Below the pieces are notes generated by a model. That model made no database searches. It was not told the DNA's origin and saw only the letters and a list, made by a program, of their open reading frames with translations. From Reichenbachiella sp. (lineage in GTDB: Bacteria; Bacteroidota; Bacteroidia; Cytophagales; Cyclobacteriaceae), in assembly GCF_033344935.1 (NCBI RefSeq), contig NZ_JAWPMM010000001.1, positions 186,001 through 250,000 of the forward strand: a stretch of 64,000 bases of DNA, read 5' to 3'. A program made the position numbers and the translations under genes. This document shows positions 1 through 64,000 of the stretch, piece after piece; the first letter of the stretch is position 1, and each line of letters starts with the position of its first letter.

Positions 1-599
1 TCGAAATTAATTTCATGAGTTGATCTCTTTTCCCTAAGCCAAACAATTATATCATCCTTTTCAGTTTCAAGCGTATGTTTGTTGGATTTGTCCGCTGTTT
101 TAAGTTGTTGTTCCTTTTCTTCCAACTCACCAATTTTTTGATCCAATTGAGTTAAATAGTTCTGAATATCGTTGCTGAATAAGTATTTTGAATGCCTATA
201 TGCAATTCGAAATAATTCAAGATTAACTTTTTCAGAATCTCCTGAATAATTCTTATCAATATCCGTTAAAATAATTCTTACATCTTCAATAATTTTCATG
301 CGCTTTTCAAACAAATCCAAGCGAACTCTATATCTCTGAGTTAAATATTGTTTACCTGCTATATAAATTGTTATTAATGCAATTAAAGGTGTTAGAAATG
401 CTGAAAAATTATCTATCCAATTCTTTTCTCTCTTCAATTCAACTTTAACTGGATCGAGATCTACTGATCTTTTGGTTGACTCTACAAAATCTTGGATAGA
501 CTGAGAGTTATTCTTTGCTGATATTGTATCATTACTTTCTGCATATACAAGATTCGCTATGTTAAATGCAAGAAAAAAAAATAATTTGAATTTCATCAT
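1..599 (-). CDS. Membrane-anchored coiled-coil protein, C-terminus cut by window edge
   Basis: An open frame of about 200 codons on the minus strand runs off the left edge, so the C-terminus is missing. It begins MMKFKLFFFLAF and has an N-terminal hydrophobic stretch ending in VYA-ES, which looks like a signal peptide. A second hydrophobic segment near residues 70-88 (FLTPLIALITIYIAG) looks like a transmembrane helix. After it comes a charged, heptad-like region rich in K, E, Q and L that should form a coiled coil facing the cytoplasm. I do not recognise a family. An upstream in-frame ATG at 614 is possible, but 599 places the signal peptide at the very N-terminus. Confidence 0.6.
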   Translation of the reverse strand, partial: MMKFKLFFFLAFNIANLVYAESNDTISAKNNSQSIQDFVESTKRSVDLDPVKVELKREKNWIDNFSAFLTPLIALITIYIAGKQYLTQRYRVRLDLFEKRMKIIEDVRIILTDIDKNYSGDSEKVNLELFRIAYRHSKYLFSNDIQNYLTQLDQKIGELEEKEQQLKTADKSNKHTLETEKDDIIVWLREKRSTHEINF

Positions 600-824
600 T
601 TGTATGGAATGCATATTACCATCAACAAACATATTAATATTTCTCAAACTGCGGCGGGAAGGCTCTGCTGGAAACCTTGGAGAGTAAGATAAAGAATGTA
701 GAGAAATAGGGCAAGGAAAGCTGAGTTAAAGCCATTACTCGAAATACTCACTTCAATAATTAAGAACCTCCATTATACTTTCCCTGAGCAAATCCCTAAC
801 TTCGCGCTTTTAATTGAGCAGATT

Positions 825-2468
825 ATGATTTCAGTAGACGCCGTAGGGGTAGAATTTAGCGGGACCACGTTGTTTAGCAACATCAACTTTAATATCAATA
901 ATGAAGATAAAATTGCCCTGATGGGTAAAAATGGGGCAGGAAAATCTACACTGCTCAAAATCATTGCTGGTAAGGACAAACCTACCCTAGGCAAGATTTC
1001 TGCACCTAAAGATGCGGTGATTGCTTACTTGCCACAGCACTTATTGATCGAAGACGACTGTACGGTGTTTGAAGAAGCGTCTAAGGCTTTTTCTGAAATG
1101 CAGGAAATGAAACGCCAGCTGGATGAGCTCTCACTGCAATTAGAAACACGGACCGATTACGAATCTGAGGCCTACTCCAAAATCATCGAACAGGTCTCTG
1201 AACTGAGCGAAAAATACTACAGCGTAGAAGAGGTAAACGTGGACGCCGAGGTGGAAATGACACTTCAGGGTTTGGGCTTTTTAAGATCCGACTTTACCAG
1301 GCCTGCGAGTGAGTTCAGTGGTGGCTGGCGAATGAGAATAGAATTGGCCAAGATCCTTCTGAAAAAACCAGATTTGATCTTACTCGATGAGCCAACCAAC
1401 CACTTAGACATCGAGTCGGTGCAGTGGCTGGAAGAATTTCTGAAAACCAGCGCCAAAGCAGTCATGGTCATCAGTCACGATAAAGCATTTGTCGACAGTC
1501 TGACGAATCGAACCATCGAATTGACGGGTGGCAAAATTTACGATTACAAAACCAACTATTCACATTATTTAGAACTGAGAAAAGAACGTCGAGAACAGCA
1601 GCAACGACAGTTTGATGATCAAGCCAAAGAGATCGCCAGTATTCAGCAATTCATCGACCGATTCAAAGGCACCTATTCCAAAACGCTCCAAGTTCAATCG
1701 CGAGTCAAAATGCTCGAAAAAATGGAGATCGTAGAAGTGGATGAAATCGATACCTCCGCTTTGAATTTGAAATTTCCCCCAGCGCCGCGCTCAGGTAAAT
1801 ATCCAGTCATTATTGATCAGTTGGCTAAAAGCTACGGTGAACACACGGTGTTCAAGGATGTTTCACTCACGATAGCCCAAGGGGAAAAGGTCGCATTTGT
1901 AGGAAAGAATGGAGAAGGTAAGTCTACCCTGATCAAAGCCATCATGGGCGAAATTGATCATGAAGGATCGATGCAGCTTGGACACAATAGTTTAATCGGC
2001 TATTTCGCACAAAATCAAGCGGCCTTACTCGAGGAAACGCTCAGCATATTTGAAACCATTGACGAAATCGCCAAAGGCGATATGCGTTCAAAAATTAAAG
2101 ATTTGTTAGGTGCATTTATGTTTAGCGGAGATGCCGTCGAGAAAAAAGTAAAAGTGCTATCTGGAGGGGAGCGAACGCGACTGGCGATGATTAAACTTTT
2201 GCTTCAGCCGGTCAACCTCCTAATTCTTGATGAACCTACCAATCATTTGGACATCAAAACCAAGGACATTCTTAAAGATGCCTTAAAAGCTTTCGAAGGC
2301 ACTTTGATCTTGGTATCGCATGACCGGGATTTTCTGGACGGACTAGCGACTAAGGTTTTTGAGTTTGGGAATCAAAGAGTAAAAGAACACTTCGAAGACA
2401 TCAATGGCTTTTTGAGAAACAAAAAGATGGAAAACCTGAAGGAAATAGAGCGAAGCACTAAGGTATAA
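825..2468 (+). CDS. ABC-F family ATP-binding protein (two nucleotide-binding domains)
   Basis: A soluble protein of 547 residues with two ABC ATPase domains and no membrane segment, the layout of ABC-F translation factors such as EttA, Uup and YdiF. Domain 1 has Walker A GKNGAGKS near residue 34, the signature SGGWRMR and Walker B LILLDEPTNHLD. Domain 2 has Walker A GKNGEGKS near residue 360, the signature LSGGERTRL and a second LDEPTNHLD. The charged linker between the domains (about 240-325) matches the P-site tRNA-interacting motif region. Family members act on stalled or initiating ribosomes, and some protect against ribosome-targeting antibiotics. Nothing here tells which. It stands alone, convergent with the next gene across a 40-base gap. 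Confidence 0.93.
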   Translation: MISVDAVGVEFSGTTLFSNINFNINNEDKIALMGKNGAGKSTLLKIIAGKDKPTLGKISAPKDAVIAYLPQHLLIEDDCTVFEEASKAFSEMQEMKRQLDELSLQLETRTDYESEAYSKIIEQVSELSEKYYSVEEVNVDAEVEMTLQGLGFLRSDFTRPASEFSGGWRMRIELAKILLKKPDLILLDEPTNHLDIESVQWLEEFLKTSAKAVMVISHDKAFVDSLTNRTIELTGGKIYDYKTNYSHYLELRKERREQQQRQFDDQAKEIASIQQFIDRFKGTYSKTLQVQSRVKMLEKMEIVEVDEIDTSALNLKFPPAPRSGKYPVIIDQLAKSYGEHTVFKDVSLTIAQGEKVAFVGKNGEGKSTLIKAIMGEIDHEGSMQLGHNSLIGYFAQNQAALLEETLSIFETIDEIAKGDMRSKIKDLLGAFMFSGDAVEKKVKVLSGGERTRLAMIKLLLQPVNLLILDEPTNHLDIKTKDILKDALKAFEGTLILVSHDRDFLDGLATKVFEFGNQRVKEHFEDINGFLRNKKMENLKEIERSTKV

Positions 2469-2508
2469 AGCGATATCGGTTTTATGTTAAGATATTGTTG
2501 GATGGTTT

Positions 2509-4395
2509 TTATTTCCTACGCTTCAACAAAAGATCACCGTTCAGTGTGGTTGATTTTAACGTATCATTGACTTCCTGAAGTTGGATGTCCGTGATGATAA
2601 ACTTGAGTTCAAAATCATTTGATGCCCCTTCTAATGTCATACTGGATAAGTCAAGATTTGACACATATTCTTTTCCATTTGATTCTATCAGTTCATCGAC
2701 CTTTTTGTCCAAGAAAAGATTGGTCGTATCACCTTTATTAATGAATGAAAGTCCCAGAGAATCTCCTTGATTAAATAGCAATTGGTAGGAGCTTCCTTCG
2801 ATCTCAACCGTGTAGTCTGTTGCTTCTCCCTGATAGTTATACAAATAAATGCGCTTGAGATAATCAAATTTATCCAAATGAATCACAGCTGCTGCGTCTG
2901 ACGAATAGCTAAAATATGCATTGGAACTATTGATGTATTTATAGCTGTAGCTCAGCCCCATAGAGCGAATGTATATTTCTGCTTCGTTGCGGTATTTGTT
3001 GGAGTCCAGCGAAATTACAATAAGAGAATCCAGATCCTGTTGGAAAATAGGTCGGATGCTGGCTAGGCCATGGTAATCGTCGAGATAATTTACAATAGAA
3101 TAGACTTCATTGTGCAGAGAGTCTGACAACACGCCTCGATTAGTGTTTTCCTTCTTGGTGTAGAACCACTCAGGCAAACTGTCTGCTTCCCAAACCACTT
3201 CGTTGACGACCTTTCCATCTTTCAATAAATTGTTATTATCCAATATGGATATCAGGCGACTGGCTTGACTTTTTTCACTCATAGTAAACATACCCCAAGG
3301 ACCAAAAGACATCAAAGCCAACGTAACCGCCAGAGACATAGGGATGAATTTGATGTTTGTTCTACCCATGGTGAAATAGGTAGCAACAAGAGCCAACCAA
3401 ATGCCGAGTAATACAATCACGTATCGATTGATCGTAAGTCCATAATCTGCGATTCGCATGCCTATGGCAAAAAAGAGCAAAACAATTAGCGGGTAAAGCA
3501 ATAAATAGAACACCTTCGAGGATTTTTTAATCCAGGAATTTTCTTTCATTTCGCCGTAAGGATAAAACAACAAAACGGTCAAGATGCCCAGCACAGAGAC
3601 GCACGAGATCAGGTAAGACACAATGCCCTTCGGCCAATCCCAAAGGAGTGTAATCTTTGTCCCATAAGCGTAGAGAATAATTAAGTATAATACGAGCAAG
3701 GGTAGCAAGACATACTGCGCAAATATCTTGAGGCCTTTGGGGTACTCATGGTTGTCTTCAAGCTGCTCGATGTCTTCTGGTATGCCTGACAAGAAAAACC
3801 AGGTATTGAAAAGACCAATGATTACAATCCACAACTCAAAGTACAGCTCATCTTTAATGTCTATATCGAAGAGCAGGTGGAGGGCAGACAAGGCGAGAAT
3901 CAACCCCACGTACAGAAAGCCTGAATAAAGGATCGAGGTCAGGATTCGAATAAAAAGTGTCTTATTAAAATTCCAGAAACCATTCAGTTGTTGGCCCTTG
4001 AGGTATGGACTAAAAGAAACCAATAGGTGCACGATGATATTGAATATCCCATATCTGATGTACGGAATGGCGGTGTTGTGTGTGTTTTCTGCACCAGGCA
4101 ATGACAAAAATATAGCCAGCAAGACGAGAGCAGCTACGACATGCGATCCAATACTCGTGGCGATTCCAAAATCCCTCTTTGAGCTAATGATAGACACGCA
4201 GAAAAACAATGGGATCCCCAAAGCAAAGGTGATCAGAGAGTTGATGTAAGGGAAATAGTTGGTAATAGCATCCTCAAACTCTACCATATATATCGCCAGA
4301 CAGACTCCACAAAAAGCACTTAACAAAGTGAGCGGAAATCTTAAAAGCGACTTTTTGGCTGAGCTTAGTAGGTAATTAATTGAAGGCAGGTTCAT
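2509..4395 (-). CDS. DUF4153 domain-containing polytopic membrane protein
   Basis: A protein of 628 residues from the ATG at 4395. The frame continues upstream only to a TTG, giving an unlikely 13-residue extension. The first 380 or so residues contain about ten to twelve hydrophobic helices, beginning with LPSINYLLSSAKKSLLRFPLTLLSAFCG, typical of DUF4153 proteins in Bacteroidota. The last 230 residues are hydrophilic, beta-rich and probably periplasmic. The function of DUF4153 is not known. The gene is alone on its strand and convergent with the ABC-F gene. Confidence 0.8.
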   Translation of the reverse strand: MNLPSINYLLSSAKKSLLRFPLTLLSAFCGVCLAIYMVEFEDAITNYFPYINSLITFALGIPLFFCVSIISSKRDFGIATSIGSHVVAALVLLAIFLSLPGAENTHNTAIPYIRYGIFNIIVHLLVSFSPYLKGQQLNGFWNFNKTLFIRILTSILYSGFLYVGLILALSALHLLFDIDIKDELYFELWIVIIGLFNTWFFLSGIPEDIEQLEDNHEYPKGLKIFAQYVLLPLLVLYLIILYAYGTKITLLWDWPKGIVSYLISCVSVLGILTVLLFYPYGEMKENSWIKKSSKVFYLLLYPLIVLLFFAIGMRIADYGLTINRYVIVLLGIWLALVATYFTMGRTNIKFIPMSLAVTLALMSFGPWGMFTMSEKSQASRLISILDNNNLLKDGKVVNEVVWEADSLPEWFYTKKENTNRGVLSDSLHNEVYSIVNYLDDYHGLASIRPIFQQDLDSLIVISLDSNKYRNEAEIYIRSMGLSYSYKYINSSNAYFSYSSDAAAVIHLDKFDYLKRIYLYNYQGEATDYTVEIEGSSYQLLFNQGDSLGLSFINKGDTTNLFLDKKVDELIESNGKEYVSNLDLSSMTLEGASNDFELKFIITDIQLQEVNDTLKSTTLNGDLLLKRRK

Positions 4396-4488
4396 AGCTG
4401 TCTTTTTTGGCGTAGCAGAAATGAAAAGATACAACTATCCGAACCATTCATTGAAAAACTCCTGAGAAAATTCAGATAACCATATTAA

Positions 4489-5214
4489 TTACTTAGACAA
4501 AATTTTATGCGCTATAGATGGAAACAAGAAAGCAATCCACAAGAACAAGCGCATTTTGGGCACTGTTAATATTTTTCTTTCTCTCAAGAGCTGTGGCCAA
4601 ATGTAATCGATCAATTCTTTCGCGGACATCTTGAGCTCCGTTCGTCCTTTGGTCATTTCCGTATCAGTAACCGGAGGAATAAATTCTAGCACTTTGATTT
4701 TGGTAGACTTCAAAGCAAAACGTAGTCCAATGGTAAAGTTTCTAAGTGCCGCTTTACTGGAGCTATAGACCAAGCCATCGCTTTTGGGGAAGGCCCCCAA
4801 TCCAGAAGTTGTATTTACAATCAATGCTTTACTGGCATTATTCAATAATGGAACCAACAGCTGTGTAATCAATAGCTGACCAGTAACATTCGTTTGAATT
4901 TCTTGTTTTATTTTATCTAAAGGAATAACACTATCCATAAAGTCATAGTTATACTGAATACCTGCGTTGTTGAATAACAAATCTAAACGTTCATAATTTC
5001 TTTGAATTTGAATCACTGCATTTTCGATTTCCTCCACATTTGAGAGGTCACAGTGGATTGTTTCAAACCCTTTCCTAAGAGCATCTTCCAATTTACTCTT
5101 GTTCCGTCCTAAGATGATTACTGTATTGCCTTCTGCTAGCAATCGGTCAGCCAACACCCGGCCGATGCCGGATGTTCCTCCTGTTATCAGGATGGTTTTG
5201 TATTTTAGTTCCAT
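4489..5214 (-). CDS. SDR family oxidoreductase, DltE-like
   Basis: A classical short-chain dehydrogenase of 241 residues. It has the NAD(P)-binding motif TGGTSGIG near residue 11, NNAG in the middle and the catalytic YSSSK, with an upstream Ser in TTSGLG. The overall sequence resembles the DltE/COG3967 branch. The substrate cannot be read from sequence. It is the last gene of a tight four-gene minus-strand operon (7019 to 4489, gaps of 9-19 bases) that otherwise encodes membrane and outer-membrane proteins. That suggests a role with a lipid or envelope-linked substrate (inference). Confidence 0.88.
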   Translation of the reverse strand: MELKYKTILITGGTSGIGRVLADRLLAEGNTVIILGRNKSKLEDALRKGFETIHCDLSNVEEIENAVIQIQRNYERLDLLFNNAGIQYNYDFMDSVIPLDKIKQEIQTNVTGQLLITQLLVPLLNNASKALIVNTTSGLGAFPKSDGLVYSSSKAALRNFTIGLRFALKSTKIKVLEFIPPVTDTEMTKGRTELKMSAKELIDYIWPQLLRERKILTVPKMRLFLWIAFLFPSIAHKILSK

Positions 5215-5223
5215 GATTTTAAC

Positions 5224-5997
5224 TTAGAAGAATGATACAAAAAGCAGTAGTCCAAAAAGGCCCATCGCTGCCAGTTTTTGATTTCTAGAAAGTCTCCTGG
5301 TGTTGTTAGTTGCAATATTGAATAGGCAAAAAGCGAGAGCTAACAGCCAAGCCAACTGTCCTGTATGCACGATCATATTTAATGGACCAAGTGCCGAAAA
5401 CATCCCTCCAAATTGCTCCATAGCATAAACCAACATACCTAGTCCTAATACTTGTCCTATCCTCGCCAAATAATTAGGAAAATAATCGGGTTTCGATAAC
5501 ATTGAGGTAGAGAACAAAAACATCCAAAGAAATTCAAACCAAAAGGCGAAGTTTTCTCCCACAGATACACCAGCATAGATATGAAATGAATCATAGATCA
5601 CGCGAATTGTTTCCAATTGTGCTGGTGATGCATGTGCTACCAATTCTCCCAAATGCTGCATCAAAAATGGCCAACGCACAAAACCCAAAGACGAGGTAAG
5701 ACCAAACAAGACGCCAAACACCACGGCCAAAAAACCTGTAGTTGAATTATTGAAATTCAAGGTTTTGAAAAGTAGCAAAACAACGGTCATGAAGCTGATG
5801 CCAGTTAAAGTAAATAAATAGTAAGCCGGCACAGTAAATGATCGGTTTTTGTAAAACAATCCTAGTGTTGTTTCCATATTTTCTCTTAGAATATCAGGAA
5901 ACTCAAAGGTGTAAATAAGGATTATTCCTGCTGTTAACATAAGGATGATATGTATTATGATCATCCAACCTGTAAATTGTATTTCTGAATTTTTCAT
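5224..5997 (-). CDS. Multi-pass membrane protein, DUF4386-like
   Basis: A protein of 257 residues with six or seven hydrophobic segments spread over its whole length, so an inner-membrane protein. The central stretch with LGFVRWPFLMQHL followed by HIYAGVSVGENFAFW resembles DUF4386 family proteins, which are common in Bacteroidota and Actinobacteria and have no known function. It lies 9 bases upstream of the SDR gene and 19 bases downstream of the beta-barrel gene, so the three are probably co-transcribed. The DUF4386 match is from memory of the family pattern and is only moderately certain. Confidence 0.7.
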   Translation of the reverse strand: MKNSEIQFTGWMIIIHIILMLTAGIILIYTFEFPDILRENMETTLGLFYKNRSFTVPAYYLFTLTGISFMTVVLLLFKTLNFNNSTTGFLAVVFGVLFGLTSSLGFVRWPFLMQHLGELVAHASPAQLETIRVIYDSFHIYAGVSVGENFAFWFEFLWMFLFSTSMLSKPDYFPNYLARIGQVLGLGMLVYAMEQFGGMFSALGPLNMIVHTGQLAWLLALAFCLFNIATNNTRRLSRNQKLAAMGLFGLLLFVSFF

Positions 5998-6016
5998 GAC
6001 TTTGAATTGTTTAAGT

Positions 6017-6721
6017 TTACTGAAATCTATAAGCTAGGCCGATGTGAAAGACCTTGTACATGTTGGTGACACTTTGAGTAAATTCATCGTCCATTTTGTT
6101 TTGGATTTGTTTTCTCGAAGAATTAGACAAGTCAGAGGAGCCACCAAAGGCATACGAAGGCGAAGGATATTGCCCCCAGGCTGGTGTCCATTCAAACCCT
6201 CCTGAAAAGCCATTATTGAAATCATATTGATAACCAAGACCTAAAGCTAGTCCCCAGCCTGCTGGACGTGTCTGCTTGATGACCACACTTCCTTCATAAG
6301 TCTCTTCGCCAATCCTTCTTTCTCGTGCATCAAAGCTCATGGTTTCTGTGTCCTTTCCATTGAACACAAAGCCACCGGATAGATATGGTCCTTTTTTAAT
6401 GGGCTTATATCGTACCTGAAATAAAAACCGCTGAGCCACAGACTCTGTGGAGGTGGCCAAACCATCCAAATCCGCAGATCTGGCATTGATAGATTCCGAA
6501 TTTCTGCTGATATCATCTTTGAATTGATAGATCATTCCTACATAGATTTTATCATTAAAATGATATCCAAGGGTAATACTGGGCTTAAAGCTTCCTCCTG
6601 TTGGGAGTTCGCCAAGTCCAAAACCAATTTGCCAAAAATTAGATGGGATGGCCATCTCTTGACTTTTTGCAACCGCAGGGATTAGCAAAGCCACAACAAT
6701 TACTATTCTTAGTGCTTTCAT
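6017..6721 (-). CDS. Outer-membrane beta-barrel protein
   Basis: A protein of 234 residues with a signal peptide (MKALRIVIVVALLIPAVAKS) and a body made of alternating amphipathic strands such as FNDKIYVGMIYQF, AQRFLFQVRYKP and GPYLSGGFVF. It ends in an aromatic residue within FHIGLAYRFQ. This is the pattern of a small porin-like or OmpW/OmpX-sized outer-membrane barrel. It belongs to the four-gene operon with the SDR, the DUF4386-like protein and a small membrane protein. No substrate can be assigned. Confidence 0.72.
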   Translation of the reverse strand: MKALRIVIVVALLIPAVAKSQEMAIPSNFWQIGFGLGELPTGGSFKPSITLGYHFNDKIYVGMIYQFKDDISRNSESINARSADLDGLATSTESVAQRFLFQVRYKPIKKGPYLSGGFVFNGKDTETMSFDARERRIGEETYEGSVVIKQTRPAGWGLALGLGYQYDFNNGFSGGFEWTPAWGQYPSPSYAFGGSSDLSNSSRKQIQNKMDDEFTQSVTNMYKVFHIGLAYRFQ

Positions 6722-6731
6722 GGGTAAAAAT

Positions 6732-7019
6732 TTAACTGTGGACGATTCGAATAATTAGTTTGATGAACTGAATCAAAATGACGCCAAAAAAAGTATTAGC
6801 TGCCAACATGAGAAAGGCGGCACCCGGTAGCCCGAGCGCACGGATTGCGAGACTATCACCAGCCGAAGTTTGCTGGCCAAACATTTGGTTGATTATCACC
6901 CAGGCATTGAGGTGTTCAGCTTCTGCTCCCAGTACATAGTCGATGATAATCATGATACAAAGGCAAGCAATACCAGCCACCATATAGATCACGAATGGAT
7001 AATTAAATAAAGTTTTCAT
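6732..7019 (-). CDS. Small two-helix membrane protein
   Basis: A protein of 95 residues with hydrophobic segments near residues 8-28 (YPFVIYMVAGIACLCIMIII) and 62-88, separated by a polar loop. It is the first gene of the four-gene operon that runs to 4489. I do not recognise a family. The start is the ATG at 7019, and the 77-base gap upstream of it holds a candidate regulator-binding palindrome. Confidence 0.65.
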   Translation of the reverse strand: MKTLFNYPFVIYMVAGIACLCIMIIIDYVLGAEAEHLNAWVIINQMFGQQTSAGDSLAIRALGLPGAAFLMLAANTFFGVILIQFIKLIIRIVHS

Positions 7020-7073
7020 AATGCTTTAGTTTAGTGTTCTATGCAAAATTGCCAGACGCACCAAACCTGTGCA

Positions 7074-7087
7074 TTAACATAGGTTAA
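7074..7087. promoter_or_regulatory. TTAAC-N4-GTTAA palindrome, candidate Crp/Fnr-type box
   Basis: The sequence TTAACATAGGTTAA is a perfect 5-4-5 inverted repeat, the geometry of Fnr-family half-sites (TTGAT-N4-ATCAA in E. coli). It lies in the 77-base gap between the Crp/Fnr-like gene and the four-gene operon. On the minus strand two -7-like motifs follow it, CAGGTTTG (7069-7062) and CAATTTTG (7051-7044), each 7 of 8 to TANNTTTG. The use by the neighbouring regulator is inferred. Confidence 0.4.
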
Positions 7088-7096
7088 GGAATGCTA

Positions 7097-7678
7097 TTAC
7101 TTGGAATGGGCCAATTGAGCCCGAATTCTACTCAATTGGATGGGTGTAATTCCCAAATAGGAAGCGATATGGTATTGTGGGATTTGATTTTCCAAGTCGG
7201 GGTAGGTCTCTCTAAAAATTAGGTAATTGGTAGTAGCATCATTAGTCACCATATTGATATCATGCCTTTCCTTTTTAATCCAGATTTCCTCTAAAATTCG
7301 AAGCAACAGTTTCTCTAAACATCGATGTCTATCAAATAGGTTTCGAAAGCCGGAATAAGAAAATTTAAACAAACGGCACGGCAACAAAGCTTGAAATGAA
7401 ATGGCCGCAGGAGATTCCGAGAGTAATGCAGTCAATGGCGTAGGAAACATGCCTGGAACAAAAAAGGTTTTGTTGTACTCGTTGCCCTCTTTATTGTAGA
7501 AAACTCGAACCACACCATCAATAAGCAAAAAACAGTCGTGCACTCTGGCCCCCTCCCGTATCAGATAGTCATTACGTTTGAGTTCAATAGGCTGAAGTAG
7601 CAACCTCAAATCATCCCACGCTTCTTTTGTCATTGGGCTAATTTTTTGAAGTGTCTTATATACTACATCTGTTTCCAT
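7097..7678 (-). CDS. Crp/Fnr family transcriptional regulator
   Basis: A protein of 193 residues from the ATG at 7678 (upstream only a GTG extends the frame). Residues 30-125 form a cyclic-nucleotide-binding-type beta-roll (LKRNDYLIREGARVHDCFLLIDGVVRVFY). The C-terminus carries a helix-turn-helix with IASYLGITPIQLSRIR, the version usual in Bacteroidota Crp/Fnr proteins. The FNR cysteine cluster is absent, so iron-sulfur oxygen sensing is unlikely. It lies directly upstream of the SDR/membrane operon in the same direction. The ligand is unknown. Confidence 0.85.
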   Translation of the reverse strand: METDVVYKTLQKISPMTKEAWDDLRLLLQPIELKRNDYLIREGARVHDCFLLIDGVVRVFYNKEGNEYNKTFFVPGMFPTPLTALLSESPAAISFQALLPCRLFKFSYSGFRNLFDRHRCLEKLLLRILEEIWIKKERHDINMVTNDATTNYLIFRETYPDLENQIPQYHIASYLGITPIQLSRIRAQLAHSK

Positions 7679-7792
7679 AAGATAGTAAATATCATAAAGC
7701 ACAATTCAAAAGTAAAGACCTTTAGTAACTAAGAATCTTCCACCCCTAAAAACATATGACTTCATTCGCTACTAGTACAAGTATTTCATTCC

Positions 7793-8992
7793 TCATTTAT
7801 TCCAACTGGCAGAATATTCCTTTGTCCTAGAAGCCGCTTCGCGGTTTTTGATTACTAGCTTGTTTTTATCCACTTCTTTGGCACGATAACCCAACAGATG
7901 TAGTAGCCTTTTCGCAAGAAATCGTGCTACTCTTAGGTTGACCACTAGTGCCTTTTTTTCAGCTGACTGCCAGCGAATACCAGGTAAAAACGGGAGGATA
8001 TGCCCAGCTTTCATTTTTCTTAATACAGCAGATAGCTTTAAAAAGAATGGATGTACTTTTCTAATTTCAAAAAAGCCCTCGCTGCCCTGGTTTTGATACA
8101 AGGGCATGAACACTCTCCCATCATGTTTAGCCACAACCGTTTTATTATTTCTAATGGCCATCTCCTGACCTTTTCTCACTCTTTGAAAATTTACAAAACC
8201 AGGATGCATCTCAAAGGTATCACCCCGATGTATTCTAAACCTGAAAACAATTTCAAATATGTCTTTTGAAGTAGCGGTATGCTTAGCCAACCGTTCGTAG
8301 TAATTATAATAATCAATCTCCTTTCGATCGATACATTCAGCTAAAACCAAACACAAGTAGATAAAAGCAGTCTGGTTTTGATAAGAGGCCAGGTCGTCGT
8401 GCTGGCCCGCCTCGTAGCCAAAGGATACGAAACCCAGCTCATTGATATAGCTCAAAATTGGACCATCGAGATACTCCTCAATGCCCAAAATCATAGGAAC
8501 AGGCAACTGCTCGGTAAACTTCCTGTTGAGTAGGCTATCGTTGACTACAATGAATGGTAAGGTTTCACTAGAAGTCGTATGAAGGTCCATAAAATAAAAC
8601 GGCCCTGACTCCTTGTCGATAATCTCCTTAATCAGTTGGAGTAATACTTGTTGCTCTAGCTTTTCATCCACCAGATTTTCTGTCTGATTATTCTCCAATG
8701 CCTTCAATTGATCCTCTGTCCAAAGACGATTGAGGTCTTCGGAGCAATAACGAGTGCCCTTCTCCAGTGCCTTTAAGTTTCCGGCAACGGCATAGATCTG
8801 TCCTTTGATTGAATTTTTTTTATTCTGTAACTCGTCAATCATCTGATGTAGAGCAAAGACTCCCGAACTTTCATTGCCATGAATTCCTCCAAAAAAAACG
8901 ATCGTTGGGCCTGGCTTGCTCCCTTTGATATGACCTATGACTCGATCTATTTTTATGGTTTCATCCCTTGCTTCGCTATAAACCTCAATCAT
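7793..8992 (-). CDS. Succinylglutamate desuccinylase/aspartoacylase family metallo-amidase
   Basis: A protein of 399 residues from the ATG at 8992 (the longer frame starts with TTG). The zinc ligands of the M14-related AstE/AspA family are visible: His38 and Glu41 in GGIHGNESSG and His138 in DLHTTSSE. Family members hydrolyse N-acyl amino acids. The coding start overlaps the stop of the upstream GCS2-CBS gene by 8 bases, so translation is probably coupled. That pairing of a gamma-glutamyl-ligase-like protein with a deacylase-like protein suggests a shared amide-bonded metabolite (inference). The C-terminal 100 residues, rich in basic residues, lie beyond the usual catalytic core. Confidence 0.82.
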   Translation of the reverse strand: MIEVYSEARDETIKIDRVIGHIKGSKPGPTIVFFGGIHGNESSGVFALHQMIDELQNKKNSIKGQIYAVAGNLKALEKGTRYCSEDLNRLWTEDQLKALENNQTENLVDEKLEQQVLLQLIKEIIDKESGPFYFMDLHTTSSETLPFIVVNDSLLNRKFTEQLPVPMILGIEEYLDGPILSYINELGFVSFGYEAGQHDDLASYQNQTAFIYLCLVLAECIDRKEIDYYNYYERLAKHTATSKDIFEIVFRFRIHRGDTFEMHPGFVNFQRVRKGQEMAIRNNKTVVAKHDGRVFMPLYQNQGSEGFFEIRKVHPFFLKLSAVLRKMKAGHILPFLPGIRWQSAEKKALVVNLRVARFLAKRLLHLLGYRAKEVDKNKLVIKNREAASRTKEYSASWNK

Positions 8993-10832
8993 GGTCAAAT
9001 GGTATTACGTCTTTGATTGTGATAATACCCACTAGGTGTTTATTCTCTACCACTGGCATACAGCCGTACTCTAGTTTTTTCATGAGTTGGATGGCCTTAG
9101 TTATTTCGGTGTCAGGGTGTACCGTAATTACATCTCGTGTCATAATATCCGCTACTAGCAACTGTTCGTCCATAGCTTCCATCTCTTTGTAACGCTCCAT
9201 ATGTGTCCAGGTCAACAACCCACAGAGGTCACCAGCATTATTCTCTACAGGCACATGGTGTATGCCCTTCCACTCCATCACATGAGTAGCCAATTGAGCC
9301 AAATCATTTTCATTGACAATGTACAAGCGAGTCGACATAATGTGCCTAACTAAATGTGCGGCGCTTTCTACCTCAACATTATGTTCTAGCATTGGCCATT
9401 GGTGCACGGGCAGGGCAATACCCTGCTGGTTTTTATAAATACCTTCAGTCAAGGTTAACAATGCATCATCTTGTTTGAGCGTTTTTCTCAACCCTCTATA
9501 GTTCTTTACTAACCACTTAGAGGCCGTTTGACCTTTCGACCGAGCACCAACTATGCTAAGCATTCGCTCAATATCTCCTTTATCTATACCCGCTTTTTCT
9601 AACCCCGCATAGGCCATGGGCAAAAGTTCTTTTTCGAGCAATTCTGGAACAGGTACCTGACTTCCATTCCAGTGAATCGTAGAGTCCTTTCCTGTTCTGG
9701 CCGCTTTGATAAAATTGGCTTTTGCATCACGAAAGTCCATTTGTGTAGATATATCGTCAAATTGTGTTGGTCTTCCTTTCATCAAACCCACCCAAAAGGC
9801 AAAATTTGCCATCTGATCTAGCACTGTGGGACCTGCAGGAATATATCGATTCTCAATTCTTAAATGAGGCTTTCCTCCACCGACTCCATAGCAAGCGCGG
9901 TTCCATCTATAGATCGTGCCATTGTGAAGGCAAAGCGCCTCTAGTTTTGGAATTTTACCTTGACTTAAAATATCCAAAGAGTTTTGTTCTATCTCCTTGG
10001 TCATAATCACATTGTACAAGGCCACATCGTTCTTAAAAATATCTACAGCTGAACCACTGGCCCATTGCTTCCCGATGGTCACTCGGGCTTGCTGATCTCT
10101 CAATGCTCGTGATGAGCTTCTGGTATCAATGCTTTGTTTAAAAAGGGCAATTCGTGTTTCACTCCACAGCTCTCTTCCCAGCAACAAGGGTGAATTAGTA
10201 CAAACACTCAACACGGGTCCGGAAATAGCCTGTGCCCAGTTGTAGCTTGAAATGAAATCTGTCGAGGGAATTTGTAAGTGCATTTGAAAACTGGTATTGC
10301 AAGCCTCGAAAAGTACGGAATCATGATGAATGGATAACTCATCTACCCCACTCAGATGCATTTCAAAATCTCCTCCTCTAAGCTCTTTGGCTACTTCGTT
10401 TAGATACTGATATCTAGGTTTTGGTGTCATGTAGTCGACACCCAATTCCTTTTTTCCAATGGTTGGAAGTATGCCAGTGAGAAGTATCGAATTATTATGG
10501 GCTTTGGCTCCTGCTGTCGCCTTTGTCAGCAAATTTCTGAGCTGCTCTTCCGTCTCAGTAAAGCAGCCAGTTTTGAGTTCCACGGGATCCAGGTTGATTT
10601 CCAAATTATACCGAGCCAACTCAAAAGTGAAATGATCATCGTTAATTGTTTCAAGAACTTCTTGCGAAATTTTGGATGGGCGCCACTGATCTGTTACTAA
10701 ACAGAATTCTTGCTCTGCCCCAATTCTAATAATATCATCTTCTATCAGTCCCTGATTGATCATGGACTCGAGGGCTTCTATATCACTCAATAGATGCTTA
10801 ATAAATCTAGCCCGGGTTTCAGAATTTCTCAT
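8985..10832 (-). CDS. Glutamate-cysteine ligase (GCS2)-like protein with C-terminal CBS pair
   Basis: A protein of 615 residues. Residues 1 to about 480 match the GCS2/COG2170 carboxylate-amine ligase family: an early GAEQEF motif, the INLDPVELKTG segment, and a late block HLRIENRYIPAGPT that corresponds to the R-P-E-R region. Residues about 500-555 and 562-612 are two CBS domains (for example IMTRDVITVHPDTEITKAIQLM and MPVVENKHLVGIITIKDV). CBS pairs bind adenosine nucleotides and would make this ligase energy-responsive. Standard GCS2 proteins of about 370-450 residues lack CBS domains. The amino acid substrates are not known. It is the first gene of a two-gene unit with the AstE/AspA-like amidase. 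Confidence 0.82.
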   Translation of the reverse strand: MRNSETRARFIKHLLSDIEALESMINQGLIEDDIIRIGAEQEFCLVTDQWRPSKISQEVLETINDDHFTFELARYNLEINLDPVELKTGCFTETEEQLRNLLTKATAGAKAHNNSILLTGILPTIGKKELGVDYMTPKPRYQYLNEVAKELRGGDFEMHLSGVDELSIHHDSVLFEACNTSFQMHLQIPSTDFISSYNWAQAISGPVLSVCTNSPLLLGRELWSETRIALFKQSIDTRSSSRALRDQQARVTIGKQWASGSAVDIFKNDVALYNVIMTKEIEQNSLDILSQGKIPKLEALCLHNGTIYRWNRACYGVGGGKPHLRIENRYIPAGPTVLDQMANFAFWVGLMKGRPTQFDDISTQMDFRDAKANFIKAARTGKDSTIHWNGSQVPVPELLEKELLPMAYAGLEKAGIDKGDIERMLSIVGARSKGQTASKWLVKNYRGLRKTLKQDDALLTLTEGIYKNQQGIALPVHQWPMLEHNVEVESAAHLVRHIMSTRLYIVNENDLAQLATHVMEWKGIHHVPVENNAGDLCGLLTWTHMERYKEMEAMDEQLLVADIMTRDVITVHPDTEITKAIQLMKKLEYGCMPVVENKHLVGIITIKDVIPFDHD

Positions 10833-11079
10833 ATCACGAGGGTGCTCTTAGAATAGGCCGTCATTTCTCCTCAAGCTACCTAAAATGGCCATTCTCAATT
10901 TACAGACAAATTGAAGATGGATGGCCTCGCAAAAACAGACCTTGATCGGAGCGAATTATGATTTTGGTCATGTAGCTTATTCGATAAAAAGTATGCTATT
11001 CATGAAGACATAATACTCGCATTGCACATCAATAAACTTTTTATCCTGTATTTTTAAAAATTAACGATACGCTGGAATT

Positions 11080-12567
11080 TTGAGAATATGCATTTACTTA
11101 TTTCTTATTTGGCTGAGCATGATATGTGCTCAAGTCGCCTGTGCGAATGGTAGTCAAGCCGTATCTATCTCAGCGTCGTCTTTCTTAGTTGACCCAACAG
11201 GAAAAGCCAGTATAGATGAAATTCTTGATTCATTTCAAAAGGGTCAATTTGAAAACACCTTCAAAAAGCCAATCAACTTTAGCATCATGGATTCGGTGGT
11301 ATGGTTTACCTGTCAAATCAACACCACCAAAGAAGCAAAATACATCAGCCCAGGTAATGAATCAACGGCTTGGGAAGTGTCCTTATATGTCAAAAATAGC
11401 AAAGGCCAATTCATTCCATTCGCTTCCTATGATCACCTCAAAGGTAAATTCCAAAATGGTGTATTGCCGTTCCGTACGGTTGCACTAGAATTACCAAATA
11501 ATTATGACGGCACCATTTTTTTAAGGATAGCCGGAAGGAGACATAAGAACTACGCGCTGAAAATTGGAAACCTCTCTTCCATGACGAATTATTTAATTCA
11601 GAAAGAAATGATTCCGATTGGCTTCATCGCCATCATGCTTTGCATATTTATCTACAATGTATTCCTGTTAGTCTCCACTAAGGATTTGATCTTTATTCCT
11701 TATTTACTCTATGTCCTTTTTATATCTTATGCCATTCCTTTCCATGGTGGGTACGTGCTGTTCTCCACCAAGTGGATGTGGCAGGGCATGCCGTTTTATA
11801 CATTATGGACAAGCATGGGCTATTTGACAGGTGCCGCATTCGCCATTCTCTATTTAGATTTAAAAAGCATCGCACCAAAATTTACCTATTGGATCGTATT
11901 TCTCACTTCCATTTTGGTCGTATTCATTCCGTTTTTTGATTTCACTGCTTTATATGAGTTTGGTACGATCTCTACGATTCTCTCCCTGACGTCATTTATC
12001 TTTTACATCAGTTTATGGTGCGCTGGTATATATGCATGGGTCAAAGGGCAACAAAATGCAAGGTTTTATGTGGTCGGTTGGTTGTTTGCTTTATCTAGTA
12101 TGATCCTTTTTATCCTATCAGTGAATGGGTTTATTGAGTATACCAATTTTGTGGAACAATCATTCTTCTATGGGTTTGCTATTGAAACCGTTCTTTTTGC
12201 TTTTGCCATAGGAGGCAGAATGAATATGCTCAAATTAGAAAAAAGAGCCTTAGAAATAGAGCACATCAAGTATATCACAGAACAAAACCGGCTGCTAGCC
12301 AAACAGTCATTTATGAACTCACATTTGCTTCGTGCGCCGTTATCCAGAATTCTAGGATTAATTGGTTTACTAAAAGCTCCTGTTTCAAAAGAGGAAAATG
12401 ATCAATATGTCTCACTCGTAGAAGAGTCAACCATCGAAATGGATGGCATTGCCAAAAAAATGTCAGCCATGCTAGAAGAAGAAGGCTATCTGGATGAATA
12501 CCAGGAAGACTTCGAAGAAGTGAAACAGAGCATTTATCACGACTTAAATAAGGAAAAGGACAATTAA
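11080..12567 (+). CDS. 7TMR-DISM receptor with HisKA-like helix but no ATPase domain
   Basis: A protein of 495 residues. It starts at TTG 11080: no in-frame ATG precedes the signal peptide (ICIYLFLIWLSMICAQVACA) and a stop lies six codons upstream. Residues about 40-160 are a periplasmic 7TMR-DISMED2 sensor domain. About 175-385 contain seven membrane helices (7TMR-DISM_7TM). A coiled linker leads to a dimerisation helix with His415 in NSHLLRAPLSRILGL, the usual H-box of Bacteroidota histidine kinases. The protein ends about 80 residues later, before any N, G1 or G2 ATP-binding box. It may therefore be a phospho-acceptor or a dominant partner of another kinase. It is convergent with the next gene, 5 bases apart. 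Confidence 0.82.
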   Translation: MRICIYLFLIWLSMICAQVACANGSQAVSISASSFLVDPTGKASIDEILDSFQKGQFENTFKKPINFSIMDSVVWFTCQINTTKEAKYISPGNESTAWEVSLYVKNSKGQFIPFASYDHLKGKFQNGVLPFRTVALELPNNYDGTIFLRIAGRRHKNYALKIGNLSSMTNYLIQKEMIPIGFIAIMLCIFIYNVFLLVSTKDLIFIPYLLYVLFISYAIPFHGGYVLFSTKWMWQGMPFYTLWTSMGYLTGAAFAILYLDLKSIAPKFTYWIVFLTSILVVFIPFFDFTALYEFGTISTILSLTSFIFYISLWCAGIYAWVKGQQNARFYVVGWLFALSSMILFILSVNGFIEYTNFVEQSFFYGFAIETVLFAFAIGGRMNMLKLEKRALEIEHIKYITEQNRLLAKQSFMNSHLLRAPLSRILGLIGLLKAPVSKEENDQYVSLVEESTIEMDGIAKKMSAMLEEEGYLDEYQEDFEEVKQSIYHDLNKEKDN

Positions 12568-12572
12568 AGAGC

Positions 12573-13472
12573 TTAAAAGAACTCTTCAATTAGCTCTTTG
12601 TTAGCTACCACTCCAGCTTTAGTGCCAGAGGCTACAGCAAGAGCCACAGACCTCATGGTTGAGTTATCACCACAAGCATAAATCCCCGGTATGTTGGTCA
12701 TTTGAAAACCATCGACCTCCAGAAGTCCGTGCTCATTTATTTCACATCCCAATTGTTCAGGAATGTTACTGTGTTGAACAAAATCAGGTCCTGAATAAAT
12801 GACATCAATCGTATGTTCACTATTATCTTCCAACAAAATGTTTTGCACCTGACTATCTACTTGACCTATGCTTTTTACTGGTGTTTGTATGATAGGAATT
12901 TGATGATTTGTAATTCGTTTGGTTTGGCCTTCCGTCAAGGTAGAAGGACCATTGGTAAAAATGATCAGATCCTTGGTCCAGTTAGAAATTAAGGTCGCAT
13001 AATGATTAGCTTTCTCACCATTAGCAAGAATGCCCGTTTTCTTATTTCTCACTTCATAACCATGGCAATAGGGGCAATGAACCACCGACTTTCCCCAGCA
13101 CTCGGCAAACCCTTCAATCTCTGGCATGATGTCCTTTAAGCCGGTCGCAAATATTAATTTCTGAGCCGAAAAAATGGAGCCGTCCCGGGTCTGAATAGTA
13201 TAACCTTCAGTCGTTTTGTTTCCTTCAATAGCGAAATCATTATAAAAATGAACAGTATCATACTGTTCAACTTGTGATTTGGCAACCGAAGATATTTCTG
13301 TCGGTGGCACCCCATCCTGAGTTAGAAAATTGTGAGAATATGGAGTGGGAGAATTGCAGGGGTGACCTGCATCTATAACAAGTGTTTTTCTCATTGAGCG
13401 TCCTAAAGCAAGAGCCGCTGATAGACCAGCATAGCTTCCCCCAACGATAATAACTTCAAAAGATTTGTCCAT
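12573..13472 (-). CDS. Thioredoxin-reductase-like NAD(P)/FAD-dependent oxidoreductase
   Basis: A protein of 299 residues from the ATG at 13472. A second ATG at 13505 adds 11 polar residues, but a -7-like motif (TATCATTG, 13499-13492) lies between them and favours the shorter start. The FAD motif IIVGGSYAGLSAA is at the N-terminus, the redox-active CPYC is in VVHCPYCHGYE near residue 132, and the C-terminal GIYACGDNST completes FAD binding. These features place it in the class II TrxR-like group that includes GliT/HlmI-type dithiol oxidases. No thioredoxin gene is nearby, so the disulfide partner is unknown. Confidence 0.87.
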   Translation of the reverse strand: MDKSFEVIIVGGSYAGLSAALALGRSMRKTLVIDAGHPCNSPTPYSHNFLTQDGVPPTEISSVAKSQVEQYDTVHFYNDFAIEGNKTTEGYTIQTRDGSIFSAQKLIFATGLKDIMPEIEGFAECWGKSVVHCPYCHGYEVRNKKTGILANGEKANHYATLISNWTKDLIIFTNGPSTLTEGQTKRITNHQIPIIQTPVKSIGQVDSQVQNILLEDNSEHTIDVIYSGPDFVQHSNIPEQLGCEINEHGLLEVDGFQMTNIPGIYACGDNSTMRSVALAVASGTKAGVVANKELIEEFF

Positions 13473-13509
13473 TGTGTTGAATTTAGTTTCACAATGATAC
13501 GACATTAAT

Positions 13510-13522
13510 GCAACAATGTTGC
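13510..13522. promoter_or_regulatory. GCAACA-A-TGTTGC palindrome upstream of the flavoprotein gene
   Basis: A perfect 6-1-6 inverted repeat lies 11 bases upstream of the -7-like TATCATTG motif of the TrxR-like gene on the minus strand. It would sit in the promoter spacer and so could be an operator. No regulator gene adjoins it, so the binding protein is unknown. Confidence 0.3.
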
Positions 13523-13755
13523 GTGTATGATTTTTCTATAGCTAGTCATGACCGTTCAGAGATAACTAATGGTTCAAACCAACACTCCAAGGTCCAAACT
13601 CTTATTATCAAGAGTAAATCGAAAAGAAAGCAAACGGGTAATTCAACTCACTCACAAGTAAAAACTAAACATTGGATTCTTCGGTAACCTTTTTTCAAAA
13701 AAATGTCCTTAACTGACTTGATGGTTCGTCATAGCCATATAAAACAAAGATTAAT

Positions 13756-13881
13756 ATGAATACACCAAACTATAATCAAAAATTAAAATCTGCGAGTCAG
13801 TGCATTTCTACACATAGATGGCCACAGTGGAGAACCTTGACCAGTTATGAAAAATTGCACCTAAGTGTAAAAAAGAAGTAG
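13756..13881 (+). CDS. Possible 41-residue small ORF
   Basis: ATG to TAG encodes 41 residues starting MNTPNYNQKLKSASQ and ending in a basic KLHLSVKKK. It is the only reading frame of note in the 380-base stretch between the TrxR-like gene and the deacetylase gene. It has no recognisable domain and no clear promoter, so it could be chance. The rest of that stretch (13523-13755) shows nothing I can identify. Confidence 0.25.
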   Translation: MNTPNYNQKLKSASQCISTHRWPQWRTLTSYEKLHLSVKKK

Positions 13882-13885
13882 GCTC

Positions 13886-14809
13886 CTATTTAATGAACGC
13901 AGGTACTTTGGGTTCATCCTTAAAAATGTCTCTGGATTTTCCCTGACTCAAATTCCAACGGTCGATCCAAGAAATGCCCCAGTTGTCAAAATAGGTAACT
14001 GCGGTTTGATAGGCTGGGTCTTCCATAGCTTCATCTTGAGAAATGAATTGATACCCATGCTCTACATATTTCTGCATTACATCGTCCAAATATTCCGCAT
14101 TTAGATAACTCGCGTGAGTGAGCAAGGTTTGAGCGATGACACGGCCAAAAAGAGCCAAGGACTGGTGCTCATAATACATAAGTACCTGCTCCATATAATC
14201 AACATAAGCTTCTCCAATCTTTTTCATCAATGGCGCATCACCATTCTTGTAGGCATCGCTATAAGCTTTCGCAAACCTCCAGTCCGAATTGTCAATACTA
14301 ACTGGAGCGACGATATAGTCATGTTTGGTCAAAAACTGATTCAAAGAATCATAGGCCGATTGGGTCAGTCCCACTTGTAAGTAAGGGTGCCTAAAATATT
14401 TAATTTCTTTCCCGTATTGCTCAAGAAGTGGCCTAGTAACCAGTTCTCCTTTCAAAATTCCGGCAGCATATTCATCAAAAGGCGTTTTGTGGTAACTCGA
14501 ATGAGCAAAAGTATGATTGCCCAAATCATAACCATTGCTAGCCCACATCTCCAAGTGTTTCATCTTTGAGGCATCCAACGTATCATTAGTATACACTTTG
14601 CTTTCATTCACAAACCCAATAGCTGGAATTTGATATTTGCCGAAGGTTTTGATCAGGTTTCTTGTAATACCATAGGTAAATGATGTATCGTTAATGCCAT
14701 AACTAACTACTGTGAGGTCATCGACAGAAAGGCAAACTTGTTTGGATTGAGACTTAAGCTCAAAAGAGCATGCGACTAGAATTGTGAGGAAAAAGACAAA
14801 ATGCTTCAT
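13886..14809 (-). CDS. Secreted polysaccharide deacetylase family protein
   Basis: A protein of 307 residues from the ATG at 14809, with a signal peptide (MKHFVFFLTILVACSFELKS). The NodB-type carbohydrate esterase 4 motifs are present: the aspartate pair in LSVDDLTVV and the metal-binding histidines in GNHTFAHSSYH, with FRHPYL as the third motif. The family removes N- or O-acetyl groups from chitin oligomers, peptidoglycan or other glycans. It acts in the periplasm or outside the cell. The C-terminal extension (YQTAVTYFDNWGISWIDRW) is not part of the NodB core. The gene is monocistronic. Confidence 0.85.
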   Translation of the reverse strand: MKHFVFFLTILVACSFELKSQSKQVCLSVDDLTVVSYGINDTSFTYGITRNLIKTFGKYQIPAIGFVNESKVYTNDTLDASKMKHLEMWASNGYDLGNHTFAHSSYHKTPFDEYAAGILKGELVTRPLLEQYGKEIKYFRHPYLQVGLTQSAYDSLNQFLTKHDYIVAPVSIDNSDWRFAKAYSDAYKNGDAPLMKKIGEAYVDYMEQVLMYYEHQSLALFGRVIAQTLLTHASYLNAEYLDDVMQKYVEHGYQFISQDEAMEDPAYQTAVTYFDNWGISWIDRWNLSQGKSRDIFKDEPKVPAFIK

Positions 14810-14888
14810 CAAATTTAATTTAGTTTCTAAACGACAAGTTTAATGAATTGTATTCAGTCCATGACAGATGAAAAACTTTTGATAAGTT

Positions 14889-14932
14889 AAAAAAACCCGC
14901 AGGCAAGGCCTTCTGCCTTTTTCCCGCGGGGT
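14889..14932 (-). terminator. Intrinsic terminator of the methyltransferase-to-MFS operon
   Basis: On the minus strand a GC-rich imperfect hairpin (outer arms CCCGC/GCGGG, inner arms AGGCA/TGCCT) is followed directly by a run of seven T. It lies about 170 bases after the stop of the MFS gene. Confidence 0.65.
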
Positions 14933-15099
14933 CTACTTGAAAAGGTTTCTTTTTTTGTATCTAGAGCTCTGTTCATCGTTGTAGCGAAACATTACACATA
15001 CTATTTGATATGAAATTGGTCATCAGAACTAAAGATTAAATTCATCCACTATAAAAACGAGAAGTTCAGCAGCTACCCTACTTAGACGAATTGCATCTT

Positions 15100-16263
15100 C
15101 TATTTCTTCAGCATTCCGATAATTCCAAATACTGGCCCTATCGCTAAAAAGACATAAGCAAATTCCGCTAAATGATTGGCCAGAAGCCAATTGATCAACT
15201 GTATACTGACGATAGTAATAGCAAAACCGATACAATTGACAATAGTGAGGGCAGTTCCTTTTTTATCTGTTGGCACATTTTGGGCAACTAGCGTAGAAAA
15301 TAATGGAGAATCCGCCACAACCGTAAGTCCCCAAATAATCATGAACAAAATCAAAAATGTAAAGCCAGGCTGATAAAACATGAGAGGAGAGATCAAACAG
15401 CATGTTCCAGAAATGGAAAGCGCCATTCGTGCTACAGTTTTCGGACCTCTTGTTTGAGATAAATATCCACTCCAAACACAGCCCAAGCTACCTACTCCAA
15501 TGATTAAGAAAGAGAACCAAGAAATGTTTAGTGATGTGAGATCATGTATTTCCTGATAAGTCAAAAGTATAGCTGGAACAAATGCCCAAAAAGCATACAA
15601 CTCCCACATATGACCAAAATATCCAAATGCAGCAGATCGAAAATTGGCTTGTTTAAAAACTTTGAAAAAAGCTCGCCATTCAATTTCTTGACTTTTTTTC
15701 CTATTGGGACCATTTGGAACTGCTAACCCTATAGCAAGTCCGCCAATCACGGCGAGACCAGACGTTCCGATAACCACCCATTGCCAATTAAAATCAAATG
15801 ATGTGGCTTTGAGTAGATGTGGAAGAGCTGTACCCAACACCAAAGCACCGACCAAATACCCCAATGATTTTCCCAATCCCTCATCAAAATAGTCTGATGC
15901 GATTTTCATTCCTACAGGATATATACCTGCCAAACAAATGCCGGTTAAGAATCTAAAAATTGTAAGTGACAGTAAATTGTTGTTTTCCCAGACCATTCCT
16001 AAATTGAAAAGGGCACCAAAAACTGCGCTTATGAAAAACACACTAACTGGTGAATATCGATCTGTAATCATCAACACTGCAAAGAGGAGCGTACCTATAA
16101 TAAAACCCAGTTGAACGGATGAAGTGAGTTGGCCTATGGCATTTGGCTCAATATTGAAACTGACAACCAAATCATAAATAATCGCATTGCCTGCAAACCA
16201 AAGAGATGTACAAAGAAACTGCGAAACGACGATTAACGGTAGAATTCTTTTTGCTGTGATCAA
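15100..16263 (-). CDS. Major facilitator superfamily transporter
   Basis: A protein of 387 residues with about twelve hydrophobic helices. The loop after helix 2 (VLMITDRYSP) and the arrangement IFRFLTGICLAGIYPVGMKI in helix 4 are typical of MFS carriers. Translation appears to start at TTG 16263, which overlaps the TGA stop of the upstream agmatinase (TTGA), implying translational coupling. No in-frame ATG lies near the first helix. The substrate is unknown; coupling to an agmatinase makes agmatine, putrescine or a guanidino compound a candidate (inference). It is the last gene of the four-gene operon. Confidence 0.85.
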   Translation of the reverse strand: MITAKRILPLIVVSQFLCTSLWFAGNAIIYDLVVSFNIEPNAIGQLTSSVQLGFIIGTLLFAVLMITDRYSPVSVFFISAVFGALFNLGMVWENNNLLSLTIFRFLTGICLAGIYPVGMKIASDYFDEGLGKSLGYLVGALVLGTALPHLLKATSFDFNWQWVVIGTSGLAVIGGLAIGLAVPNGPNRKKSQEIEWRAFFKVFKQANFRSAAFGYFGHMWELYAFWAFVPAILLTYQEIHDLTSLNISWFSFLIIGVGSLGCVWSGYLSQTRGPKTVARMALSISGTCCLISPLMFYQPGFTFLILFMIIWGLTVVADSPLFSTLVAQNVPTDKKGTALTIVNCIGFAITIVSIQLINWLLANHLAEFAYVFLAIGPVFGIIGMLKK

Positions 16264-17042
16264 CGCTCCAATAATTTTCCTAAAAGCTCCTTCATGAACT
16301 TTGCTGCTAAAAAAGCGGTCATCTGTTTATGATCTCTGTGAGGGTTATATTCTACTATGTCTGCACCAACAACCTCTCCTTTTACATTGTGAATCAAGTC
16401 CAGTACCTGCCGGGTAGACAGGCCACCTGGTTCATGATGAGAAACTCCTGGCGCATAAGCTGGATCCAGCCCATCCAAATCTAGCGAAATATAAAGCGGA
16501 TTGTTAAACTCTGGAATTCGATTCAAATCCAACCCATTCATCGTATGAATTTCCACGCCAAATTTTTCAGCTTGTTCTTTTTGGTGATCGTTGAGCGTTC
16601 GAATGCCTACTTGAACTAGCTTGACAGCCAATCCATTTTCCATGATTCTAGCAAAGGGACATGCATGAGAGTATTTGTCTCCTTCAAACTCGTCATATAA
16701 ATCTCCGTGAGCATCAATATGCAGTATATCCAATTTAGGGTATTTGGCTTGATGTGCTTTTATAATTGGGTATGTGATCGAATGATCTCCTCCGAGCGTA
16801 AGAATTTTTGTCCCTTCGGCAAGATGAGTACTGGTTACTTTCTCAATATCAAAATAGTCCTTGATGTCAAAGTCTCCTTTGTCTTCAACGGGTTGATTCT
16901 CTATAGTGATTCCTGTTTCAGTAAACATATTCATGGACCCACCATGCAGTGCCTGTCGAATTAATGGCGGAGCCAATGCCGGACCTCTCTCGTAGGAAGA
17001 CTTTTTATCAAATTGGATACCTTGAATGACGATTTTAGACAT
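16260..17042 (-). CDS. Agmatinase/arginase family ureohydrolase
   Basis: A protein of 260 residues with all the binuclear manganese ligands of ureohydrolases: GGDHS near residue 95, DAHGD near 118-122 and SLDLDGLDP near 187. The family hydrolyses arginine, agmatine or other guanidino compounds, releasing urea. Length and the SHHEPGGLS loop fit agmatinase-type enzymes better than formiminoglutamase. Substrate cannot be fixed from sequence alone. It sits between the S33 hydrolase (5-base gap) and the MFS gene (4-base overlap). Confidence 0.88.
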   Translation of the reverse strand: MSKIVIQGIQFDKKSSYERGPALAPPLIRQALHGGSMNMFTETGITIENQPVEDKGDFDIKDYFDIEKVTSTHLAEGTKILTLGGDHSITYPIIKAHQAKYPKLDILHIDAHGDLYDEFEGDKYSHACPFARIMENGLAVKLVQVGIRTLNDHQKEQAEKFGVEIHTMNGLDLNRIPEFNNPLYISLDLDGLDPAYAPGVSHHEPGGLSTRQVLDLIHNVKGEVVGADIVEYNPHRDHKQMTAFLAAKFMKELLGKLLER

Positions 17043-17047
17043 AATTG

Positions 17048-18091
17048 TTATTCTGCTTGGTCTACGTTTTTGATAAATTCAATTAGACCTTTAAAGTAGG
17101 TTTCCTGATCATCATACATAGCCATATGGCTGCCTTTTGGACAATACAAATATTCTCCTTTGGGAAGTTGCTCAGCCATCCATTCCATATGCCTGGGGTC
17201 CATGGTATCATACTCCCCTCCAATGGACAAGGTTGGCACATTGATTTTGGATAGGTCATTACTTCTGTCCCAATTTTTCAGTTTTGCATCTCCTACTACC
17301 CCAAATTCACTGGGTCCTTGCATACTCACATACATTTCATAGTTGATATTAGCGAAAGCTCTATTGACTGGGTCAGGCCATTCTTCCAAAGGCATACGCA
17401 ACACATGCTTCGGATAATAATGAGTGACCACAAGTTCTTCATATCTTGGATTCGCAAAATCGCCAGCAGCTTCCAAAGCCCGAATTTCTGACAGCACGGC
17501 AGGATCAAGCTGTGGTCCCAAGGCCTCATTGGCATACTTGACATAGGCTGGGATTGACGACATCATGTTAGAAATGATCAAACCTTTCATATTGCCTTGA
17601 TATTTCAAGGCATATTCGATACCCAAAATACCTCCCCAGGAATGTCCCAATAGATAGAAATTATCTTTATTCAAACCCAAAGCTTGTCGCACTTGCTCTA
17701 CCTCCTCCACGAAACGATCCACTTCCCATAAGGAACTATCAGAAGGCTGATCACTATAGGCTGATTCCAGTTGGTCATAATAATAATATTCTATTTCTGC
17801 ATGAGGCAGAAACGAGTCGAAGCTCTCGAAATACTCATGCGTAGCGCCTGGCCCCCCGTGTAACAGGAGCACCTTCATGGTCGGGTTGTTTCCCACTCTT
17901 TTGGTCCAGACCTTGAATTCACCAGCCGGTGTCTGAATAGGAATCATCCGAACACCTCCACTGAGCTTATCTGATTTACCCGAATAATCCAGATACTCAT
18001 TTTTTGTTTCTTGATTTTGATCTGTGGTGACATTGGCTGTGCAGCTGGTAAGCAAAAGCGTTACGATAAGTAAAAAGGCAGTTTGTTTCAT
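17048..18091 (-). CDS. Alpha/beta hydrolase lipoprotein, proline iminopeptidase (S33) type
   Basis: A protein of 347 residues from ATG 18091 (a second ATG lies at 18100). The N-terminus MKQTAFLLIVTLLLTSC ends in a lipobox, so the mature protein is a lipoprotein. The oxyanion-hole segment LLLHGGPGATHEY and nucleophile motif GHSWGG match S33 prolyl aminopeptidases, with a late GGEYDTMDP (Asp) and KGSHMAM (His) completing the triad. It would release N-terminal residues, often proline, from peptides at the cell envelope. It lies in the operon with the methyltransferase, agmatinase and MFS genes. Confidence 0.87.
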   Translation of the reverse strand: MKQTAFLLIVTLLLTSCTANVTTDQNQETKNEYLDYSGKSDKLSGGVRMIPIQTPAGEFKVWTKRVGNNPTMKVLLLHGGPGATHEYFESFDSFLPHAEIEYYYYDQLESAYSDQPSDSSLWEVDRFVEEVEQVRQALGLNKDNFYLLGHSWGGILGIEYALKYQGNMKGLIISNMMSSIPAYVKYANEALGPQLDPAVLSEIRALEAAGDFANPRYEELVVTHYYPKHVLRMPLEEWPDPVNRAFANINYEMYVSMQGPSEFGVVGDAKLKNWDRSNDLSKINVPTLSIGGEYDTMDPRHMEWMAEQLPKGEYLYCPKGSHMAMYDDQETYFKGLIEFIKNVDQAE

Positions 18092-18150
18092 GGGTGTCAT
18101 TTTTAGGTTCTCGCAGAGAAAGTCTCACATCTGAGATCAATTTAAACAAT

Positions 18151-18783
18151 TTACTCTACTGACTTAGAGAGTCTATACAATTTGATCACCGGATCAAAGG
18201 TGTCGAACTCTTCAATTTGCACACTTTGTAACTCCAACAATACACCTTGCATATATCCATGGGTCTGATAGGCTTTGAAGTTGGCGTAGTGTCCCGAAAA
18301 GCGCTGATCCATCCAGAGTAGGAGCCGTTGCCAACGATTGGTAGGAGCACAAAATCCGCAGATAATCATTTGATCTGCAATGCCTATAAGTTTATGAACT
18401 AATAACTTAGCCTCTTCAGGTTTTATAACATGCAAGACCAAACTAACAATGGCATAATCATAAGTGCTTTGACCTAAATCTTCTTGAACTGCGTCTGCGA
18501 CTTGAAAGTCGAGATTCTCACTTCCTTCCAAATCCTTTCGCTCATTGGCATAATCTATCAATGACTCATCTATATCCATACCCAACGCATATTTGATTTT
18601 GGGAGATAATCGGAATAGCAAGTCTCCATTGCCACAGCCGATTTCAAGTACTTCGGACTCGGGAGCTACCAAATCACAGATTTGTTCCCGTATCGGGCTA
18701 AGATACTTGTCTACTGTTGTGGCTTTAATTTTTGCTTTCAAATGAATGTGAACGAAGTATAGAACCAAATTATCGAAAACCAT
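18151..18783 (-). CDS. Class I SAM-dependent methyltransferase
   Basis: A protein of 210 residues with the SAM-binding glycine-rich motif VLEIGCGNGD near residue 41 and the acidic motif II in GMDIDES. The motif IV region YAIVSLVLHVI also fits. The acceptor is unknown. It is the first gene of the minus-strand operon and starts 32 bases from a set of three palindromes shared with the divergent BlaI gene. BlaI control of this operon is therefore possible. Confidence 0.83.
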   Translation of the reverse strand: MVFDNLVLYFVHIHLKAKIKATTVDKYLSPIREQICDLVAPESEVLEIGCGNGDLLFRLSPKIKYALGMDIDESLIDYANERKDLEGSENLDFQVADAVQEDLGQSTYDYAIVSLVLHVIKPEEAKLLVHKLIGIADQMIICGFCAPTNRWQRLLLWMDQRFSGHYANFKAYQTHGYMQGVLLELQSVQIEEFDTFDPVIKLYRLSKSVE

Positions 18784-18815
18784 TTAAATGATCAAAACAA
18801 GAAAAACAGGCTTTA

Positions 18816-18871
18816 AACTTAATTTTAAGTTAAATAACTTATCAATAAGTTTGTAAACTTAAAATTAAGTT
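18816..18871. promoter_or_regulatory. Three tandem 16-bp palindromes, candidate BlaI operators
   Basis: AACTTAATTTTAAGTT (18816-18831), AACTTATCAATAAGTT (18836-18851) and AACTTAAAATTAAGTT (18856-18871) are three palindromes with starts exactly 20 bases apart. The shared form is AACTTAW-NN-WTAAGTT. Twenty bases is about two helical turns, so dimers would bind on one face. The array fills the gap between the methyltransferase and BlaI genes. Confidence 0.8.
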
Positions 18872-18880
18872 GTACTATTG
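18850..18880 (+). promoter_or_regulatory. Promoter of the BlaI/M56 operon
   Basis: TTTG at 18850-18853 and TACTATTG at 18873-18880 are separated by exactly 19 bases, matching the Bacteroidota consensus TTTG-N19-TANNTTTG except for one base. The third palindrome lies entirely within the spacer and the second overlaps the -33 box. A repressor bound there would block RNA polymerase. The expected start of transcription is near 18887. Confidence 0.7.
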
Positions 18881-18909
18881 TCTAGCTGATTAAAATTAAA
18901 CTCAATAGT

Positions 18910-19284
18910 ATGGTCACTTTAACTAAGGCAGAGGAGAAGATTATGAAGATTCTCTGGGGTATCGAAAAAGGTTTTATCAAGGATATCATCGATCAATACC
19001 CCGACCCTAAACCTCCCTACAATTCGGTCTCTACGATTGTGCGGGTGTTGGTACAAAAAGAGATCGTGGGCTATACCGCTTACGGCAAATCTCACCAATA
19101 TCACCCCATGATTAGCAAGGACGAATATAGTGAAGGGCAAATGTCGCGACTTGTGAAGGACTATTACAGCAACTCACTAGCCAAAGTGGTCAACTTCTTT
19201 TCTGAAAGTAAAGAGCTCGACGAAAAGGAATTAGACGAGGCCATGAAAATGCTTGAAGCACTTAAATCGCAGAAAAATGGATAA
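18910..19284 (+). CDS. BlaI/MecI/CopY family transcriptional repressor
   Basis: A protein of 124 residues with the family's winged helix at residues 1-75 (VTLTKAEEKIMKILW, then PPYNSVSTIVRVLVQKEIVGY) and a C-terminal dimerisation helix region. Family members repress until cleaved by, or released through, an M56 metalloprotease partner. The next gene encodes such a protease and overlaps this one by 8 bases. The promoter carries three palindromes that are very probably its operators, so it should repress itself. Confidence 0.93.
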   Translation: MVTLTKAEEKIMKILWGIEKGFIKDIIDQYPDPKPPYNSVSTIVRVLVQKEIVGYTAYGKSHQYHPMISKDEYSEGQMSRLVKDYYSNSLAKVVNFFSESKELDEKELDEAMKMLEALKSQKNG

Positions 19285-20989
19285 GTTCATTTGGTATTTG
19301 ATGGAGTCCAGCGTACTGCTGGCCTGCCTCTACGCACTATATGTATTGATTTTGAGAAAGGAAACTTTCTTTTCTCTCAATCGCTTCTATTTGATTGCCA
19401 TTGTGCTTTTTAGCTTGGCCATTCCACTTTTGAGTTTTGATTTTAACCCGGCTCCAGCGGCTCAGCTACCTATACGGCAATTAAGCGAGGTGCGTACAAC
19501 CTATTACGACGCATTCGCAGATTGGACGTACGCGTATCAGCATACAACTACCTCCACTACCGCCAACCAGTCCAGTTGGTTTAGTGAATTAAACTGGACG
19601 CAATTAGCCCTTTGGGCTATGGTCGGTGTGTACCTGATAGGTGTGATCGTTTGTTTGTCACGTACCGTATGGACGGTACAATGGATCTACGGATTGATCC
19701 GTAAGCAAGGCTGGGAATCGTGGGACTACCTCAGGATTGTGAAAGTGAAAAACCCTATGGCTCCCTTTTCATTTTTGAATTATGTCTTTGTACATGAAGA
19801 AATGATAGGTACTGCGGAGTTTGATCACATCCTGGCACATGAGCGTACGCATGTACAGCAGCGACATTCTTTAGACTTAATATTTGTTCAACTTTTGGCG
19901 GCCTTCTTCTGGTTCAATCCAGTGATCTGGCAGCTGATTAAATCCCTGAAAACAACACATGAATATATAGCAGACAACAAAATTTTAAATGAGGGTTATT
20001 CCTTAGTTGAGTATCAGACCTTGCTTTTGAGACAATTGATCAGCAACAACTCTTACGGGTTGGTACACAATTTCAATTTATCATTTATAAAAAAGCGAAT
20101 AACCATGATGACAAATAAAAAATCAGGTGCAATGGGCAAAGTGAAAGTAGCCCTGGCCTTAATATTTACAGCAGGATTTAGCATGGCCATGATACAATGC
20201 AACTCGGCTGCTGAAGAAAGTACAACTATTACTTCTGAAAAATCAACTATTAATAATTTCTCAGACGGAGTAAAATTACCAGTAATCATAGGTCGTGAAG
20301 GTGCCTATTATGCAACAGAATCTGATCTTTTAAATTTCACTGTCATGAATGATCGTCTGACCATAGATGGAGTCGAACACGAAGTAGATGAAATAGCAGA
20401 AGTGATAGCAGCCTCTGGCTTGACAACCAACGGTATCATCGCATTAAGAGTAGATCAAGATCAAAAAATGAAAATGATCCGAGCGATCCAAACGGAGTTG
20501 AGGAAAGCAAACAGGCGAAAAGTACTGCAATTGGGTCAGTCTTCATTGGGGCAAACTGTGGAGTCGCCGATGCTTTTACCTCCTATGAAGGGAGCCAATC
20601 TACCCGGTGTTCCCGAAATGCCTCATATAGATGATGCCTATGCCAAGGAGCATGACATAGATATTTTAAAAATCTTTTTAGGAAAACATGCCGATATGAA
20701 TTATCAGAAATTGACCTATGATTTTGTAATAGATCAAATGGAGAAGGGAAAGTCTAATTATGTAGTTAGTACTAAGTTTAGTGATGCAGATTCTTATGGT
20801 ACTTACCTTCAGAATTGGGTTTATATACAGGAAGGTTTTAATCAAATCTATCAGGAAAGAAGTCAGTCTATGTATGGTAAAAACTATCTGGAACTGAATA
20901 AAGAAATTCCTGAAGAGAAAGCGCAATACGACGCGATTAGAAAAGGAATCCCAAGGGCGATATCTTTAGCCGAGCCTGATGACTGTTAA
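19277..20989 (+). CDS. M56 (BlaR1-type) membrane metalloprotease with non-PBP C-terminal domain
   Basis: A protein of 570 residues from ATG 19277, overlapping the BlaI stop by 8 bases. Membrane helices are near residues 5-26, 36-54 and 108-128, and a fourth follows residue 285. The gluzincin motif HERTH is at 188-192 in the cytosolic loop. Family members cleave or trigger cleavage of the partner repressor. After the last helix about 270 residues face the periplasm, but they lack the SxxK/SxN/KTG motifs of the BlaR1 beta-lactam sensor. Part of that region (about 345-430) has an ExbD/TolR-like pattern, which is only a resemblance. The inducing signal is therefore probably not a beta-lactam. Confidence 0.87.
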   Translation: MDKFIWYLMESSVLLACLYALYVLILRKETFFSLNRFYLIAIVLFSLAIPLLSFDFNPAPAAQLPIRQLSEVRTTYYDAFADWTYAYQHTTTSTTANQSSWFSELNWTQLALWAMVGVYLIGVIVCLSRTVWTVQWIYGLIRKQGWESWDYLRIVKVKNPMAPFSFLNYVFVHEEMIGTAEFDHILAHERTHVQQRHSLDLIFVQLLAAFFWFNPVIWQLIKSLKTTHEYIADNKILNEGYSLVEYQTLLLRQLISNNSYGLVHNFNLSFIKKRITMMTNKKSGAMGKVKVALALIFTAGFSMAMIQCNSAAEESTTITSEKSTINNFSDGVKLPVIIGREGAYYATESDLLNFTVMNDRLTIDGVEHEVDEIAEVIAASGLTTNGIIALRVDQDQKMKMIRAIQTELRKANRRKVLQLGQSSLGQTVESPMLLPPMKGANLPGVPEMPHIDDAYAKEHDIDILKIFLGKHADMNYQKLTYDFVIDQMEKGKSNYVVSTKFSDADSYGTYLQNWVYIQEGFNQIYQERSQSMYGKNYLELNKEIPEEKAQYDAIRKGIPRAISLAEPDDC

Positions 20990-21013
20990 TATTATTATGG
21001 ATTAGTAAAAATG

Positions 21014-21042
21014 AAAGGCGGCCATTATTTGGTCGCCTTTTT
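21014..21042. terminator. Bidirectional terminator after the M56 gene
   Basis: AAAGGCGGCC and GGTCGCCTTT form a stable stem with one mismatch and a short AT loop, followed by T on the plus strand and by T-rich sequence on the minus strand. It lies between the convergent M56 and DUF3124 genes. Confidence 0.7.
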
Positions 21043-21562
21043 ACTTAATCCTTCTCCCTTGAGTAGTGAATGAAATTCCCTGCTGGCCCGAAGTAGAAAT
21101 CATCACCGCTTCAAAATAGGGCTCCGGTGTCCTTTCTTTCTTCTTCCAATAAAACAAAAAGTTAGCGCCCGTCCCACCTTTCAAATGGTCTTCGCTCATT
21201 ACGATTTCGATTGTCTCCATAGGCGCAATAAAAACAGGCTGTTTGATAAAGGTTTTAATCAATTGGCCAGCCGTGTTATAATACTCCACCTTTTCGATGT
21301 AGACCGAATCCAAGCTGTTGGTATTTCTTACGCTGACGGTAGCTGTTAAATCATGTGTTCTTTTTTCTTTGGAGCTATAGATTTGAGAATAGACGGACAA
21401 ATAAGTTTCCCCTGCAGCCAAAGAATCTATAGCATCAGCGCTCACTGTTCGCTCGGACCAATCCACACTTCCCGGTCCGTTTTCAGGTTCCAGCTCCCGA
21501 CAAGACCAATTGATCACTAGCAAAGCCGAAAAGGCGATAAATGTTTTGAATAACGGAGTCAT
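21041..21562 (-). CDS. DUF3124 family lipoprotein-like protein
   Basis: A protein of 173 residues. The N-terminus (MTPLFKTFIAFSALLVINWSC) is a signal peptide with a lipobox-like Cys21. The body matches DUF3124: AGETYLSVYSQIYS, TATVSVRNTN, VEYYNTAGQLI, GGTGANFLFYWK and finally EAVMISTSGQQGISFTTQGR. The function of DUF3124 is unknown. It is the last gene of a minus-strand run with the metallo-beta-lactamase, cupin and cyclase genes (gaps 38, 30 and 8 bases). Confidence 0.82.
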   Translation of the reverse strand: MTPLFKTFIAFSALLVINWSCRELEPENGPGSVDWSERTVSADAIDSLAAGETYLSVYSQIYSSKEKRTHDLTATVSVRNTNSLDSVYIEKVEYYNTAGQLIKTFIKQPVFIAPMETIEIVMSEDHLKGGTGANFLFYWKKKERTPEPYFEAVMISTSGQQGISFTTQGRRIK

Positions 21563-21600
21563 AGCATTTTATTTTACCACAATTTAAAAAGCCTAATGAC

Positions 21601-22335
21601 TTATTCGGCTTTGATTCTGAACATTTCAATCGTATAATCCAATAAGTCTTGACCTCCAGAGGGGCCATGACCCGGAATTACAATTTCAATGTCTGGGTAT
21701 TTCGTCTTTATATTTTCTACTGTTGTAGACCATTCTTCCAGGTCGGCATCGCCTAAATAACCCTTCCCAGCATTCAATTTTTTTATCAGGCAACCGCCAA
21801 ACATCACCCGTTCATTGAGGCAGTAGGCTACCACATTATCCAAAGTATGGCCTGCTCCTAGAAAGTTGACAATTATCTCCTGATCACCCACTGTGAGATT
21901 GATGAAGTCATTAAACCCTTGCCAGGGCAACACGGCAGTTGAGTCCAGCAACTGAATTGTTTTGTTGTGCGCAATAGAAGGTATTCCCCTTTGATGAAAT
22001 GCTGCCAGGCCTCCCAGACAATCTGCATGAAAATGCGTAGGAACAATCGCACTTACTCTACTGCCTAAAGATCTCCCCAGCCAGTTGATCAATTCTACCG
22101 AAGTTTCATCATCGGGTGGTGTGTCAAATACAATAGCTTCTTTTTGATCGATTACAATCATTCCGTTGCAAGCTACTTTTCCATAATCATCCGTCTGTAG
22201 ATAGGTGATGTGCTGATAGGTATGATCTGATAGTTGTTTGATTTTCAACCATTCTGTTTCATACAGATACTCTGGTTCGGCAGTACAAGAGATTATAACT
22301 TGGACTAACAATACAATAATGAAATTAACTCTCAT
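21601..22335 (-). CDS. bla: Subclass B1 metallo-beta-lactamase, predicted lipoprotein
   Basis: A protein of 244 residues with every zinc ligand of B1 enzymes: His101, His103 and Asp105 in THFHADCLGG, His163 in GAGHTLDNVV, Cys182 in FGGCLIK and His223 in IPGHG. The segment CLIKKLNAGKGYLGDADLEEW is the B1 signature region carrying the conserved Lys and Asn that position the lactam carboxylate. The signal peptide ends VIISC, a lipobox, so the enzyme would be membrane-anchored as NDM is. Known B1 enzymes hydrolyse penicillins, cephalosporins and carbapenems. Activity here is inferred. It lies downstream of a cupin gene, and no BlaI-type palindrome is nearby. Confidence 0.9.
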   Translation of the reverse strand: MRVNFIIVLLVQVIISCTAEPEYLYETEWLKIKQLSDHTYQHITYLQTDDYGKVACNGMIVIDQKEAIVFDTPPDDETSVELINWLGRSLGSRVSAIVPTHFHADCLGGLAAFHQRGIPSIAHNKTIQLLDSTAVLPWQGFNDFINLTVGDQEIIVNFLGAGHTLDNVVAYCLNERVMFGGCLIKKLNAGKGYLGDADLEEWSTTVENIKTKYPDIEIVIPGHGPSGGQDLLDYTIEMFRIKAE

Positions 22336-22365
22336 GAATTAGAAATTAAGTTAAGGTGATAGTTG

Positions 22366-22734
22366 TTACTTCGGTTCCACAATCAAAAACACGGCGGTGG
22401 TTTCTCCAACATTCAATACCTGATGCCATTCGATGCGTTCATTGTAAAAGTCGTAACCGGTAGGCACATTTACTTCACGAGTCCCAGTTGTATCTGTGAT
22501 CTGAAATTTGCCCCCTTCTAAAGTGTATCCGAAGTGAGCCGCATGAAAATGCCTGTCATGCCCTACACCAGGCGCGAACGTACATTTGAGTGCTCTTACT
22601 TTTTCGTTTTCTTCCAATACTTCGCATACGTTTTCGCCTTTCCAGCCAGCTTCAAGAGGGTCTGGCAATTTAGATTGTCCATGGAGATAGACAGATGTGA
22701 AAACAAGCAGAAGTAGGAGCAAAAGGTTTTTCAT
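22366..22734 (-). CDS. Secreted cupin-domain protein
   Basis: A protein of 122 residues with a signal peptide (MKNLLLLLLLVFTSVYLHG). A single cupin barrel follows, with metal ligands in GHDRHFHAAHFGYTLEGG and a second motif around YNERIEWHQVLN. Periplasmic location is likely. The substrate is unknown. It is 8 bases downstream of the cyclase gene and 30 bases upstream of the metallo-beta-lactamase gene. Confidence 0.78.
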   Translation of the reverse strand: MKNLLLLLLLVFTSVYLHGQSKLPDPLEAGWKGENVCEVLEENEKVRALKCTFAPGVGHDRHFHAAHFGYTLEGGKFQITDTTGTREVNVPTGYDFYNERIEWHQVLNVGETTAVFLIVEPK

Positions 22735-22742
22735 ATGTATGT

Positions 22743-23780
22743 TCAGTTGAGATTGGATACGGCGTGGATCATTACTTCCTGGCTTTTACCTTTTAGAGGA
22801 ATACTTCCCATCGCTTTGAATTCGAATCTGTTGGCTTGCAGTTTTTCTTTCAATCCTTGTGAAATCAAAAGCTCTTCACTGAATTCATTACACTTTTCCT
22901 GAATACGTGCAGCCGTATTGATGGTATCGCCATGATAAGCGATTTCCTTTTTGTATTTGCCTACTTCCGTTACAGTTACCATTCCAGCATGGACTCCGGC
23001 CTTAAATTCCGGCTGACAGTTGTAGTGTTTTTGATAATGATCTTTTCTCTTTTCGAGTTGCGACTTGAACGTATATAAAGCTCTCAAACAGTTCTCATTT
23101 TTTAGTCCATCATTCAACTTCCAAGTCAGAATGACTTCGTCGCCCACATACTGATAAACATCAGATTCATTTTCTACCACTGCGCCCAAATCATTAAAAC
23201 AATCTTGAATCATTTTGCTGTACTGGATATGACCGAGCCGCTCAGCATGCTCTGTTGAGGACTTAAGATCGAGAAACATAAATATCCTTTCTTCCTCTTT
23301 AGGCGTATAGAACTTCGCGGTTAAGAGCTTAGCCAAATTGTTTCCCCCAAAATACATACTCACCTGCATTAAGCCAAACATGAAAATATCCACTGTCAAA
23401 ATATAGAAGTAGATGGCAAAACTCCCCGGCTCGAAGGCGAAGGCAATCAATTTCATTTCACCGCCGTAAAAAGTAAAAGCCAGAACAATCATCGATATCA
23501 AAAAAAGAAGAACGTAGACCGCACGGATAATGATCAACTTTAACAAGGACACTTGTTTGTACCCATACTCCATCATCAAAATATGCGAAAAACCGGAAAT
23601 AGCTCCAAACAACGGCCCCATCAATAGCGAGGTAATGATCGAATCCCAAAACTCAAATTGAACCGACCCTTGCTCTATAGTACCTTCGCCTCTGACAATG
23701 CAGAGGTATATAAAAGCGAGTGTCCAGCCCAGACCATAGTCGCGTACGGTTCGCCATCGGCGTTTGGTTTTGAAGGTCAA
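22743..23780 (-). CDS. Membrane-bound class III adenylate/guanylate cyclase
   Basis: The catalytic cyclase homology domain occupies the C-terminal half: FMFLDLKSSTEHAERLG holds the metal-binding Asp, VGDEVILTWKL the second Asp region, and HAGMVTVTEVG and GDTINTAARIQEKCN follow. Four or so membrane helices precede it. The open frame reaches back to a GTG at 23930, but that stretch covers two hairpins and a strong promoter. I therefore choose TTG 23780, giving 345 residues starting TFKTKRRWRTVRDYG. The product should be cyclic AMP or cyclic GMP. It is the first gene of a run leading to the cupin and metallo-beta-lactamase genes. Confidence 0.8.
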   Translation of the reverse strand: MTFKTKRRWRTVRDYGLGWTLAFIYLCIVRGEGTIEQGSVQFEFWDSIITSLLMGPLFGAISGFSHILMMEYGYKQVSLLKLIIIRAVYVLLFLISMIVLAFTFYGGEMKLIAFAFEPGSFAIYFYILTVDIFMFGLMQVSMYFGGNNLAKLLTAKFYTPKEEERIFMFLDLKSSTEHAERLGHIQYSKMIQDCFNDLGAVVENESDVYQYVGDEVILTWKLNDGLKNENCLRALYTFKSQLEKRKDHYQKHYNCQPEFKAGVHAGMVTVTEVGKYKKEIAYHGDTINTAARIQEKCNEFSEELLISQGLKEKLQANRFEFKAMGSIPLKGKSQEVMIHAVSNLN

Positions 23781-23812
23781 CAGATATTGATTCAGATGAT
23801 TAGAATTTCGAC

Positions 23813-23845
23813 CAAAATTAAGTAAAAGAGACTTGATTAAACAAA
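23813..23845 (-). promoter_or_regulatory. Promoter of the cyclase/cupin/metallo-beta-lactamase unit
   Basis: On the minus strand TTTG (23845-23842) is followed after 21 bases by TAATTTTG (23820-23813), a full match to the TTTG-N17-23-TANNTTTG pattern. Transcription would begin near 23805, just upstream of the TTG start chosen for the cyclase. Confidence 0.55.
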
Positions 23846-23879
23846 AGGGAACTTCAAACGAATTTCGGATACCTAATAT

Positions 23880-23898
23880 CCCCAGACTTGTTCTGGGG
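23880..23898. repeat. 7-5-7 palindrome CCCCAGA-N5-TCTGGGG
   Basis: A perfect hairpin-forming palindrome in the gap between the cyclase and NTF2-like genes. Similar CCCAGA...TCTGGG hairpins are familiar as dispersed elements in Bacteroidota. Only one copy was seen in this window. Confidence 0.4.
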
Positions 23899-23927
23899 TC
23901 CGTTGCTAAGTGCTCCAAATTGAAAGA

Positions 23928-23946
23928 CACCGCAATAAATGCGGTG
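23928..23946 (-). terminator. Hairpin CACCGCA-N5-TGCGGTG, possible terminator of the NTF2/SMP-30 operon
   Basis: A perfect 7-bp stem lies 31 bases after the stop of the NTF2-like gene at 23977. The sequence after it on the minus strand (TCTTTC) is only moderately T-rich, so termination is likely but not certain. Confidence 0.45.
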
Positions 23947-23976
23947 AGTTTGTGTCCAATAAAAACCTCGTGCTCG

Positions 23977-24447
23977 CTACCTCACAAACTCACTCGGGAT
24001 AGGAGACCTGTGATAATGCGTGAGGTGCCATTCGCCATTTTTCTTTAAGAACACTAGCGAATGACGACCATAAACGGTTCGCTTGGGGCCATTGAGTTGC
24101 TGGGTGGTTTGCTCATAATAGCCATCGATAAAACCCACGCCATCTATAATTCGGAAATTGGAAAAATGTTCGGCATAGGAAATCCCTACCATGGAGTCCA
24201 TATAGCCCTGAATGCCCTTTTGATAACTCTCCTTATCTATTGCTCCTTTACGTAAAAAGGCAGCGTCTCGGCCGAAGCCATAAGTGCCCCAGGCGATTTC
24301 AGCCACAGTAGTGGCATCCTTTTCATTCCAGGCCTTGATCCAGCGATAATAAGTGTCTTTCAAGCTTTCAGTTTCTGCTTCTTGACCATTTACAGGAAAA
24401 GAACAAACCAATTGAAATGCAAAAAATGTGAGTAGGACGAATTTCAT
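23977..24447 (-). CDS. Secreted NTF2-fold (SnoaL/DUF4440-like) protein
   Basis: A protein of 156 residues with a signal peptide (MKFVLLTFFAFQLVCSFPVNG). The body has the NTF2-like pattern: an initial amphipathic helix (LKDTYYRWIKAWNEKD), a middle strand block (GVGFIDGYYEQTT) and a final GRHSLVFLKKNGEWHLTHYH. NTF2-fold proteins include isomerases, binding proteins and uncharacterised secreted proteins, so the role stays open. It is the last of three closely packed genes; a second NTF2-fold protein is the first of them. Confidence 0.7.
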   Translation of the reverse strand: MKFVLLTFFAFQLVCSFPVNGQEAETESLKDTYYRWIKAWNEKDATTVAEIAWGTYGFGRDAAFLRKGAIDKESYQKGIQGYMDSMVGISYAEHFSNFRIIDGVGFIDGYYEQTTQQLNGPKRTVYGRHSLVFLKKNGEWHLTHYHRSPIPSEFVR

Positions 24448-24459
24448 TAGAGTAAAAGT

Positions 24460-25395
24460 TTAAAGTTTCTTTCTTCGGATAATTACATACTCCAGACTAT
24501 CCAGGGGTTTGACCGATTGAATAGCTCGATCGATTCCGCTTTTAAGTTGTGAGTTAACGATATAATAGTAATGGCCATTTCCAAGCTCACCAGTTGTACT
24601 TGAGTCGAATGCTTCTCCAGAATCAAGGGTTTCAGCTTTAGTGATTCGAGTCATGTCGTCGTCAAAATAAAACTTCGAGACCTTGATACTCTGATGTCCT
24701 ATGAAATAGTCCTCATAAATGGTCAAGCCATCAATAACCCTGGTATCAACTCCTTCTTTCGCTTCAAGCAAAGTGATTTTTTTTGACTCAAGTTCCAGTT
24801 GGACAATGCCTTCGTCCGTAGCTATAAACAGACTATTTTTTGGTTTATAAAATACAATACCATTGGGGTGGTGATAAGTGTCGAGCGCCTTATACAGCAC
24901 CAATTTGCCACTTCCCCTTTCCACCCAGAATATTTTGTGGCTCAGCGTTTCTGTGGAATAAACATTCCCTTCTTCATCTAAGGATAAATCATTCAACATC
25001 GCGGGTTCGGCTATATCCAGCACCATTTTTTTAATCAACTGATTAGTGGTTGGATTAAAAGCCAATACGGCGGTTTGTCGTTTTGTGCCTGGCGGATGCT
25101 GAACTATGGGAGCAACCGCTCCATTCACCCAAAGTGTATTAGTGCGATTATCCATCTCCATACCCAAAGGACTAAACACACCGAAGCTCTCTTTGGTGAT
25201 GATGTCTTTTTCCGTTCCATCTGCCTCAATACCTACAACTTTCTGTTTGTAAATACTTCCTACATATAGCGTATTAGTTTTTGTGTTGAAGGCTGTTCCT
25301 TCAGGGATTAAATCTTTTTCTTTCAGAATGAAATCCTCTTGACGACTACACGACCAAATGAACCCCATGAACAGTATGACCATTATCTTTTTCAC
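24460..25395 (-). CDS. SMP-30/gluconolactonase-like beta-propeller lipoprotein
   Basis: A protein of 311 residues starting at a GTG (25395); an ATG five codons in is possible but shortens the signal peptide. The N-terminus MKKIMVILFMGFIWSC ends in a lipobox. The body is a six-bladed propeller of SMP-30 or strictosidine-synthase type, with EGTAFNTKTNTLYVGSIYKQKV, LNDLSLDEEGNVYSTET and HHPNGIVFYKPKNSLFIATDEG carrying likely metal ligands (Glu, Asn, Asp). Relatives hydrolyse lactones or organophosphates. It sits 2 bases from the upstream NTF2 gene and 12 bases from the downstream one. Confidence 0.75.
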   Translation of the reverse strand: MKKIMVILFMGFIWSCSRQEDFILKEKDLIPEGTAFNTKTNTLYVGSIYKQKVVGIEADGTEKDIITKESFGVFSPLGMEMDNRTNTLWVNGAVAPIVQHPPGTKRQTAVLAFNPTTNQLIKKMVLDIAEPAMLNDLSLDEEGNVYSTETLSHKIFWVERGSGKLVLYKALDTYHHPNGIVFYKPKNSLFIATDEGIVQLELESKKITLLEAKEGVDTRVIDGLTIYEDYFIGHQSIKVSKFYFDDDMTRITKAETLDSGEAFDSSTTGELGNGHYYYIVNSQLKSGIDRAIQSVKPLDSLEYVIIRRKKL

Positions 25396-25397
25396 TG

Positions 25398-25886
25398 CTA
25401 TTCAGGAAGATTTGTGGAGGTCACGCAGTCAATTTTCCAAACATCGCCGTTCTTTTTATAAATCGTAGTCCAGGCAAAGTGGGTACTGTCCTCTACCGTT
25501 GCACCTGTTTCATCCTGGTAGGTGAGTGCGACCATTTTATCTACAATAGTATAGGCCATACTTCCATCGTCTGAGAAGCGGATGATAGGTTCGGAGACAT
25601 CATCCCATTTCAAAAATTCGACAGATGAGAAGTAGCTATTGTATTTGGCTATGTTGTCTTCTCTTTTCGGTCTACTGATTATCCCTCTGTTCACAGAGAT
25701 AAATTGATCTGACATTTGATTGGCAAAAGCAATTGAGTCTTTGTTGAAATGATAATCCCGCTGCGCGTGATGCATGGCTAGGATTTTTTCCTTTTCTTCT
25801 TCAAGGGAAATTTCACTTTTCTGTTCGCAGCTCAACAAGGATAGAAATACGAGCAAAAGGAAAGGAGTGAGTTTTTGACTTTTCAT
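25398..25886 (-). CDS. NTF2-fold (DUF4440-like) lipoprotein
   Basis: A protein of 162 residues from ATG 25886 (the longer frame begins with TTG). The N-terminus MKSQKLTPFLLLVFLSLLSC is a lipoprotein signal. The rest follows the SnoaL/DUF4440 pattern: KILAMHHAQRDYHFNKDSIAFANQMSD, then strands ending TIYKKNGDVWKIDCVTSTNLPE. No activity can be given. It is the first gene of the three-gene unit with the propeller and the second NTF2 protein, downstream of an HxlR regulator and its possible operators. Confidence 0.72.
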   Translation of the reverse strand: MKSQKLTPFLLLVFLSLLSCEQKSEISLEEEKEKILAMHHAQRDYHFNKDSIAFANQMSDQFISVNRGIISRPKREDNIAKYNSYFSSVEFLKWDDVSEPIIRFSDDGSMAYTIVDKMVALTYQDETGATVEDSTHFAWTTIYKKNGDVWKIDCVTSTNLPE

Positions 25887-25923
25887 GATTTGTTTATTGG
25901 TTCTAAACAAATCTACAAGCAGC

Positions 25924-25958
25924 GTAATGGAATTACAATAAGGGGTGAATTTGCCCCT
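25924..25958. promoter_or_regulatory. Two palindromes between HxlR and NTF2 genes, candidate operators
   Basis: GTAATGGAATTAC (25924-25936) is a perfect 5-3-5 inverted repeat. AGGGGTGAATTTGCCCCT (25941-25958) is an 18-base repeat, symmetric in AGGGG, AATT and CCCCT. Both lie in the 86-base gap just downstream of the HxlR gene and upstream of the NTF2/propeller unit. The HxlR protein is the natural candidate to bind them (inference). Confidence 0.4.
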
Positions 25959-25972
25959 ATGATTACTTTTGG

Positions 25973-26296
25973 CTACAGGTTTTCACCAAACTCACCCATT
26001 TTTTGAATGACTGAGAACAATTCTTTGCCTAAAGGAGTGAGCGAATATTCTACTTTTTTAGGGTAGACTTCGAAGTCCTTTTTCTGCACGATACCATCTT
26101 CTACCAATTCTCCCAATTGCTGCGCCAGTGCCCGCTTCGATGCTTCTGGGTTTTTCTTTTCAAAATCTGTAAGCCGAGCCTTATTTCGATTGAGCTCGCA
26201 CAACAAGGCGATCTTCCACTTCCCTGCTATCACGTTGAGGGTTTTCTCCATGGGGCAGTCAGCCTTGAGTTTGGTTTTTCTGGTGTAGGAGCTCAT
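25973..26296 (-). CDS. HxlR family winged-helix transcriptional regulator
   Basis: A protein of 107 residues with the HxlR pattern: CPMEKTLNVIAGKWKIALLCELN, then RFxDFEK-like ARLTDFEKKNPEASKRALAQQLGELVEDGIV and the wing VEYSLTPLGKEL. The single Cys near residue 15 is the position used for redox or aldehyde sensing in YodB/HypR relatives. It probably controls the adjacent NTF2/propeller unit or the upstream DinB/PLP genes. Confidence 0.88.
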   Translation of the reverse strand: MSSYTRKTKLKADCPMEKTLNVIAGKWKIALLCELNRNKARLTDFEKKNPEASKRALAQQLGELVEDGIVQKKDFEVYPKKVEYSLTPLGKELFSVIQKMGEFGENL

Positions 26297-26326
26297 ATCA
26301 ATTGATGAGGGTGTAGTGCTACTAAT

Positions 26327-26782
26327 TTACACAAACTTTCGAATCGCCATCATGGCACCCAAGTGAAGGGCTTCATGATAATTATTAAACTCAAAGGCAT
26401 CCTCAATAGAGGATAAATGAAAACCGGTACCAGTAGTCCTTTCTTTGTAGGTTTGGAAAATCCCCTTTTCAAAATCTTCCTCGGTATTTTCAATTAAAGA
26501 ACCTAATAGTTCTTTTAGTTCATTCACTTCCTCCTGACTGGTTTTTCCGTCTGGCTTTGTTCCTGGTTGATATCGAGCAGTTAACTCTGCGGAGATATAA
26601 GTTTTCAGTCCAGATCCCTTATAAATCAGGCCCTGTTGCGCCACAATGATATGACCGAGGTTCCAGATTAGATTATTGTTAAAACCTTCGGGCACATGAT
26701 TGAGCTGCTCCAGGTTATATTTCTCAAAGTAATTAGCAGTAAGCGATCTGCTAGTTTTCCAGGCTTTGAATACGGTCTTCAT
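26327..26782 (-). CDS. DinB family protein
   Basis: A protein of 151 residues forming the DinB four-helix fold, with the metal-binding histidines in WNLGHIIVAQ and YHEALHLGAMMAIRKF. Family members include metal-dependent thiol S-transferases such as bacillithiol transferases. Most are uncharacterised. It lies 5 bases after the PLP dehydratase gene, so they share a transcript. Confidence 0.82.
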   Translation of the reverse strand: MKTVFKAWKTSRSLTANYFEKYNLEQLNHVPEGFNNNLIWNLGHIIVAQQGLIYKGSGLKTYISAELTARYQPGTKPDGKTSQEEVNELKELLGSLIENTEEDFEKGIFQTYKERTTGTGFHLSSIEDAFEFNNYHEALHLGAMMAIRKFV

Positions 26783-26787
26783 TATTT

Positions 26788-27777
26788 TTAATTCAATAGG
26801 GTTGGTGGCCGGTCCAAATAGTTTTGTTCCCAGACTTTACTTGTGGTGGCTTGGTCAATATTTCCGCCAGAAAGTATTACCATTGCTCTCTTCTTGTTTT
26901 TCTGACCTGAAAGCCATTGCGAAACGGCCTCCATTGTCATGGCACTTGTTGGCTCTACAACTACTTTTAGTAAGTGGGATAGCCACTGCGTCCAATAGAT
27001 CATCGAAGACTCTTTTACTTCATAAAAGCCATCAAGTTTTTGTAGGTATTCGAAAGTGATTTTACCTACAGCCATCGTCATTGCTCCATCCGCCAATGTA
27101 TCCGGTATAGACTGGAGTTTCTGAATAGCTTTTTTTCTTAGAGACTCTGCTGCATCATTGGCATTGAGCGGTTCTGCCCCTATTACCTGTGTCTTTGGTG
27201 AAACATGACTAGTGGCCAGCCAGGTTCCAGATAGCAAGCCTCCTCCACCGCACGGAGCAAAGATCGCATCAATCTCGTCTATTTCATTGAGGGCATCGTA
27301 TGCCGCCGTTCCTTGTCCTGCAATTACATCCTCGTGATTGAATGGAGGAATCCAAAAGGTGCCTTTTTCATCTGCCGCTTGCCTCACCTTAGCATCAGCA
27401 ATATCTCTGGTCTTACACAATTCTATCTTGGCTCCATATGAAGCCGTTGCTTGGATTTTCACTGCAGAGGAATATTCAGGCATATAGATGGTAGCCGGGA
27501 TGTCAAACTGATTTGCTGCCCATGCCACCGCCTGGGCGTGATTACCAGAACTATTGGCAATAACTTTTTTTGGCTTTTGCTTAGCCTCAACCAAAGATGA
27601 AATGGCATTGCACGCTCCTCGAGCCTTGAAAGCGCCTATTTTTTGAAAGCACTCGGCTTTAAAGAAAATCTCGTGGCCTAACCAGCTATTCAACAAATTA
27701 GACTGTATCACCGGCGTACGATGAATGTATTTGTCAATACGCTCCTGCGCAATGATAATATCCTGTAGACTAAGCAT
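26788..27777 (-). CDS. Threonine/serine dehydratase or racemase-like PLP enzyme (fold type II)
   Basis: A protein of 329 residues. The PLP-lysine is in FKARGACNA near residue 50, the substrate-binding loop is SSGNHAQA near 78, and the phosphate-binding loop is CGGGGLLSG near 178. This is the tryptophan-synthase beta family branch that contains biosynthetic threonine ammonia-lyase, serine dehydratase and serine racemase. It lacks the C-terminal ACT-like regulatory domain of IlvA, so serine/threonine dehydratase or racemase is more likely. The start overlaps the upstream CHMI gene by 8 bases. Confidence 0.85.
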   Translation of the reverse strand: MLSLQDIIIAQERIDKYIHRTPVIQSNLLNSWLGHEIFFKAECFQKIGAFKARGACNAISSLVEAKQKPKKVIANSSGNHAQAVAWAANQFDIPATIYMPEYSSAVKIQATASYGAKIELCKTRDIADAKVRQAADEKGTFWIPPFNHEDVIAGQGTAAYDALNEIDEIDAIFAPCGGGGLLSGTWLATSHVSPKTQVIGAEPLNANDAAESLRKKAIQKLQSIPDTLADGAMTMAVGKITFEYLQKLDGFYEVKESSMIYWTQWLSHLLKVVVEPTSAMTMEAVSQWLSGQKNKKRAMVILSGGNIDQATTSKVWEQNYLDRPPTLLN

Positions 27778-28126
27778 GTTGTTCTACCATCTCCTTGTTG
27801 CAATAGCTATCCTTTTCAAAATCGCGAATGTTCATCGAGACAATAGGCACCTGCGGAAAAAGGCCATTGAGCGCAGCCACTATTCTTCGTGACAAGTTGG
27901 CTTTTTGTTCTGCTGTTCTTCCTTCCATGATATTTCCAAAAACATGGATGAAATCATCTGATCCTTCTCCGGCGATAAATTCGTCAAATGACTGTACTCG
28001 AACTTTAATATCCGCTTTCACAAAAAGTTCGCTAGCAATCGCTTGCTGATAAACGGTCTGCATGATCTCTTGCGTCGAGTGAATTCGTGTGATGTTTTCT
28101 GAGCACTGTATGATGAAGTGTGGCAT
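27770..28126 (-). CDS. 5-carboxymethyl-2-hydroxymuconate delta-isomerase-like tautomerase
   Basis: A protein of 118 residues beginning MPHFIIQCSENI, with the catalytic Pro2 of the tautomerase superfamily and the length of CHMI. CHMI acts in homoprotocatechuate breakdown, but no other genes of that pathway are present here. It overlaps the PLP dehydratase gene by 8 bases and so likely works with it; an imine or enamine tautomerase role for dehydratase products is possible (inference). Confidence 0.8.
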   Translation of the reverse strand: MPHFIIQCSENITRIHSTQEIMQTVYQQAIASELFVKADIKVRVQSFDEFIAGEGSDDFIHVFGNIMEGRTAEQKANLSRRIVAALNGLFPQVPIVSMNIRDFEKDSYCNKEMVEQHA

Positions 28127-28153
28127 GTCTTAATTCTTAAAATTACGAATATA

Positions 28154-28278
28154 GGCAGTCTCAAAAGCTCAATAACTTGTCAGGCTGAGGTTCTCGAAGC
28201 CTTGCTGATAGACGTAGGCAGACATTTCGAGAGGCCTCAATGTGACACTACTTGAGGGCTTAGGCTTTTGAGACTGCC
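28154..28278. repeat. Dispersed palindromic element, copy A, inside an inverted repeat
   Basis: The core (28178-28247) runs from TGTCAGGCTGAG through TCGAAGCCTTGCTG to AGACATTTCGA and CTCAATGTGACA, and can fold on itself. It is nested inside a perfect 15-bp outer repeat, GGCAGTCTCAAAAGC / GCTTTTGAGACTGCC. It lies between two minus-strand genes and the whole could act as a terminator. Confidence 0.7.
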
Positions 28279-28292
28279 ACAATAGTGATATT

Positions 28293-29663
28293 TTACAATC
28301 CCTCTTGATCGATTAGGTAGATCAAAGCTGCCATAGAAGCGGCACCTAGTTCTAGTTCTCTTTTATTCACCTTATCGAAGGTATCGTCAGCTGTGTGATG
28401 ATAATCAAAGTAACGCTGTGAATCTGGCATCAGACCAATCAAGGCAGGGCCTTGATCTTCCAACGGGTTGATGTCTGCTCCTCCATAGCCTTTCACAATT
28501 TTTCTCAAATCATAAGGCGACAATAAGTCTCCCCAACTTTGGATTTTGGTTAATGTTTCTGGAGAAGACTTGATGCCAAAGCCTCTTGGGGTAAAGCCAC
28601 CAGAATCAGACTCCAAAGCAGCAAGGTGTTTTTCACCTTTTTCTTTGGCCACTCTTGCATACTCCAATCCGCCGCGAAGACCATTTTCCTCATTCATAAA
28701 CATCACTGCTCTTAAAGTTCTCTTTGGGCGAATCCCTGTAGCCTTGAAAACTCGAACCGCTTCAATGGCCTGTACGCAACCTGCTCCATCGTCGTGCGAG
28801 CCATCTCCTACATCCCAAGAATCCAAATGACCGCCTACGACGATATACTCATCCGGTTTTTCTGATCCTTTCAACTCACCAATCACGTTGTATGACATTA
28901 CATCTGGTAACATCTCACAATGTGTTTCCATATAAAACTTCATGGCTTTATTGGCTTTGATAGATCGACTCAAATAGTCCGCACCTACAGTACTGATCGC
29001 TACGGCAGGTATCTGAGCCACGCCCTCTTCATAAACCAACGTACCCGTATGTGGGGTATCATTATAAGCCAAGGTTAGAGATCTGTTGATGGCTCCAACT
29101 GCACCATATTTGGCTGCTTCTGATGGGCCTTTTACACGCTGATCCCCAGCTCCACCATAGGCATGGCCAGTATGAATGTGCTTAGGATCCATCGGTCTAT
29201 TGAAGAACACAATTTTGCCTTCAATTTTCTTTCTGCCAAGTTCAGCTAACTCATCTAAGCTTTGCACTTCGATTACTTCGGCCAGCAGTCCTTCTGGCCC
29301 GGTGCCTACGCTATTTCCAAGTGCAATCACGTTTACATCCTGTGATCCAAACTTTGAATTCACAATTCTTCCAATCTCTTTTTGGCCTCTTACCCAGTGT
29401 GGCACCATGACTGGCTGTAGATAGACTTTATCAAATCCATAGGATTCCATTTGTTGACGGGTATACTCTACTGCAGCAGCAGCGGACGGTGAGCCACTTA
29501 AACGATGGCCGATGTTGAGCGATAAATACTCTAGCATTGGATAGGACTGTCCATTGGTCAGTGCTTCGTCAAAAATGGTTCTTAAGTTTTTCTCGTGATC
29601 TTGTGCTTGAGAATTGAAAACGGTGATAAGCAGCAACGCTGCGGCAAGCAATTGTTTTTTCAT
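28293..29663 (-). CDS. Secreted M28 family zinc aminopeptidase/carboxypeptidase
   Basis: A protein of 456 residues from ATG 29663 (the longer frame starts with TTG), with signal peptide MKKQLLAAALLLITVFNSQA. A PA domain-like insert (about 120-240) precedes the M28 catalytic part. Zinc ligands are visible in VVGGHLDSWDVGDGSHDDGAG (His, Asp) and FMNEENGLRGG (Glu, Glu). A late HHTADD supplies the last His. It would cut N- or C-terminal residues from peptides in the periplasm or outside. It is flanked by two dispersed palindromic elements. Confidence 0.87.
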   Translation of the reverse strand: MKKQLLAAALLLITVFNSQAQDHEKNLRTIFDEALTNGQSYPMLEYLSLNIGHRLSGSPSAAAAVEYTRQQMESYGFDKVYLQPVMVPHWVRGQKEIGRIVNSKFGSQDVNVIALGNSVGTGPEGLLAEVIEVQSLDELAELGRKKIEGKIVFFNRPMDPKHIHTGHAYGGAGDQRVKGPSEAAKYGAVGAINRSLTLAYNDTPHTGTLVYEEGVAQIPAVAISTVGADYLSRSIKANKAMKFYMETHCEMLPDVMSYNVIGELKGSEKPDEYIVVGGHLDSWDVGDGSHDDGAGCVQAIEAVRVFKATGIRPKRTLRAVMFMNEENGLRGGLEYARVAKEKGEKHLAALESDSGGFTPRGFGIKSSPETLTKIQSWGDLLSPYDLRKIVKGYGGADINPLEDQGPALIGLMPDSQRYFDYHHTADDTFDKVNKRELELGAASMAALIYLIDQEGL

Positions 29664-29792
29664 TGTTGGATGTGTTGAAATGTCCAAAAAAATTATTCGA
29701 TGACAAGAATACGGCTATCCACAAAGAATCGCCTAAAATCTTGATGCAAATTTTTCATCAAATCTGGTACGAGGAGTAATAGAAGGATAATC

Positions 29793-29929
29793 GGTATTTA
29801 CGAAAGTCAATAAGCTGTCAGGCTGAGCGGAGCGCCGCCCGGCGTTGTCGAAGTCTTGCTGTTAAATGCAAAGACATTTCGACATGGCTCAATGTGACAA
29901 GTGCTAGTAGGCAAGTCTTTGTAGATACC
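29793..29929. repeat. Dispersed palindromic element, copy B, inside an imperfect inverted repeat
   Basis: The core (29816-29899) has the same arms, TGTCAGGCTGAG and CTCAATGTGACA, as the other copies but an added GC-rich hairpin (GCGCCGCCCGGCG) between them. The outer repeat (GGTATTTACGAAA / TTTGTAGATACC) has two mismatches and a sequence unlike those of copies A and C. Confidence 0.65.
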
Positions 29930-29936
29930 TTTTGAG

Positions 29937-32315
29937 CTACGGCTTCAGTACCAAAGGTCCGTCAGAAACCTTCATGATTTCTTCTTTGTTCATCAGTTGT
30001 CGGCGATATTCTCCGTTCACATACATCTGCGCCTGATCATTGTAGTGAGGAGAAAAAATATTGCCTGAGTTACCTGTTGGTAATATGCTCCAGCTATTCC
30101 CCTCTACATCCGCGAAGTCAATAATTCGTCTGGTGGAAGGGCCTGCTTTGGTTTTATATTCACCATCAGCGGTCCACGCATAAATGTAGTTATTGATTAC
30201 CTCATTATTCCCAGGTACAGGAAATGGTCCCACATTAAAGTATTTTCTAAGCAGATCCACAGCTCCCAATACATGGCCATGCTCCAAAGTATGAACCTTG
30301 CCCCACTGCCATTGACTCATGTCTTCACCTAACTGATTTTCTAGCTCCAACATCCCATCAGTAAATGCTGCTGTGATGATTTGAGATCGCGTCTCCACTT
30401 CTGGCGTTTCTGGATTGTCCCACCACTTAGAACTATCGTTAGCAAATAGCGGCTGGAAGCTTCGCTTCATCAAATGTGTTTTCATGTAGGCGCCAAAACC
30501 ATCGACACCCAGTTTATTTACAAAAATTCCTTCCTGAATCTTATAGACTAGCTTATTGTAAATAGTAGGAGCCACCTCGTCCAATTCAAATGTCCCCGTC
30601 CAATCAGCTAAAAGCTGAATGGCGTCCTCCTCATTCTCAGAATTAATTAGCTTCTCATCAATGGCTTCTAACATAGAGCTCGCCACCTCTGGCGAGTTGA
30701 TAGACGTCACATCGAGCATCATCTTTTTTGTATCCTCTACATCCCACTTTTTATCTTGATCAAGCAGGCCTTTTATCCTTCTAGCACGGTCCTCTGGTAA
30801 GTAATACCCGGGTACTACTACGCCATTGGTAGTATCTGCTTGATTGTTGGCACTATAGGCATAGCCCCACGGAGCGTTTTCGGATTTGGGGTTGTAGCTA
30901 AAATCATAGTAGCCTTGAATTTCATTTTTACCTGATGTTCCATCTAGTATCAACTTGGAGTTGACCGAGTCTGCTCTCTTGACCAGATGAGCAGAAGACC
31001 AACGCGCATAGTTATTATTGACATCGCCATACATCACATTAAGGCCTGGTGCATGAATTTTAGAAGTGTTTTCACGCGCTTCGCTCAGAGAATTCGTATG
31101 AGAAAAACCATACGTCACCTCCAATATTTCCCCTGGTTTCTGGGTATACACCCAAAACAAAGAAACAGGAGGCCAGTTATCATCAAGCTCTAGCGCCTCA
31201 TTCACGACAGGTCCATGATGGGTCGATTTGATCACCATATCCACGGAGACAGAATCTTTTACTTGAATAGTTTCATTTCTGATTAGATAACCTCTAGGCT
31301 CTTCTTTGAACATGTACTGCCCTGGATTAGCCGGATTGTCCTTTTCCCAGTAGAGATCGATGTCATCATTTTCGAACATGGTAAGGCCTGTAGCATATTG
31401 TCTATTGTGACCAATGATTGCAAATGGGTAACCAGCCAGGTAGTAACCGTAAAAACTTGTTTCAGGTGTCTCGATATGTGCCTCGTACCAAACGGCTGGC
31501 TGAGAATAAGCAATGTGCGGATCGTTAGCCATGATTACTTTGCCGGATTTTGTTTTGTCAGGGCCAATTACCCAGCTATTACTTCCAATGAGTGGAGCTG
31601 CAGGCAAGTCAGTTATGATTTTGTCTATTTGTAAAGTCAGTTGTTCCATCGCTAGCGGAGTAGAGGTCAGTAAGGCTCCAGTTGTGTTAGGGTCCACATC
31701 TAAGTCTTTCAAATACTCTTCTCCAAGGTCTTGCAGAATTTTAGTAACTATTGGTTCGGTCTTCTGTGCGGCAGCAAAACTGAATGACATATATCCCATC
31801 GTGTTGTATACATCGATCATGGAAAAAGGAGTCTTTTCCACTCCAATGATGGAAAACTCAATAGGTGTCGGCCCATTGGCCACAAACTCATTCACTCCAT
31901 CCAAATAAGCTTGGGCAGCGGTCTTTATTTTTTCATCGCCGTTGGTTTCAAATTCAGCCAACATCTGTTCCGAGTACTGCTGAATACTTAACGCGCGAAA
32001 GAGCTTATCTACCTTGAGTAGTTTGCTTCCGAAAATTTCTGAAAGCCGGCCCGGAGCAATCCTTCTCACCACTTCCATTTGCCAAAGTCGATCCTGCGCA
32101 TGCGCATACCCTAAAGCTCGATAAGCATCTGCTTCATTTTCCGCATAGATGTGCGGTATTCCATAATCATCAAAATAAACTTCGGCTGAAGCAGAAAGCC
32201 CTGCAAGGGATGTTTCTCCAGTATACTGAGGTTTTAGAGAATCAGCATACCAGTAGGCATAAGCAACAAGGATTATGGCTATGGCCAATAAAGAGGCGAG
32301 AATTTTCTTAATCAT
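29937..32315 (-). CDS. Penicillin acylase family Ntn hydrolase
   Basis: A protein of 792 residues with an N-terminal membrane or signal segment (KILASLLAIAIILVAYAYWYA). It has the layout of the penicillin amidase family: alpha chain, spacer, then a beta chain starting at Ser245 in LIGSNSWVIGP, the autocatalytic N-terminal nucleophile. The oxyanion-hole Asn is expected in the stretch with SAHLVKRADS and ANNQADTT. Natural substrates are often N-acyl homoserine lactones or acyl amino acids rather than penicillin. It acts in the periplasm and is probably monocistronic. Confidence 0.9.
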   Translation of the reverse strand: MIKKILASLLAIAIILVAYAYWYADSLKPQYTGETSLAGLSASAEVYFDDYGIPHIYAENEADAYRALGYAHAQDRLWQMEVVRRIAPGRLSEIFGSKLLKVDKLFRALSIQQYSEQMLAEFETNGDEKIKTAAQAYLDGVNEFVANGPTPIEFSIIGVEKTPFSMIDVYNTMGYMSFSFAAAQKTEPIVTKILQDLGEEYLKDLDVDPNTTGALLTSTPLAMEQLTLQIDKIITDLPAAPLIGSNSWVIGPDKTKSGKVIMANDPHIAYSQPAVWYEAHIETPETSFYGYYLAGYPFAIIGHNRQYATGLTMFENDDIDLYWEKDNPANPGQYMFKEEPRGYLIRNETIQVKDSVSVDMVIKSTHHGPVVNEALELDDNWPPVSLFWVYTQKPGEILEVTYGFSHTNSLSEARENTSKIHAPGLNVMYGDVNNNYARWSSAHLVKRADSVNSKLILDGTSGKNEIQGYYDFSYNPKSENAPWGYAYSANNQADTTNGVVVPGYYLPEDRARRIKGLLDQDKKWDVEDTKKMMLDVTSINSPEVASSMLEAIDEKLINSENEEDAIQLLADWTGTFELDEVAPTIYNKLVYKIQEGIFVNKLGVDGFGAYMKTHLMKRSFQPLFANDSSKWWDNPETPEVETRSQIITAAFTDGMLELENQLGEDMSQWQWGKVHTLEHGHVLGAVDLLRKYFNVGPFPVPGNNEVINNYIYAWTADGEYKTKAGPSTRRIIDFADVEGNSWSILPTGNSGNIFSPHYNDQAQMYVNGEYRRQLMNKEEIMKVSDGPLVLKP

Positions 32316-32403
32316 AATATGGATAATGAGTTACGCATTCAAGTTAGTCACTCTGGCGTTTTCGAACAAATTGGCAAATTGTTTTAAATGGAATAGTCAC
32401 CCA

Positions 32404-32436
32404 CAAAAACAGCCATAGAAAAACTCCATGGCTGTT
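32404..32436 (-). terminator. Terminator after the giant T9SS surface protein gene
   Basis: A perfect 9-bp stem (AACAGCCAT / ATGGCTGTT) is followed on the minus strand by TTTTTG. It lies 26 bases after the stop of the surface protein gene. Confidence 0.65.
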
Positions 32437-32461
32437 AATAGCATTCAAAATGTATTGTGAA

Positions 32462-35400
32462 TTAATCTTTATTGATCTTGTAAGTAGTTGTCGCGTTTTC
32501 GTTTACCAATTTTAATAGATAAAGACCCTTCTTCAAATGGGCTACATCTATGTCTATCACCATTGAAGCACGTGTTTGCTCTATTCTAGATTGATCCAAC
32601 AACTGACCAGAGGCATTAAACATATACAGATCAATGGTGCCAACCATATGTGCCGGCGGTCTCAAGTGCAGCTGTCCTTCAGTAGGGTTAGGATAGAGCT
32701 GAACACCATTAGGATTACTTTCATCCACAGTCAACACCGAAGCAATAGCAATGTTGAATTCATCTGACGCCGAGGCCTCGCCATCCGAAGCAGAGACTTT
32801 AATGGTAATCGTTCGGTCAAAATCAGGATCGTTTTCCACCGTTCCGCTGAATGTACGAGTAGCCGCATTAAAACTCAACCAGCTAGGCAAATTCGAGCCA
32901 TTCGACAGAGTAGCAGACAAGGTCAATTCTTCAGATTCTACATCCGTGAAAGTATTGGCTGGAACCGTATAACTGAACGACTCGAAACCGGTTGTGCTTT
33001 GATCGGGAATTGGGTTAGCGACTGTTGGTACATCATTCACCGGATTGACACTAATGTAGAAGGAGTTCGTTCCAGTTTCAAAATCTTCGTTAGCTACGGT
33101 GAAAGTAAATAGATCAAAAGTACCCTCCTCGCCATTGTGCTCATAGCTCAGGAAGAACATGTCATCTTCATTAAGCTGCTGATTCAAGGTGATGGCATTA
33201 CCGTCCAGCTTCAAAGTACCTTGAGAAGGCAATAGCGTCACAGTGAGCAGAGGAGATTCATCCCCGCCTGACGGATTACTGATCAAAAGCTCATCAGAAG
33301 TAATATCAGCTTCCGCTCCTTCGTCTAGGCTAAGATCATTTACTTCTACAGTTGGTTTATGAGACACGAATTGTTTGGCCATCACAGCATAGTTGCTACC
33401 ATCAGTATAATCGGCTTCCCACACTACAGTGTAGCTACCATCTGGACTGGAGGCCATGGCACTATTTGAGTGATCATTTTGAGTGGTGTCGTTGACCAAA
33501 AACTCCGGCCCAATCTTCTCCATTTCATAAGACAAGCGCTGTGCCCATATACCATCATAATCACCGCTGTCATCTATTTCATCTACAAAAGTTAGGATAA
33601 AATCTCCATCATCGACCGCTTGGATGCCCGCTTCGTTGGGTCTATCGCCAGCATCAATTTCAATGGCGTTCCCATCAAAGGTCGCTCCCGAAGAATATTT
33701 TCTTACTAACAAATCATGGTAATCGCTTCCTTCTACCCATGCCACCACAAAGTCTCCGTCTTCTGTCGCGGTTATGGCTGGCTTGAACACTTTAATCTCA
33801 TTCGAATTGCTAATCTGCAAGTCCTCTACCTGTGATTCAAGCGCTTTATTAAAGACATTCAAATACAGTTCATATCCATCATAACCGTAGGTATAAGAAA
33901 CGGCAATATCTCCATCTTCATTGATCGCAATGGATCCTCTATGATCATTGACATTTAAAACATCATCGGTCAGGTAGTTGGTCACTGCAGATTCTGCTAC
34001 ACCCGTTGGGCTAAATTTTTTGGTTGCAATGGCCGAATAAGAGTCATCGGAATAAGTAGTACTAGACCATATCACACGAAAATCTCCATTTTCATCGAGC
34101 GCTATATCTGGATAGACCTGATGGCCATCGGTTTCGTCTGAATTAAGGATGAAGTCATCCTTTACCACTTCGCCATTCCAGTCGTACACACTGCCCATCA
34201 CATCTTCGCCGCCAGTTCCACCATTATAAAAATGCCAAACCACCATAAAATTGCCTTCATCATTCAAAGCCACAGAAGGGTATCTCGAACTAGTTGAAGT
34301 ATTGTTGTTCACAATTATTTCTGATCCTTGTCGAATACCCTTTTCGTTGTATCGCTGTGCTTTTATTGCTTGACCTGCGTAAGTATCTCTCCAGACCACC
34401 ACAAAATCTCCATCCGCATTTTGTGCAACATCTGGACTAGTTTGATTGTCCGATGTAATGCTATTCACAATAAACTCCATCCCGTTATCAACATTTCCAG
34501 CCAATGGTGGAGCTATGGTTTTGGTATATACATTATAGCCTCCGCCATAGTAAGCACCGACCACCGCGACAGCATCCCCATCTAAATCAAGTGCAACCGC
34601 CACACCTCCCTGGCTAGAAAAATTTTCTGGGTTAATCGCCTCATAATTTTCATAGATCAATTCATTTTCCGAATCGAATATGGACATATTCATGTGTCCG
34701 TTGCCTTGCACGTGGTTCCATGCTACAACGAACTCACCTGCAAGATTCGCTGAAACATCGGGTATATCATCCGTGCTAGCATAATTGGTCAATTCTTCTT
34801 CTTCGAAAATAGCCGTACCGTCACTCTTGTACTTGCTTGCCAGGACACTAGAATAAGACCCTGAATATTCCGTAAATGCGACCATAAAATCACCAGACAC
34901 CTTATCCATGGCTATGGACTGGCGGCGGGTTTGGAAATTGGTGTTATCCGAAATTTGGATGTCATTCGCATCCAAAGGCGAAGCTTGACTATCAAATCGA
35001 CGGATAAAAGTTTGATCTTCTCCACCTGAGACCCAAGATCCCCAAGTAACCACAAAACTATCATCATCTTGAATGGCGACATCCGGGTAATTTCTCGCAC
35101 CAGAAAATGTACTAGCATTTACTTTAAACTCATTTCCACCAAATGAATTGGGGCCATTGACCACTCTAGCATTTATCTCACTTCCATAACTCCCTTCCCA
35201 AACAATCACGGCATCTCCATCATGATTAATATCTACTGAAGGTTCGCCTAATCGATAATAGCTAGTGGTTTCTTGATCCACCCGAAATTCTGAGCCATTG
35301 GGCAAACCATCGGAATTGTACATCTGAGCGAAGATTCCCGTTCGGGAAGTTCCAGCATACCCACTCCAGGTCACAATAAAATGACCTGAGCCATCAACAG

Positions 35401-36115
35401 CCACGTCAGGTGCGGACTGATTGCTATTGGTGGATGTGTTTACATGAAACTCTTCCCCGTCTTTTGTTCCGTCCGCCTTATATCGTTGGCCTAAAATGCC
35501 TTGACTATCCTCTAAAGAACCATGCCATTCACCTTCCCAAACGACCACGTAATTGCCATTGATATCAATGTCAATTGCTGGCTTATGTTGGGTCCCTGCG
35601 CTATAGTCATTAACCTGACTTTCGTCGACCACACAATAGGGTTCATTCTCTGGGTCACCATATTTTTTGAAGTAGACTCCAGTGCCATCACAGTCTGTAT
35701 CTTCATTACAGGTACTCGAGTTCACATCACTCAAATTATCGTTCCAGGCTACTACAAAGTCTCCTTGATTGTTCATACCTATGGCTGGATGATTCGCAGA
35801 ATTACCTGTGTAGTTCTCGTTGTAAAACTCGACCGTCTCTATTTGGCTTCCGAATCTATTGTGCCTGCTTCCTTCAATTTTGATCTCTTGACCAGAAGAG
35901 GTTACATATACAACTGCAAAACCTCCATCTTTGTCGGCAGCAATTTTGGGGTTATCTATAAAACTTGACGTTGCAATATTCATTTTTGAGCTGGCTGCGG
36001 AGCCTTCGGCATTAAACACCTGAGCTCTTACATATTCGGTAGTACCTGGGTTTGCAGAATACTCCCATGACACTACAAAACTACCATCTCCATTAAGATC
36101 TACATCGGGCGTAAT
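32462..36115 (-). CDS. Giant repeat surface protein with T9SS sorting domain, C-terminal part after frameshift
   Basis: This frame is open from 36115 but has no ATG near its start: the first alternative start is a GTG inside a repeat (36073). It continues the protein of the upstream frame, so the two are one gene broken by a one-base shift. It holds about 17 repeats of 50-60 residues ending in strands such as NGDFVVAWND, DGDFVVVWRD and EDGDFVVAWV, probably beta-propeller or Ca-binding blades. Near residues 925-1120 of this part are cadherin-like domains (VNDVPTVANPIPDQS, the CADG pattern). The last 80 residues (QLYPNPTEGQLHL to GLYLLKLVNE) are a T9SS type A C-terminal sorting domain, directing export and cell-surface attachment. 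Confidence 0.8.
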   Translation of the reverse strand: MTPDVDLNGDGSFVVSWEYSANPGTTEYVRAQVFNAEGSAASSKMNIATSSFIDNPKIAADKDGGFAVVYVTSSGQEIKIEGSRHNRFGSQIETVEFYNENYTGNSANHPAIGMNNQGDFVVAWNDNLSDVNSSTCNEDTDCDGTGVYFKKYGDPENEPYCVVDESQVNDYSAGTQHKPAIDIDINGNYVVVWEGEWHGSLEDSQGILGQRYKADGTKDGEEFHVNTSTNSNQSAPDVAVDGSGHFIVTWSGYAGTSRTGIFAQMYNSDGLPNGSEFRVDQETTSYYRLGEPSVDINHDGDAVIVWEGSYGSEINARVVNGPNSFGGNEFKVNASTFSGARNYPDVAIQDDDSFVVTWGSWVSGGEDQTFIRRFDSQASPLDANDIQISDNTNFQTRRQSIAMDKVSGDFMVAFTEYSGSYSSVLASKYKSDGTAIFEEEELTNYASTDDIPDVSANLAGEFVVAWNHVQGNGHMNMSIFDSENELIYENYEAINPENFSSQGGVAVALDLDGDAVAVVGAYYGGGYNVYTKTIAPPLAGNVDNGMEFIVNSITSDNQTSPDVAQNADGDFVVVWRDTYAGQAIKAQRYNEKGIRQGSEIIVNNNTSTSSRYPSVALNDEGNFMVVWHFYNGGTGGEDVMGSVYDWNGEVVKDDFILNSDETDGHQVYPDIALDENGDFRVIWSSTTYSDDSYSAIATKKFSPTGVAESAVTNYLTDDVLNVNDHRGSIAINEDGDIAVSYTYGYDGYELYLNVFNKALESQVEDLQISNSNEIKVFKPAITATEDGDFVVAWVEGSDYHDLLVRKYSSGATFDGNAIEIDAGDRPNEAGIQAVDDGDFILTFVDEIDDSGDYDGIWAQRLSYEMEKIGPEFLVNDTTQNDHSNSAMASSPDGSYTVVWEADYTDGSNYAVMAKQFVSHKPTVEVNDLSLDEGAEADITSDELLISNPSGGDESPLLTVTLLPSQGTLKLDGNAITLNQQLNEDDMFFLSYEHNGEEGTFDLFTFTVANEDFETGTNSFYISVNPVNDVPTVANPIPDQSTTGFESFSYTVPANTFTDVESEELTLSATLSNGSNLPSWLSFNAATRTFSGTVENDPDFDRTITIKVSASDGEASASDEFNIAIASVLTVDESNPNGVQLYPNPTEGQLHLRPPAHMVGTIDLYMFNASGQLLDQSRIEQTRASMVIDIDVAHLKKGLYLLKLVNENATTTYKINKD

Positions 36116-37083
36116 CTACTAGCATCAAATTCTTGGACCAGATGCTGTTCATCGTCATCGGGAATTCCTGCCACATATTTTCTTCCTGTCACAAATCCAT
36201 ACGGCGCACTACCAGTACTGGCTTCGTCTCCCCAGATAATTATAAAGTTCCCTTCATTGTCAATGTCCACTGCGGGTGACTTTTGGTCATACGAAGTGTT
36301 TTGGCTGACATCAAGTACTCCAGCAGAAACATTGTCACTGGTATAATATTTTGCCTTTACATCGTAGTCACTACCATTATGTTGAGACCAAGTGATTACA
36401 AAATTGCCATCTTCATCCAGCGCCACATCAGGATTATATACATAATCCTCATTTGTTTCTTCAATAACCGTATAGGGCCCATCAGCTGTAATTTCATCTC
36501 CTTCCACCTCATACCTCATGTATTTGATGGCAAAACCACTATCCGCCCAAGCCACAATGAACTGATCATCCTCATTGATAGCGATAGATGGATCCACATA
36601 GTAAGTATCCTCAGTACTTAGAGGAATTGAAAAATCAAGGCTCTGCTCCACATCGCCTCCGTAACCTTTACCTTGAAGTGAACCGTCATTATTGTCCTCC
36701 CAGACGATAGCAAAGTTGCCTTCGTTGTTCAAACCAACACTTGGGTTTCGCTGACTGCTTGTGGTTGCATCATTCGCCAGCGTTTTGTCGATGCTTAATA
36801 CTTTCGGTACCCCTTGCACCTGCGCTTCTGCCTCGTGGCCACCCAAAGCAAGTCCCATGGTGAAGGCTAAAGAACCACCTGCTGCCGCCAGCTTCAATCG
36901 ACTGGTTAATTGCTCTATTTTTTCCTTGAGTTTTCGTAGCCTGGAAAGGAGTTGATATCTTCTTCGAGCAGTGAGCTCTTGAAAGGTGTTGTTCGCTATC
37001 CTTTTTTCAAAGCGCGTTTGAAGTTTTCTGAATTTCCGTAGGGCTCTACGGTACTCCAGATAGAGGTAGTTTTGGTGCTTCAT
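36100..37083 (-). CDS. Giant repeat surface protein, N-terminal part before frameshift
   Basis: A frame of 327 residues. The first 75 or so are very basic and helical (YRRALRKFRKLQTRFEKR and following), then comes a hydrophobic export segment, AAAGGSLAFTMGLALGG, ending HEAEAQ. Four blade-like repeats follow (for example NEGNFAIVWEDN and EDGNFVITWSQ). The frame stops at 36100-36102, in the middle of a repeat. Reading on in the other frame from the CCC run at 36107-36109 gives PDVDLNGDGSFVVSWE, which completes the repeat exactly. One extra C there would restore a protein of about 1,540 residues. The long basic extension ahead of the signal segment is unusual. Confidence 0.8.
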   Translation of the reverse strand: MKHQNYLYLEYRRALRKFRKLQTRFEKRIANNTFQELTARRRYQLLSRLRKLKEKIEQLTSRLKLAAAGGSLAFTMGLALGGHEAEAQVQGVPKVLSIDKTLANDATTSSQRNPSVGLNNEGNFAIVWEDNNDGSLQGKGYGGDVEQSLDFSIPLSTEDTYYVDPSIAINEDDQFIVAWADSGFAIKYMRYEVEGDEITADGPYTVIEETNEDYVYNPDVALDEDGNFVITWSQHNGSDYDVKAKYYTSDNVSAGVLDVSQNTSYDQKSPAVDIDNEGNFIIIWGDEASTGSAPYGFVTGRKYVAGIPDDDEQHLVQEFDASRLRPM

Positions 37084-37179
37084 TGTTCTTAAGTTATCTA
37101 GGCAGCCTTACTTAAACGGCCCTAGTGGATATCCTAATTTTTAGCTGGTTGAAACACAGTCAATAAATATACTAAAAAT

Positions 37180-37198
37180 AATAAAGCCGAGCTTTATT
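37180..37198 (-). terminator. AT-rich hairpin after the TPR/glycosyltransferase gene
   Basis: AATAAAGC and GCTTTATT form a perfect 8-bp stem around CGA, followed on the minus strand by ATTTTTAG. It lies 28 bases after the stop at 37227. The stem is weak, so this is a possible terminator. Confidence 0.4.
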
Positions 37199-37226
37199 TT
37201 AATTACAAATTTGTAGGGAACGAAAC

Positions 37227-40200
37227 CTAATTGATCGTTTTGAAAGTATCCAAGAGAAATTGCTCAATCTCATCTATTACCCCTCTCTGCTCAAACAACC
37301 GAGAAGCACTGGTGTTGTACCCTGCTATGAGCTCCTTACTTTTACTCTTATCAGTTGCAAGCTGGATTGCCAAATCAATATACCCTTTTGAGTCCTTGGC
37401 CATGTATTCCTCCAAGTTCAATATGCGATAAATCGCTTCAGTATACTTTCCTCGCTGAAACTTGCCGGGTAAAGTCACCACAGGAACTCCCATTTGCAAT
37501 GTTTCATAAGTCGTATTCGCACCGCTGTAATGAGGTGGGTCCAGACAGACGTCTGCCAGTTTGATCAATTGAAGGTACTCCTGATGTGGTATTTTCTTAA
37601 TGACCCGAATACGGTTCATGTAAGTTCCTAATGTCTTTCGAAATCTATTGAGAAGTTGCTCTATCAGTATTTGCTGCTTTGGGGTGGTAAAACAAATCAG
37701 GGCATTATCATCTCTCTCCAAAATACCTAAAAGCAATTCATCAAAATCTGGGTGAATTTTACTCATACTCTGCACACAGAGGTAAATTCTGCAGTCTTCG
37801 GGCAAATCAAAATCGGCTCTGGTTTTTGATCCAATAGATTCTCCCGTTCGATAATAATAGGTTGGGAGGTTTTCAAATAAAACCACCTGCTCTGTATAAT
37901 GATCTAAATAATCTTCATTCTCCAGCCATCGACTCGACCAGTAGTAATTCACTCTTGGGTTGCCAGAAGTAAAAGCACTTCCCCAGCTGGAGATCTGCAC
38001 TCTTGCTAATTGAAAATAGGGCAAGAAATAATTGAGCGCATCTGAGCCAATTTCCCAATAGTATAAAAAGTCTAGATTAAGTACTGCGATTTCCTGAACG
38101 GCTCGGCCGAGTTGCTTTGAAAATGATAAAAAGGTGATGTCTTTGCGATCAATAAATGCTTTGAGCCCTTCCATGGCTTCACCTCCGTTGGCTAGTACCA
38201 CCAAATCAAATTTTTCGCTCGAAAGGTTTTTCAATATACCTCCAGCGTCTTTCATAAAAACACCCTCGTGCGACTGAGTAACCAAAAACCCTACTTTTGG
38301 TTTTTGGTTTTTTTGCCCAAGGGAAACAGGCTCAATTCTTTTAGCATAAAACTCCCCCCATAGCGATTTGATCTCTTTTACATTTTTACCTTGATAGGTA
38401 AAACTGAATGATGGAAAAGCATAAGAATGCTCGATTTTTTCAATGGACAAAGTAATAGGTACCAGCTGATCATAATGCAAAAGTATTGCTTTGGTTCGGC
38501 TTCTATAGTTATCTATTTCCTCATTACTCTGCGCAATATTGGGACACAAGGTCTCTATATGCAGTCTGAATAAATCATCCTCTTCCAGTCTTTCAATAAT
38601 GCGCTCATAAATTTTCTCAGCTGCTGGTGTGTCTCCAGCATGTTCGTAGGCCAAACCTAAATTAACAAAGGCAGATTGTTGGTTTGGGTCGGTTTCAGCA
38701 GACCGCTTGAGTAAGGGGATAGCCTCTTCAAATTGCCGGTTTTCCAATAGCAACCCGCCAAAATTATTGAGAATTTCTGGATCATTTGGAGCTAGACCGA
38801 TTGCTTTTTTATAGGCAATAAATGCGTCCCTGTTTTGACCCAAGTCAGACAATAGCTCAGCAAATCGCTTGAGGATTTCAACATTGGTAGGGTCTAGCTG
38901 CCTCGCCTTGTTTAATGCATCGAAAGCTGGTTTGAGCTGATGTTTCTGTTTATGAAACAACCCTTTTTTTAGCCATTCCTGAGCTGAATTGTCATCAGAA
39001 GCCTCCTGCAAAGGTTTTCCGGCTTGACCTGCTTGAGTTACTTCTTCTATAAATTTTTCCAATTCAAGAACAGCTTCTTCATCCTCAAAAAACAGGTGTT
39101 TATTCTCTGCTATTTTTTGAGAAACCATTTCAAGAAAACCACTATCCGTGGCCGTTCGCACAGCCAAAGTCACATAGTCTTCCATATTCTTTCCGACCAA
39201 ATCATCAAATCCCATTTGGGCATATGCCGTAGCCGTATACCTCCCTCGATGAAAATCAACAGGCAGGGTGACGACTGGCTTATCGAGCGCAAATGCATCT
39301 CCGTTAGTGTTGGCTCCGCCATTGTAATAGATGGTATCAAGCACCACATCGGCAAGGTTCAATATATTGAAGTAGCCAGCTTTGTCTTGTCTTGGCAATA
39401 CCATTACTCGATCTGCATGGTTACCGCAACTCTTTTTTAATCTTCGCTCGAGTGCTTCGCTGGCTAAAGCGTGCTTATCCCCCAAGAAGGCCACAATACC
39501 TTTTTCGTCTTTCTCCAATATTTCTTTGACCAATTGGTCAAAATCAGGGTGTACCTTTTTTACATTTTGAGCACACAAGTATAAGTTCGCATCTTCTTTG
39601 ATTCCAAAATGAGTTCTGGTTAGGTTAAGTTCAGGTACTTCAGGTGAAAAATAATACGCTGGCAACTTCTTGAATAGTACCAATTGTTCACTATAACTTT
39701 TTTGATCCGATTCCTCATCTAAACCACGAGCCGAAATAAAATAGTCCATCGTAGGAATACCTGAGGTGGTTGGCCATCCCCAGGAGGTCACTTGTACTCT
39801 GGCCGGTTTGAAATAGGGAATGAAATAATTATAAGCGTCCGTACCGACCTCCCAATAATACAGCAAGTCAAAATTCAACGAACTCAACAAATGAATGCCT
39901 TGGCCCAATGACTTGGGCAAGCTCAGGAGTTTAATCGCTGGGTTTTCAATCGCAGGTTTTACTATCTTCACTCCGTTCGGGAAGCTGCAAACGATAGTAA
40001 TATCCATTTTTTCAGTAGATAAGCGATTAATCAAACCTTTCATGCACTTTAAGAATACACCTTCGTGCCCACCGGTCACTACAAATCCAACTTGAGGTTT
40101 GCCACTCGACTTTTTTTGCAGTTGAACTTTTGGAATACCCTTAAAAAGTTCACCGTACTTTTTTTTGACTTCGAAGTCGCTTCTTCCATGATAGATCAAA

Positions 40201-41105
40201 CCTGCAGGAGGATAGACATCGAGTTGGGTCAATTGATCTGCATCAATATTGATTTTCTTTTTCTTAATCAGACTCAACTGATCCTCCACATGCTTTCGGA
40301 ATTGATCAATTTCTTGAGTAGATCTAAATATTGCTGGCTCAACGATTTCAGCCTTCCAGGAAATCAGTGGGTCGTCATTTTTCAGCTTCGCTAACCGAGT
40401 CCAATATGCTTTAGCCTTTTCTGGCTGTCCTATTTTTTCATGTATCAGAGCGAGGTTTCGAACACTATCGGTATAGTTGGGATCCGACTTTAGTGCTTTC
40501 TCATAACATAATATCGCCTCTTCATATTCATCCCACTCCTGATGAGCTACTGCCAAGTTATTAAGGGCCTTGATTGCTTTTGGGTTAAGTTCGACGGCTG
40601 ATTCTAAGTATTCTTTAGCGGATTTGAAATTTCCAGTTTCTAACATTAAAGTCCCCAACTGAAAAAATGCCGGATAAAACTTTGGCTCCTTTTCAATGAT
40701 GCCTTTGAACAAATCCGCAGCTTCGACATAAGACCCTGTTTTTTTGAGAATGGTTGCCAATTTTTGGTTGGCTTCAAGAATATTCGGATCCCTACTAATG
40801 GTTTTTCGGAGCAATTCAATCGCTCGGTCATTCTGATCGACCCGCTGAAGTGTTTCTGCAAAGTTAGTGTTGTAGGCGGGGTGGTCTGGCATGATAGCCA
40901 CCGCCTTTTCAAACCAAGGAATGGCTTCTTTGTACTCTCCTTTTTGCGCATGTATTAGAGCCAGTCTATGATAGGGCTCGGGTTGCCCGCTCATATCCTT
41001 GGTTAGTTGCTTGTAAAGGGTTATGGCTTTGATAAGATCACCAGATTGATGTGCCAGGGTTGCCTCCTGTAGTAACTGATCATAATAAGCTTTGGCTGTA
41101 ATCAT
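37227..41105 (-). CDS. Tandem TPR + O-GlcNAc-transferase-like (GT41/SPINDLY) double-module protein
   Basis: A soluble protein of 1,292 residues built as two copies of one unit. Residues 1-260 and about 700-860 are TPR repeats (for example PEPYHRLALIHAQKGEYKEAIPWFEKAV). Residues about 300-680 and 880-1290 are glycosyltransferase domains of the COG3914 group. Landmarks are YYWEVGTDAYNYF with RVQVTSWGWPTTSG in module 1 and YYWEIGSDALNYF with RVQISSWGSAFTSG in module 2. UDP-sugar-loop residues follow (YYNGGANTNGD, HYSGANTTYE). GT41 enzymes place GlcNAc or fucose on Ser/Thr of proteins. The usual DLxGHTxxxR motif is replaced here by YYWE(V/I)G(T/S)D. It follows the TIGR03032 gene by 6 bases and precedes the giant surface protein gene. 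Confidence 0.83.
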   Translation of the reverse strand: MITAKAYYDQLLQEATLAHQSGDLIKAITLYKQLTKDMSGQPEPYHRLALIHAQKGEYKEAIPWFEKAVAIMPDHPAYNTNFAETLQRVDQNDRAIELLRKTISRDPNILEANQKLATILKKTGSYVEAADLFKGIIEKEPKFYPAFFQLGTLMLETGNFKSAKEYLESAVELNPKAIKALNNLAVAHQEWDEYEEAILCYEKALKSDPNYTDSVRNLALIHEKIGQPEKAKAYWTRLAKLKNDDPLISWKAEIVEPAIFRSTQEIDQFRKHVEDQLSLIKKKKINIDADQLTQLDVYPPAGLIYHGRSDFEVKKKYGELFKGIPKVQLQKKSSGKPQVGFVVTGGHEGVFLKCMKGLINRLSTEKMDITIVCSFPNGVKIVKPAIENPAIKLLSLPKSLGQGIHLLSSLNFDLLYYWEVGTDAYNYFIPYFKPARVQVTSWGWPTTSGIPTMDYFISARGLDEESDQKSYSEQLVLFKKLPAYYFSPEVPELNLTRTHFGIKEDANLYLCAQNVKKVHPDFDQLVKEILEKDEKGIVAFLGDKHALASEALERRLKKSCGNHADRVMVLPRQDKAGYFNILNLADVVLDTIYYNGGANTNGDAFALDKPVVTLPVDFHRGRYTATAYAQMGFDDLVGKNMEDYVTLAVRTATDSGFLEMVSQKIAENKHLFFEDEEAVLELEKFIEEVTQAGQAGKPLQEASDDNSAQEWLKKGLFHKQKHQLKPAFDALNKARQLDPTNVEILKRFAELLSDLGQNRDAFIAYKKAIGLAPNDPEILNNFGGLLLENRQFEEAIPLLKRSAETDPNQQSAFVNLGLAYEHAGDTPAAEKIYERIIERLEEDDLFRLHIETLCPNIAQSNEEIDNYRSRTKAILLHYDQLVPITLSIEKIEHSYAFPSFSFTYQGKNVKEIKSLWGEFYAKRIEPVSLGQKNQKPKVGFLVTQSHEGVFMKDAGGILKNLSSEKFDLVVLANGGEAMEGLKAFIDRKDITFLSFSKQLGRAVQEIAVLNLDFLYYWEIGSDALNYFLPYFQLARVQISSWGSAFTSGNPRVNYYWSSRWLENEDYLDHYTEQVVLFENLPTYYYRTGESIGSKTRADFDLPEDCRIYLCVQSMSKIHPDFDELLLGILERDDNALICFTTPKQQILIEQLLNRFRKTLGTYMNRIRVIKKIPHQEYLQLIKLADVCLDPPHYSGANTTYETLQMGVPVVTLPGKFQRGKYTEAIYRILNLEEYMAKDSKGYIDLAIQLATDKSKSKELIAGYNTSASRLFEQRGVIDEIEQFLLDTFKTIN

Positions 41106-41111
41106 TCCTCT

Positions 41112-42191
41112 TTAACCTTTTTTCTCCCCTTCAGTTGGAATCGCCCAGAATCCTTGGTTGGGCATTGATAATCCATTCCTAAAATCATCCGTATTTACAC
41201 CCAAAATCCCGGGTCTAGGCATATTGCTTATGATTTTAATATCATAAATTTCTTCCAAGCTGTTTTCATACCGAATATGGCCCACAATATTTCCGGTATT
41301 AGCATCCACCACAATAACTCCAGGGAAAATCGATTCCTGTGCAATAGGAAGGTCCTTGAAGGTGGGGCTAGATTTTCTCATTTTCGAAAGCCCAATAAAA
41401 AGCAGATTACCATAACGTGACATACCCCGAACAAACCCAGGGATTTTTGTCATCACGTCATATTTGCCAGTCTGCTGATCTACAGAAATCAATTCGCCAG
41501 TTGCCGATAACAAGACAAAGAGCTTACTTCCTTCTATTCTAGGAGAATGTGGCATGGCTAGGTCAGTACTAACAATTTCACTCGTGGGTACATGCATAAG
41601 CACTCCGCCTTTAGTTTTATTTCCTCTCCACCCAAAAGCGGAATCAGTAGTTCCTAAAGCTGTTACGTATTCTGGTTTGCCATCTTTCATGGCCATACCA
41701 TTGAGGTGACAACGATCTTCCGGCACCAAATCTGAGATAAACTTTGGTTTCCATTTCGGCTCAAAACTGTATTCATCATTAATCAATGATAAGCAAGAAA
41801 ACCGGGTGTTTACACCCCAAAGCCCCTCTTGACCCCAAGCCATATCATGCATGTCCACCTCACCAGTAAAATAGAGCGCTCTTGGCATAAACAGCCCTGT
41901 ATAAGTATCAGGCATTTTAGGATATCCCTTGGCCAATGAGGGTGTGTTTTTTAAGACCACTACTTCTTCCTGAGTGGCTATGGCCATTTTGCCTTTATGA
42001 TACGCCATGCCCATTGCCTTCTTAAAGTCCCTTGGCAATTGGATCAAACCCGTTTCACTACTCGCACTTATAAATATTACCTTCCCGGCCTGGTAGGTGG
42101 TGATCGCAAGAGTGAGTTTGTTTTTCCAAAGAATTTCTGGAATATTGGGTGTGTAAGTGCTATAAAATGGCGGCTGCTCAGAAGTTGGCAT
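41112..42191 (-). CDS. TIGR03032 family (DUF4915-like) beta-propeller-like protein
   Basis: A protein of 359 residues matching the TIGR03032 pattern: FYSTYTPNIPEILWKN, then LTLAITTYQAGKVIFIS and GMAYHKGKMAIATQEEV near the N-terminus, later CHLNGMAMKDGKPEYVTALG and GVLMHVPTSE. There is no signal peptide, so it is cytosolic. The biochemical role of the family is unknown. It lies 6 bases upstream of the TPR/glycosyltransferase gene. From memory, TIGR03032 genes are often found near TPR and large-adhesin genes. Its start is 8 bases from the start of the divergent FkbM gene. Confidence 0.78.
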   Translation of the reverse strand: MPTSEQPPFYSTYTPNIPEILWKNKLTLAITTYQAGKVIFISASSETGLIQLPRDFKKAMGMAYHKGKMAIATQEEVVVLKNTPSLAKGYPKMPDTYTGLFMPRALYFTGEVDMHDMAWGQEGLWGVNTRFSCLSLINDEYSFEPKWKPKFISDLVPEDRCHLNGMAMKDGKPEYVTALGTTDSAFGWRGNKTKGGVLMHVPTSEIVSTDLAMPHSPRIEGSKLFVLLSATGELISVDQQTGKYDVMTKIPGFVRGMSRYGNLLFIGLSKMRKSSPTFKDLPIAQESIFPGVIVVDANTGNIVGHIRYENSLEEIYDIKIISNMPRPGILGVNTDDFRNGLSMPNQGFWAIPTEGEKKG

Positions 42192-42199
42192 CGATCAAA

Positions 42200-42997
42200 A
42201 TGGGATTAAAAAATCTAAAAATTAGTTTTAAAGATAGTTCATTAAAGGAATTTCATATTCATAATCAGATCGATTTGAATATTCGGTCTCAACATCAAAT
42301 TTGGCTAAAAATTGAAATTAGAGATAAACCCTCAAGTGACTTGCAAGTCGTAAACCAACTCTTATTTAAACAATGTTATAGCCAGAGCATTTCAAAGTTC
42401 AAACAGCTTTACCCTAAACTCGACACACCAATTATTTTTGATCTGGGCGCTTATATTGGCATAAGCTGTCTTTATTTCAAAACAATTTTTCCATTAGCGG
42501 AAGTATTCTGTCTTGAGCCTGACGCTGAAAACTACGAGTTACTTAGAAAAAACATTCAAACCAATCAGCTAACTCAAGTCTCATACACCGAGGCCGCCGT
42601 TTGGGGCAAAAACACAAGAGTGGTCAAGGATCAAATTTTTAGAGATGGTAAAGAGTGGTCCACCTCCTTTTTGGAAAGGGAGTTCGGGTCAATCAGAGCA
42701 TTTGATATGCCTACACTTATGCAGAGTAAACAAATAGATACTATTGATTTTTTAAAAATGGACATTGAGGGGGCGGAGCAAATGCTGCTTGGTGATCTCG
42801 AAAAGGCCAACTCATTCCTCCCAAAAGTAAGATTCATAGCATTTGAATTGCACCGCGAGTTTTTGAGTGAAGGAGACATACAACCCATTTTCGATTATTT
42901 GGGTTTTGACCTTGTGCTTGGAAAAGATGTCTCATACGCTTGGAACAAAAACTATCTTTCTCAGGCTACTTCAAAAACTCACTCACCTTCTTTTTGA
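42200..42997 (+). CDS. FkbM family SAM-dependent methyltransferase
   Basis: A protein of 265 residues from ATG 42200. Earlier starts (GTG 42149, ATG 42167) would overlap the divergent gene. SAM-binding motif I is FDLGAYIGISCLYF, motif II is VFCLEPDAENYELL, and the FkbM hallmark IDFLKMDIEGAEQMLL follows near residue 185. FkbM enzymes O-methylate sugars and other hydroxyls of natural products and glycans. Its neighbours suggest methylation of a protein-linked sugar (inference). The 3' end overlaps the convergent TerB-like gene by 32 bases. Confidence 0.85.
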   Translation: MGLKNLKISFKDSSLKEFHIHNQIDLNIRSQHQIWLKIEIRDKPSSDLQVVNQLLFKQCYSQSISKFKQLYPKLDTPIIFDLGAYIGISCLYFKTIFPLAEVFCLEPDAENYELLRKNIQTNQLTQVSYTEAAVWGKNTRVVKDQIFRDGKEWSTSFLEREFGSIRAFDMPTLMQSKQIDTIDFLKMDIEGAEQMLLGDLEKANSFLPKVRFIAFELHREFLSEGDIQPIFDYLGFDLVLGKDVSYAWNKNYLSQATSKTHSPSF

Positions 42998-43358
42998 GTC
43001 GGAGTTTTTCTTCGCGGATGACTACGTTCTTGTGTACGTGTGGGTACATTTCCATCACTGCGCCTAGTCCGTATCCTAATTTCATGGCAATTTTTTGGCA
43101 GTACAAAACCTCCTCATTGTAGATTTCGTCATCAATTTTCATTAGCTGAATGATGCTGTAGAGAAATTCGAATTTATCATCATCATCCAAGGCTTTCAGA
43201 TCTCCTAGTTGACCAGGGTTGTCAATGATTTGTTGGATTCCTTCACGGTCCATTCCATGGGCCTCTCCTATTCGGAAAATCAATCTAAGCTCTCGCTCAT
43301 CTATTTCTCCATCACTATTGGCCAGTTGAGCCAGCGCTTTGAGTTGTTCCTTTACCAT
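42966..43358 (-). CDS. TerB-like (tellurite-resistance TerB fold) protein
   Basis: A protein of 130 residues with two copies of the acidic helical hairpin typical of TerB-like proteins: ANSDGEIDERELRLIFRIGEAHG and MKIDDEIYNEEVLYCQKIAMKLG. These Asp/Glu-rich loops bind metal ions in family members. No tellurite-resistance partners are nearby, so the name says nothing about function. It overlaps the 3' end of the FkbM gene by 32 bases on the opposite strand. Confidence 0.72.
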   Translation of the reverse strand: MVKEQLKALAQLANSDGEIDERELRLIFRIGEAHGMDREGIQQIIDNPGQLGDLKALDDDDKFEFLYSIIQLMKIDDEIYNEEVLYCQKIAMKLGYGLGAVMEMYPHVHKNVVIREEKLRLKKKVSEFLK

Positions 43359-43476
43359 AAGATTGAAACGGAATGATTAACTGTAAGATACCTAATTTTT
43401 GAATAGTTAAAAGCAGATGGTTGAACGCCAAGGCAATTATTTCTATCTTGAATAAGATCTTAACAAAGTAATCCAA

Positions 43477-44895
43477 ATGAGTTTAGACTTTACACAGAAA
43501 GAATATCAGGCTCTACTCCAACAAGCGTCAGACATTGTCTTGAGTTGGCAAGAAAATCTATCTACCAACAAGACCTATCAGAATCCTTCCCCCGAAGACA
43601 TCCGGAAGCAATTTGACGAACCGCTACCCACTTCTCCATCGTCAGCAGCCGACCTTTTGGATCAAATCGATGAACAGGTTTATACTCACTCAAATCTCAA
43701 CGCAAGCCCAAATTATTATGGTTACATCACTGGTGGAGGAAATCAAACCTCAGTTTTGGCCGAAATGCTCAAGAATGCATTGAATCAAAATAATCTGAAA
43801 TGGCACAGTGCACCAGCTAATTCCGAAATTGAGAAGATAGTCATCAAATGGATTTGTCAATTCATAGGCTATCCTGAATCAGCCGGAGGCGTTATGGTAA
43901 GCGGGGGCTCTGTGGCCAATTTTCTGAATCTGGCAGTCATGCGAAAAGTGAAATGTCCCATAGACGTCGCCAATGAAGGTATGCAGCAAGCACCAAAAAT
44001 GACAGTTTATGCTTCTAATCAAGGGCATAGCAGTATCGACAAAGGGATGGATATGTTGGGCCTTGGAAAAAAATATCTTCGCAAAATTGCTGTAGACGAA
44101 AACTTCCAGGTATCTGTTGAACAAATGGAACAACAAATTCTTGATGATAAAAAAGCAGGTATGTTGCCAATAGGCATTGTCGGCATAGCAGGCACCACCA
44201 ATTCTGGGGCTGTGGATGATTTAAATGCTTTGGCGGACCTGGCAGAAAAGTATGATCTATGGTACGTGGTGGACGCGGCTTATGGAGGCCCTGCGGCAGC
44301 CACAAAACTTGCTGGTCATTTGTTCGCAGGGATAGATCGTGCCGATTCGATTCTGATCAATCCACACAAATGGTTTTATGTGCCTTTCGAAGTCGCCTGC
44401 GTGATTGTGAAAGACAAAGAAAAATTGAGAAACACCTTCTCACTTGTTCCGGATTATCTGACTGCCGGATCTGATGACAAAGAAGACTTAATGGATTTCA
44501 ACCTTCAGCTCACGAAAGACTTTAAAGCACTCAAGGTTTGGATGACGTTTAAAACTTATGGTGCTGATAAACTCAAAGCAGCCATTAGTAATGATATCTC
44601 CAATGCACAGTACGCCGCAAAACTCATTGAGGAAAGTGATGATTTTGAATTACTTGCTCCAGTACCTCTTTCTATTGTTTGCTTTCGTTATGTAGGGAAT
44701 CGCTCTTTAAGTGAAAATGAGCTAGATGAAATCAACACGAATTTGCTAAATGCCATAGAGGCAGATGGACGCATATTTTTTGCCGGAACAAAGATCAATG
44801 ATAAAGTGTCTTTGAGAATCAGTCTCACCAACCACCGACGAACTAAGAAAGATATTGATTACTTATTTGAAGTGATGAGGGAGTTGTTAGCCTGA
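43477..44895 (+). CDS. Group II PLP-dependent amino acid decarboxylase
   Basis: A protein of 472 residues of the aromatic-L-amino-acid/2,4-diaminobutyrate decarboxylase group. The PLP-lysine is in NPHKWFYVPFEVACV near residue 305, preceded by VDAAYGGPAA with the PLP-pyridine Asp, and by the cofactor loop SGGSVANFLNLAV near 150. The early ASPNYYGYITGGGN segment is the substrate-entry region. Typical substrates are DOPA, tryptophan, tyrosine or diaminobutyrate. The substrate is undetermined. It appears monocistronic. Confidence 0.88.
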   Translation: MSLDFTQKEYQALLQQASDIVLSWQENLSTNKTYQNPSPEDIRKQFDEPLPTSPSSAADLLDQIDEQVYTHSNLNASPNYYGYITGGGNQTSVLAEMLKNALNQNNLKWHSAPANSEIEKIVIKWICQFIGYPESAGGVMVSGGSVANFLNLAVMRKVKCPIDVANEGMQQAPKMTVYASNQGHSSIDKGMDMLGLGKKYLRKIAVDENFQVSVEQMEQQILDDKKAGMLPIGIVGIAGTTNSGAVDDLNALADLAEKYDLWYVVDAAYGGPAAATKLAGHLFAGIDRADSILINPHKWFYVPFEVACVIVKDKEKLRNTFSLVPDYLTAGSDDKEDLMDFNLQLTKDFKALKVWMTFKTYGADKLKAAISNDISNAQYAAKLIEESDDFELLAPVPLSIVCFRYVGNRSLSENELDEINTNLLNAIEADGRIFFAGTKINDKVSLRISLTNHRRTKKDIDYLFEVMRELLA

Positions 44896-45042
44896 TTTAT
44901 CTAGTGATCGAATGCCGGATTCTAATCGTTGCCTGTTTTTTATTGAAGAACATTCGTATGCTGTTTCATCAACACAATTGATCTCCTTTTCCTTGAATAA
45001 AGGTTTAATCCATTGATACAACTTGTAGAAACCCAATTTCAT
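44887..45042 (-). CDS. Small ORF of 51 residues downstream of a lipoprotein gene
   Basis: ATG at 45042 to TAA at 44887 encodes a basic, cysteine-containing peptide starting MKLGFYKLYQWIKPLFKEKE and ending DKSG. It begins 9 bases after the stop of the lipoprotein gene on the same strand and overlaps the end of the decarboxylase gene by 9 bases. The close spacing supports it as a real operon member, but no family is recognised. Confidence 0.4.
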   Translation of the reverse strand: MKLGFYKLYQWIKPLFKEKEINCVDETAYECSSIKNRQRLESGIRSLDKSG

Positions 45043-45051
45043 TTTATAAAT

Positions 45052-45474
45052 CTATTTCGTCAAAAACAGATACACATCCTCGACCAATTGTAGCTTCACT
45101 TTGTTATCCGATAAATCTAAGATCGTATATGGGATACCATATTTATCTCCATCATTAGTCAGGTTTAAAATTGTATCCGATGGAACTTCCCAATTCAGCG
45201 TATGGATTAAAGTATCCGCACCGAAAATGCAGTTCTTGTAACCGAATGCATTAATGGTGATTTTACCATTGGCCTTGATATTCATTTCACCATTCATGGT
45301 GTAGTTGATAGAATCATTAGCTGGAGCATTTTTGTCTGGGTAAGTCACCCATTGTACTTGCCAGTCGCCTACTAGACCTTCAGAAATTTCAGCGGTCTTT
45401 TCTTTGGTTGATTCACAAGAATTGATGGTAACAAGTGCACAAAAAAGCACCAAGGTTAGTCTTATTTTCTTCAT
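45052..45474 (-). CDS. Lipocalin-like lipoprotein
   Basis: A protein of 140 residues with lipoprotein signal MKKIRLTLVLFCALVTINSC. The start of the mature part, EGLVGDWQVQWVTYPDK, and the run of short beta strands ending VKLQLVEDVYLFLTK resemble lipocalin-like proteins of Bacteroidota, where G-x-W opens the barrel. No ligand can be named. A 51-residue ORF follows directly downstream. Confidence 0.62.
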   Translation of the reverse strand: MKKIRLTLVLFCALVTINSCESTKEKTAEISEGLVGDWQVQWVTYPDKNAPANDSINYTMNGEMNIKANGKITINAFGYKNCIFGADTLIHTLNWEVPSDTILNLTNDGDKYGIPYTILDLSDNKVKLQLVEDVYLFLTK

Positions 45475-45575
45475 AGCATTTTCAATTGAGGGATAAATTT
45501 AACACCATATTTCTTTAAAGATCAACAAGCAGGAGAAAGGAGGGTAAGAAAAAAACGAGACAATGCACTTAAACC

Positions 45576-45606
45576 TTTTTATTACGCTGAATAGCATCTA
45601 GATTTG
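45576..45606 (+). promoter_or_regulatory. Promoter of carB
   Basis: TTTT at 45576-45579 and TAGATTTG at 45599-45606 are 19 bases apart, matching TTTG-N19-TANNTTTG with one difference. Transcription would start near 45613, leaving a leader of about 38 bases before the carB ATG. Confidence 0.55.
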
Positions 45607-45650
45607 CGCAATTTTAGAGTATCCATACTATCAAATAAAAAACATCCGCA

Positions 45651-48467
45651 ATGCCAAAGGACAATAGCATCAAATCAGTACTCATCATTGGAAGCGGCCC
45701 TATCGTTATCGGTCAGGCTTGTGAATTCGATTATTCAGGATCGCAAGCGGCAAGATCACTTAGGGAAGAAGGAATCGAAGTGACGTTGATCAATTCGAAT
45801 CCGGCAACCATCATGACTGATGAAGTAACAGCGGACAACATTTACCTCAAGCCCCTTACAAAACAATCCATTCGAGAAATCCTCGAAAAACATGATAACA
45901 TCGATGCAGTGCTGCCTACCATGGGTGGACAGACCGCATTGAACCTAGCCATGGACTGCGACAAAGCAGGCATATGGAAGAAGCACAATGTGCGAATCTT
46001 AGGTTCAAATTTCGATGCGATCGAAACTACAGAGGATAGAGAAAAATTCAGACTGCTGATGCAAAAGCTGAATGTAGGCGTTTGTAAGGGAAGAACAGCG
46101 ACCTCTTTCTTAGAAGGAAAAGAAATCGCACAAGAAATTGGTTTTCCATTGATCATTCGATCTTCTTATACCCTCGGTGGTGCCGGTGGAGGTTTTGTTG
46201 AAAAACCAGAAGATTTTGATAAAGCCCTAAATGCTGGACTTCATGCTTCGCCAATTCACGAAGTATTGATTGAGCAAAGTATTCTCGGATGGAAGGAATA
46301 CGAGCTGGAAGTGATGCGGGACAATATTGGAAACTTCATTGTCATCTGTTCGATTGAAAACTTCGATCCAATGGGTGTACATACCGGAGACTCCATTACG
46401 GTAGCCCCAGCCATGACCCTTCCAGATACGGTTTATCAACATATGAGAAACCTTGCCATCAAGATGCTGGATGGTATTGGTCAATTTGCAGGAGGGTGTA
46501 ATGTGCAGTTTGCCGTGCACCCAGAGACTGATGAAATCATCGGTATCGAAATTAACCCAAGAGTTTCTCGTTCTTCAGCGTTAGCGTCAAAAGCGACTGG
46601 ATATCCAATTGCGAAAATCGCAGCGAAGCTGGCTGTTGGTTACAATTTGGATGAATTGAATAACCAAATTACGAAGACTACTTCCGCGTTCTTTGAACCT
46701 ACAATCGACTATGTAATCGTAAAAGTGCCGCGTTGGAACTTTGATAAATTCAAAGGCTCTGACAGACACTTGGGCTTGCAGATGAAATCTGTTGGAGAGG
46801 CTATGGGTATCGGCCGAAACTTCCAGGAAGCTTTGCAGAAAGCCTGTCAGTCTTTGGAGATCAAAAGAAATGGATTGGGAGCTGATGGTAGAGAGCTAAA
46901 AAGCCACGATGAGTTGTTGTACAGTTTGAAACACCCAAGCTGGAATCGACTGTTTCATGTGTATGATTCTTTCAAGTTGGGCATACCGTTCAAGACAATT
47001 CATAATTTAACTAAGATCGACCCGTGGTTCTTAAACCAGATTGAAGAACTGATCTTATTTGAAAAAGAAATAGGCCGATACAAACTCGACACTTTGCCGA
47101 AGCCCATGATGATGACGGCGAAGAAAAAAGGTTATGCTGATCGACAAATAGCACATTTGCTAGACTGTCTGGAAAGTGAAGTTTTTGCCAAAAGGCAAGA
47201 AATGGGTATCAAGCGTACTTACAAGCTAGTAGACACTTGTGCTGCTGAGTTTGATGCTAAGACGCCATACTACTACTCTACTTTTGAAGAGGAAAATGAG
47301 TCTGTCGCTTCAGATAAAAAGAAAATTATTGTCCTAGGTTCCGGGCCAAACAGAATTGGTCAGGGCATTGAGTTTGACTACTCATGTGTACATGGCATCC
47401 TCGCTGCAAAAGAATGTGGCTACGAAACCATCATGATCAACTGTAACCCTGAGACGGTCTCGACAGACTTTGACATTGCAGACAAGCTGTATTTCGAACC
47501 TGTATTCTGGGAGCATATTTATGAAATTATCCTTTTGGAAAAGCCAGAGGGTGTGATCGTTCAGCTGGGCGGGCAGACTGCTTTGAAATTGGCTGAAAAG
47601 CTAGAGCGATATGGTATCAAAATTATTGGTACGAGTTTCAAAGCGCTTGATTTAGCCGAAGATAGAGGTTCGTTCTCAACTTTGCTTAAAGAAAACGACA
47701 TCCCTTATCCTAAGTTTGGTGTGATCGAAACTGCAGATGAGGCTTTGGAGCTTTCTAAGGAACTTGGTTTCCCATTGTTAGTTAGACCATCGTACGTACT
47801 CGGTGGTCAGGGTATGAAAATCGTGATCAACGAGGAAGAACTGGAATCACATGTGGTGGAATTGTTCAGACAAATTCCTGGAAACAGAGTCATGCTCGAT
47901 CACTTCCTTGACGGTGCTGTAGAAGCTGAGGCAGATGCCATTTGCGACGGAGAAAATGTACACATTATCGGAATCATGCAGCACATCGAACCAGCTGGAA
48001 TCCACTCTGGCGATTCGTTTGCCGTATTGCCTCCATTCAATCTAGGTGATTTGGTCATCAGAAAGATCGAAGACTACACTAGAAAAATTGCGATAGCGCT
48101 AGATACTGTTGGCTTGATCAACATTCAGTTTGCTGTGAAAAACGATGAAGTATTTATCATTGAAGCGAATCCAAGAGCGTCAAGAACGGTTCCGTTCATC
48201 TGCAAAGCTTACCAAGAGCCGTATGTAAATTATGCGGTGAAAGTGATGCTAGGAGATAAAAAAGTGACTGACTTCAAATTCAATCCTAAGAAAGAAGGAT
48301 ATGCCATCAAAGAACCGGTTTTCTCTTTCCACAAGTTCCCGAATGTAAATAAGGAATTAGGGCCTGAGATGAAATCAACTGGTGAGTCGATCTACTTTAT
48401 TGACGACTTGATGGACGATTATTTCATGGAATTGTATTCAGAACGAAACCTATATCTCAGTCGATAA
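45651..48467 (+). CDS. carB: Carbamoyl-phosphate synthase large subunit without allosteric domain
   Basis: A protein of 938 residues with the duplicated ATP-grasp layout of CarB. Half 1 starts VLIIGSGPIVIGQACEFDYSG and has GGQTALNLA; half 2 starts IIVLGSGPNRIGQGIEFDYS and has GGQTALKLAEKL. The enzyme makes carbamoyl phosphate from bicarbonate, ammonia (from the CarA subunit) and two ATP, feeding arginine and pyrimidine synthesis. It ends shortly after EMKSTGES, where E. coli CarB continues for about 135 residues as the MGS-like domain binding UMP and ornithine. That allosteric domain is missing. carA is not in this window. Confidence 0.96.
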   Translation: MPKDNSIKSVLIIGSGPIVIGQACEFDYSGSQAARSLREEGIEVTLINSNPATIMTDEVTADNIYLKPLTKQSIREILEKHDNIDAVLPTMGGQTALNLAMDCDKAGIWKKHNVRILGSNFDAIETTEDREKFRLLMQKLNVGVCKGRTATSFLEGKEIAQEIGFPLIIRSSYTLGGAGGGFVEKPEDFDKALNAGLHASPIHEVLIEQSILGWKEYELEVMRDNIGNFIVICSIENFDPMGVHTGDSITVAPAMTLPDTVYQHMRNLAIKMLDGIGQFAGGCNVQFAVHPETDEIIGIEINPRVSRSSALASKATGYPIAKIAAKLAVGYNLDELNNQITKTTSAFFEPTIDYVIVKVPRWNFDKFKGSDRHLGLQMKSVGEAMGIGRNFQEALQKACQSLEIKRNGLGADGRELKSHDELLYSLKHPSWNRLFHVYDSFKLGIPFKTIHNLTKIDPWFLNQIEELILFEKEIGRYKLDTLPKPMMMTAKKKGYADRQIAHLLDCLESEVFAKRQEMGIKRTYKLVDTCAAEFDAKTPYYYSTFEEENESVASDKKKIIVLGSGPNRIGQGIEFDYSCVHGILAAKECGYETIMINCNPETVSTDFDIADKLYFEPVFWEHIYEIILLEKPEGVIVQLGGQTALKLAEKLERYGIKIIGTSFKALDLAEDRGSFSTLLKENDIPYPKFGVIETADEALELSKELGFPLLVRPSYVLGGQGMKIVINEEELESHVVELFRQIPGNRVMLDHFLDGAVEAEADAICDGENVHIIGIMQHIEPAGIHSGDSFAVLPPFNLGDLVIRKIEDYTRKIAIALDTVGLINIQFAVKNDEVFIIEANPRASRTVPFICKAYQEPYVNYAVKVMLGDKKVTDFKFNPKKEGYAIKEPVFSFHKFPNVNKELGPEMKSTGESIYFIDDLMDDYFMELYSERNLYLSR

Positions 48468-48479
48468 GTAAAAGACAAT

Positions 48480-48740
48480 ATGTTTAAGTTTTTACTCCTC
48501 TTATTTGTATTTATTTGGGTCATTGCCAAGCTGGGTGGCTTTATTCTTCGGACGTTGTTTGGAGGTTTCACTACACAGGCACGTCAACAGACCTACCAGT
48601 CTCAAGGGCAACGTAGTCAGCAAAGACAACCGAGGGATGGCAATGTGAGCATAGATTTCAACCCTCGAGATAGACAGCAATCTAAAGATAGTGGTAACTT
48701 CAAGGGTGGTGACTATGTGAACTATGAGGAGGTGGAGTAA
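48480..48740 (+). CDS. DUF4834 family small membrane protein
   Basis: A protein of 86 residues with one N-terminal membrane helix (MFKFLLLLFVFIWVIAKLGGFILRTLF broken by glycines) and a polar Gln/Arg-rich tail ending NYEEVE. This matches DUF4834, found in Bacteroidota. The function is unknown. It starts 12 bases after carB and is followed by a strong terminator, so the two share a transcript. Confidence 0.8.
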   Translation: MFKFLLLLFVFIWVIAKLGGFILRTLFGGFTTQARQQTYQSQGQRSQQRQPRDGNVSIDFNPRDRQQSKDSGNFKGGDYVNYEEVE

Positions 48741-48764
48741 TCTCGAGAAAATGAAGAATTAATG

Positions 48765-48796
48765 AAAGGCCAACTATTATATAGTTGGCCTTTTTT
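48765..48796. terminator. Strong bidirectional terminator after carB-DUF4834
   Basis: AAAGGCCAACTAT and ATAGTTGGCCTTT form a perfect 13-bp stem with a tiny loop, followed by TTTTTT on the plus strand. It also lies just downstream of the convergent esterase gene and has T on that strand too. Confidence 0.85.
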
Positions 48797-51022
48797 CTAT
48801 CTAACAACCAATTGACTCTTAAATATTTGATCTTGAGTTTTGATATACAAAATGTATAATCCTGACTTAATCCCTTCCAAATTTACTTCAGAAAGGTTGG
48901 CATTTAGGTCTTTTCGCATCAAGACCTGACCAGAAGTGGTGATCAGCTCTAACTTTCCCAATGTTGCTTCTTCACCAATACGCACCTTAATTCTTCCAAA
49001 ACTAGGATTGGGGTAAATAATGAATGGTTTACCTAAATGAGCAGTACTATTTGGTGATTCAGCAAACCGTGCCGAACCAGATAAGGTACTTACTGAAATG
49101 GTAAATGCAGCATCGAATACGCCATACGAAATCGTATTGTACCAAAAATTGCCACCATTGTATGTGTTTGAATAAGTATATCTAATGGATGAATTAGTGA
49201 TCACAAAAGTGTAAATCTGACCATTGTTAATGCTGAATGGAGTACTAAGGGATATGGTTTGCCATCCACTTCCTGCGCTAATGCCTGTCTGCTCATAGAC
49301 AGGTGTTCCTGAAACAGTATTTCCTTGAAATATTTTTAGTGAAGAACCTGAAATACCGTAAACCAACTTTACATTAATTTCTACCACTTGTCCATCGGCG
49401 GTTGCCGTGAATGACTGTCCCATAGTGTTACTATTGGAGTAACTCAAAATACCGTTACCTGAAGTGTTGCCAATAGTCACAATAGTGGCTTGGCTTTCAG
49501 TGGTAGCATGAGAAGAATTGCTGTAACCAGAATTACCTTCGGTATTTGAAGCTTTAACTCGATAGAAGTAGGTCGTGGAGGCACTAAGACCATTGTCTGA
49601 ATAACTTTCGACATTGGCGGATAAATTGGTGATTACTACATAATTGGATTCATTTCCTTCTGAACGTTCGATAATATAAGCATTTTCATTATCAGCATTG
49701 TCTTGCCAACTTAGCTGTATCGATGACATTCCAGTGGTAGTCGTACTCAATGACGAAGGGGCTGCTGGTGGTGAGTTTGTACCTTCTTGCTGCGTGGTAG
49801 CACTTACCTCTATGCTACTTGCACTTGTACTTTCATCGGTCACTTTGATTTTATAAAAGTAAGTAGTAGCAGGGGTCAAAGATTCATCGTTGTAGCTAGA
49901 TGCATTGGCGGATAAGGTTGCAATTGTGTTATAGCTTCCGTTAGAGGATAAAGCTCGTTCTACATGATAAGCGGTTTCTGTGGATTCGTTGTCGGTCCAA
50001 CTCAAATTAATTTGTGAGGACGAAATGGCGATGGCATTTACGTTAGTTGGTGGATTCAAGCTGGGCGTTGTGTTTTCAAGAATACCGAAAAATTCTGCAG
50101 CCCAATAAGAGGAGAAAAAATCGACGTCATTTGTATATGAACCAGTGTTCCCTCCTTGCGTTTCACCATTTCCTGGATCAATAGCTATGGTATGCCCCAT
50201 TCCATTAATCGAATAGGAAACAACTTGTGTGTTTCCATAGGGGTCTTGATATTGACTTTTTGTAATAGCTGAATTTCCCATGAACGAATTTTCAATCACA
50301 TCTGCGGTTTGATCTATGCTATGAACATTTGTCCATTGCTCCATGATTTCATTCTGGTTCATGTAGTAGACCGTATAATCAGATGTACCATGAAAGGAGA
50401 CCACTTTTGGCCAAGGGCCATTATGATTAGAAGCATTGCGGACACTATTTCCCAATTGGGAAGGTGATTGGTTCACATTGCCAAACATGGCCATGAAGGC
50501 AGCATTGCTAGTGGTAGCCACTTTGTACGGCAGACCTGACATGACAGCTCCTCCACTGAAAATGTCTGGATAGGTGGCGAGCATCACTGTGGTCATGGCG
50601 CCTCCACCAGAAAAACCAGTCACGAATACCTCTCCATCATCAATAGAGTAATTGTTTTTCATATAATCCGTCATGTTTTTCAGAGATGCCGCTTCGCCAT
50701 AACCGCGATTAATGTCTCCATTTTCAAACCAATTGAAACATTCAGATGAATTATTGGCACCTTTTTGTTGAGCATGAATAACATAAAATTTGTAAGTGTC
50801 TGCCAAAGAATTCCAATCACTTTCATTCGAGTATGAACTCGCAGTTTGTGTACAACCATGCATCACCAAAACCAGTGGTGCTTCGCTTGGCATGTTGCTA
50901 GGGGTATGGATGTACATTGATAAATTCCCAGGATTTGAACCGAAGTTGGGAATGCTGGTCAGCTGACTATGAGCTGTGCTCATCGTCAGACAAAAGAATA
51001 ATAAGTTTAGTAGTTTTTTCAT
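48797..51022 (-). CDS. Secreted PHB-depolymerase-type esterase with FnIII domains and T9SS sorting domain
   Basis: A protein of 741 residues with signal peptide MKKLLNLLFFCLTMSTAHS. Residues about 25-310 form an alpha/beta hydrolase of the poly(3-hydroxybutyrate) depolymerase/feruloyl esterase (LpqC) group: LVMHGCTQTASSY (oxyanion hole), VTGFSGGGAMT (nucleophile Ser) and NGMGHTIAIDPG (His). Two fibronectin type III domains follow (about 330-415 and 425-510: INLSWTDNESTETAYHVER, IQLSWQDNADNENAYIIER), then a beta-sandwich carbohydrate-binding-like domain. The C-terminus (IIYPNPSFGRIKVRI to GLYILYIKTQDQ) is a T9SS sorting domain. It should be an extracellular polyester- or feruloyl-degrading enzyme. 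Confidence 0.87.
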   Translation of the reverse strand: MKKLLNLLFFCLTMSTAHSQLTSIPNFGSNPGNLSMYIHTPSNMPSEAPLVLVMHGCTQTASSYSNESDWNSLADTYKFYVIHAQQKGANNSSECFNWFENGDINRGYGEAASLKNMTDYMKNNYSIDDGEVFVTGFSGGGAMTTVMLATYPDIFSGGAVMSGLPYKVATTSNAAFMAMFGNVNQSPSQLGNSVRNASNHNGPWPKVVSFHGTSDYTVYYMNQNEIMEQWTNVHSIDQTADVIENSFMGNSAITKSQYQDPYGNTQVVSYSINGMGHTIAIDPGNGETQGGNTGSYTNDVDFFSSYWAAEFFGILENTTPSLNPPTNVNAIAISSSQINLSWTDNESTETAYHVERALSSNGSYNTIATLSANASSYNDESLTPATTYFYKIKVTDESTSASSIEVSATTQQEGTNSPPAAPSSLSTTTTGMSSIQLSWQDNADNENAYIIERSEGNESNYVVITNLSANVESYSDNGLSASTTYFYRVKASNTEGNSGYSNSSHATTESQATIVTIGNTSGNGILSYSNSNTMGQSFTATADGQVVEINVKLVYGISGSSLKIFQGNTVSGTPVYEQTGISAGSGWQTISLSTPFSINNGQIYTFVITNSSIRYTYSNTYNGGNFWYNTISYGVFDAAFTISVSTLSGSARFAESPNSTAHLGKPFIIYPNPSFGRIKVRIGEEATLGKLELITTSGQVLMRKDLNANLSEVNLEGIKSGLYILYIKTQDQIFKSQLVVR

Positions 51023-51157
51023 AGGGCCTTTTTTTGTATCATACCTATGAATTTCATCGATTATCTATGTGGTATGTGTGCTTTTTTAAAAATAGTCCGG
51101 GTTGACTTATCAGTCATTATTTTATAAAAATGTGAATAGGGCCACCTATTTGTCTAT

Positions 51158-51190
51158 TTTGATCAAAAATCAAATTGCTGACTATTTTTG
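51158..51190 (+). promoter_or_regulatory. Promoter of the 51234-52486 pair
   Basis: TTTG at 51158-51161 is followed after 21 bases by TATTTTTG at 51183-51190, fitting TTTG-N17-23-TANNTTTG exactly. The start of transcription would be near 51197. Confidence 0.55.
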
Positions 51191-51233
51191 TAATTATTGA
51201 CACTTTTTATTGCATGACTTGATCAAATCTGAT

Positions 51234-51608
51234 ATGAATACCAAAGTTCTCATGGTCTTAAGCGTGGTCTACTTGGCTACACAAGGCATAGTACTCACCT
51301 TCTTGCCTCAAGAAGTCAATACTTATTTTAATATCAATTCTGAAGGGATGGCTGTTCTGATTTCTCAAACGTTGGGTGCTGCGTTGTTAGCCTTCGCCTT
51401 GCTCAACTGGATGACGAGATCGAATATCCTGGGAGGCATCTACGGCAAACCATTGATGATGGCCAATTTCCTATTTTTCTTTGCATCAGGTATGAGCTAC
51501 CTGAAAGCAGCAGACAACTCATTCACTTGGAGCATCGCCGGCATCTCCATGTTGCTTGGCTTTTCATTTGGCTATGTAGCTTTCACTCATCCATTTAAAG
51601 AGAAATGA
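51234..51608 (+). CDS. Four-helix membrane protein of unknown function
   Basis: A protein of 124 residues from ATG 51234; the longer frame starts with a TTG at 51210. Four hydrophobic stretches (VLMVLSVVYLATQGIVLTF, AVLISQTLGAALLAFALL, MMANFLFFFASGM, WSIAGISMLLGFSFGYVAF) suggest a small integral membrane protein. No family is certain. It overlaps the next gene, a propeller-like lipoprotein, by 4 bases. Confidence 0.68.
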   Translation: MNTKVLMVLSVVYLATQGIVLTFLPQEVNTYFNINSEGMAVLISQTLGAALLAFALLNWMTRSNILGGIYGKPLMMANFLFFFASGMSYLKAADNSFTWSIAGISMLLGFSFGYVAFTHPFKEK

Positions 51609-52486
51609 AAGCATTTTTACTTCTTTCCACTTTTCTCATCATCGGATGCCGACCAGATGCTAAAACCCAAATAGAGCCAGAAGGGTTTCTCGCTGAGCAT
51701 ATTCCAAAAAATCAACTAGCTCATGGCGGAGTGCTTTCCCCAAATGGCAAACAATTTTATGTCACCCTTTCAGATACTCTGTTTCAAAATTTTGAAGTCA
51801 TGGTTTCTCAAAAGAAAAATGATCAATGGCAACCGCTTGAACCCGCCTTTTTTAATTCCGAATTTGATGAACATGGGGTTTCCTTTTCCCCTAATGAAAA
51901 TCAACTCTACTTCAGTTCGACCAGACCCACCGGTATCGATAGCATTCCTCAAACTTGGCATATATGGCGCTCTACAAAATCAACTGATGGCTGGGGTAAA
52001 CCAGAGTTTATCAATATTCCTTCCATGTCCCAGAATCTCGTCTCGCACCCATCTTTGACGCAAAGCGGCAGAATGTATTTTCATGCTGGTGAAGTCGATT
52101 ATAGCAACCTAACCATCTATTATTCTGATCAAGTAGATGGCCAATTTTCAATTCCAAAACAGGTTTCTTTTGAGGGTGGATTAAATGGGCCAACGATTAC
52201 TCCTTATGTAGGTGCGACAGAATCCTACTTGCTTTTTGGCCATGTTCAGGATGGACAGGAAGCTATGTACTATAGTCAAAACAGAAATGGCAATTGGCAA
52301 AAGCCCATCCGATTACCAGATGTAGTAAACACCAACAATAAAGCAAACCCACACGTCAGTGCTGATTCCGATCACCTTTATTATGCATCAGGTGAATTTA
52401 CTGAAACTGGAGTTCCACGAAGATGGATAATCAAGCGCATAAAATGGAAAGGTCTATCAGACTGTCTGAGATTAAACAAGAATTGA
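51605..52486 (+). CDS. TolB-like (PD40) beta-propeller lipoprotein
   Basis: A protein of 293 residues with lipoprotein signal MKAFLLLSTFLIIGC. The body contains PD40/TolB blades: HGGVLSPNGKQFYVTLSD, EHGVSFSPNENQLYFSSTRP, SHPSLTQSGRMYFHAGE and NPHVSADSDHLYYASGE. Such propellers bind peptides, carbohydrates or partner proteins at the cell envelope. The role is unknown. It overlaps the upstream membrane protein gene by 4 bases (ATGA). Confidence 0.78.
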   Translation: MKAFLLLSTFLIIGCRPDAKTQIEPEGFLAEHIPKNQLAHGGVLSPNGKQFYVTLSDTLFQNFEVMVSQKKNDQWQPLEPAFFNSEFDEHGVSFSPNENQLYFSSTRPTGIDSIPQTWHIWRSTKSTDGWGKPEFINIPSMSQNLVSHPSLTQSGRMYFHAGEVDYSNLTIYYSDQVDGQFSIPKQVSFEGGLNGPTITPYVGATESYLLFGHVQDGQEAMYYSQNRNGNWQKPIRLPDVVNTNNKANPHVSADSDHLYYASGEFTETGVPRRWIIKRIKWKGLSDCLRLNKN

Positions 52487-52517
52487 TTAATTTCATTTTG
52501 AATTTAAATAGCTAATT

Positions 52518-53330
52518 ATGACTCTTGAAGATTTAATGCCTAAAGTTCTTGATTTGATTTTTGCTTATGGTCCAAAACTAGTTGGTGCTATACTCGTCCT
52601 CATTGTTGGATTCTGGGTAGTCAAAGCTTTGTCCAATGGGTTCAAAAAACTGCTAAACGCCCGAGATATTGATGCCTCACTCAAACCTTTCTTAGTCAGC
52701 CTGGTTTCAATGCTGCTCAAGGTGATCTTAGTTATTTCTGTTTTGACTACGATGGGTATAGAAATGACCTCGCTAGTCGCCATATTAGGTGCTGCAGGAT
52801 TGGCCATTGGTATGGCTTTATCGGGAACTCTTCAAAACTTTGCTGGTGGCGTAATGATATTACTATTTAAACCATTCAAGGTTGGCGATGTGATAGAAGC
52901 TCAAGGTTACCTAGGATCAGTCAAAGCCATTCATATTTTCAATACCATTGTGAAAACCGGCGATAATAAAACCATCATCATACCTAATGGCGGCTTGTCC
53001 ACTAGCAGCATGACCAACTATACTACTGAACCCACCCGAAGGGTAGATTGGACCTTTGGGATCGGGTACGGAGATGACGTAGATAAAGCAAGGGCGGTTA
53101 TCAAACGATTGGCTGACGAAGATGAAAGAATTCACAAAGATCCGGAGGTGTTTATAGCGGTATCTGCGCTTGCAGACAGTTCAGTCAATTTTACGGTACG
53201 CGCTTGGGTAGATACGGCCAACTACTGGCCCGTTCATTTCGATATGAACGAAAAAATCTATAAGACTTTCGCCAAAGAAGGCCTCAACATTCCTTTCCCA
53301 CAGATGGATGTGCATGTACATAAAGACTGA
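52518..53330 (+). CDS. Small-conductance mechanosensitive channel, MscS family
   Basis: A protein of 270 residues with three N-terminal membrane helices. The pore helix TM3 has the glycine/alanine pattern GAAGLAIGMALSGTLQNFAGGVMIL, followed by the MscS beta domain (KPFKVGDVIEAQGYLGSVKAIHIFNT) and IIPNGGLSTSSMTNYT. Length and pattern match short MscS/YnaI-type channels. It opens under membrane tension during osmotic downshock. It lies 5 bases upstream of the VOC gene. Confidence 0.93.
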   Translation: MTLEDLMPKVLDLIFAYGPKLVGAILVLIVGFWVVKALSNGFKKLLNARDIDASLKPFLVSLVSMLLKVILVISVLTTMGIEMTSLVAILGAAGLAIGMALSGTLQNFAGGVMILLFKPFKVGDVIEAQGYLGSVKAIHIFNTIVKTGDNKTIIIPNGGLSTSSMTNYTTEPTRRVDWTFGIGYGDDVDKARAVIKRLADEDERIHKDPEVFIAVSALADSSVNFTVRAWVDTANYWPVHFDMNEKIYKTFAKEGLNIPFPQMDVHVHKD

Positions 53331-53335
53331 AGAAA

Positions 53336-53749
53336 ATGAATTCCTTTCACTATGCATTCAAAGTCAAAGACATTGAGTCTACAAGAAAGTTCTATGTTGA
53401 TATTTTAGGCTGCGAAGAAGGGCGATCTACAGAGACCTGGATTGATTTCAACTTTTTTGGCCACCAGCTATCCGCTCATCTAAGTGATGATATTCCTCCG
53501 CTTGATTACTGTGGAAAAGTAGATGGAATCAATGTGCCCATTCCTCACTTTGGATGTTTGCTAAGTCCAGCAGATTTTCAAAAAGTAAGACAGCAATTGG
53601 AAGCAGCACAAGTTGAATTTCTGGTCAAACCTCAAGAAAGATACAAAGGACAAACTGGCGAACAACACACCATGTTTGTTTTTGATTTGAGTGGGAATCC
53701 ACTAGAGTTTAAATCATTCAAGGATGACAATGAAGTTTTTTCCTCCTGA
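53336..53749 (+). CDS. VOC superfamily (glyoxalase/dioxygenase fold) protein
   Basis: A protein of 137 residues with the beta-alpha-beta-beta-beta module of the vicinal oxygen chelate fold: FHYAFKVKDIESTRKFYVDILGCEEG at the start and MFVFDLSGNPLEFKSF at the end, where the Glu is a usual metal ligand. A late His in GEQHTMFVFD is also placed correctly. The substrate is unknown. It shares a transcript with the MscS gene. Confidence 0.83.
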   Translation: MNSFHYAFKVKDIESTRKFYVDILGCEEGRSTETWIDFNFFGHQLSAHLSDDIPPLDYCGKVDGINVPIPHFGCLLSPADFQKVRQQLEAAQVEFLVKPQERYKGQTGEQHTMFVFDLSGNPLEFKSFKDDNEVFSS

Positions 53750-53770
53750 ATAAGAAGAGCCAAAATGAAG

Positions 53771-53904
53771 AAAGAGGCTGTCTTAAAAGTCAAACAAACT
53801 GTCAGGCTGAGGTTCTCGAAACCTTGCTGCTATACGCAGACAGACATTTCGAGGTAGCTCAATGTGACAGGTTGGATAAACTGGATTTTTAAGACAGCCT
53901 CTTT
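53771..53904. repeat. Dispersed palindromic element, copy C, inside a terminator-like inverted repeat
   Basis: The core (53800-53869) is close to copy A: TGTCAGGCTGAGGTTCTCGAA, TTGCTG, AGACATTTCGAGG, CTCAATGTGACA. It lies in the loop of a perfect 18-bp stem, AAAGAGGCTGTCTTAAAA / TTTTAAGACAGCCTCTTT, followed by T. It separates two convergent genes and probably terminates both. Confidence 0.75.
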
Positions 53905-53910
53905 TTCACA

Positions 53911-56900
53911 TCAATGCCCAGCTCTACAAGAACAACCTGTGTCACTCGCGCCATGCCAGTCAAATGCTGGCGCATATCCCGTTTGCTCCCAATAAAATTT
54001 GCCTCTTGGTTTATTGTAATTGCCAATTTCATTCATGGTAGTGGCGTCATACAGACGACCGTTGATCATAGTGTATACCACAGAGTTTGAGTTTTGAATA
54101 TCTTCCAAAGGATTCTTATCCAATACAATCAAATCGGCCAACTTACCCTCTTCAATCGAACCAATCTGATCATCCATTCCGATGTAATTGGCTCCGTTCA
54201 AAGTGGCCGATCTGATGGCTTCTAGCGGTGTCATTCCACCGTGAGCCAATTCCCAAAGCTCCCAGTGAGCACCTAACCCTTGCAGCTGGCCATGCGCTCC
54301 GAGGTTCACTTTTACGCCTACATCTGTCAGCTTCTTACAGCTTTGAGAGGCGAGAATATGTCCGTTATCATACTCTTTCATAGGAATCATGGTTCTGTGC
54401 CTCGACCTGGAATCAATGATGCTCCTCGGTGTGAAATTCAACAGCTTTTCATCTTCCCAAACATTGGTAGTCTGATACCAATAATATTCACCACTTACAG
54501 ATCCATAGCTCACCAACAAGGTTGGTGTGTATCCTGTCTTACTCGCTTTCCAAAGTTGGATCACATCATTGTGCAATTCGCCAACAGGTAAATTGTGCTC
54601 TACGCCTGTGTGTCCATCTAAGATCATCGTGAGATTATGAAAGAAGTTAGAGCCACCTTCAGGTACAACCTCCACTTGCTGCTCATGTGCTGCTTGAATG
54701 ACTTGCTGACGCTGGTCTCTTCTTGGCTGATTATAACTTTTTACAGAAAACGCACCAAAAGCTTTGGTCCGAGTGATTGCTGATCGTGCATCATCCAAAC
54801 TATTTACCAGAGCTTTGAAATCACCATCTGCTCCATAAAGAATCACTCCGGTAGAGAATATTCTCGGTCCCACCATAGCCCCTGTCTTTACCATTTCAGA
54901 TTGAGAGAAAACCATTTCTGTATTGGAAGAAGGGTCATGCGTAGTGGTCACACCGTAAGCCAAATTCGTATGATACTGCCAGTGCTGCTGTGGACTGAGC
55001 CCATATCTGAAGGCCCCTAAGTGAGCATGCACATCGACTAGACCTGGCATAATAGTTTTGCCTGCGGCGTCTATCACTTTAGCATCAGAAGGAACTTCAA
55101 CGTTCGCTCCTACCGCGATGATTTTGTTAGACTCAACCACTACCGTGCCACTTTCAATCACTTGATCACCATTCATGGTAATGATTCTGGCATTGGTAAA
55201 CGCCACTTTGCCCTGAGGTTTGTCAATAGGTAATTGAAGATCAATTTTAATACCTACTGAATCCATAGGTGGAATACTGTCTGGCGCACCCTCCACAAAC
55301 AAGAATCTATCGTTGATTGCGTTGCTAAAGTATTCATCCCCTAGCGTCCAGTTCAACCTTTTTGAATCGTTTGACCATTGGATATTGATTCCAGCGTCTT
55401 TAGCCACCTGAGCCACAGGTACGTTGGTAGACTTTCCGTCGAGCGTAATAGTTTTTCCTGCCAAAGGCATAGCTGCGATATACACCTTGTACAGGTTTGA
55501 AAAAGCTACCCATTTCTCATCTGGACTCGGGATGATCCGTTGTCCATATTTCGATTTTACAATTTCTCTTACATCAGTTCCATCCAATTTCGATGACTTT
55601 AAGGTTTTTTCGAGTGAGCCAAATAGATAACCACCCGTTTGGTAATAAATGCGATCACCCGCTTGATTGAAAGTTGGATAGGCGCCCTCGTCTGTGATTT
55701 TAGTAGCTGTGGTTGGTGTTCTTTTTGAAGTGCTAACCTTCAAGAGGTACAACCCAGGTTCTTTGGTATTCACATAGCCTTGATGCCCGTTGCCTCCTTC
55801 TTTTCTATAGACAATCGTGTTGATGTCATTAGGATGAAAAGCGGGCTCCCGATAAATGGCTTTCTCGGTAGTCAGCTTTACAGGCTTCGATTTTGAAGAA
55901 GTCATTTCCAGTCGATGGATCGCTCCCATGTTGTCATCATTCCATGTCACATAGGTCAGATATTTTCCATCACGTGAATAAGCGGGTTCGAACTCCAAGT
56001 CTGTACCAGAAGTCAATCTGCCAGGTGTGCCGCTGGGCAAACTCTTTTTCCATAAATAGCCTGCTGCATTAAACACCAAAGTTTTGCCATCAGGAGAAGT
56101 CACGGCCTGACGAATGGCCTTTGCCGTGAATTGATCAGGAGCTGCATCATTTTTGAACTTCAGTGCATCCACGACCTTGTGTGTAGCGGTAGCTTCGAAT
56201 GGAATCGTAGTAACTTCCATAGAAGCCACATTGATTTTTCTGATTTTGCCTTTAGACCAAACCACAATGTGCTGGTCGTCTGGCGTCCAATTGAAACCAA
56301 CAAATGGACCGAAAATGGCCCATGCCTCTTGCTGATCTTTAGTCAAATCATCATAAATCGGCCATTCGGCACCAGACTTGAGATCATGCAAATAGAGCAC
56401 GGTCTTTTCTCTTACACGACGAACGAAAGCCAGTTTATCCCCTTTGTGTGAGGTAACCGGACGAATTGCACCGCCAGCTCCTCCGGTGACTCTTTCTGTT
56501 TTTCCTTTCTCCAGATCATATCTTTTGATGGCGTAGATCTGACTGTTTGGATCTTTGTTGTATTGAAAATAGCCACCTGGATACATGTCTTCGCTATAGT
56601 AGACATATTTACCATCTGAAGACGCCCAAGGCTCTCCAATATCTTGCTGATCGTTCTTCTTTTCTACCAGTTGAATGCCAGCACCACCTGATTTGTGATA
56701 CATCCAGATTTCGCCAGCACCAGCCGAACGCTGAGAAGTAAAGTGTTTTCTAGCATACAAATAATTGCCATCGGCAGACCAGATTGCATTATTCAATAAC
56801 CTAAAATCTTCCTTGGTTACTTGTTTGGCGTCAGACCCGTCGACGTTCATGACCCAGATATTGTCTCCTCCACCGGCATCACTAGTAAAACTGATTTGCT

Positions 56901-57192
56901 TGCCATCAGGGCTAAATCTCGGCTGTACTTCGAAGGCATGGCCTTCTCGAATCACAGTTGCTTTTCCTCCGGTGATTGGCAGCGTATATATATCTCCCAG
57001 CAAGTCAAAAACCAGAAGCGATCCATTAGGGCTCACATCCACACTCATCCAGGTGCCTTCATCTGTGGTTATTGTTGTTTCTTGAAAGGGTAAGGTCGGC
57101 TCCGACACTTTCCATTCCTTTTCGTCTTTTTCCTGTGCTTTGATTCCAAATAGGACACCAAAGACGATTAGCGCTGTCAATAGTTTATTCAT
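53911..57192 (-). CDS. TolB-like propeller fused to amidohydrolase
   Basis: A protein of 1,093 residues from ATG 57192 (the frame extends to a TTG) with signal peptide MNKLLTALIVFGVLFGIKA. Residues about 30-640 are TolB/PD40 propeller blades (VQPRFSPDGKQISFTSDAGG, TWNDDNMGAIHRL and others). About 660-1075 form a metal-dependent amidohydrolase: VDVHAHLG (HxH), GHTGVEHNLP (His), NLGAHGQLQGLG (His) and NPLEDI near the end. Proteins of this fused type are common in Bacteroidota and are annotated as peptidase-like or imidazolonepropionase-like; substrates are mostly unknown. The tail GASDTGCSCRAGH is an odd cysteine/histidine end. Periplasmic location is expected. Confidence 0.87.
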   Translation of the reverse strand: MNKLLTALIVFGVLFGIKAQEKDEKEWKVSEPTLPFQETTITTDEGTWMSVDVSPNGSLLVFDLLGDIYTLPITGGKATVIREGHAFEVQPRFSPDGKQISFTSDAGGGDNIWVMNVDGSDAKQVTKEDFRLLNNAIWSADGNYLYARKHFTSQRSAGAGEIWMYHKSGGAGIQLVEKKNDQQDIGEPWASSDGKYVYYSEDMYPGGYFQYNKDPNSQIYAIKRYDLEKGKTERVTGGAGGAIRPVTSHKGDKLAFVRRVREKTVLYLHDLKSGAEWPIYDDLTKDQQEAWAIFGPFVGFNWTPDDQHIVVWSKGKIRKINVASMEVTTIPFEATATHKVVDALKFKNDAAPDQFTAKAIRQAVTSPDGKTLVFNAAGYLWKKSLPSGTPGRLTSGTDLEFEPAYSRDGKYLTYVTWNDDNMGAIHRLEMTSSKSKPVKLTTEKAIYREPAFHPNDINTIVYRKEGGNGHQGYVNTKEPGLYLLKVSTSKRTPTTATKITDEGAYPTFNQAGDRIYYQTGGYLFGSLEKTLKSSKLDGTDVREIVKSKYGQRIIPSPDEKWVAFSNLYKVYIAAMPLAGKTITLDGKSTNVPVAQVAKDAGINIQWSNDSKRLNWTLGDEYFSNAINDRFLFVEGAPDSIPPMDSVGIKIDLQLPIDKPQGKVAFTNARIITMNGDQVIESGTVVVESNKIIAVGANVEVPSDAKVIDAAGKTIMPGLVDVHAHLGAFRYGLSPQQHWQYHTNLAYGVTTTHDPSSNTEMVFSQSEMVKTGAMVGPRIFSTGVILYGADGDFKALVNSLDDARSAITRTKAFGAFSVKSYNQPRRDQRQQVIQAAHEQQVEVVPEGGSNFFHNLTMILDGHTGVEHNLPVGELHNDVIQLWKASKTGYTPTLLVSYGSVSGEYYWYQTTNVWEDEKLLNFTPRSIIDSRSRHRTMIPMKEYDNGHILASQSCKKLTDVGVKVNLGAHGQLQGLGAHWELWELAHGGMTPLEAIRSATLNGANYIGMDDQIGSIEEGKLADLIVLDKNPLEDIQNSNSVVYTMINGRLYDATTMNEIGNYNKPRGKFYWEQTGYAPAFDWHGASDTGCSCRAGH

Positions 57193-57255
57193 GGTCAATT
57201 ATTTGTTGTCTAAAATCATTCAATAATCAATTATCTTTTTCCTCTATACAGTAGA

Positions 57256-57291
57256 AAAAAAGGCTGACCAAAAATACTCAGTCAGCCTTTT
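57256..57291 (-). terminator. Terminator after the M61 peptidase gene
   Basis: AAAGGCTGAC and GTCAGCCTTT form a perfect 10-bp stem. On the minus strand it is followed by TTTTTTT. It lies 18 bases after the stop of the M61 gene. Confidence 0.8.
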
Positions 57292-57308
57292 CTATTTTAA
57301 TTTGTCAA

Positions 57309-58856
57309 TTACATATTGGTAAGCCATGCTTTACGCAAGGCCAATTGTTTTTCAGAAGCCTCTTCATCTACCTCAAATACAAACTTCTCCATTTTGGCTT
57401 CTTCTCCTTCACCTACTGTTCTTTCTGCAGCATAAGAAATACCTACTTTAGCATAAAATTCAGCTAGCGGCAATGACTCATCATTTTTTATATACTTTTC
57501 AAAAAAGTCCGCTACTTCTGGGTAAGTCATATCCACAAAAATGTTGAAGAACTCATCTTCGGGAAAGGCTTTCTCCGGACCATACTTTTTCGATAATTCG
57601 TTGACCACTTCTCGCATCCCTCGTTTGCCTTCTGATTTTTCGAGTAGCAGAATATCCAATAGGTTAATGATAACTGCTCCCTTGTAGTAGACATTACCAT
57701 AGTTTTTTCTACCAGATTCCATAAAGGAGGTTTCAGCAATTTTTGTTAAGCTATAGTCAGCATCAAAATAGTAATCATTCACTCTCAACTTGTAATTCAG
57801 TTGACCCAAAAGTTCTTCCAGTGTCATTAATCCACCTCTCACTTGCATCATGTCTGATGCCCATTCGGTAGTGGATTCATATAGCCAGAGATGCGCAGAT
57901 GGCGTAGGTGTCACAAAGTTGAATTGCTGGATGATCTCACTATGAATATTGAGTGGAGTGATAATATGAAAAAATTCGTGCGCAGCCGTACTTGTAATTT
58001 TTGGGCCGCCATCCACTGCGTAATCGTCTTCTACATAGACGTATTCTGAGCTGTACGAATGCTCCCAAGCACCCGCGTTGAAATCTTCAAAATGGAATAA
58101 GAAAGTATATCTATCAACTGGAAATTCCACCACAAATTTGTTGGCCGCCTCAAGCATGGCACTCATGCTTTCCAAAAGATCTGCTGATTTAATCTTGTCC
58201 GTTTTGCTATAGGTATATAGTTCTACCTTAGTGCCGTTGAAATCTGCACTCGCTTCTGATAACCTGCCCAGCAAGATGGGGGAATCCACCGCATGGTCAA
58301 AGTTTTTTGCGGCATACGCGCCTTGCTCGTTTTTAGAAAGCGCCGTCCCTATTTTCCAATCGTCCGGATAGGCGAGCGAAATCGACAATGGCTCTCCCTG
58401 CATGCCTTGTGGATAACCAATCACACAATGGGCATTGAATAACACGTGGTCGTCCTCCATAGACGTGCCACACATTTTGTACATCTCCATTTCTTCCACT
58501 GGGGTGTCCCACGTTTCAGCTACGCGATACTCGATTTTATCAATCTTCTTAGGAGTTGTAAGTATCCATTGGTTTTCACCTTTCTTTTTCGTCGCAATTT
58601 CATTTCCTTTTTTATCAAAGGCTTTAAAACCTCTGACAAAGCGACCAATATTCATCGTCTGGTAAGTACCGGGGGCGGTAGCAGCAAATTGATAAATATT
58701 GTTTTCATCCGAAAGCCCTTTTACATCCAGCGTGACTTTAAACTCGTCATTGCTTCGATCATTTAAGTTGATACTGTAATTGAGACTCGTTTTTTGACCG
58801 CAGGAAATGAGAATCACTCCTGCAATCATCCAGCTTGTAATAAATAGTTTTTTCAT
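57309..58856 (-). CDS. M61 family (glycyl aminopeptidase-like) lipoprotein peptidase
   Basis: A protein of 515 residues from ATG 58856, with lipoprotein signal MKKLFITSWMIAGVILISC. The N-terminal half is a beta domain. The catalytic part has HEFFH near residue 290 (in STAAHEFFHIITPLNIHSE) and a downstream Glu in LYESTTEWASDMM, as in M61 gluzincins. It lacks the C-terminal PDZ domain found in many M61 members. It would trim peptides with N-terminal Gly or Ala at the envelope (family knowledge). The gene is monocistronic. Confidence 0.87.
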   Translation of the reverse strand: MKKLFITSWMIAGVILISCGQKTSLNYSINLNDRSNDEFKVTLDVKGLSDENNIYQFAATAPGTYQTMNIGRFVRGFKAFDKKGNEIATKKKGENQWILTTPKKIDKIEYRVAETWDTPVEEMEMYKMCGTSMEDDHVLFNAHCVIGYPQGMQGEPLSISLAYPDDWKIGTALSKNEQGAYAAKNFDHAVDSPILLGRLSEASADFNGTKVELYTYSKTDKIKSADLLESMSAMLEAANKFVVEFPVDRYTFLFHFEDFNAGAWEHSYSSEYVYVEDDYAVDGGPKITSTAAHEFFHIITPLNIHSEIIQQFNFVTPTPSAHLWLYESTTEWASDMMQVRGGLMTLEELLGQLNYKLRVNDYYFDADYSLTKIAETSFMESGRKNYGNVYYKGAVIINLLDILLLEKSEGKRGMREVVNELSKKYGPEKAFPEDEFFNIFVDMTYPEVADFFEKYIKNDESLPLAEFYAKVGISYAAERTVGEGEEAKMEKFVFEVDEEASEKQLALRKAWLTNM

Positions 58857-58950
58857 TATATGAGTTTTTTGACTTTGAAAAGGCAATATAACCTTTGAGT
58901 CTATAAGATTGAATAGGTTTGTGATAAACGGAATAGCTTAAATTCGCGAC

Positions 58951-59730
58951 ATGCGATCGATTAGTATTTTAGGGTGTGGTTGGTTGGGACTTCCACTAGG
59001 CAGGCACTTAGCCCAAGCGGGCTATCAGGTTCAAGGATCTACAACCCTTGAAGACAAATTGCCTTTACTAGAAAAGGCTGGCATAAAGCCCTTCCTGTTG
59101 AGCCTTAACCCAGAGGTTGAAGGGGAATCAGCCGAGTTTTTCGATGCGGACATATTGCTCATCAATTTGCCCCCAAGAAATAGAAACGGTGAAGAGCATT
59201 TTCATGAAAACCAGCTCAAGTCTATTCTCAAAAACAACCGGTCAAAGCAGGTCATTTTTATTAGTTCTACGGCTGTATATCCTTCGAACAATAAGACCGT
59301 ATTTGAAGTCGATGCGGATTCTTCGTGTGTCACTCGCGGGGGTATCCCTCTGCTAAAAATGGAACAGCTATTTACAAAAAACTCGGCCATTGACACAACA
59401 GTAATCCGTTTTGGGGGACTATACGGACCAGATAGACATCCCGGAAGATTCTTGGCCGGAAAGAAAAATTTGGCGGGTGCAAACAACCCAGTAAATATGA
59501 TTCATCTCGAAGATTGCATCGGGGTGATCCAGACCATCATTAAACAAAACCATTGGGGAGAAATTTTCAATGCATGTACTCCTTCTGAGGAGACCAGACA
59601 ATCCTTCTATGAAAAAGCTGCTGAGGAATTGGGCATTGAAGCTCCTACCTTTTCCGACGAATCTGCGCCCTTTAAAAAAGTGAGTTCGAAAAAGTTGGAG
59701 AAGGAGACGGAATATAGGTTTAAACACTAA
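58951..59730 (+). CDS. NAD-dependent epimerase/dehydratase-like SDR (YeeZ type)
   Basis: A protein of 259 residues starting MRSISILGCGWLGLPLGRHLAQ, with the dinucleotide-binding GCGWLG of the YeeZ-type extended SDR group. Further landmarks are VIFISSTAVYPSNN, VIRFGGLYGPDRHPGRFLAG and MIHLEDCIGVI. The usual YxxxK is not clear, as in other YeeZ relatives. The substrate is unknown. A -7-like TAGGTTTG at 58914-58921 may be its promoter. It is convergent with the msrB gene at a distance of one base. Confidence 0.83.
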   Translation: MRSISILGCGWLGLPLGRHLAQAGYQVQGSTTLEDKLPLLEKAGIKPFLLSLNPEVEGESAEFFDADILLINLPPRNRNGEEHFHENQLKSILKNNRSKQVIFISSTAVYPSNNKTVFEVDADSSCVTRGGIPLLKMEQLFTKNSAIDTTVIRFGGLYGPDRHPGRFLAGKKNLAGANNPVNMIHLEDCIGVIQTIIKQNHWGEIFNACTPSEETRQSFYEKAAEELGIEAPTFSDESAPFKKVSSKKLEKETEYRFKH

Positions 59731-60213
59731 CTAATCTTCCTTAAAAATCATACTCGCGGAATTGATACAATAGCGCAAGCCAGTAGGCTTTGGGCCGTCT
59801 TCAAATACATGACCTAGATGGCCCTCGCATTTAGCACAAATCACCTCGGTACGCACCATCCCATATTTATAATCTGCCAAATCCAGCAAACTGGTATCTG
59901 TAGCATAAGTGTAAAAACTTGGCCAGCCACTGCCGGATTCAAACTTAGTTTTAGATTCGAACAAGGGATTGCCACATCCGGCGCAGTAAAACATTCCCTC
60001 ACGTTTTTCTTTATTTAGCTCACCTGTCCAAGGCCTTTCCGTTCCTTTTTCTCTAAGGACATTATATTGCATAGGCGTCAATTCTGCCTTCCATTCGGTT
60101 TCCGTTTTGATCACTTTTTGTTTGATGGATGAGGTGGATTTATTCTGATCTTGTCCTTGTGTTTGACAAGCAGTCACAAATAAAATAGCTAATACTGAAA
60201 TAAATAGTTTCAT
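59731..60213 (-). CDS. msrB: Peptide-methionine (R)-S-oxide reductase, lipoprotein form
   Basis: A protein of 160 residues from ATG 60213 (an ATG at 60246 is also in frame) with lipoprotein signal [16 protein letters not shown]. MsrB landmarks are the zinc-binding CAGC and CAKC pairs, SGSGWPSF, the catalytic GLRYCINS and the [10 protein letters not shown] loop. It reduces methionine-R-sulfoxide in proteins. The signal suggests it acts on envelope proteins rather than in the cytosol. The partner MsrA is not in this window. Confidence 0.95.
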
Positions 60214-60273
60214 AATGATTCTTTTCCCTTTTGGTAGGTACAACATAAATTTAACCCAATAAATTCAGATGTT

Positions 60274-60954
60274 ATGTTAAAACCAATCTTTGCCCTTTTG
60301 ATCTTCCTTTGGGCTTGTGAGCCAAAAGAAAAATCAACAAAAGAAGAAGTCAGTGAAAGTTCTCCTGTCGAAACCGAATCCATCATTTTACGCTTTAATG
60401 TCAATGAAGAATTGGCAGGGTCCGCTTACCGCGAAAAGGCTACGGGTTACTTGATGGTGTTGGATGGAGACAGTACTTTATTTTTTCCAGCTTTTACCAA
60501 AAGCAAAAAGGAGGGACGAGTCAACTTGATCCTGGGCCTTCACCCGTCATTAACCTATCATGAACAAATGAAGCATCTTAAAACCATTTTGCCATATGCG
60601 TCTAAGGATTACAACTTTGATTCATTGTCTGGTGTGTTTGTGGGTCGCTTGGTGCAAACCGGTGATCTCGCCATACAGGTCACAAATGAATATCTGAATG
60701 ATTTTGGTGGTTATACTTCTACAGCTACATCTGAATATGACACCATTGCTAGCTTCTTGGCTGCTTCACAACTCGGACGTGATTTTGATCAAATCTTTGC
60801 TCCTTATGACATGGCAGTTACAGGTACTTCCGTTGAAAAGGTGTTTTATACTGAATTGTACGAGTCCATAAAAATCGATTCTGCACTCCACAGCCAATGG
60901 CCGGAAAAAATATTAGATGCTATGGTTTGGGTTAGGATAGGGAAGAAGGAATAA
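60274..60954 (+). CDS. Lipoprotein of unknown function
   Basis: A protein of 226 residues with lipoprotein signal MLKPIFALLIFLWAC. The body (SIILRFNVNEELAGSAYREK to AMVWVRIGKKE) has no motif I recognise. It lies between divergent msrB and the convergent M1 fusion gene. Confidence 0.6.
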   Translation: MLKPIFALLIFLWACEPKEKSTKEEVSESSPVETESIILRFNVNEELAGSAYREKATGYLMVLDGDSTLFFPAFTKSKKEGRVNLILGLHPSLTYHEQMKHLKTILPYASKDYNFDSLSGVFVGRLVQTGDLAIQVTNEYLNDFGGYTSTATSEYDTIASFLAASQLGRDFDQIFAPYDMAVTGTSVEKVFYTELYESIKIDSALHSQWPEKILDAMVWVRIGKKE

Positions 60955-60962
60955 AATAAAAA

Positions 60963-60992
60963 AAAGCCCAGCTTACGCCAGGCCTTCCATAT
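60963..60992 (-). terminator. Terminator after the M1 fusion gene
   Basis: On the minus strand AAGGCCTGGC and GCTGGGCTT pair with one bulge and wobble pairs, followed by TTTTTTT. It lies 7 bases after the M1 stop. The stem is imperfect. Confidence 0.5.
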
Positions 60993-60998
60993 TTCACC

Positions 60999-63900
60999 TT
61001 ACAATCGCTTCATGTTATCCACTACTTTTTCTTCTACTCTTGCGCCATAAGGATCAATGGCAACGAATAGTGGCTTTTCATCTACAATAATTTTAATCTC
61101 AGATTTGTCTTGATTGAAAGCATGTGGCTTTAGGTATAAAACATCCCTTTCATTTTTGATAATGGAAGGATCCTCACTAAAGACACCAATGGTTATTGCT
61201 TCATCAATACCAATCGGTTCTTCTTCTCCTTCTGAATTGGTTTCGAAACGATTTACTTGAACCTGAATGGTTATTTCAAATTGACCATTATTTAAGGCCT
61301 CCACTTCAGCTTCTTTGATAGACATTTCATAAGTTATCACTCTTTTAAACCAATCATCGATCAGTACTTTTTGGTCAATGGTTGAAACTTCATAGAGTCT
61401 TTCCAAGAACATAGGTGTGGTTAATTCAAACGGCTCTTTCCCTCCATGCTCATCAACCAATCCTTTTAAAATCGTATTAATGGTGTTTTCTCCTATGAGT
61501 TCTTGCAAACCCAGCATAACCGTGAGCGCTTTTCCATAAACCAAATGACTTTGTCCATCCACCAAATACAATGGTTGTTCCTGATCACCATTGTAAGCTC
61601 TTCCATTAAAATACCTACTTCGCGCAGTTTGTGCCAGTTGAATCCATGCACTTTTACCATACACTTGATTCATCACTACTGCCTCTGTATACTTAGCCAA
61701 TCCTTCAATAAAAAAGCTAGCTCCAGGAGCCACTTTTGGCGCCAAATAATGACCCCACCATTGATGAGCCACTTCGTGTATCGTGCGCTTTGCGACCAGA
61801 TTAAATTCATCTGCATCTCTAATATCAATCAAATACAGATTGTCCTCCACCATACTGATGACTCCTGGATGCGCAAATCCACCCATTTGCCAATGACTTG
61901 GAATTTCTGCTAAGCGCAAATGATCAAAAGGATAGGTCCCAAAATTAGCATTACAATAGGCCAAAGCTTTTTGAACACTAGAACTGATCGAATCAATATT
62001 GAAATCATGTTTTGGGAAATAATATTGTTCAAAGTCAATGCCTTCTATTCTTTCTTTTCGTACTTCGTAAGCAGACGAAAAGTAAGCCACTGTTGGCATA
62101 ACTAATTGATCAGATTTGAAATGAAAGTAGTTCCGATCAGATTCACTCCATTGGTTGATTAAAGTCCCCGTACCAATCGCCATTTCATCTACGCTTGTGG
62201 AAATGACCGTTTCATAATTTACTCTTCCAATTTTGTAGTTTTCCTCTGACAAATGTAAATCTGAAACTTCTTCTACCTCTTTGTGCGGCAATCCTCTTTT
62301 AGCCCGCTCAAAATTGTCTGAAATTTCCAAACTCTCACGATACTTGAGAACTGGTTCAAAGCTTCTATGCATGATATAAGTGCCATTCTCTACAAGCTCT
62401 TGACTGGTTTCATAACCCTTAAACTCTCGGTCAATTTTAAAACTCATTTTTACTTTTTCATTGGGCATGATCGGACTTTCAAATGCATATAAATATGTCC
62501 CATAATATTCATCTTGTTCAACCAATTCAGCATTCTCTATTCTAATTTCAGATAAGGGTTCGTTTTCTGTGATGAACAACTGTGTCATGGGCTCTTCCTC
62601 TTTATTGATCATGATATAATCGGCTTTGACCAGATAGCGGTGTTCCTTTGGATACAAGTCCACTTCAACTCTCATATCTGTATGATAAAGTCGTGTCAGC
62701 GATTCATACTTTTTGAACTTTCTTTCATAACCTTCACGATAATCTAAAGCATCATCCGCTGTAAAGTATTCATTGACCACGTGCGTATTATACCATATCA
62801 AACTCCCTATGCCAATAAAAATGGCTAGGCCAAGTGATATCGAAATGCGTTCCCAATTTTTCCAGTTTGACAAAGCATGGCTCAAATGCATTCTCAAATT
62901 CGTATCTACTCTTCGTTGCCAAAACTTGAAAGTAAATAAGGTGAGAATTGCAGAAAAAGCCAGCCAAAAAATAGCTTGATGAGCAAACTGTAAGGTTTCA
63001 GCCGAATAACCAGTCATATTGGTATACGTTGGAAGTGTTAGATTTCCAGGACGAAGCATCAAATGTTCTACGCCAACTTTTGGAGCTAAAAAACTAAATA
63101 GGATCATCATCATCGTGAGCCCCATGCCCAAAAACTTATTTCGCGCGAAGCTTTGAATAAATAATGCGATCAAACAAAAAATGAAAAAGCGTAATCCATA
63201 GAAATAAAATAGGGCCAAATATTGAGTAAACTCAATGTCCGAATAGCCCATACTCAATTGAAATCCAATGGATAATAGGATAGAAGAAGCAATCAAAGTC
63301 ATAGGCAGCGAAATCAACACCAAGAACTTAGATAAGAAAAGCGTCCAATTGGCAACTGGAGTAGCATCTATGATGGTATTGAATCGGAAACTCCTTTCTC
63401 GCCAAACCAGTTCTCCACTATAAAAGACAATCATAATAAAGCTGAAAAGGAATAAGGGGTCTACATACAAATCAATCAATAAGTTGGTCAATGGATACCA
63501 GCTATCATTATATGCACCTCCATTGTTTATACGTGCAAAACACTCCATGAAAACGATGATCATCCATATCGCCTGAATAGCCAAGAAAGGAAGACTTTTG
63601 AATACCGATACCCACTCTAACTTCAGTAGAGAAACAAAAGCGGATCGTTGAGTTTTGGGGCTTATCGAAACCTCTACCGGATTATAACTCTTTTTAATTG
63701 ATGGTAATTCTTCGACTGTCTCTTGTTTCTTGTTCTTTTGAGTTAATACGCGAAATGAAAAAAGTCGATAAGTGATAAAAAGTACGACGAGAGAAAATCC
63801 TATCCATAGGATTCTATTCCACATAAATAGACCTGAAAAGGAAAGTAACTGGTTATTTTTTTGATAGGCCGTCCAATATTGCGTTTGTTCGAAAAAAGCA

Positions 63901-64000
63901 GCTAAACCAAATGGATCTGCCAAAGCCGCGATTGCCATAGATTCTGGCGATGCTGGAACAGACTGTGCCATCAGTGGTGAGTTTAAAAACATAGAACTCA
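60999..64000 (-). CDS. ABC-2-type permease fused to M1 aminopeptidase, N-terminus cut by window edge
   Basis: The frame is still open at the right edge, since no stop precedes the ATG at 63992, so the protein extends beyond the window (family members are often about 1,190 residues). The visible N-terminal part has about ten membrane helices with a permease arrangement (TIIDATPVANWTLFLSKFLVLISLPMTLIASS). The C-terminal half is an M1 gluzincin: HEVAHQWWGHYLAPKVAPGASFFIEG gives the HExxH-18-E zinc site. Family knowledge links such fusions to peptide processing or export at the membrane. An ATPase partner is expected just outside the window. Confidence 0.87.
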   Translation of the reverse strand, partial: SSMFLNSPLMAQSVPASPESMAIAALADPFGLAAFFEQTQYWTAYQKNNQLLSFSGLFMWNRILWIGFSLVVLFITYRLFSFRVLTQKNKKQETVEELPSIKKSYNPVEVSISPKTQRSAFVSLLKLEWVSVFKSLPFLAIQAIWMIIVFMECFARINNGGAYNDSWYPLTNLLIDLYVDPLFLFSFIMIVFYSGELVWRERSFRFNTIIDATPVANWTLFLSKFLVLISLPMTLIASSILLSIGFQLSMGYSDIEFTQYLALFYFYGLRFFIFCLIALFIQSFARNKFLGMGLTMMMILFSFLAPKVGVEHLMLRPGNLTLPTYTNMTGYSAETLQFAHQAIFWLAFSAILTLFTFKFWQRRVDTNLRMHLSHALSNWKNWERISISLGLAIFIGIGSLIWYNTHVVNEYFTADDALDYREGYERKFKKYESLTRLYHTDMRVEVDLYPKEHRYLVKADYIMINKEEEPMTQLFITENEPLSEIRIENAELVEQDEYYGTYLYAFESPIMPNEKVKMSFKIDREFKGYETSQELVENGTYIMHRSFEPVLKYRESLEISDNFERAKRGLPHKEVEEVSDLHLSEENYKIGRVNYETVISTSVDEMAIGTGTLINQWSESDRNYFHFKSDQLVMPTVAYFSSAYEVRKERIEGIDFEQYYFPKHDFNIDSISSSVQKALAYCNANFGTYPFDHLRLAEIPSHWQMGGFAHPGVISMVEDNLYLIDIRDADEFNLVAKRTIHEVAHQWWGHYLAPKVAPGASFFIEGLAKYTEAVVMNQVYGKSAWIQLAQTARSRYFNGRAYNGDQEQPLYLVDGQSHLVYGKALTVMLGLQELIGENTINTILKGLVDEHGGKEPFELTTPMFLERLYEVSTIDQKVLIDDWFKRVITYEMSIKEAEVEALNNGQFEITIQVQVNRFETNSEGEEEPIGIDEAITIGVFSEDPSIIKNERDVLYLKPHAFNQDKSEIKIIVDEKPLFVAIDPYGARVEEKVVDNMKRL

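Follow-up and report, generated by a model that had tools for sequence, protein, structure and literature searches.

A phased array of three palindromes over the blaI promoter of Reichenbachiella sp. is a predicted autoregulatory operator of the blaI-m56 operon

An array of three 16-bp palindromes in front of a blaI-type gene of the marine bacterium Reichenbachiella sp. is very likely the operator by which the blaI-m56 operon next to it is autoregulated. This assignment builds on the sites themselves, their spacing, their conservation together with a clade of BlaI proteins, their overlap with the blaI promoter and the presence of an M56 partner gene. The recognition address of this operator is very probably distinct, judging from the sequences compared, both from that given in textbooks and from the addresses used by sister repressors of the phylum. 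The window, i.e. the whole stretch of DNA that was analysed, comprises 64,000 nucleotides, and the features of the locus are as follows.

18816..18831, no strand, distal operator palindrome AACTTAATTTTAAGTT
18836..18851, no strand, middle operator palindrome AACTTATCAATAAGTT, overlapping the -33-like TTTG
18856..18871, no strand, proximal operator palindrome AACTTAAAATTAAGTT, filling the promoter spacer
18850..18853, plus strand, TTTG, -33-like element of the blaI promoter
18873..18880, plus strand, TACTATTG, -7-like element
18885..18890, plus strand, GCTGAT, conserved element just past the -7 box, in the region of the presumed start site or leader
18910..19284, plus strand, BlaI/MecI-family repressor, 124 aa
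19277..20989, plus strand, M56 membrane peptidase, presumed antirepressor, with the HERTH zinc motif at 19838-19852
20321..20539, plus strand, predicted ExbD-like periplasmic domain of the M56 protein (residues about 349-421)
20762..20977, plus strand, second M56 region, similar to the C-terminal part of ExbD from Bacteroidales exbD-blaI-m56 operons

A preliminary description of this DNA had reported three 16-bp palindromes with an exact 20-base period, and exact matches at all three positions bear this out. The 56-bp array (18816-18871) is made up of three palindromes that match AACTTANNNNTAAGTT perfectly, with start-to-start distances of 20 and 20. The span originally given, 18816-18880, includes the -7 box up to its last base, but the array proper ends at 18871. 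No exact AACTTANNNNTAAGTT match occurred in 100 dinucleotide shuffles of the window, and the three-site pattern with up to three mismatches was matched once in the window and never in the shuffles. A genome search, which the preliminary description had called for, returned the three sites of the array as the sole exact matches in the whole genome (one contig, 4,878,078 bases). When one mismatch was allowed, 17 places were found in all compared to 56 for a reversed-pattern control, indicating that the motif is not enriched elsewhere in the genome.

The primary-sigma promoters of Bacteroidota follow the consensus TTTG/TAnnTTTG, with -33 and -7 boxes separated by a spacer of about 19 nt. The promoter-like pair TTTG-N19-TACTATTG fits this pattern with one mismatch in the -7 box. 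As had been described, the third palindrome lies inside the 19-base spacer and the second, which extends to 18851, covers the first two bases of TTTG. In 45 of 48 orthologous arrays (see below), TAnnnTTG starts 1 nt beyond the proximal site, and the downstream element reads GCTGAT in 41 and GCT[GA]AT in 45 of the 48 orthologous upstream regions. At one locus (L274), the distance from array, promoter and GCTGAT leader to the downstream blaI exceeds that in the other orthologs by about 100 bp.

The gene neighbourhood given in the preliminary description agrees with the Pfam assignments: Penicillinase_R for BlaI (PF03965, E 2.9e-26; 92.5 bits, above the curated cut-off of 22.6), Peptidase_M56 for its neighbour (PF05569, E 1.6e-11) and, on the minus strand, a divergent set of genes for a methyltransferase, an alpha/beta hydrolase (S33-like), an arginase-family protein and an MFS protein. 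The AlphaFold model of BlaI (mean pLDDT 80, with lower confidence in the C-terminal half) has the winged-helix and dimerisation domains of MecI/BlaI, the recognition helix comprising residues 37-49. It matched 14 PDB chains at E<=0.001, all of them MecI, BlaI, Rv1846c or CopR; these include MecI 1okr and the DNA complexes 1sax, 2d45 (MecI) and 1xsd (BlaI). An M56 gene lies beside blaI in the window, and an M56 match was detected downstream of blaI in 22 of the 23 orthologous loci with larger flanks, the exception being L090.

In a family-wide search of 245 genomes, the orthogroup comprised 24 matches with 72-100% identity in 21 genomes, while BlaI proteins outside it reached at most 53% among the matches listed. 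Likewise, apart from the window's own protein, none of the matches listed for a 395-genome sample of the phylum exceeded 53% identity. Further relatives were found in records titled Kordia and Fulvivirga and, at 61-70% identity, in Bacteroidales such as Labilibacter, Plebeiobacterium and Carboxylicivirga. We defined the group as the loci with the helix P[PL]YN[ST][VI]ST[IM]VRVL, which gave 69 loci, or 54 once identical upstream regions had been removed. A lack of the palindromes upstream of orthologous blaI-m56 pairs had been named in advance as evidence against a BlaI-type operator overlaying the blaI promoter. The motif was present at 54 of 54 distinct loci (titles: Reichenbachiella, Fulvivirga, Kordia, Labilibacter, Carboxylicivirga and others), which supports such an operator.

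At 48 of these 54 loci, a proximal site with 11 or 12 matching bases is located within 260 bp of blaI, and 41 of the 48 match at all 12 bases. Relative to this site, further sites (at least 10 of 12 bases) occur at exactly -20 in 46, at -40 in 43 and at -60 in 3 of the 48 arrays; at any other offset, at least 9 of 12 bases were matched in at most 2 arrays. At the distal, weaker site, 12/12 bases match in 17 arrays. The arms are kept and the centres vary, with 11, 18 and 27 different centres at the proximal, middle and distal site, respectively, and the flank upstream of the array appears unrelated from genome to genome. The two arrays that lack a -20 site are L297, which has one site, and L275. 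Two sites each were counted at L082, L100 and L277 under the same 10-of-12 rule, and L090 has three sites with one mismatch in each. Side observations concern the period and number of sites: L275 carries three sites at a 21-bp period, the sole such array among the 48, and four-site arrays, again with a 20-bp period, occur at L262 and L271 (Fulvivirga titles) and L270 (Kordia title).

At the other six loci, the array is found 666-815 bp upstream of blaI, ahead of an exbD gene (tblastn, 6/6; PF02472 in the three tested). In these Bacteroidales-type records (L276, L279, L280, L284, L287 and L289), exbD precedes blaI-m56, an M56 gene again adjoins blaI in 6/6, and the AACTTA array stands before exbD. 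The array thus stays at the head of the operon, as expected for an operator of the blaI operon.

Conservation of a site beside a regulator gene argues strongly, though indirectly, for binding by that regulator; a different regulator could in principle bind the palindromes, e.g. an unlinked repressor targeting the operon. We regard this as very improbable: the motif accompanies this BlaI clade through different families and orders, and its sister clades bear sister motifs of the same 16-bp architecture ahead of their own blaI genes, with a nearly empty mirrored-sequence control. Even less credible is the idea that no protein binds the repeats and that they work through nucleic-acid structure, as hairpins, a terminator or leader RNA for the divergent operon. 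Every site is indeed a palindrome and the entire 56 bp is quasi-palindromic, but the array lies upstream of the blaI -7 box and therefore outside the blaI transcript, its spacing is nearly fixed at 20 bp, whereas a hairpin needs no such spacing, and the array persists at loci that lack the divergent operon.

The preliminary description had also proposed that the array jointly controls the divergent operon, a claim that gained no comparative support. Among 23 orthologous loci, tblastn (E<=1e-5; 7-kb upstream flanks, shorter at four) located the MFS gene at one and the genes for methyltransferase, hydrolase and agmatinase at none. The minus strand of 18741-18912 gave no TAnnTTTG. As the array is kept where the divergent genes are missing, it belongs to blaI-m56. 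An effect on the divergent operon of this genome is still conceivable, because the methyltransferase start codon is only 32 bp from the array end and a minus-strand promoter could hardly avoid the array; furthermore, a related MFS gene lies in divergent orientation at the corresponding position in L079. Such a shared operator, which would be compatible with autoregulation, seems to us rather unlikely.

For autoregulation of blaI-m56, the following mechanism can be envisaged. BlaI dimers would bind up to three 16-bp palindromes 20 bp apart, i.e. about two turns, on the same face of the helix, and the near-invariant spacing is compatible with cooperative binding. The proximal dimer would occupy the spacer between the -33 and -7 boxes and the middle dimer would cover the -33 box, so that RNA polymerase could not gain access. 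Following the BlaR1/MecR1 precedent, a signal at the periplasmic ExbD-like part of M56 may activate the zinc protease, which would then remove BlaI and turn the operon on.

The M56 protein carries the HExxH signature of zinc proteases (HERTH), and H188, E189 and H192 are invariant in six aligned sequences. Its C-terminus is weakly ExbD-like by sequence: Pfam ExbD matched 3 of 6 C-termini (3/5 orthologs) at E 0.017-0.031, the best scoring 15.6 bits and thus below the cut-off of 25.4, and gave no match in the window's own protein. The region 20762-20977 aligns with Bacteroidales ExbD (tblastn 29%, E 1.3e-4; hhalign 67 columns, E 1.5e-5, probability 79%). In the predicted model, the C-terminal part adopts an ExbD/TolR fold, and residues about 349-421 resemble the periplasmic domain of ExbD (8p9r, 8vgc); unlike in ExbD itself, this domain is fused behind a metalloprotease. 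Searched for a penicillin-binding sensor domain, the protein gave only Peptidase_M56 in Pfam at E<=0.001, and its C-terminal 253 aa gave no transpeptidase at E<=10. ExbD/TonB-type machinery is a proposed source of the signal for this M56 protease, which lacks a penicillin sensor.

BlaI and MecI of staphylococci act at palindromic operators over their own promoters, and the array described here is arranged in the same way. Like BlaR1-BlaI and MecR1-MecI (1xsd, 2d45), the locus pairs a BlaI-fold repressor with an adjoining M56 membrane protease, and the outer half-site bases fit. The differences are the inner half-site (TTA compared to TACA), Val46 in place of BlaI Arg51, the usual presence of three sites in 20-bp phase, and an M56 C-terminus that is ExbD-like by predicted fold and in which Pfam reports no penicillin-binding domain.

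The preliminary description had set the motif apart from the classical BlaI/MecI/CopY core TACANNTGTA. This holds for the inner bases, as the sites read AACTTANNNNTAAGTT, but not for the outer ones: according to the available text of PMC7253601, the 16-base CopY operator follows the consensus RNYKACANNTGTMRNY, and AACT/AGTT fits its outer RNYK/MRNY. The two 21-base cop repeats of S. pneumoniae given in the same text recall the spaced array. Unlike in CopY operators as presented there, the ACA core is replaced; moreover, the BlaI described here has no cysteine in its 124 aa and hence no CXC copper motif, and it has an M56 partner, of which the available text of PMC7253601 makes no mention for CopY. 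In Clostridium thermocellum, BlaI_0696 and BlaI_1845 recognise the half-sites GTCTAT and GACTAT and are autoregulated through several dyads, with sites ordered for four protomers, a very small regulon and BlaR1 in the operon (PMC8457756, as far as the available text goes). These non-TACA half-sites are near the WACTAT class described below, although they differ from AACTTA, come as two dyads compared to three to four here, and belong to a different phylum. BlaI autoregulation through several dyads and the 16-base CopY operator are thus already known from the accessible parts of these two papers; new relative to the literature searched are the AACTTA specificity, the phased array of three to four sites, the phylum-wide half-site classes and the connection between M56 and ExbD.

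To describe operator classes, we compared 322 distinct BlaI loci of many clades, a sample drawn through similarity searches that is not a census. By a criterion blind to the protein, a general dyad CTxx...xxAG was found within 300 bp upstream at 209 loci compared to 11 of the 322 mirrored sequences. Dyad pairs 20 bp apart occurred at 58 loci and in none of the mirrored sequences, and 20 was the commonest spacing of adjacent dyads (67 cases), followed by 40 (14 cases). A half-site class could be assigned from the last 220 bp at 205 loci (93 AA, 47 TA, 36 AC, 23 AT, 5 GA and 1 TT), distributed over the recognition helices as follows.

Group helix: 46 TA, 8 unlabelled (six exbD-first loci; L090 and L292 with imperfect sites)
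Arg46 helix: 35 AC (TTCTACANNTGTAGAA type, classical core), 4 unlabelled
Helix PAYNT[VI]STI[VI]RIL: 60 AA, 2 AT, 1 TA, 49 unlabelled
Val43+Val46 helix: 11 AT, 1 unlabelled
Ser42 helix: 5 GA, 8 unlabelled
Other helices: 33 AA, 10 AT, 1 AC, 1 TT, 47 unlabelled

Some of the odd labels are artefacts of the rule: unrelated dyads gave rise to TA at L130, which has AACTAATGTTTTAGTT at its promoter, and to AC at L211. Among the unlabelled loci, L379 and L380 (Arg46) carry TTCTATATTTGTAGAA, five Ser42 loci (L107, L118, L149, L183 and L185) have imperfect AACTGA-type sites, and no AACTGA-type site was seen at the remaining three (L075, L127 and L188). BlaI-family operators are usually described as TACANNTGTA, from which most of the classed Bacteroidota loci sampled differ; as just 35 of 205 are of the classical-core type, a search for TACANNTGTA would miss most of them. 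At loci of Arg46-type homologs (L321-L338, L348, L349, L357-L361 and others), we also noted TTCTACANNTGTAGAA-type sites, which are often followed by a second, weaker dyad at a distance of exactly 20 bp.

When mutual information with operator class was calculated for columns 3-117 over 204 loci, position 46 ranked first with 1.37 of 1.93 bits. In phmmer alignments, query residue n (from 37 on) corresponds to BlaI n+5, which places Val46 at BlaI Arg51; the same alignments have Arg at this position in MecI, BlaI, CopR and Rv1846c. In the available text of PMC3506622, Arg51 of a conserved PadR motif is stated to be identical to the sequence-specific DNA-binding residue of RTP or BlaI. Arg46 is present in 35 of 36 TACA-class loci and in 0 of 169 other labelled loci, and the exception, L211, owes its label to a dyad that is peculiar to it and differs from TTCTACA. 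It seems reasonable to infer that loss of Arg46/51 goes along with loss of the C:G pair of TACA. The covariation of helix and operator is real as a description, and the named residues may be its cause. The link could also reflect shared ancestry only, with no specificity code in these residues. A tree built without the helix columns has 15 class changes in all, and the TA and AC classes, almost single clades, need only 2 changes each (the starred branches force only 1); independent pairs are too scarce to tell the two readings apart. In addition, the non-helix columns 93, 77 and 23 come next after 46 in mutual information, L392 (P36, T42) has AACTAA, and L270, L286 and L297 keep AACTTA despite Leu36. 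Against this stand the top rank of the very column aligned with BlaI Arg51 and the near-exclusive distribution of Arg46, so that ancestry alone appears unlikely, albeit a serious contender. From the comparison, operators can be predicted for five clades and a few helix positions singled out, so that the evolution of repressor specificity and the insulation of paralogs become directly testable.

Co-resident blaI promoters were compared in 21 genomes (retrieved genes only). At least one further blaI of another class was present in 12 of 18 genomes with a TA-type blaI. The congener G006 has four blaI genes of the TA, AA, GA and AT classes, each motif before its own gene, and G035 has TA, AA, GA and AC at its blaI genes. 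We tentatively suggest that Bacteroidota cells harbour several insulated BlaI-M56 relays, with operator dialects (AACTTA, AACTAA, AACTGA, WACTAT and TTCTACA) set by a few recognition-helix residues. The AACTTA relay might serve as an envelope sensor, its M56 protease reading the ExbD/TonB machinery via the built-in ExbD-like domain (in Bacteroidales, a co-transcribed exbD) and freeing the 20-bp-phased multi-dimer operator. Counter-cases are the paralog L029 of the window genome, whose imperfect site scores equally for AA and AT, and G088, which has two TA-type genes that possibly share one operator; no recognisable site was found upstream of the AYNT-type paralogs L109, L151, L166 and L172.

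The upstream regions of a BlaI subgroup with the helix end ...RILERKG (L038, L040, L043, L049, L110, L125 and L139) are without a palindrome. What they share is an off-centre element resembling AACTAA-N5-ATAAGTT and, between it and the start codon, a TTTAAACTTAAAC-like stretch.
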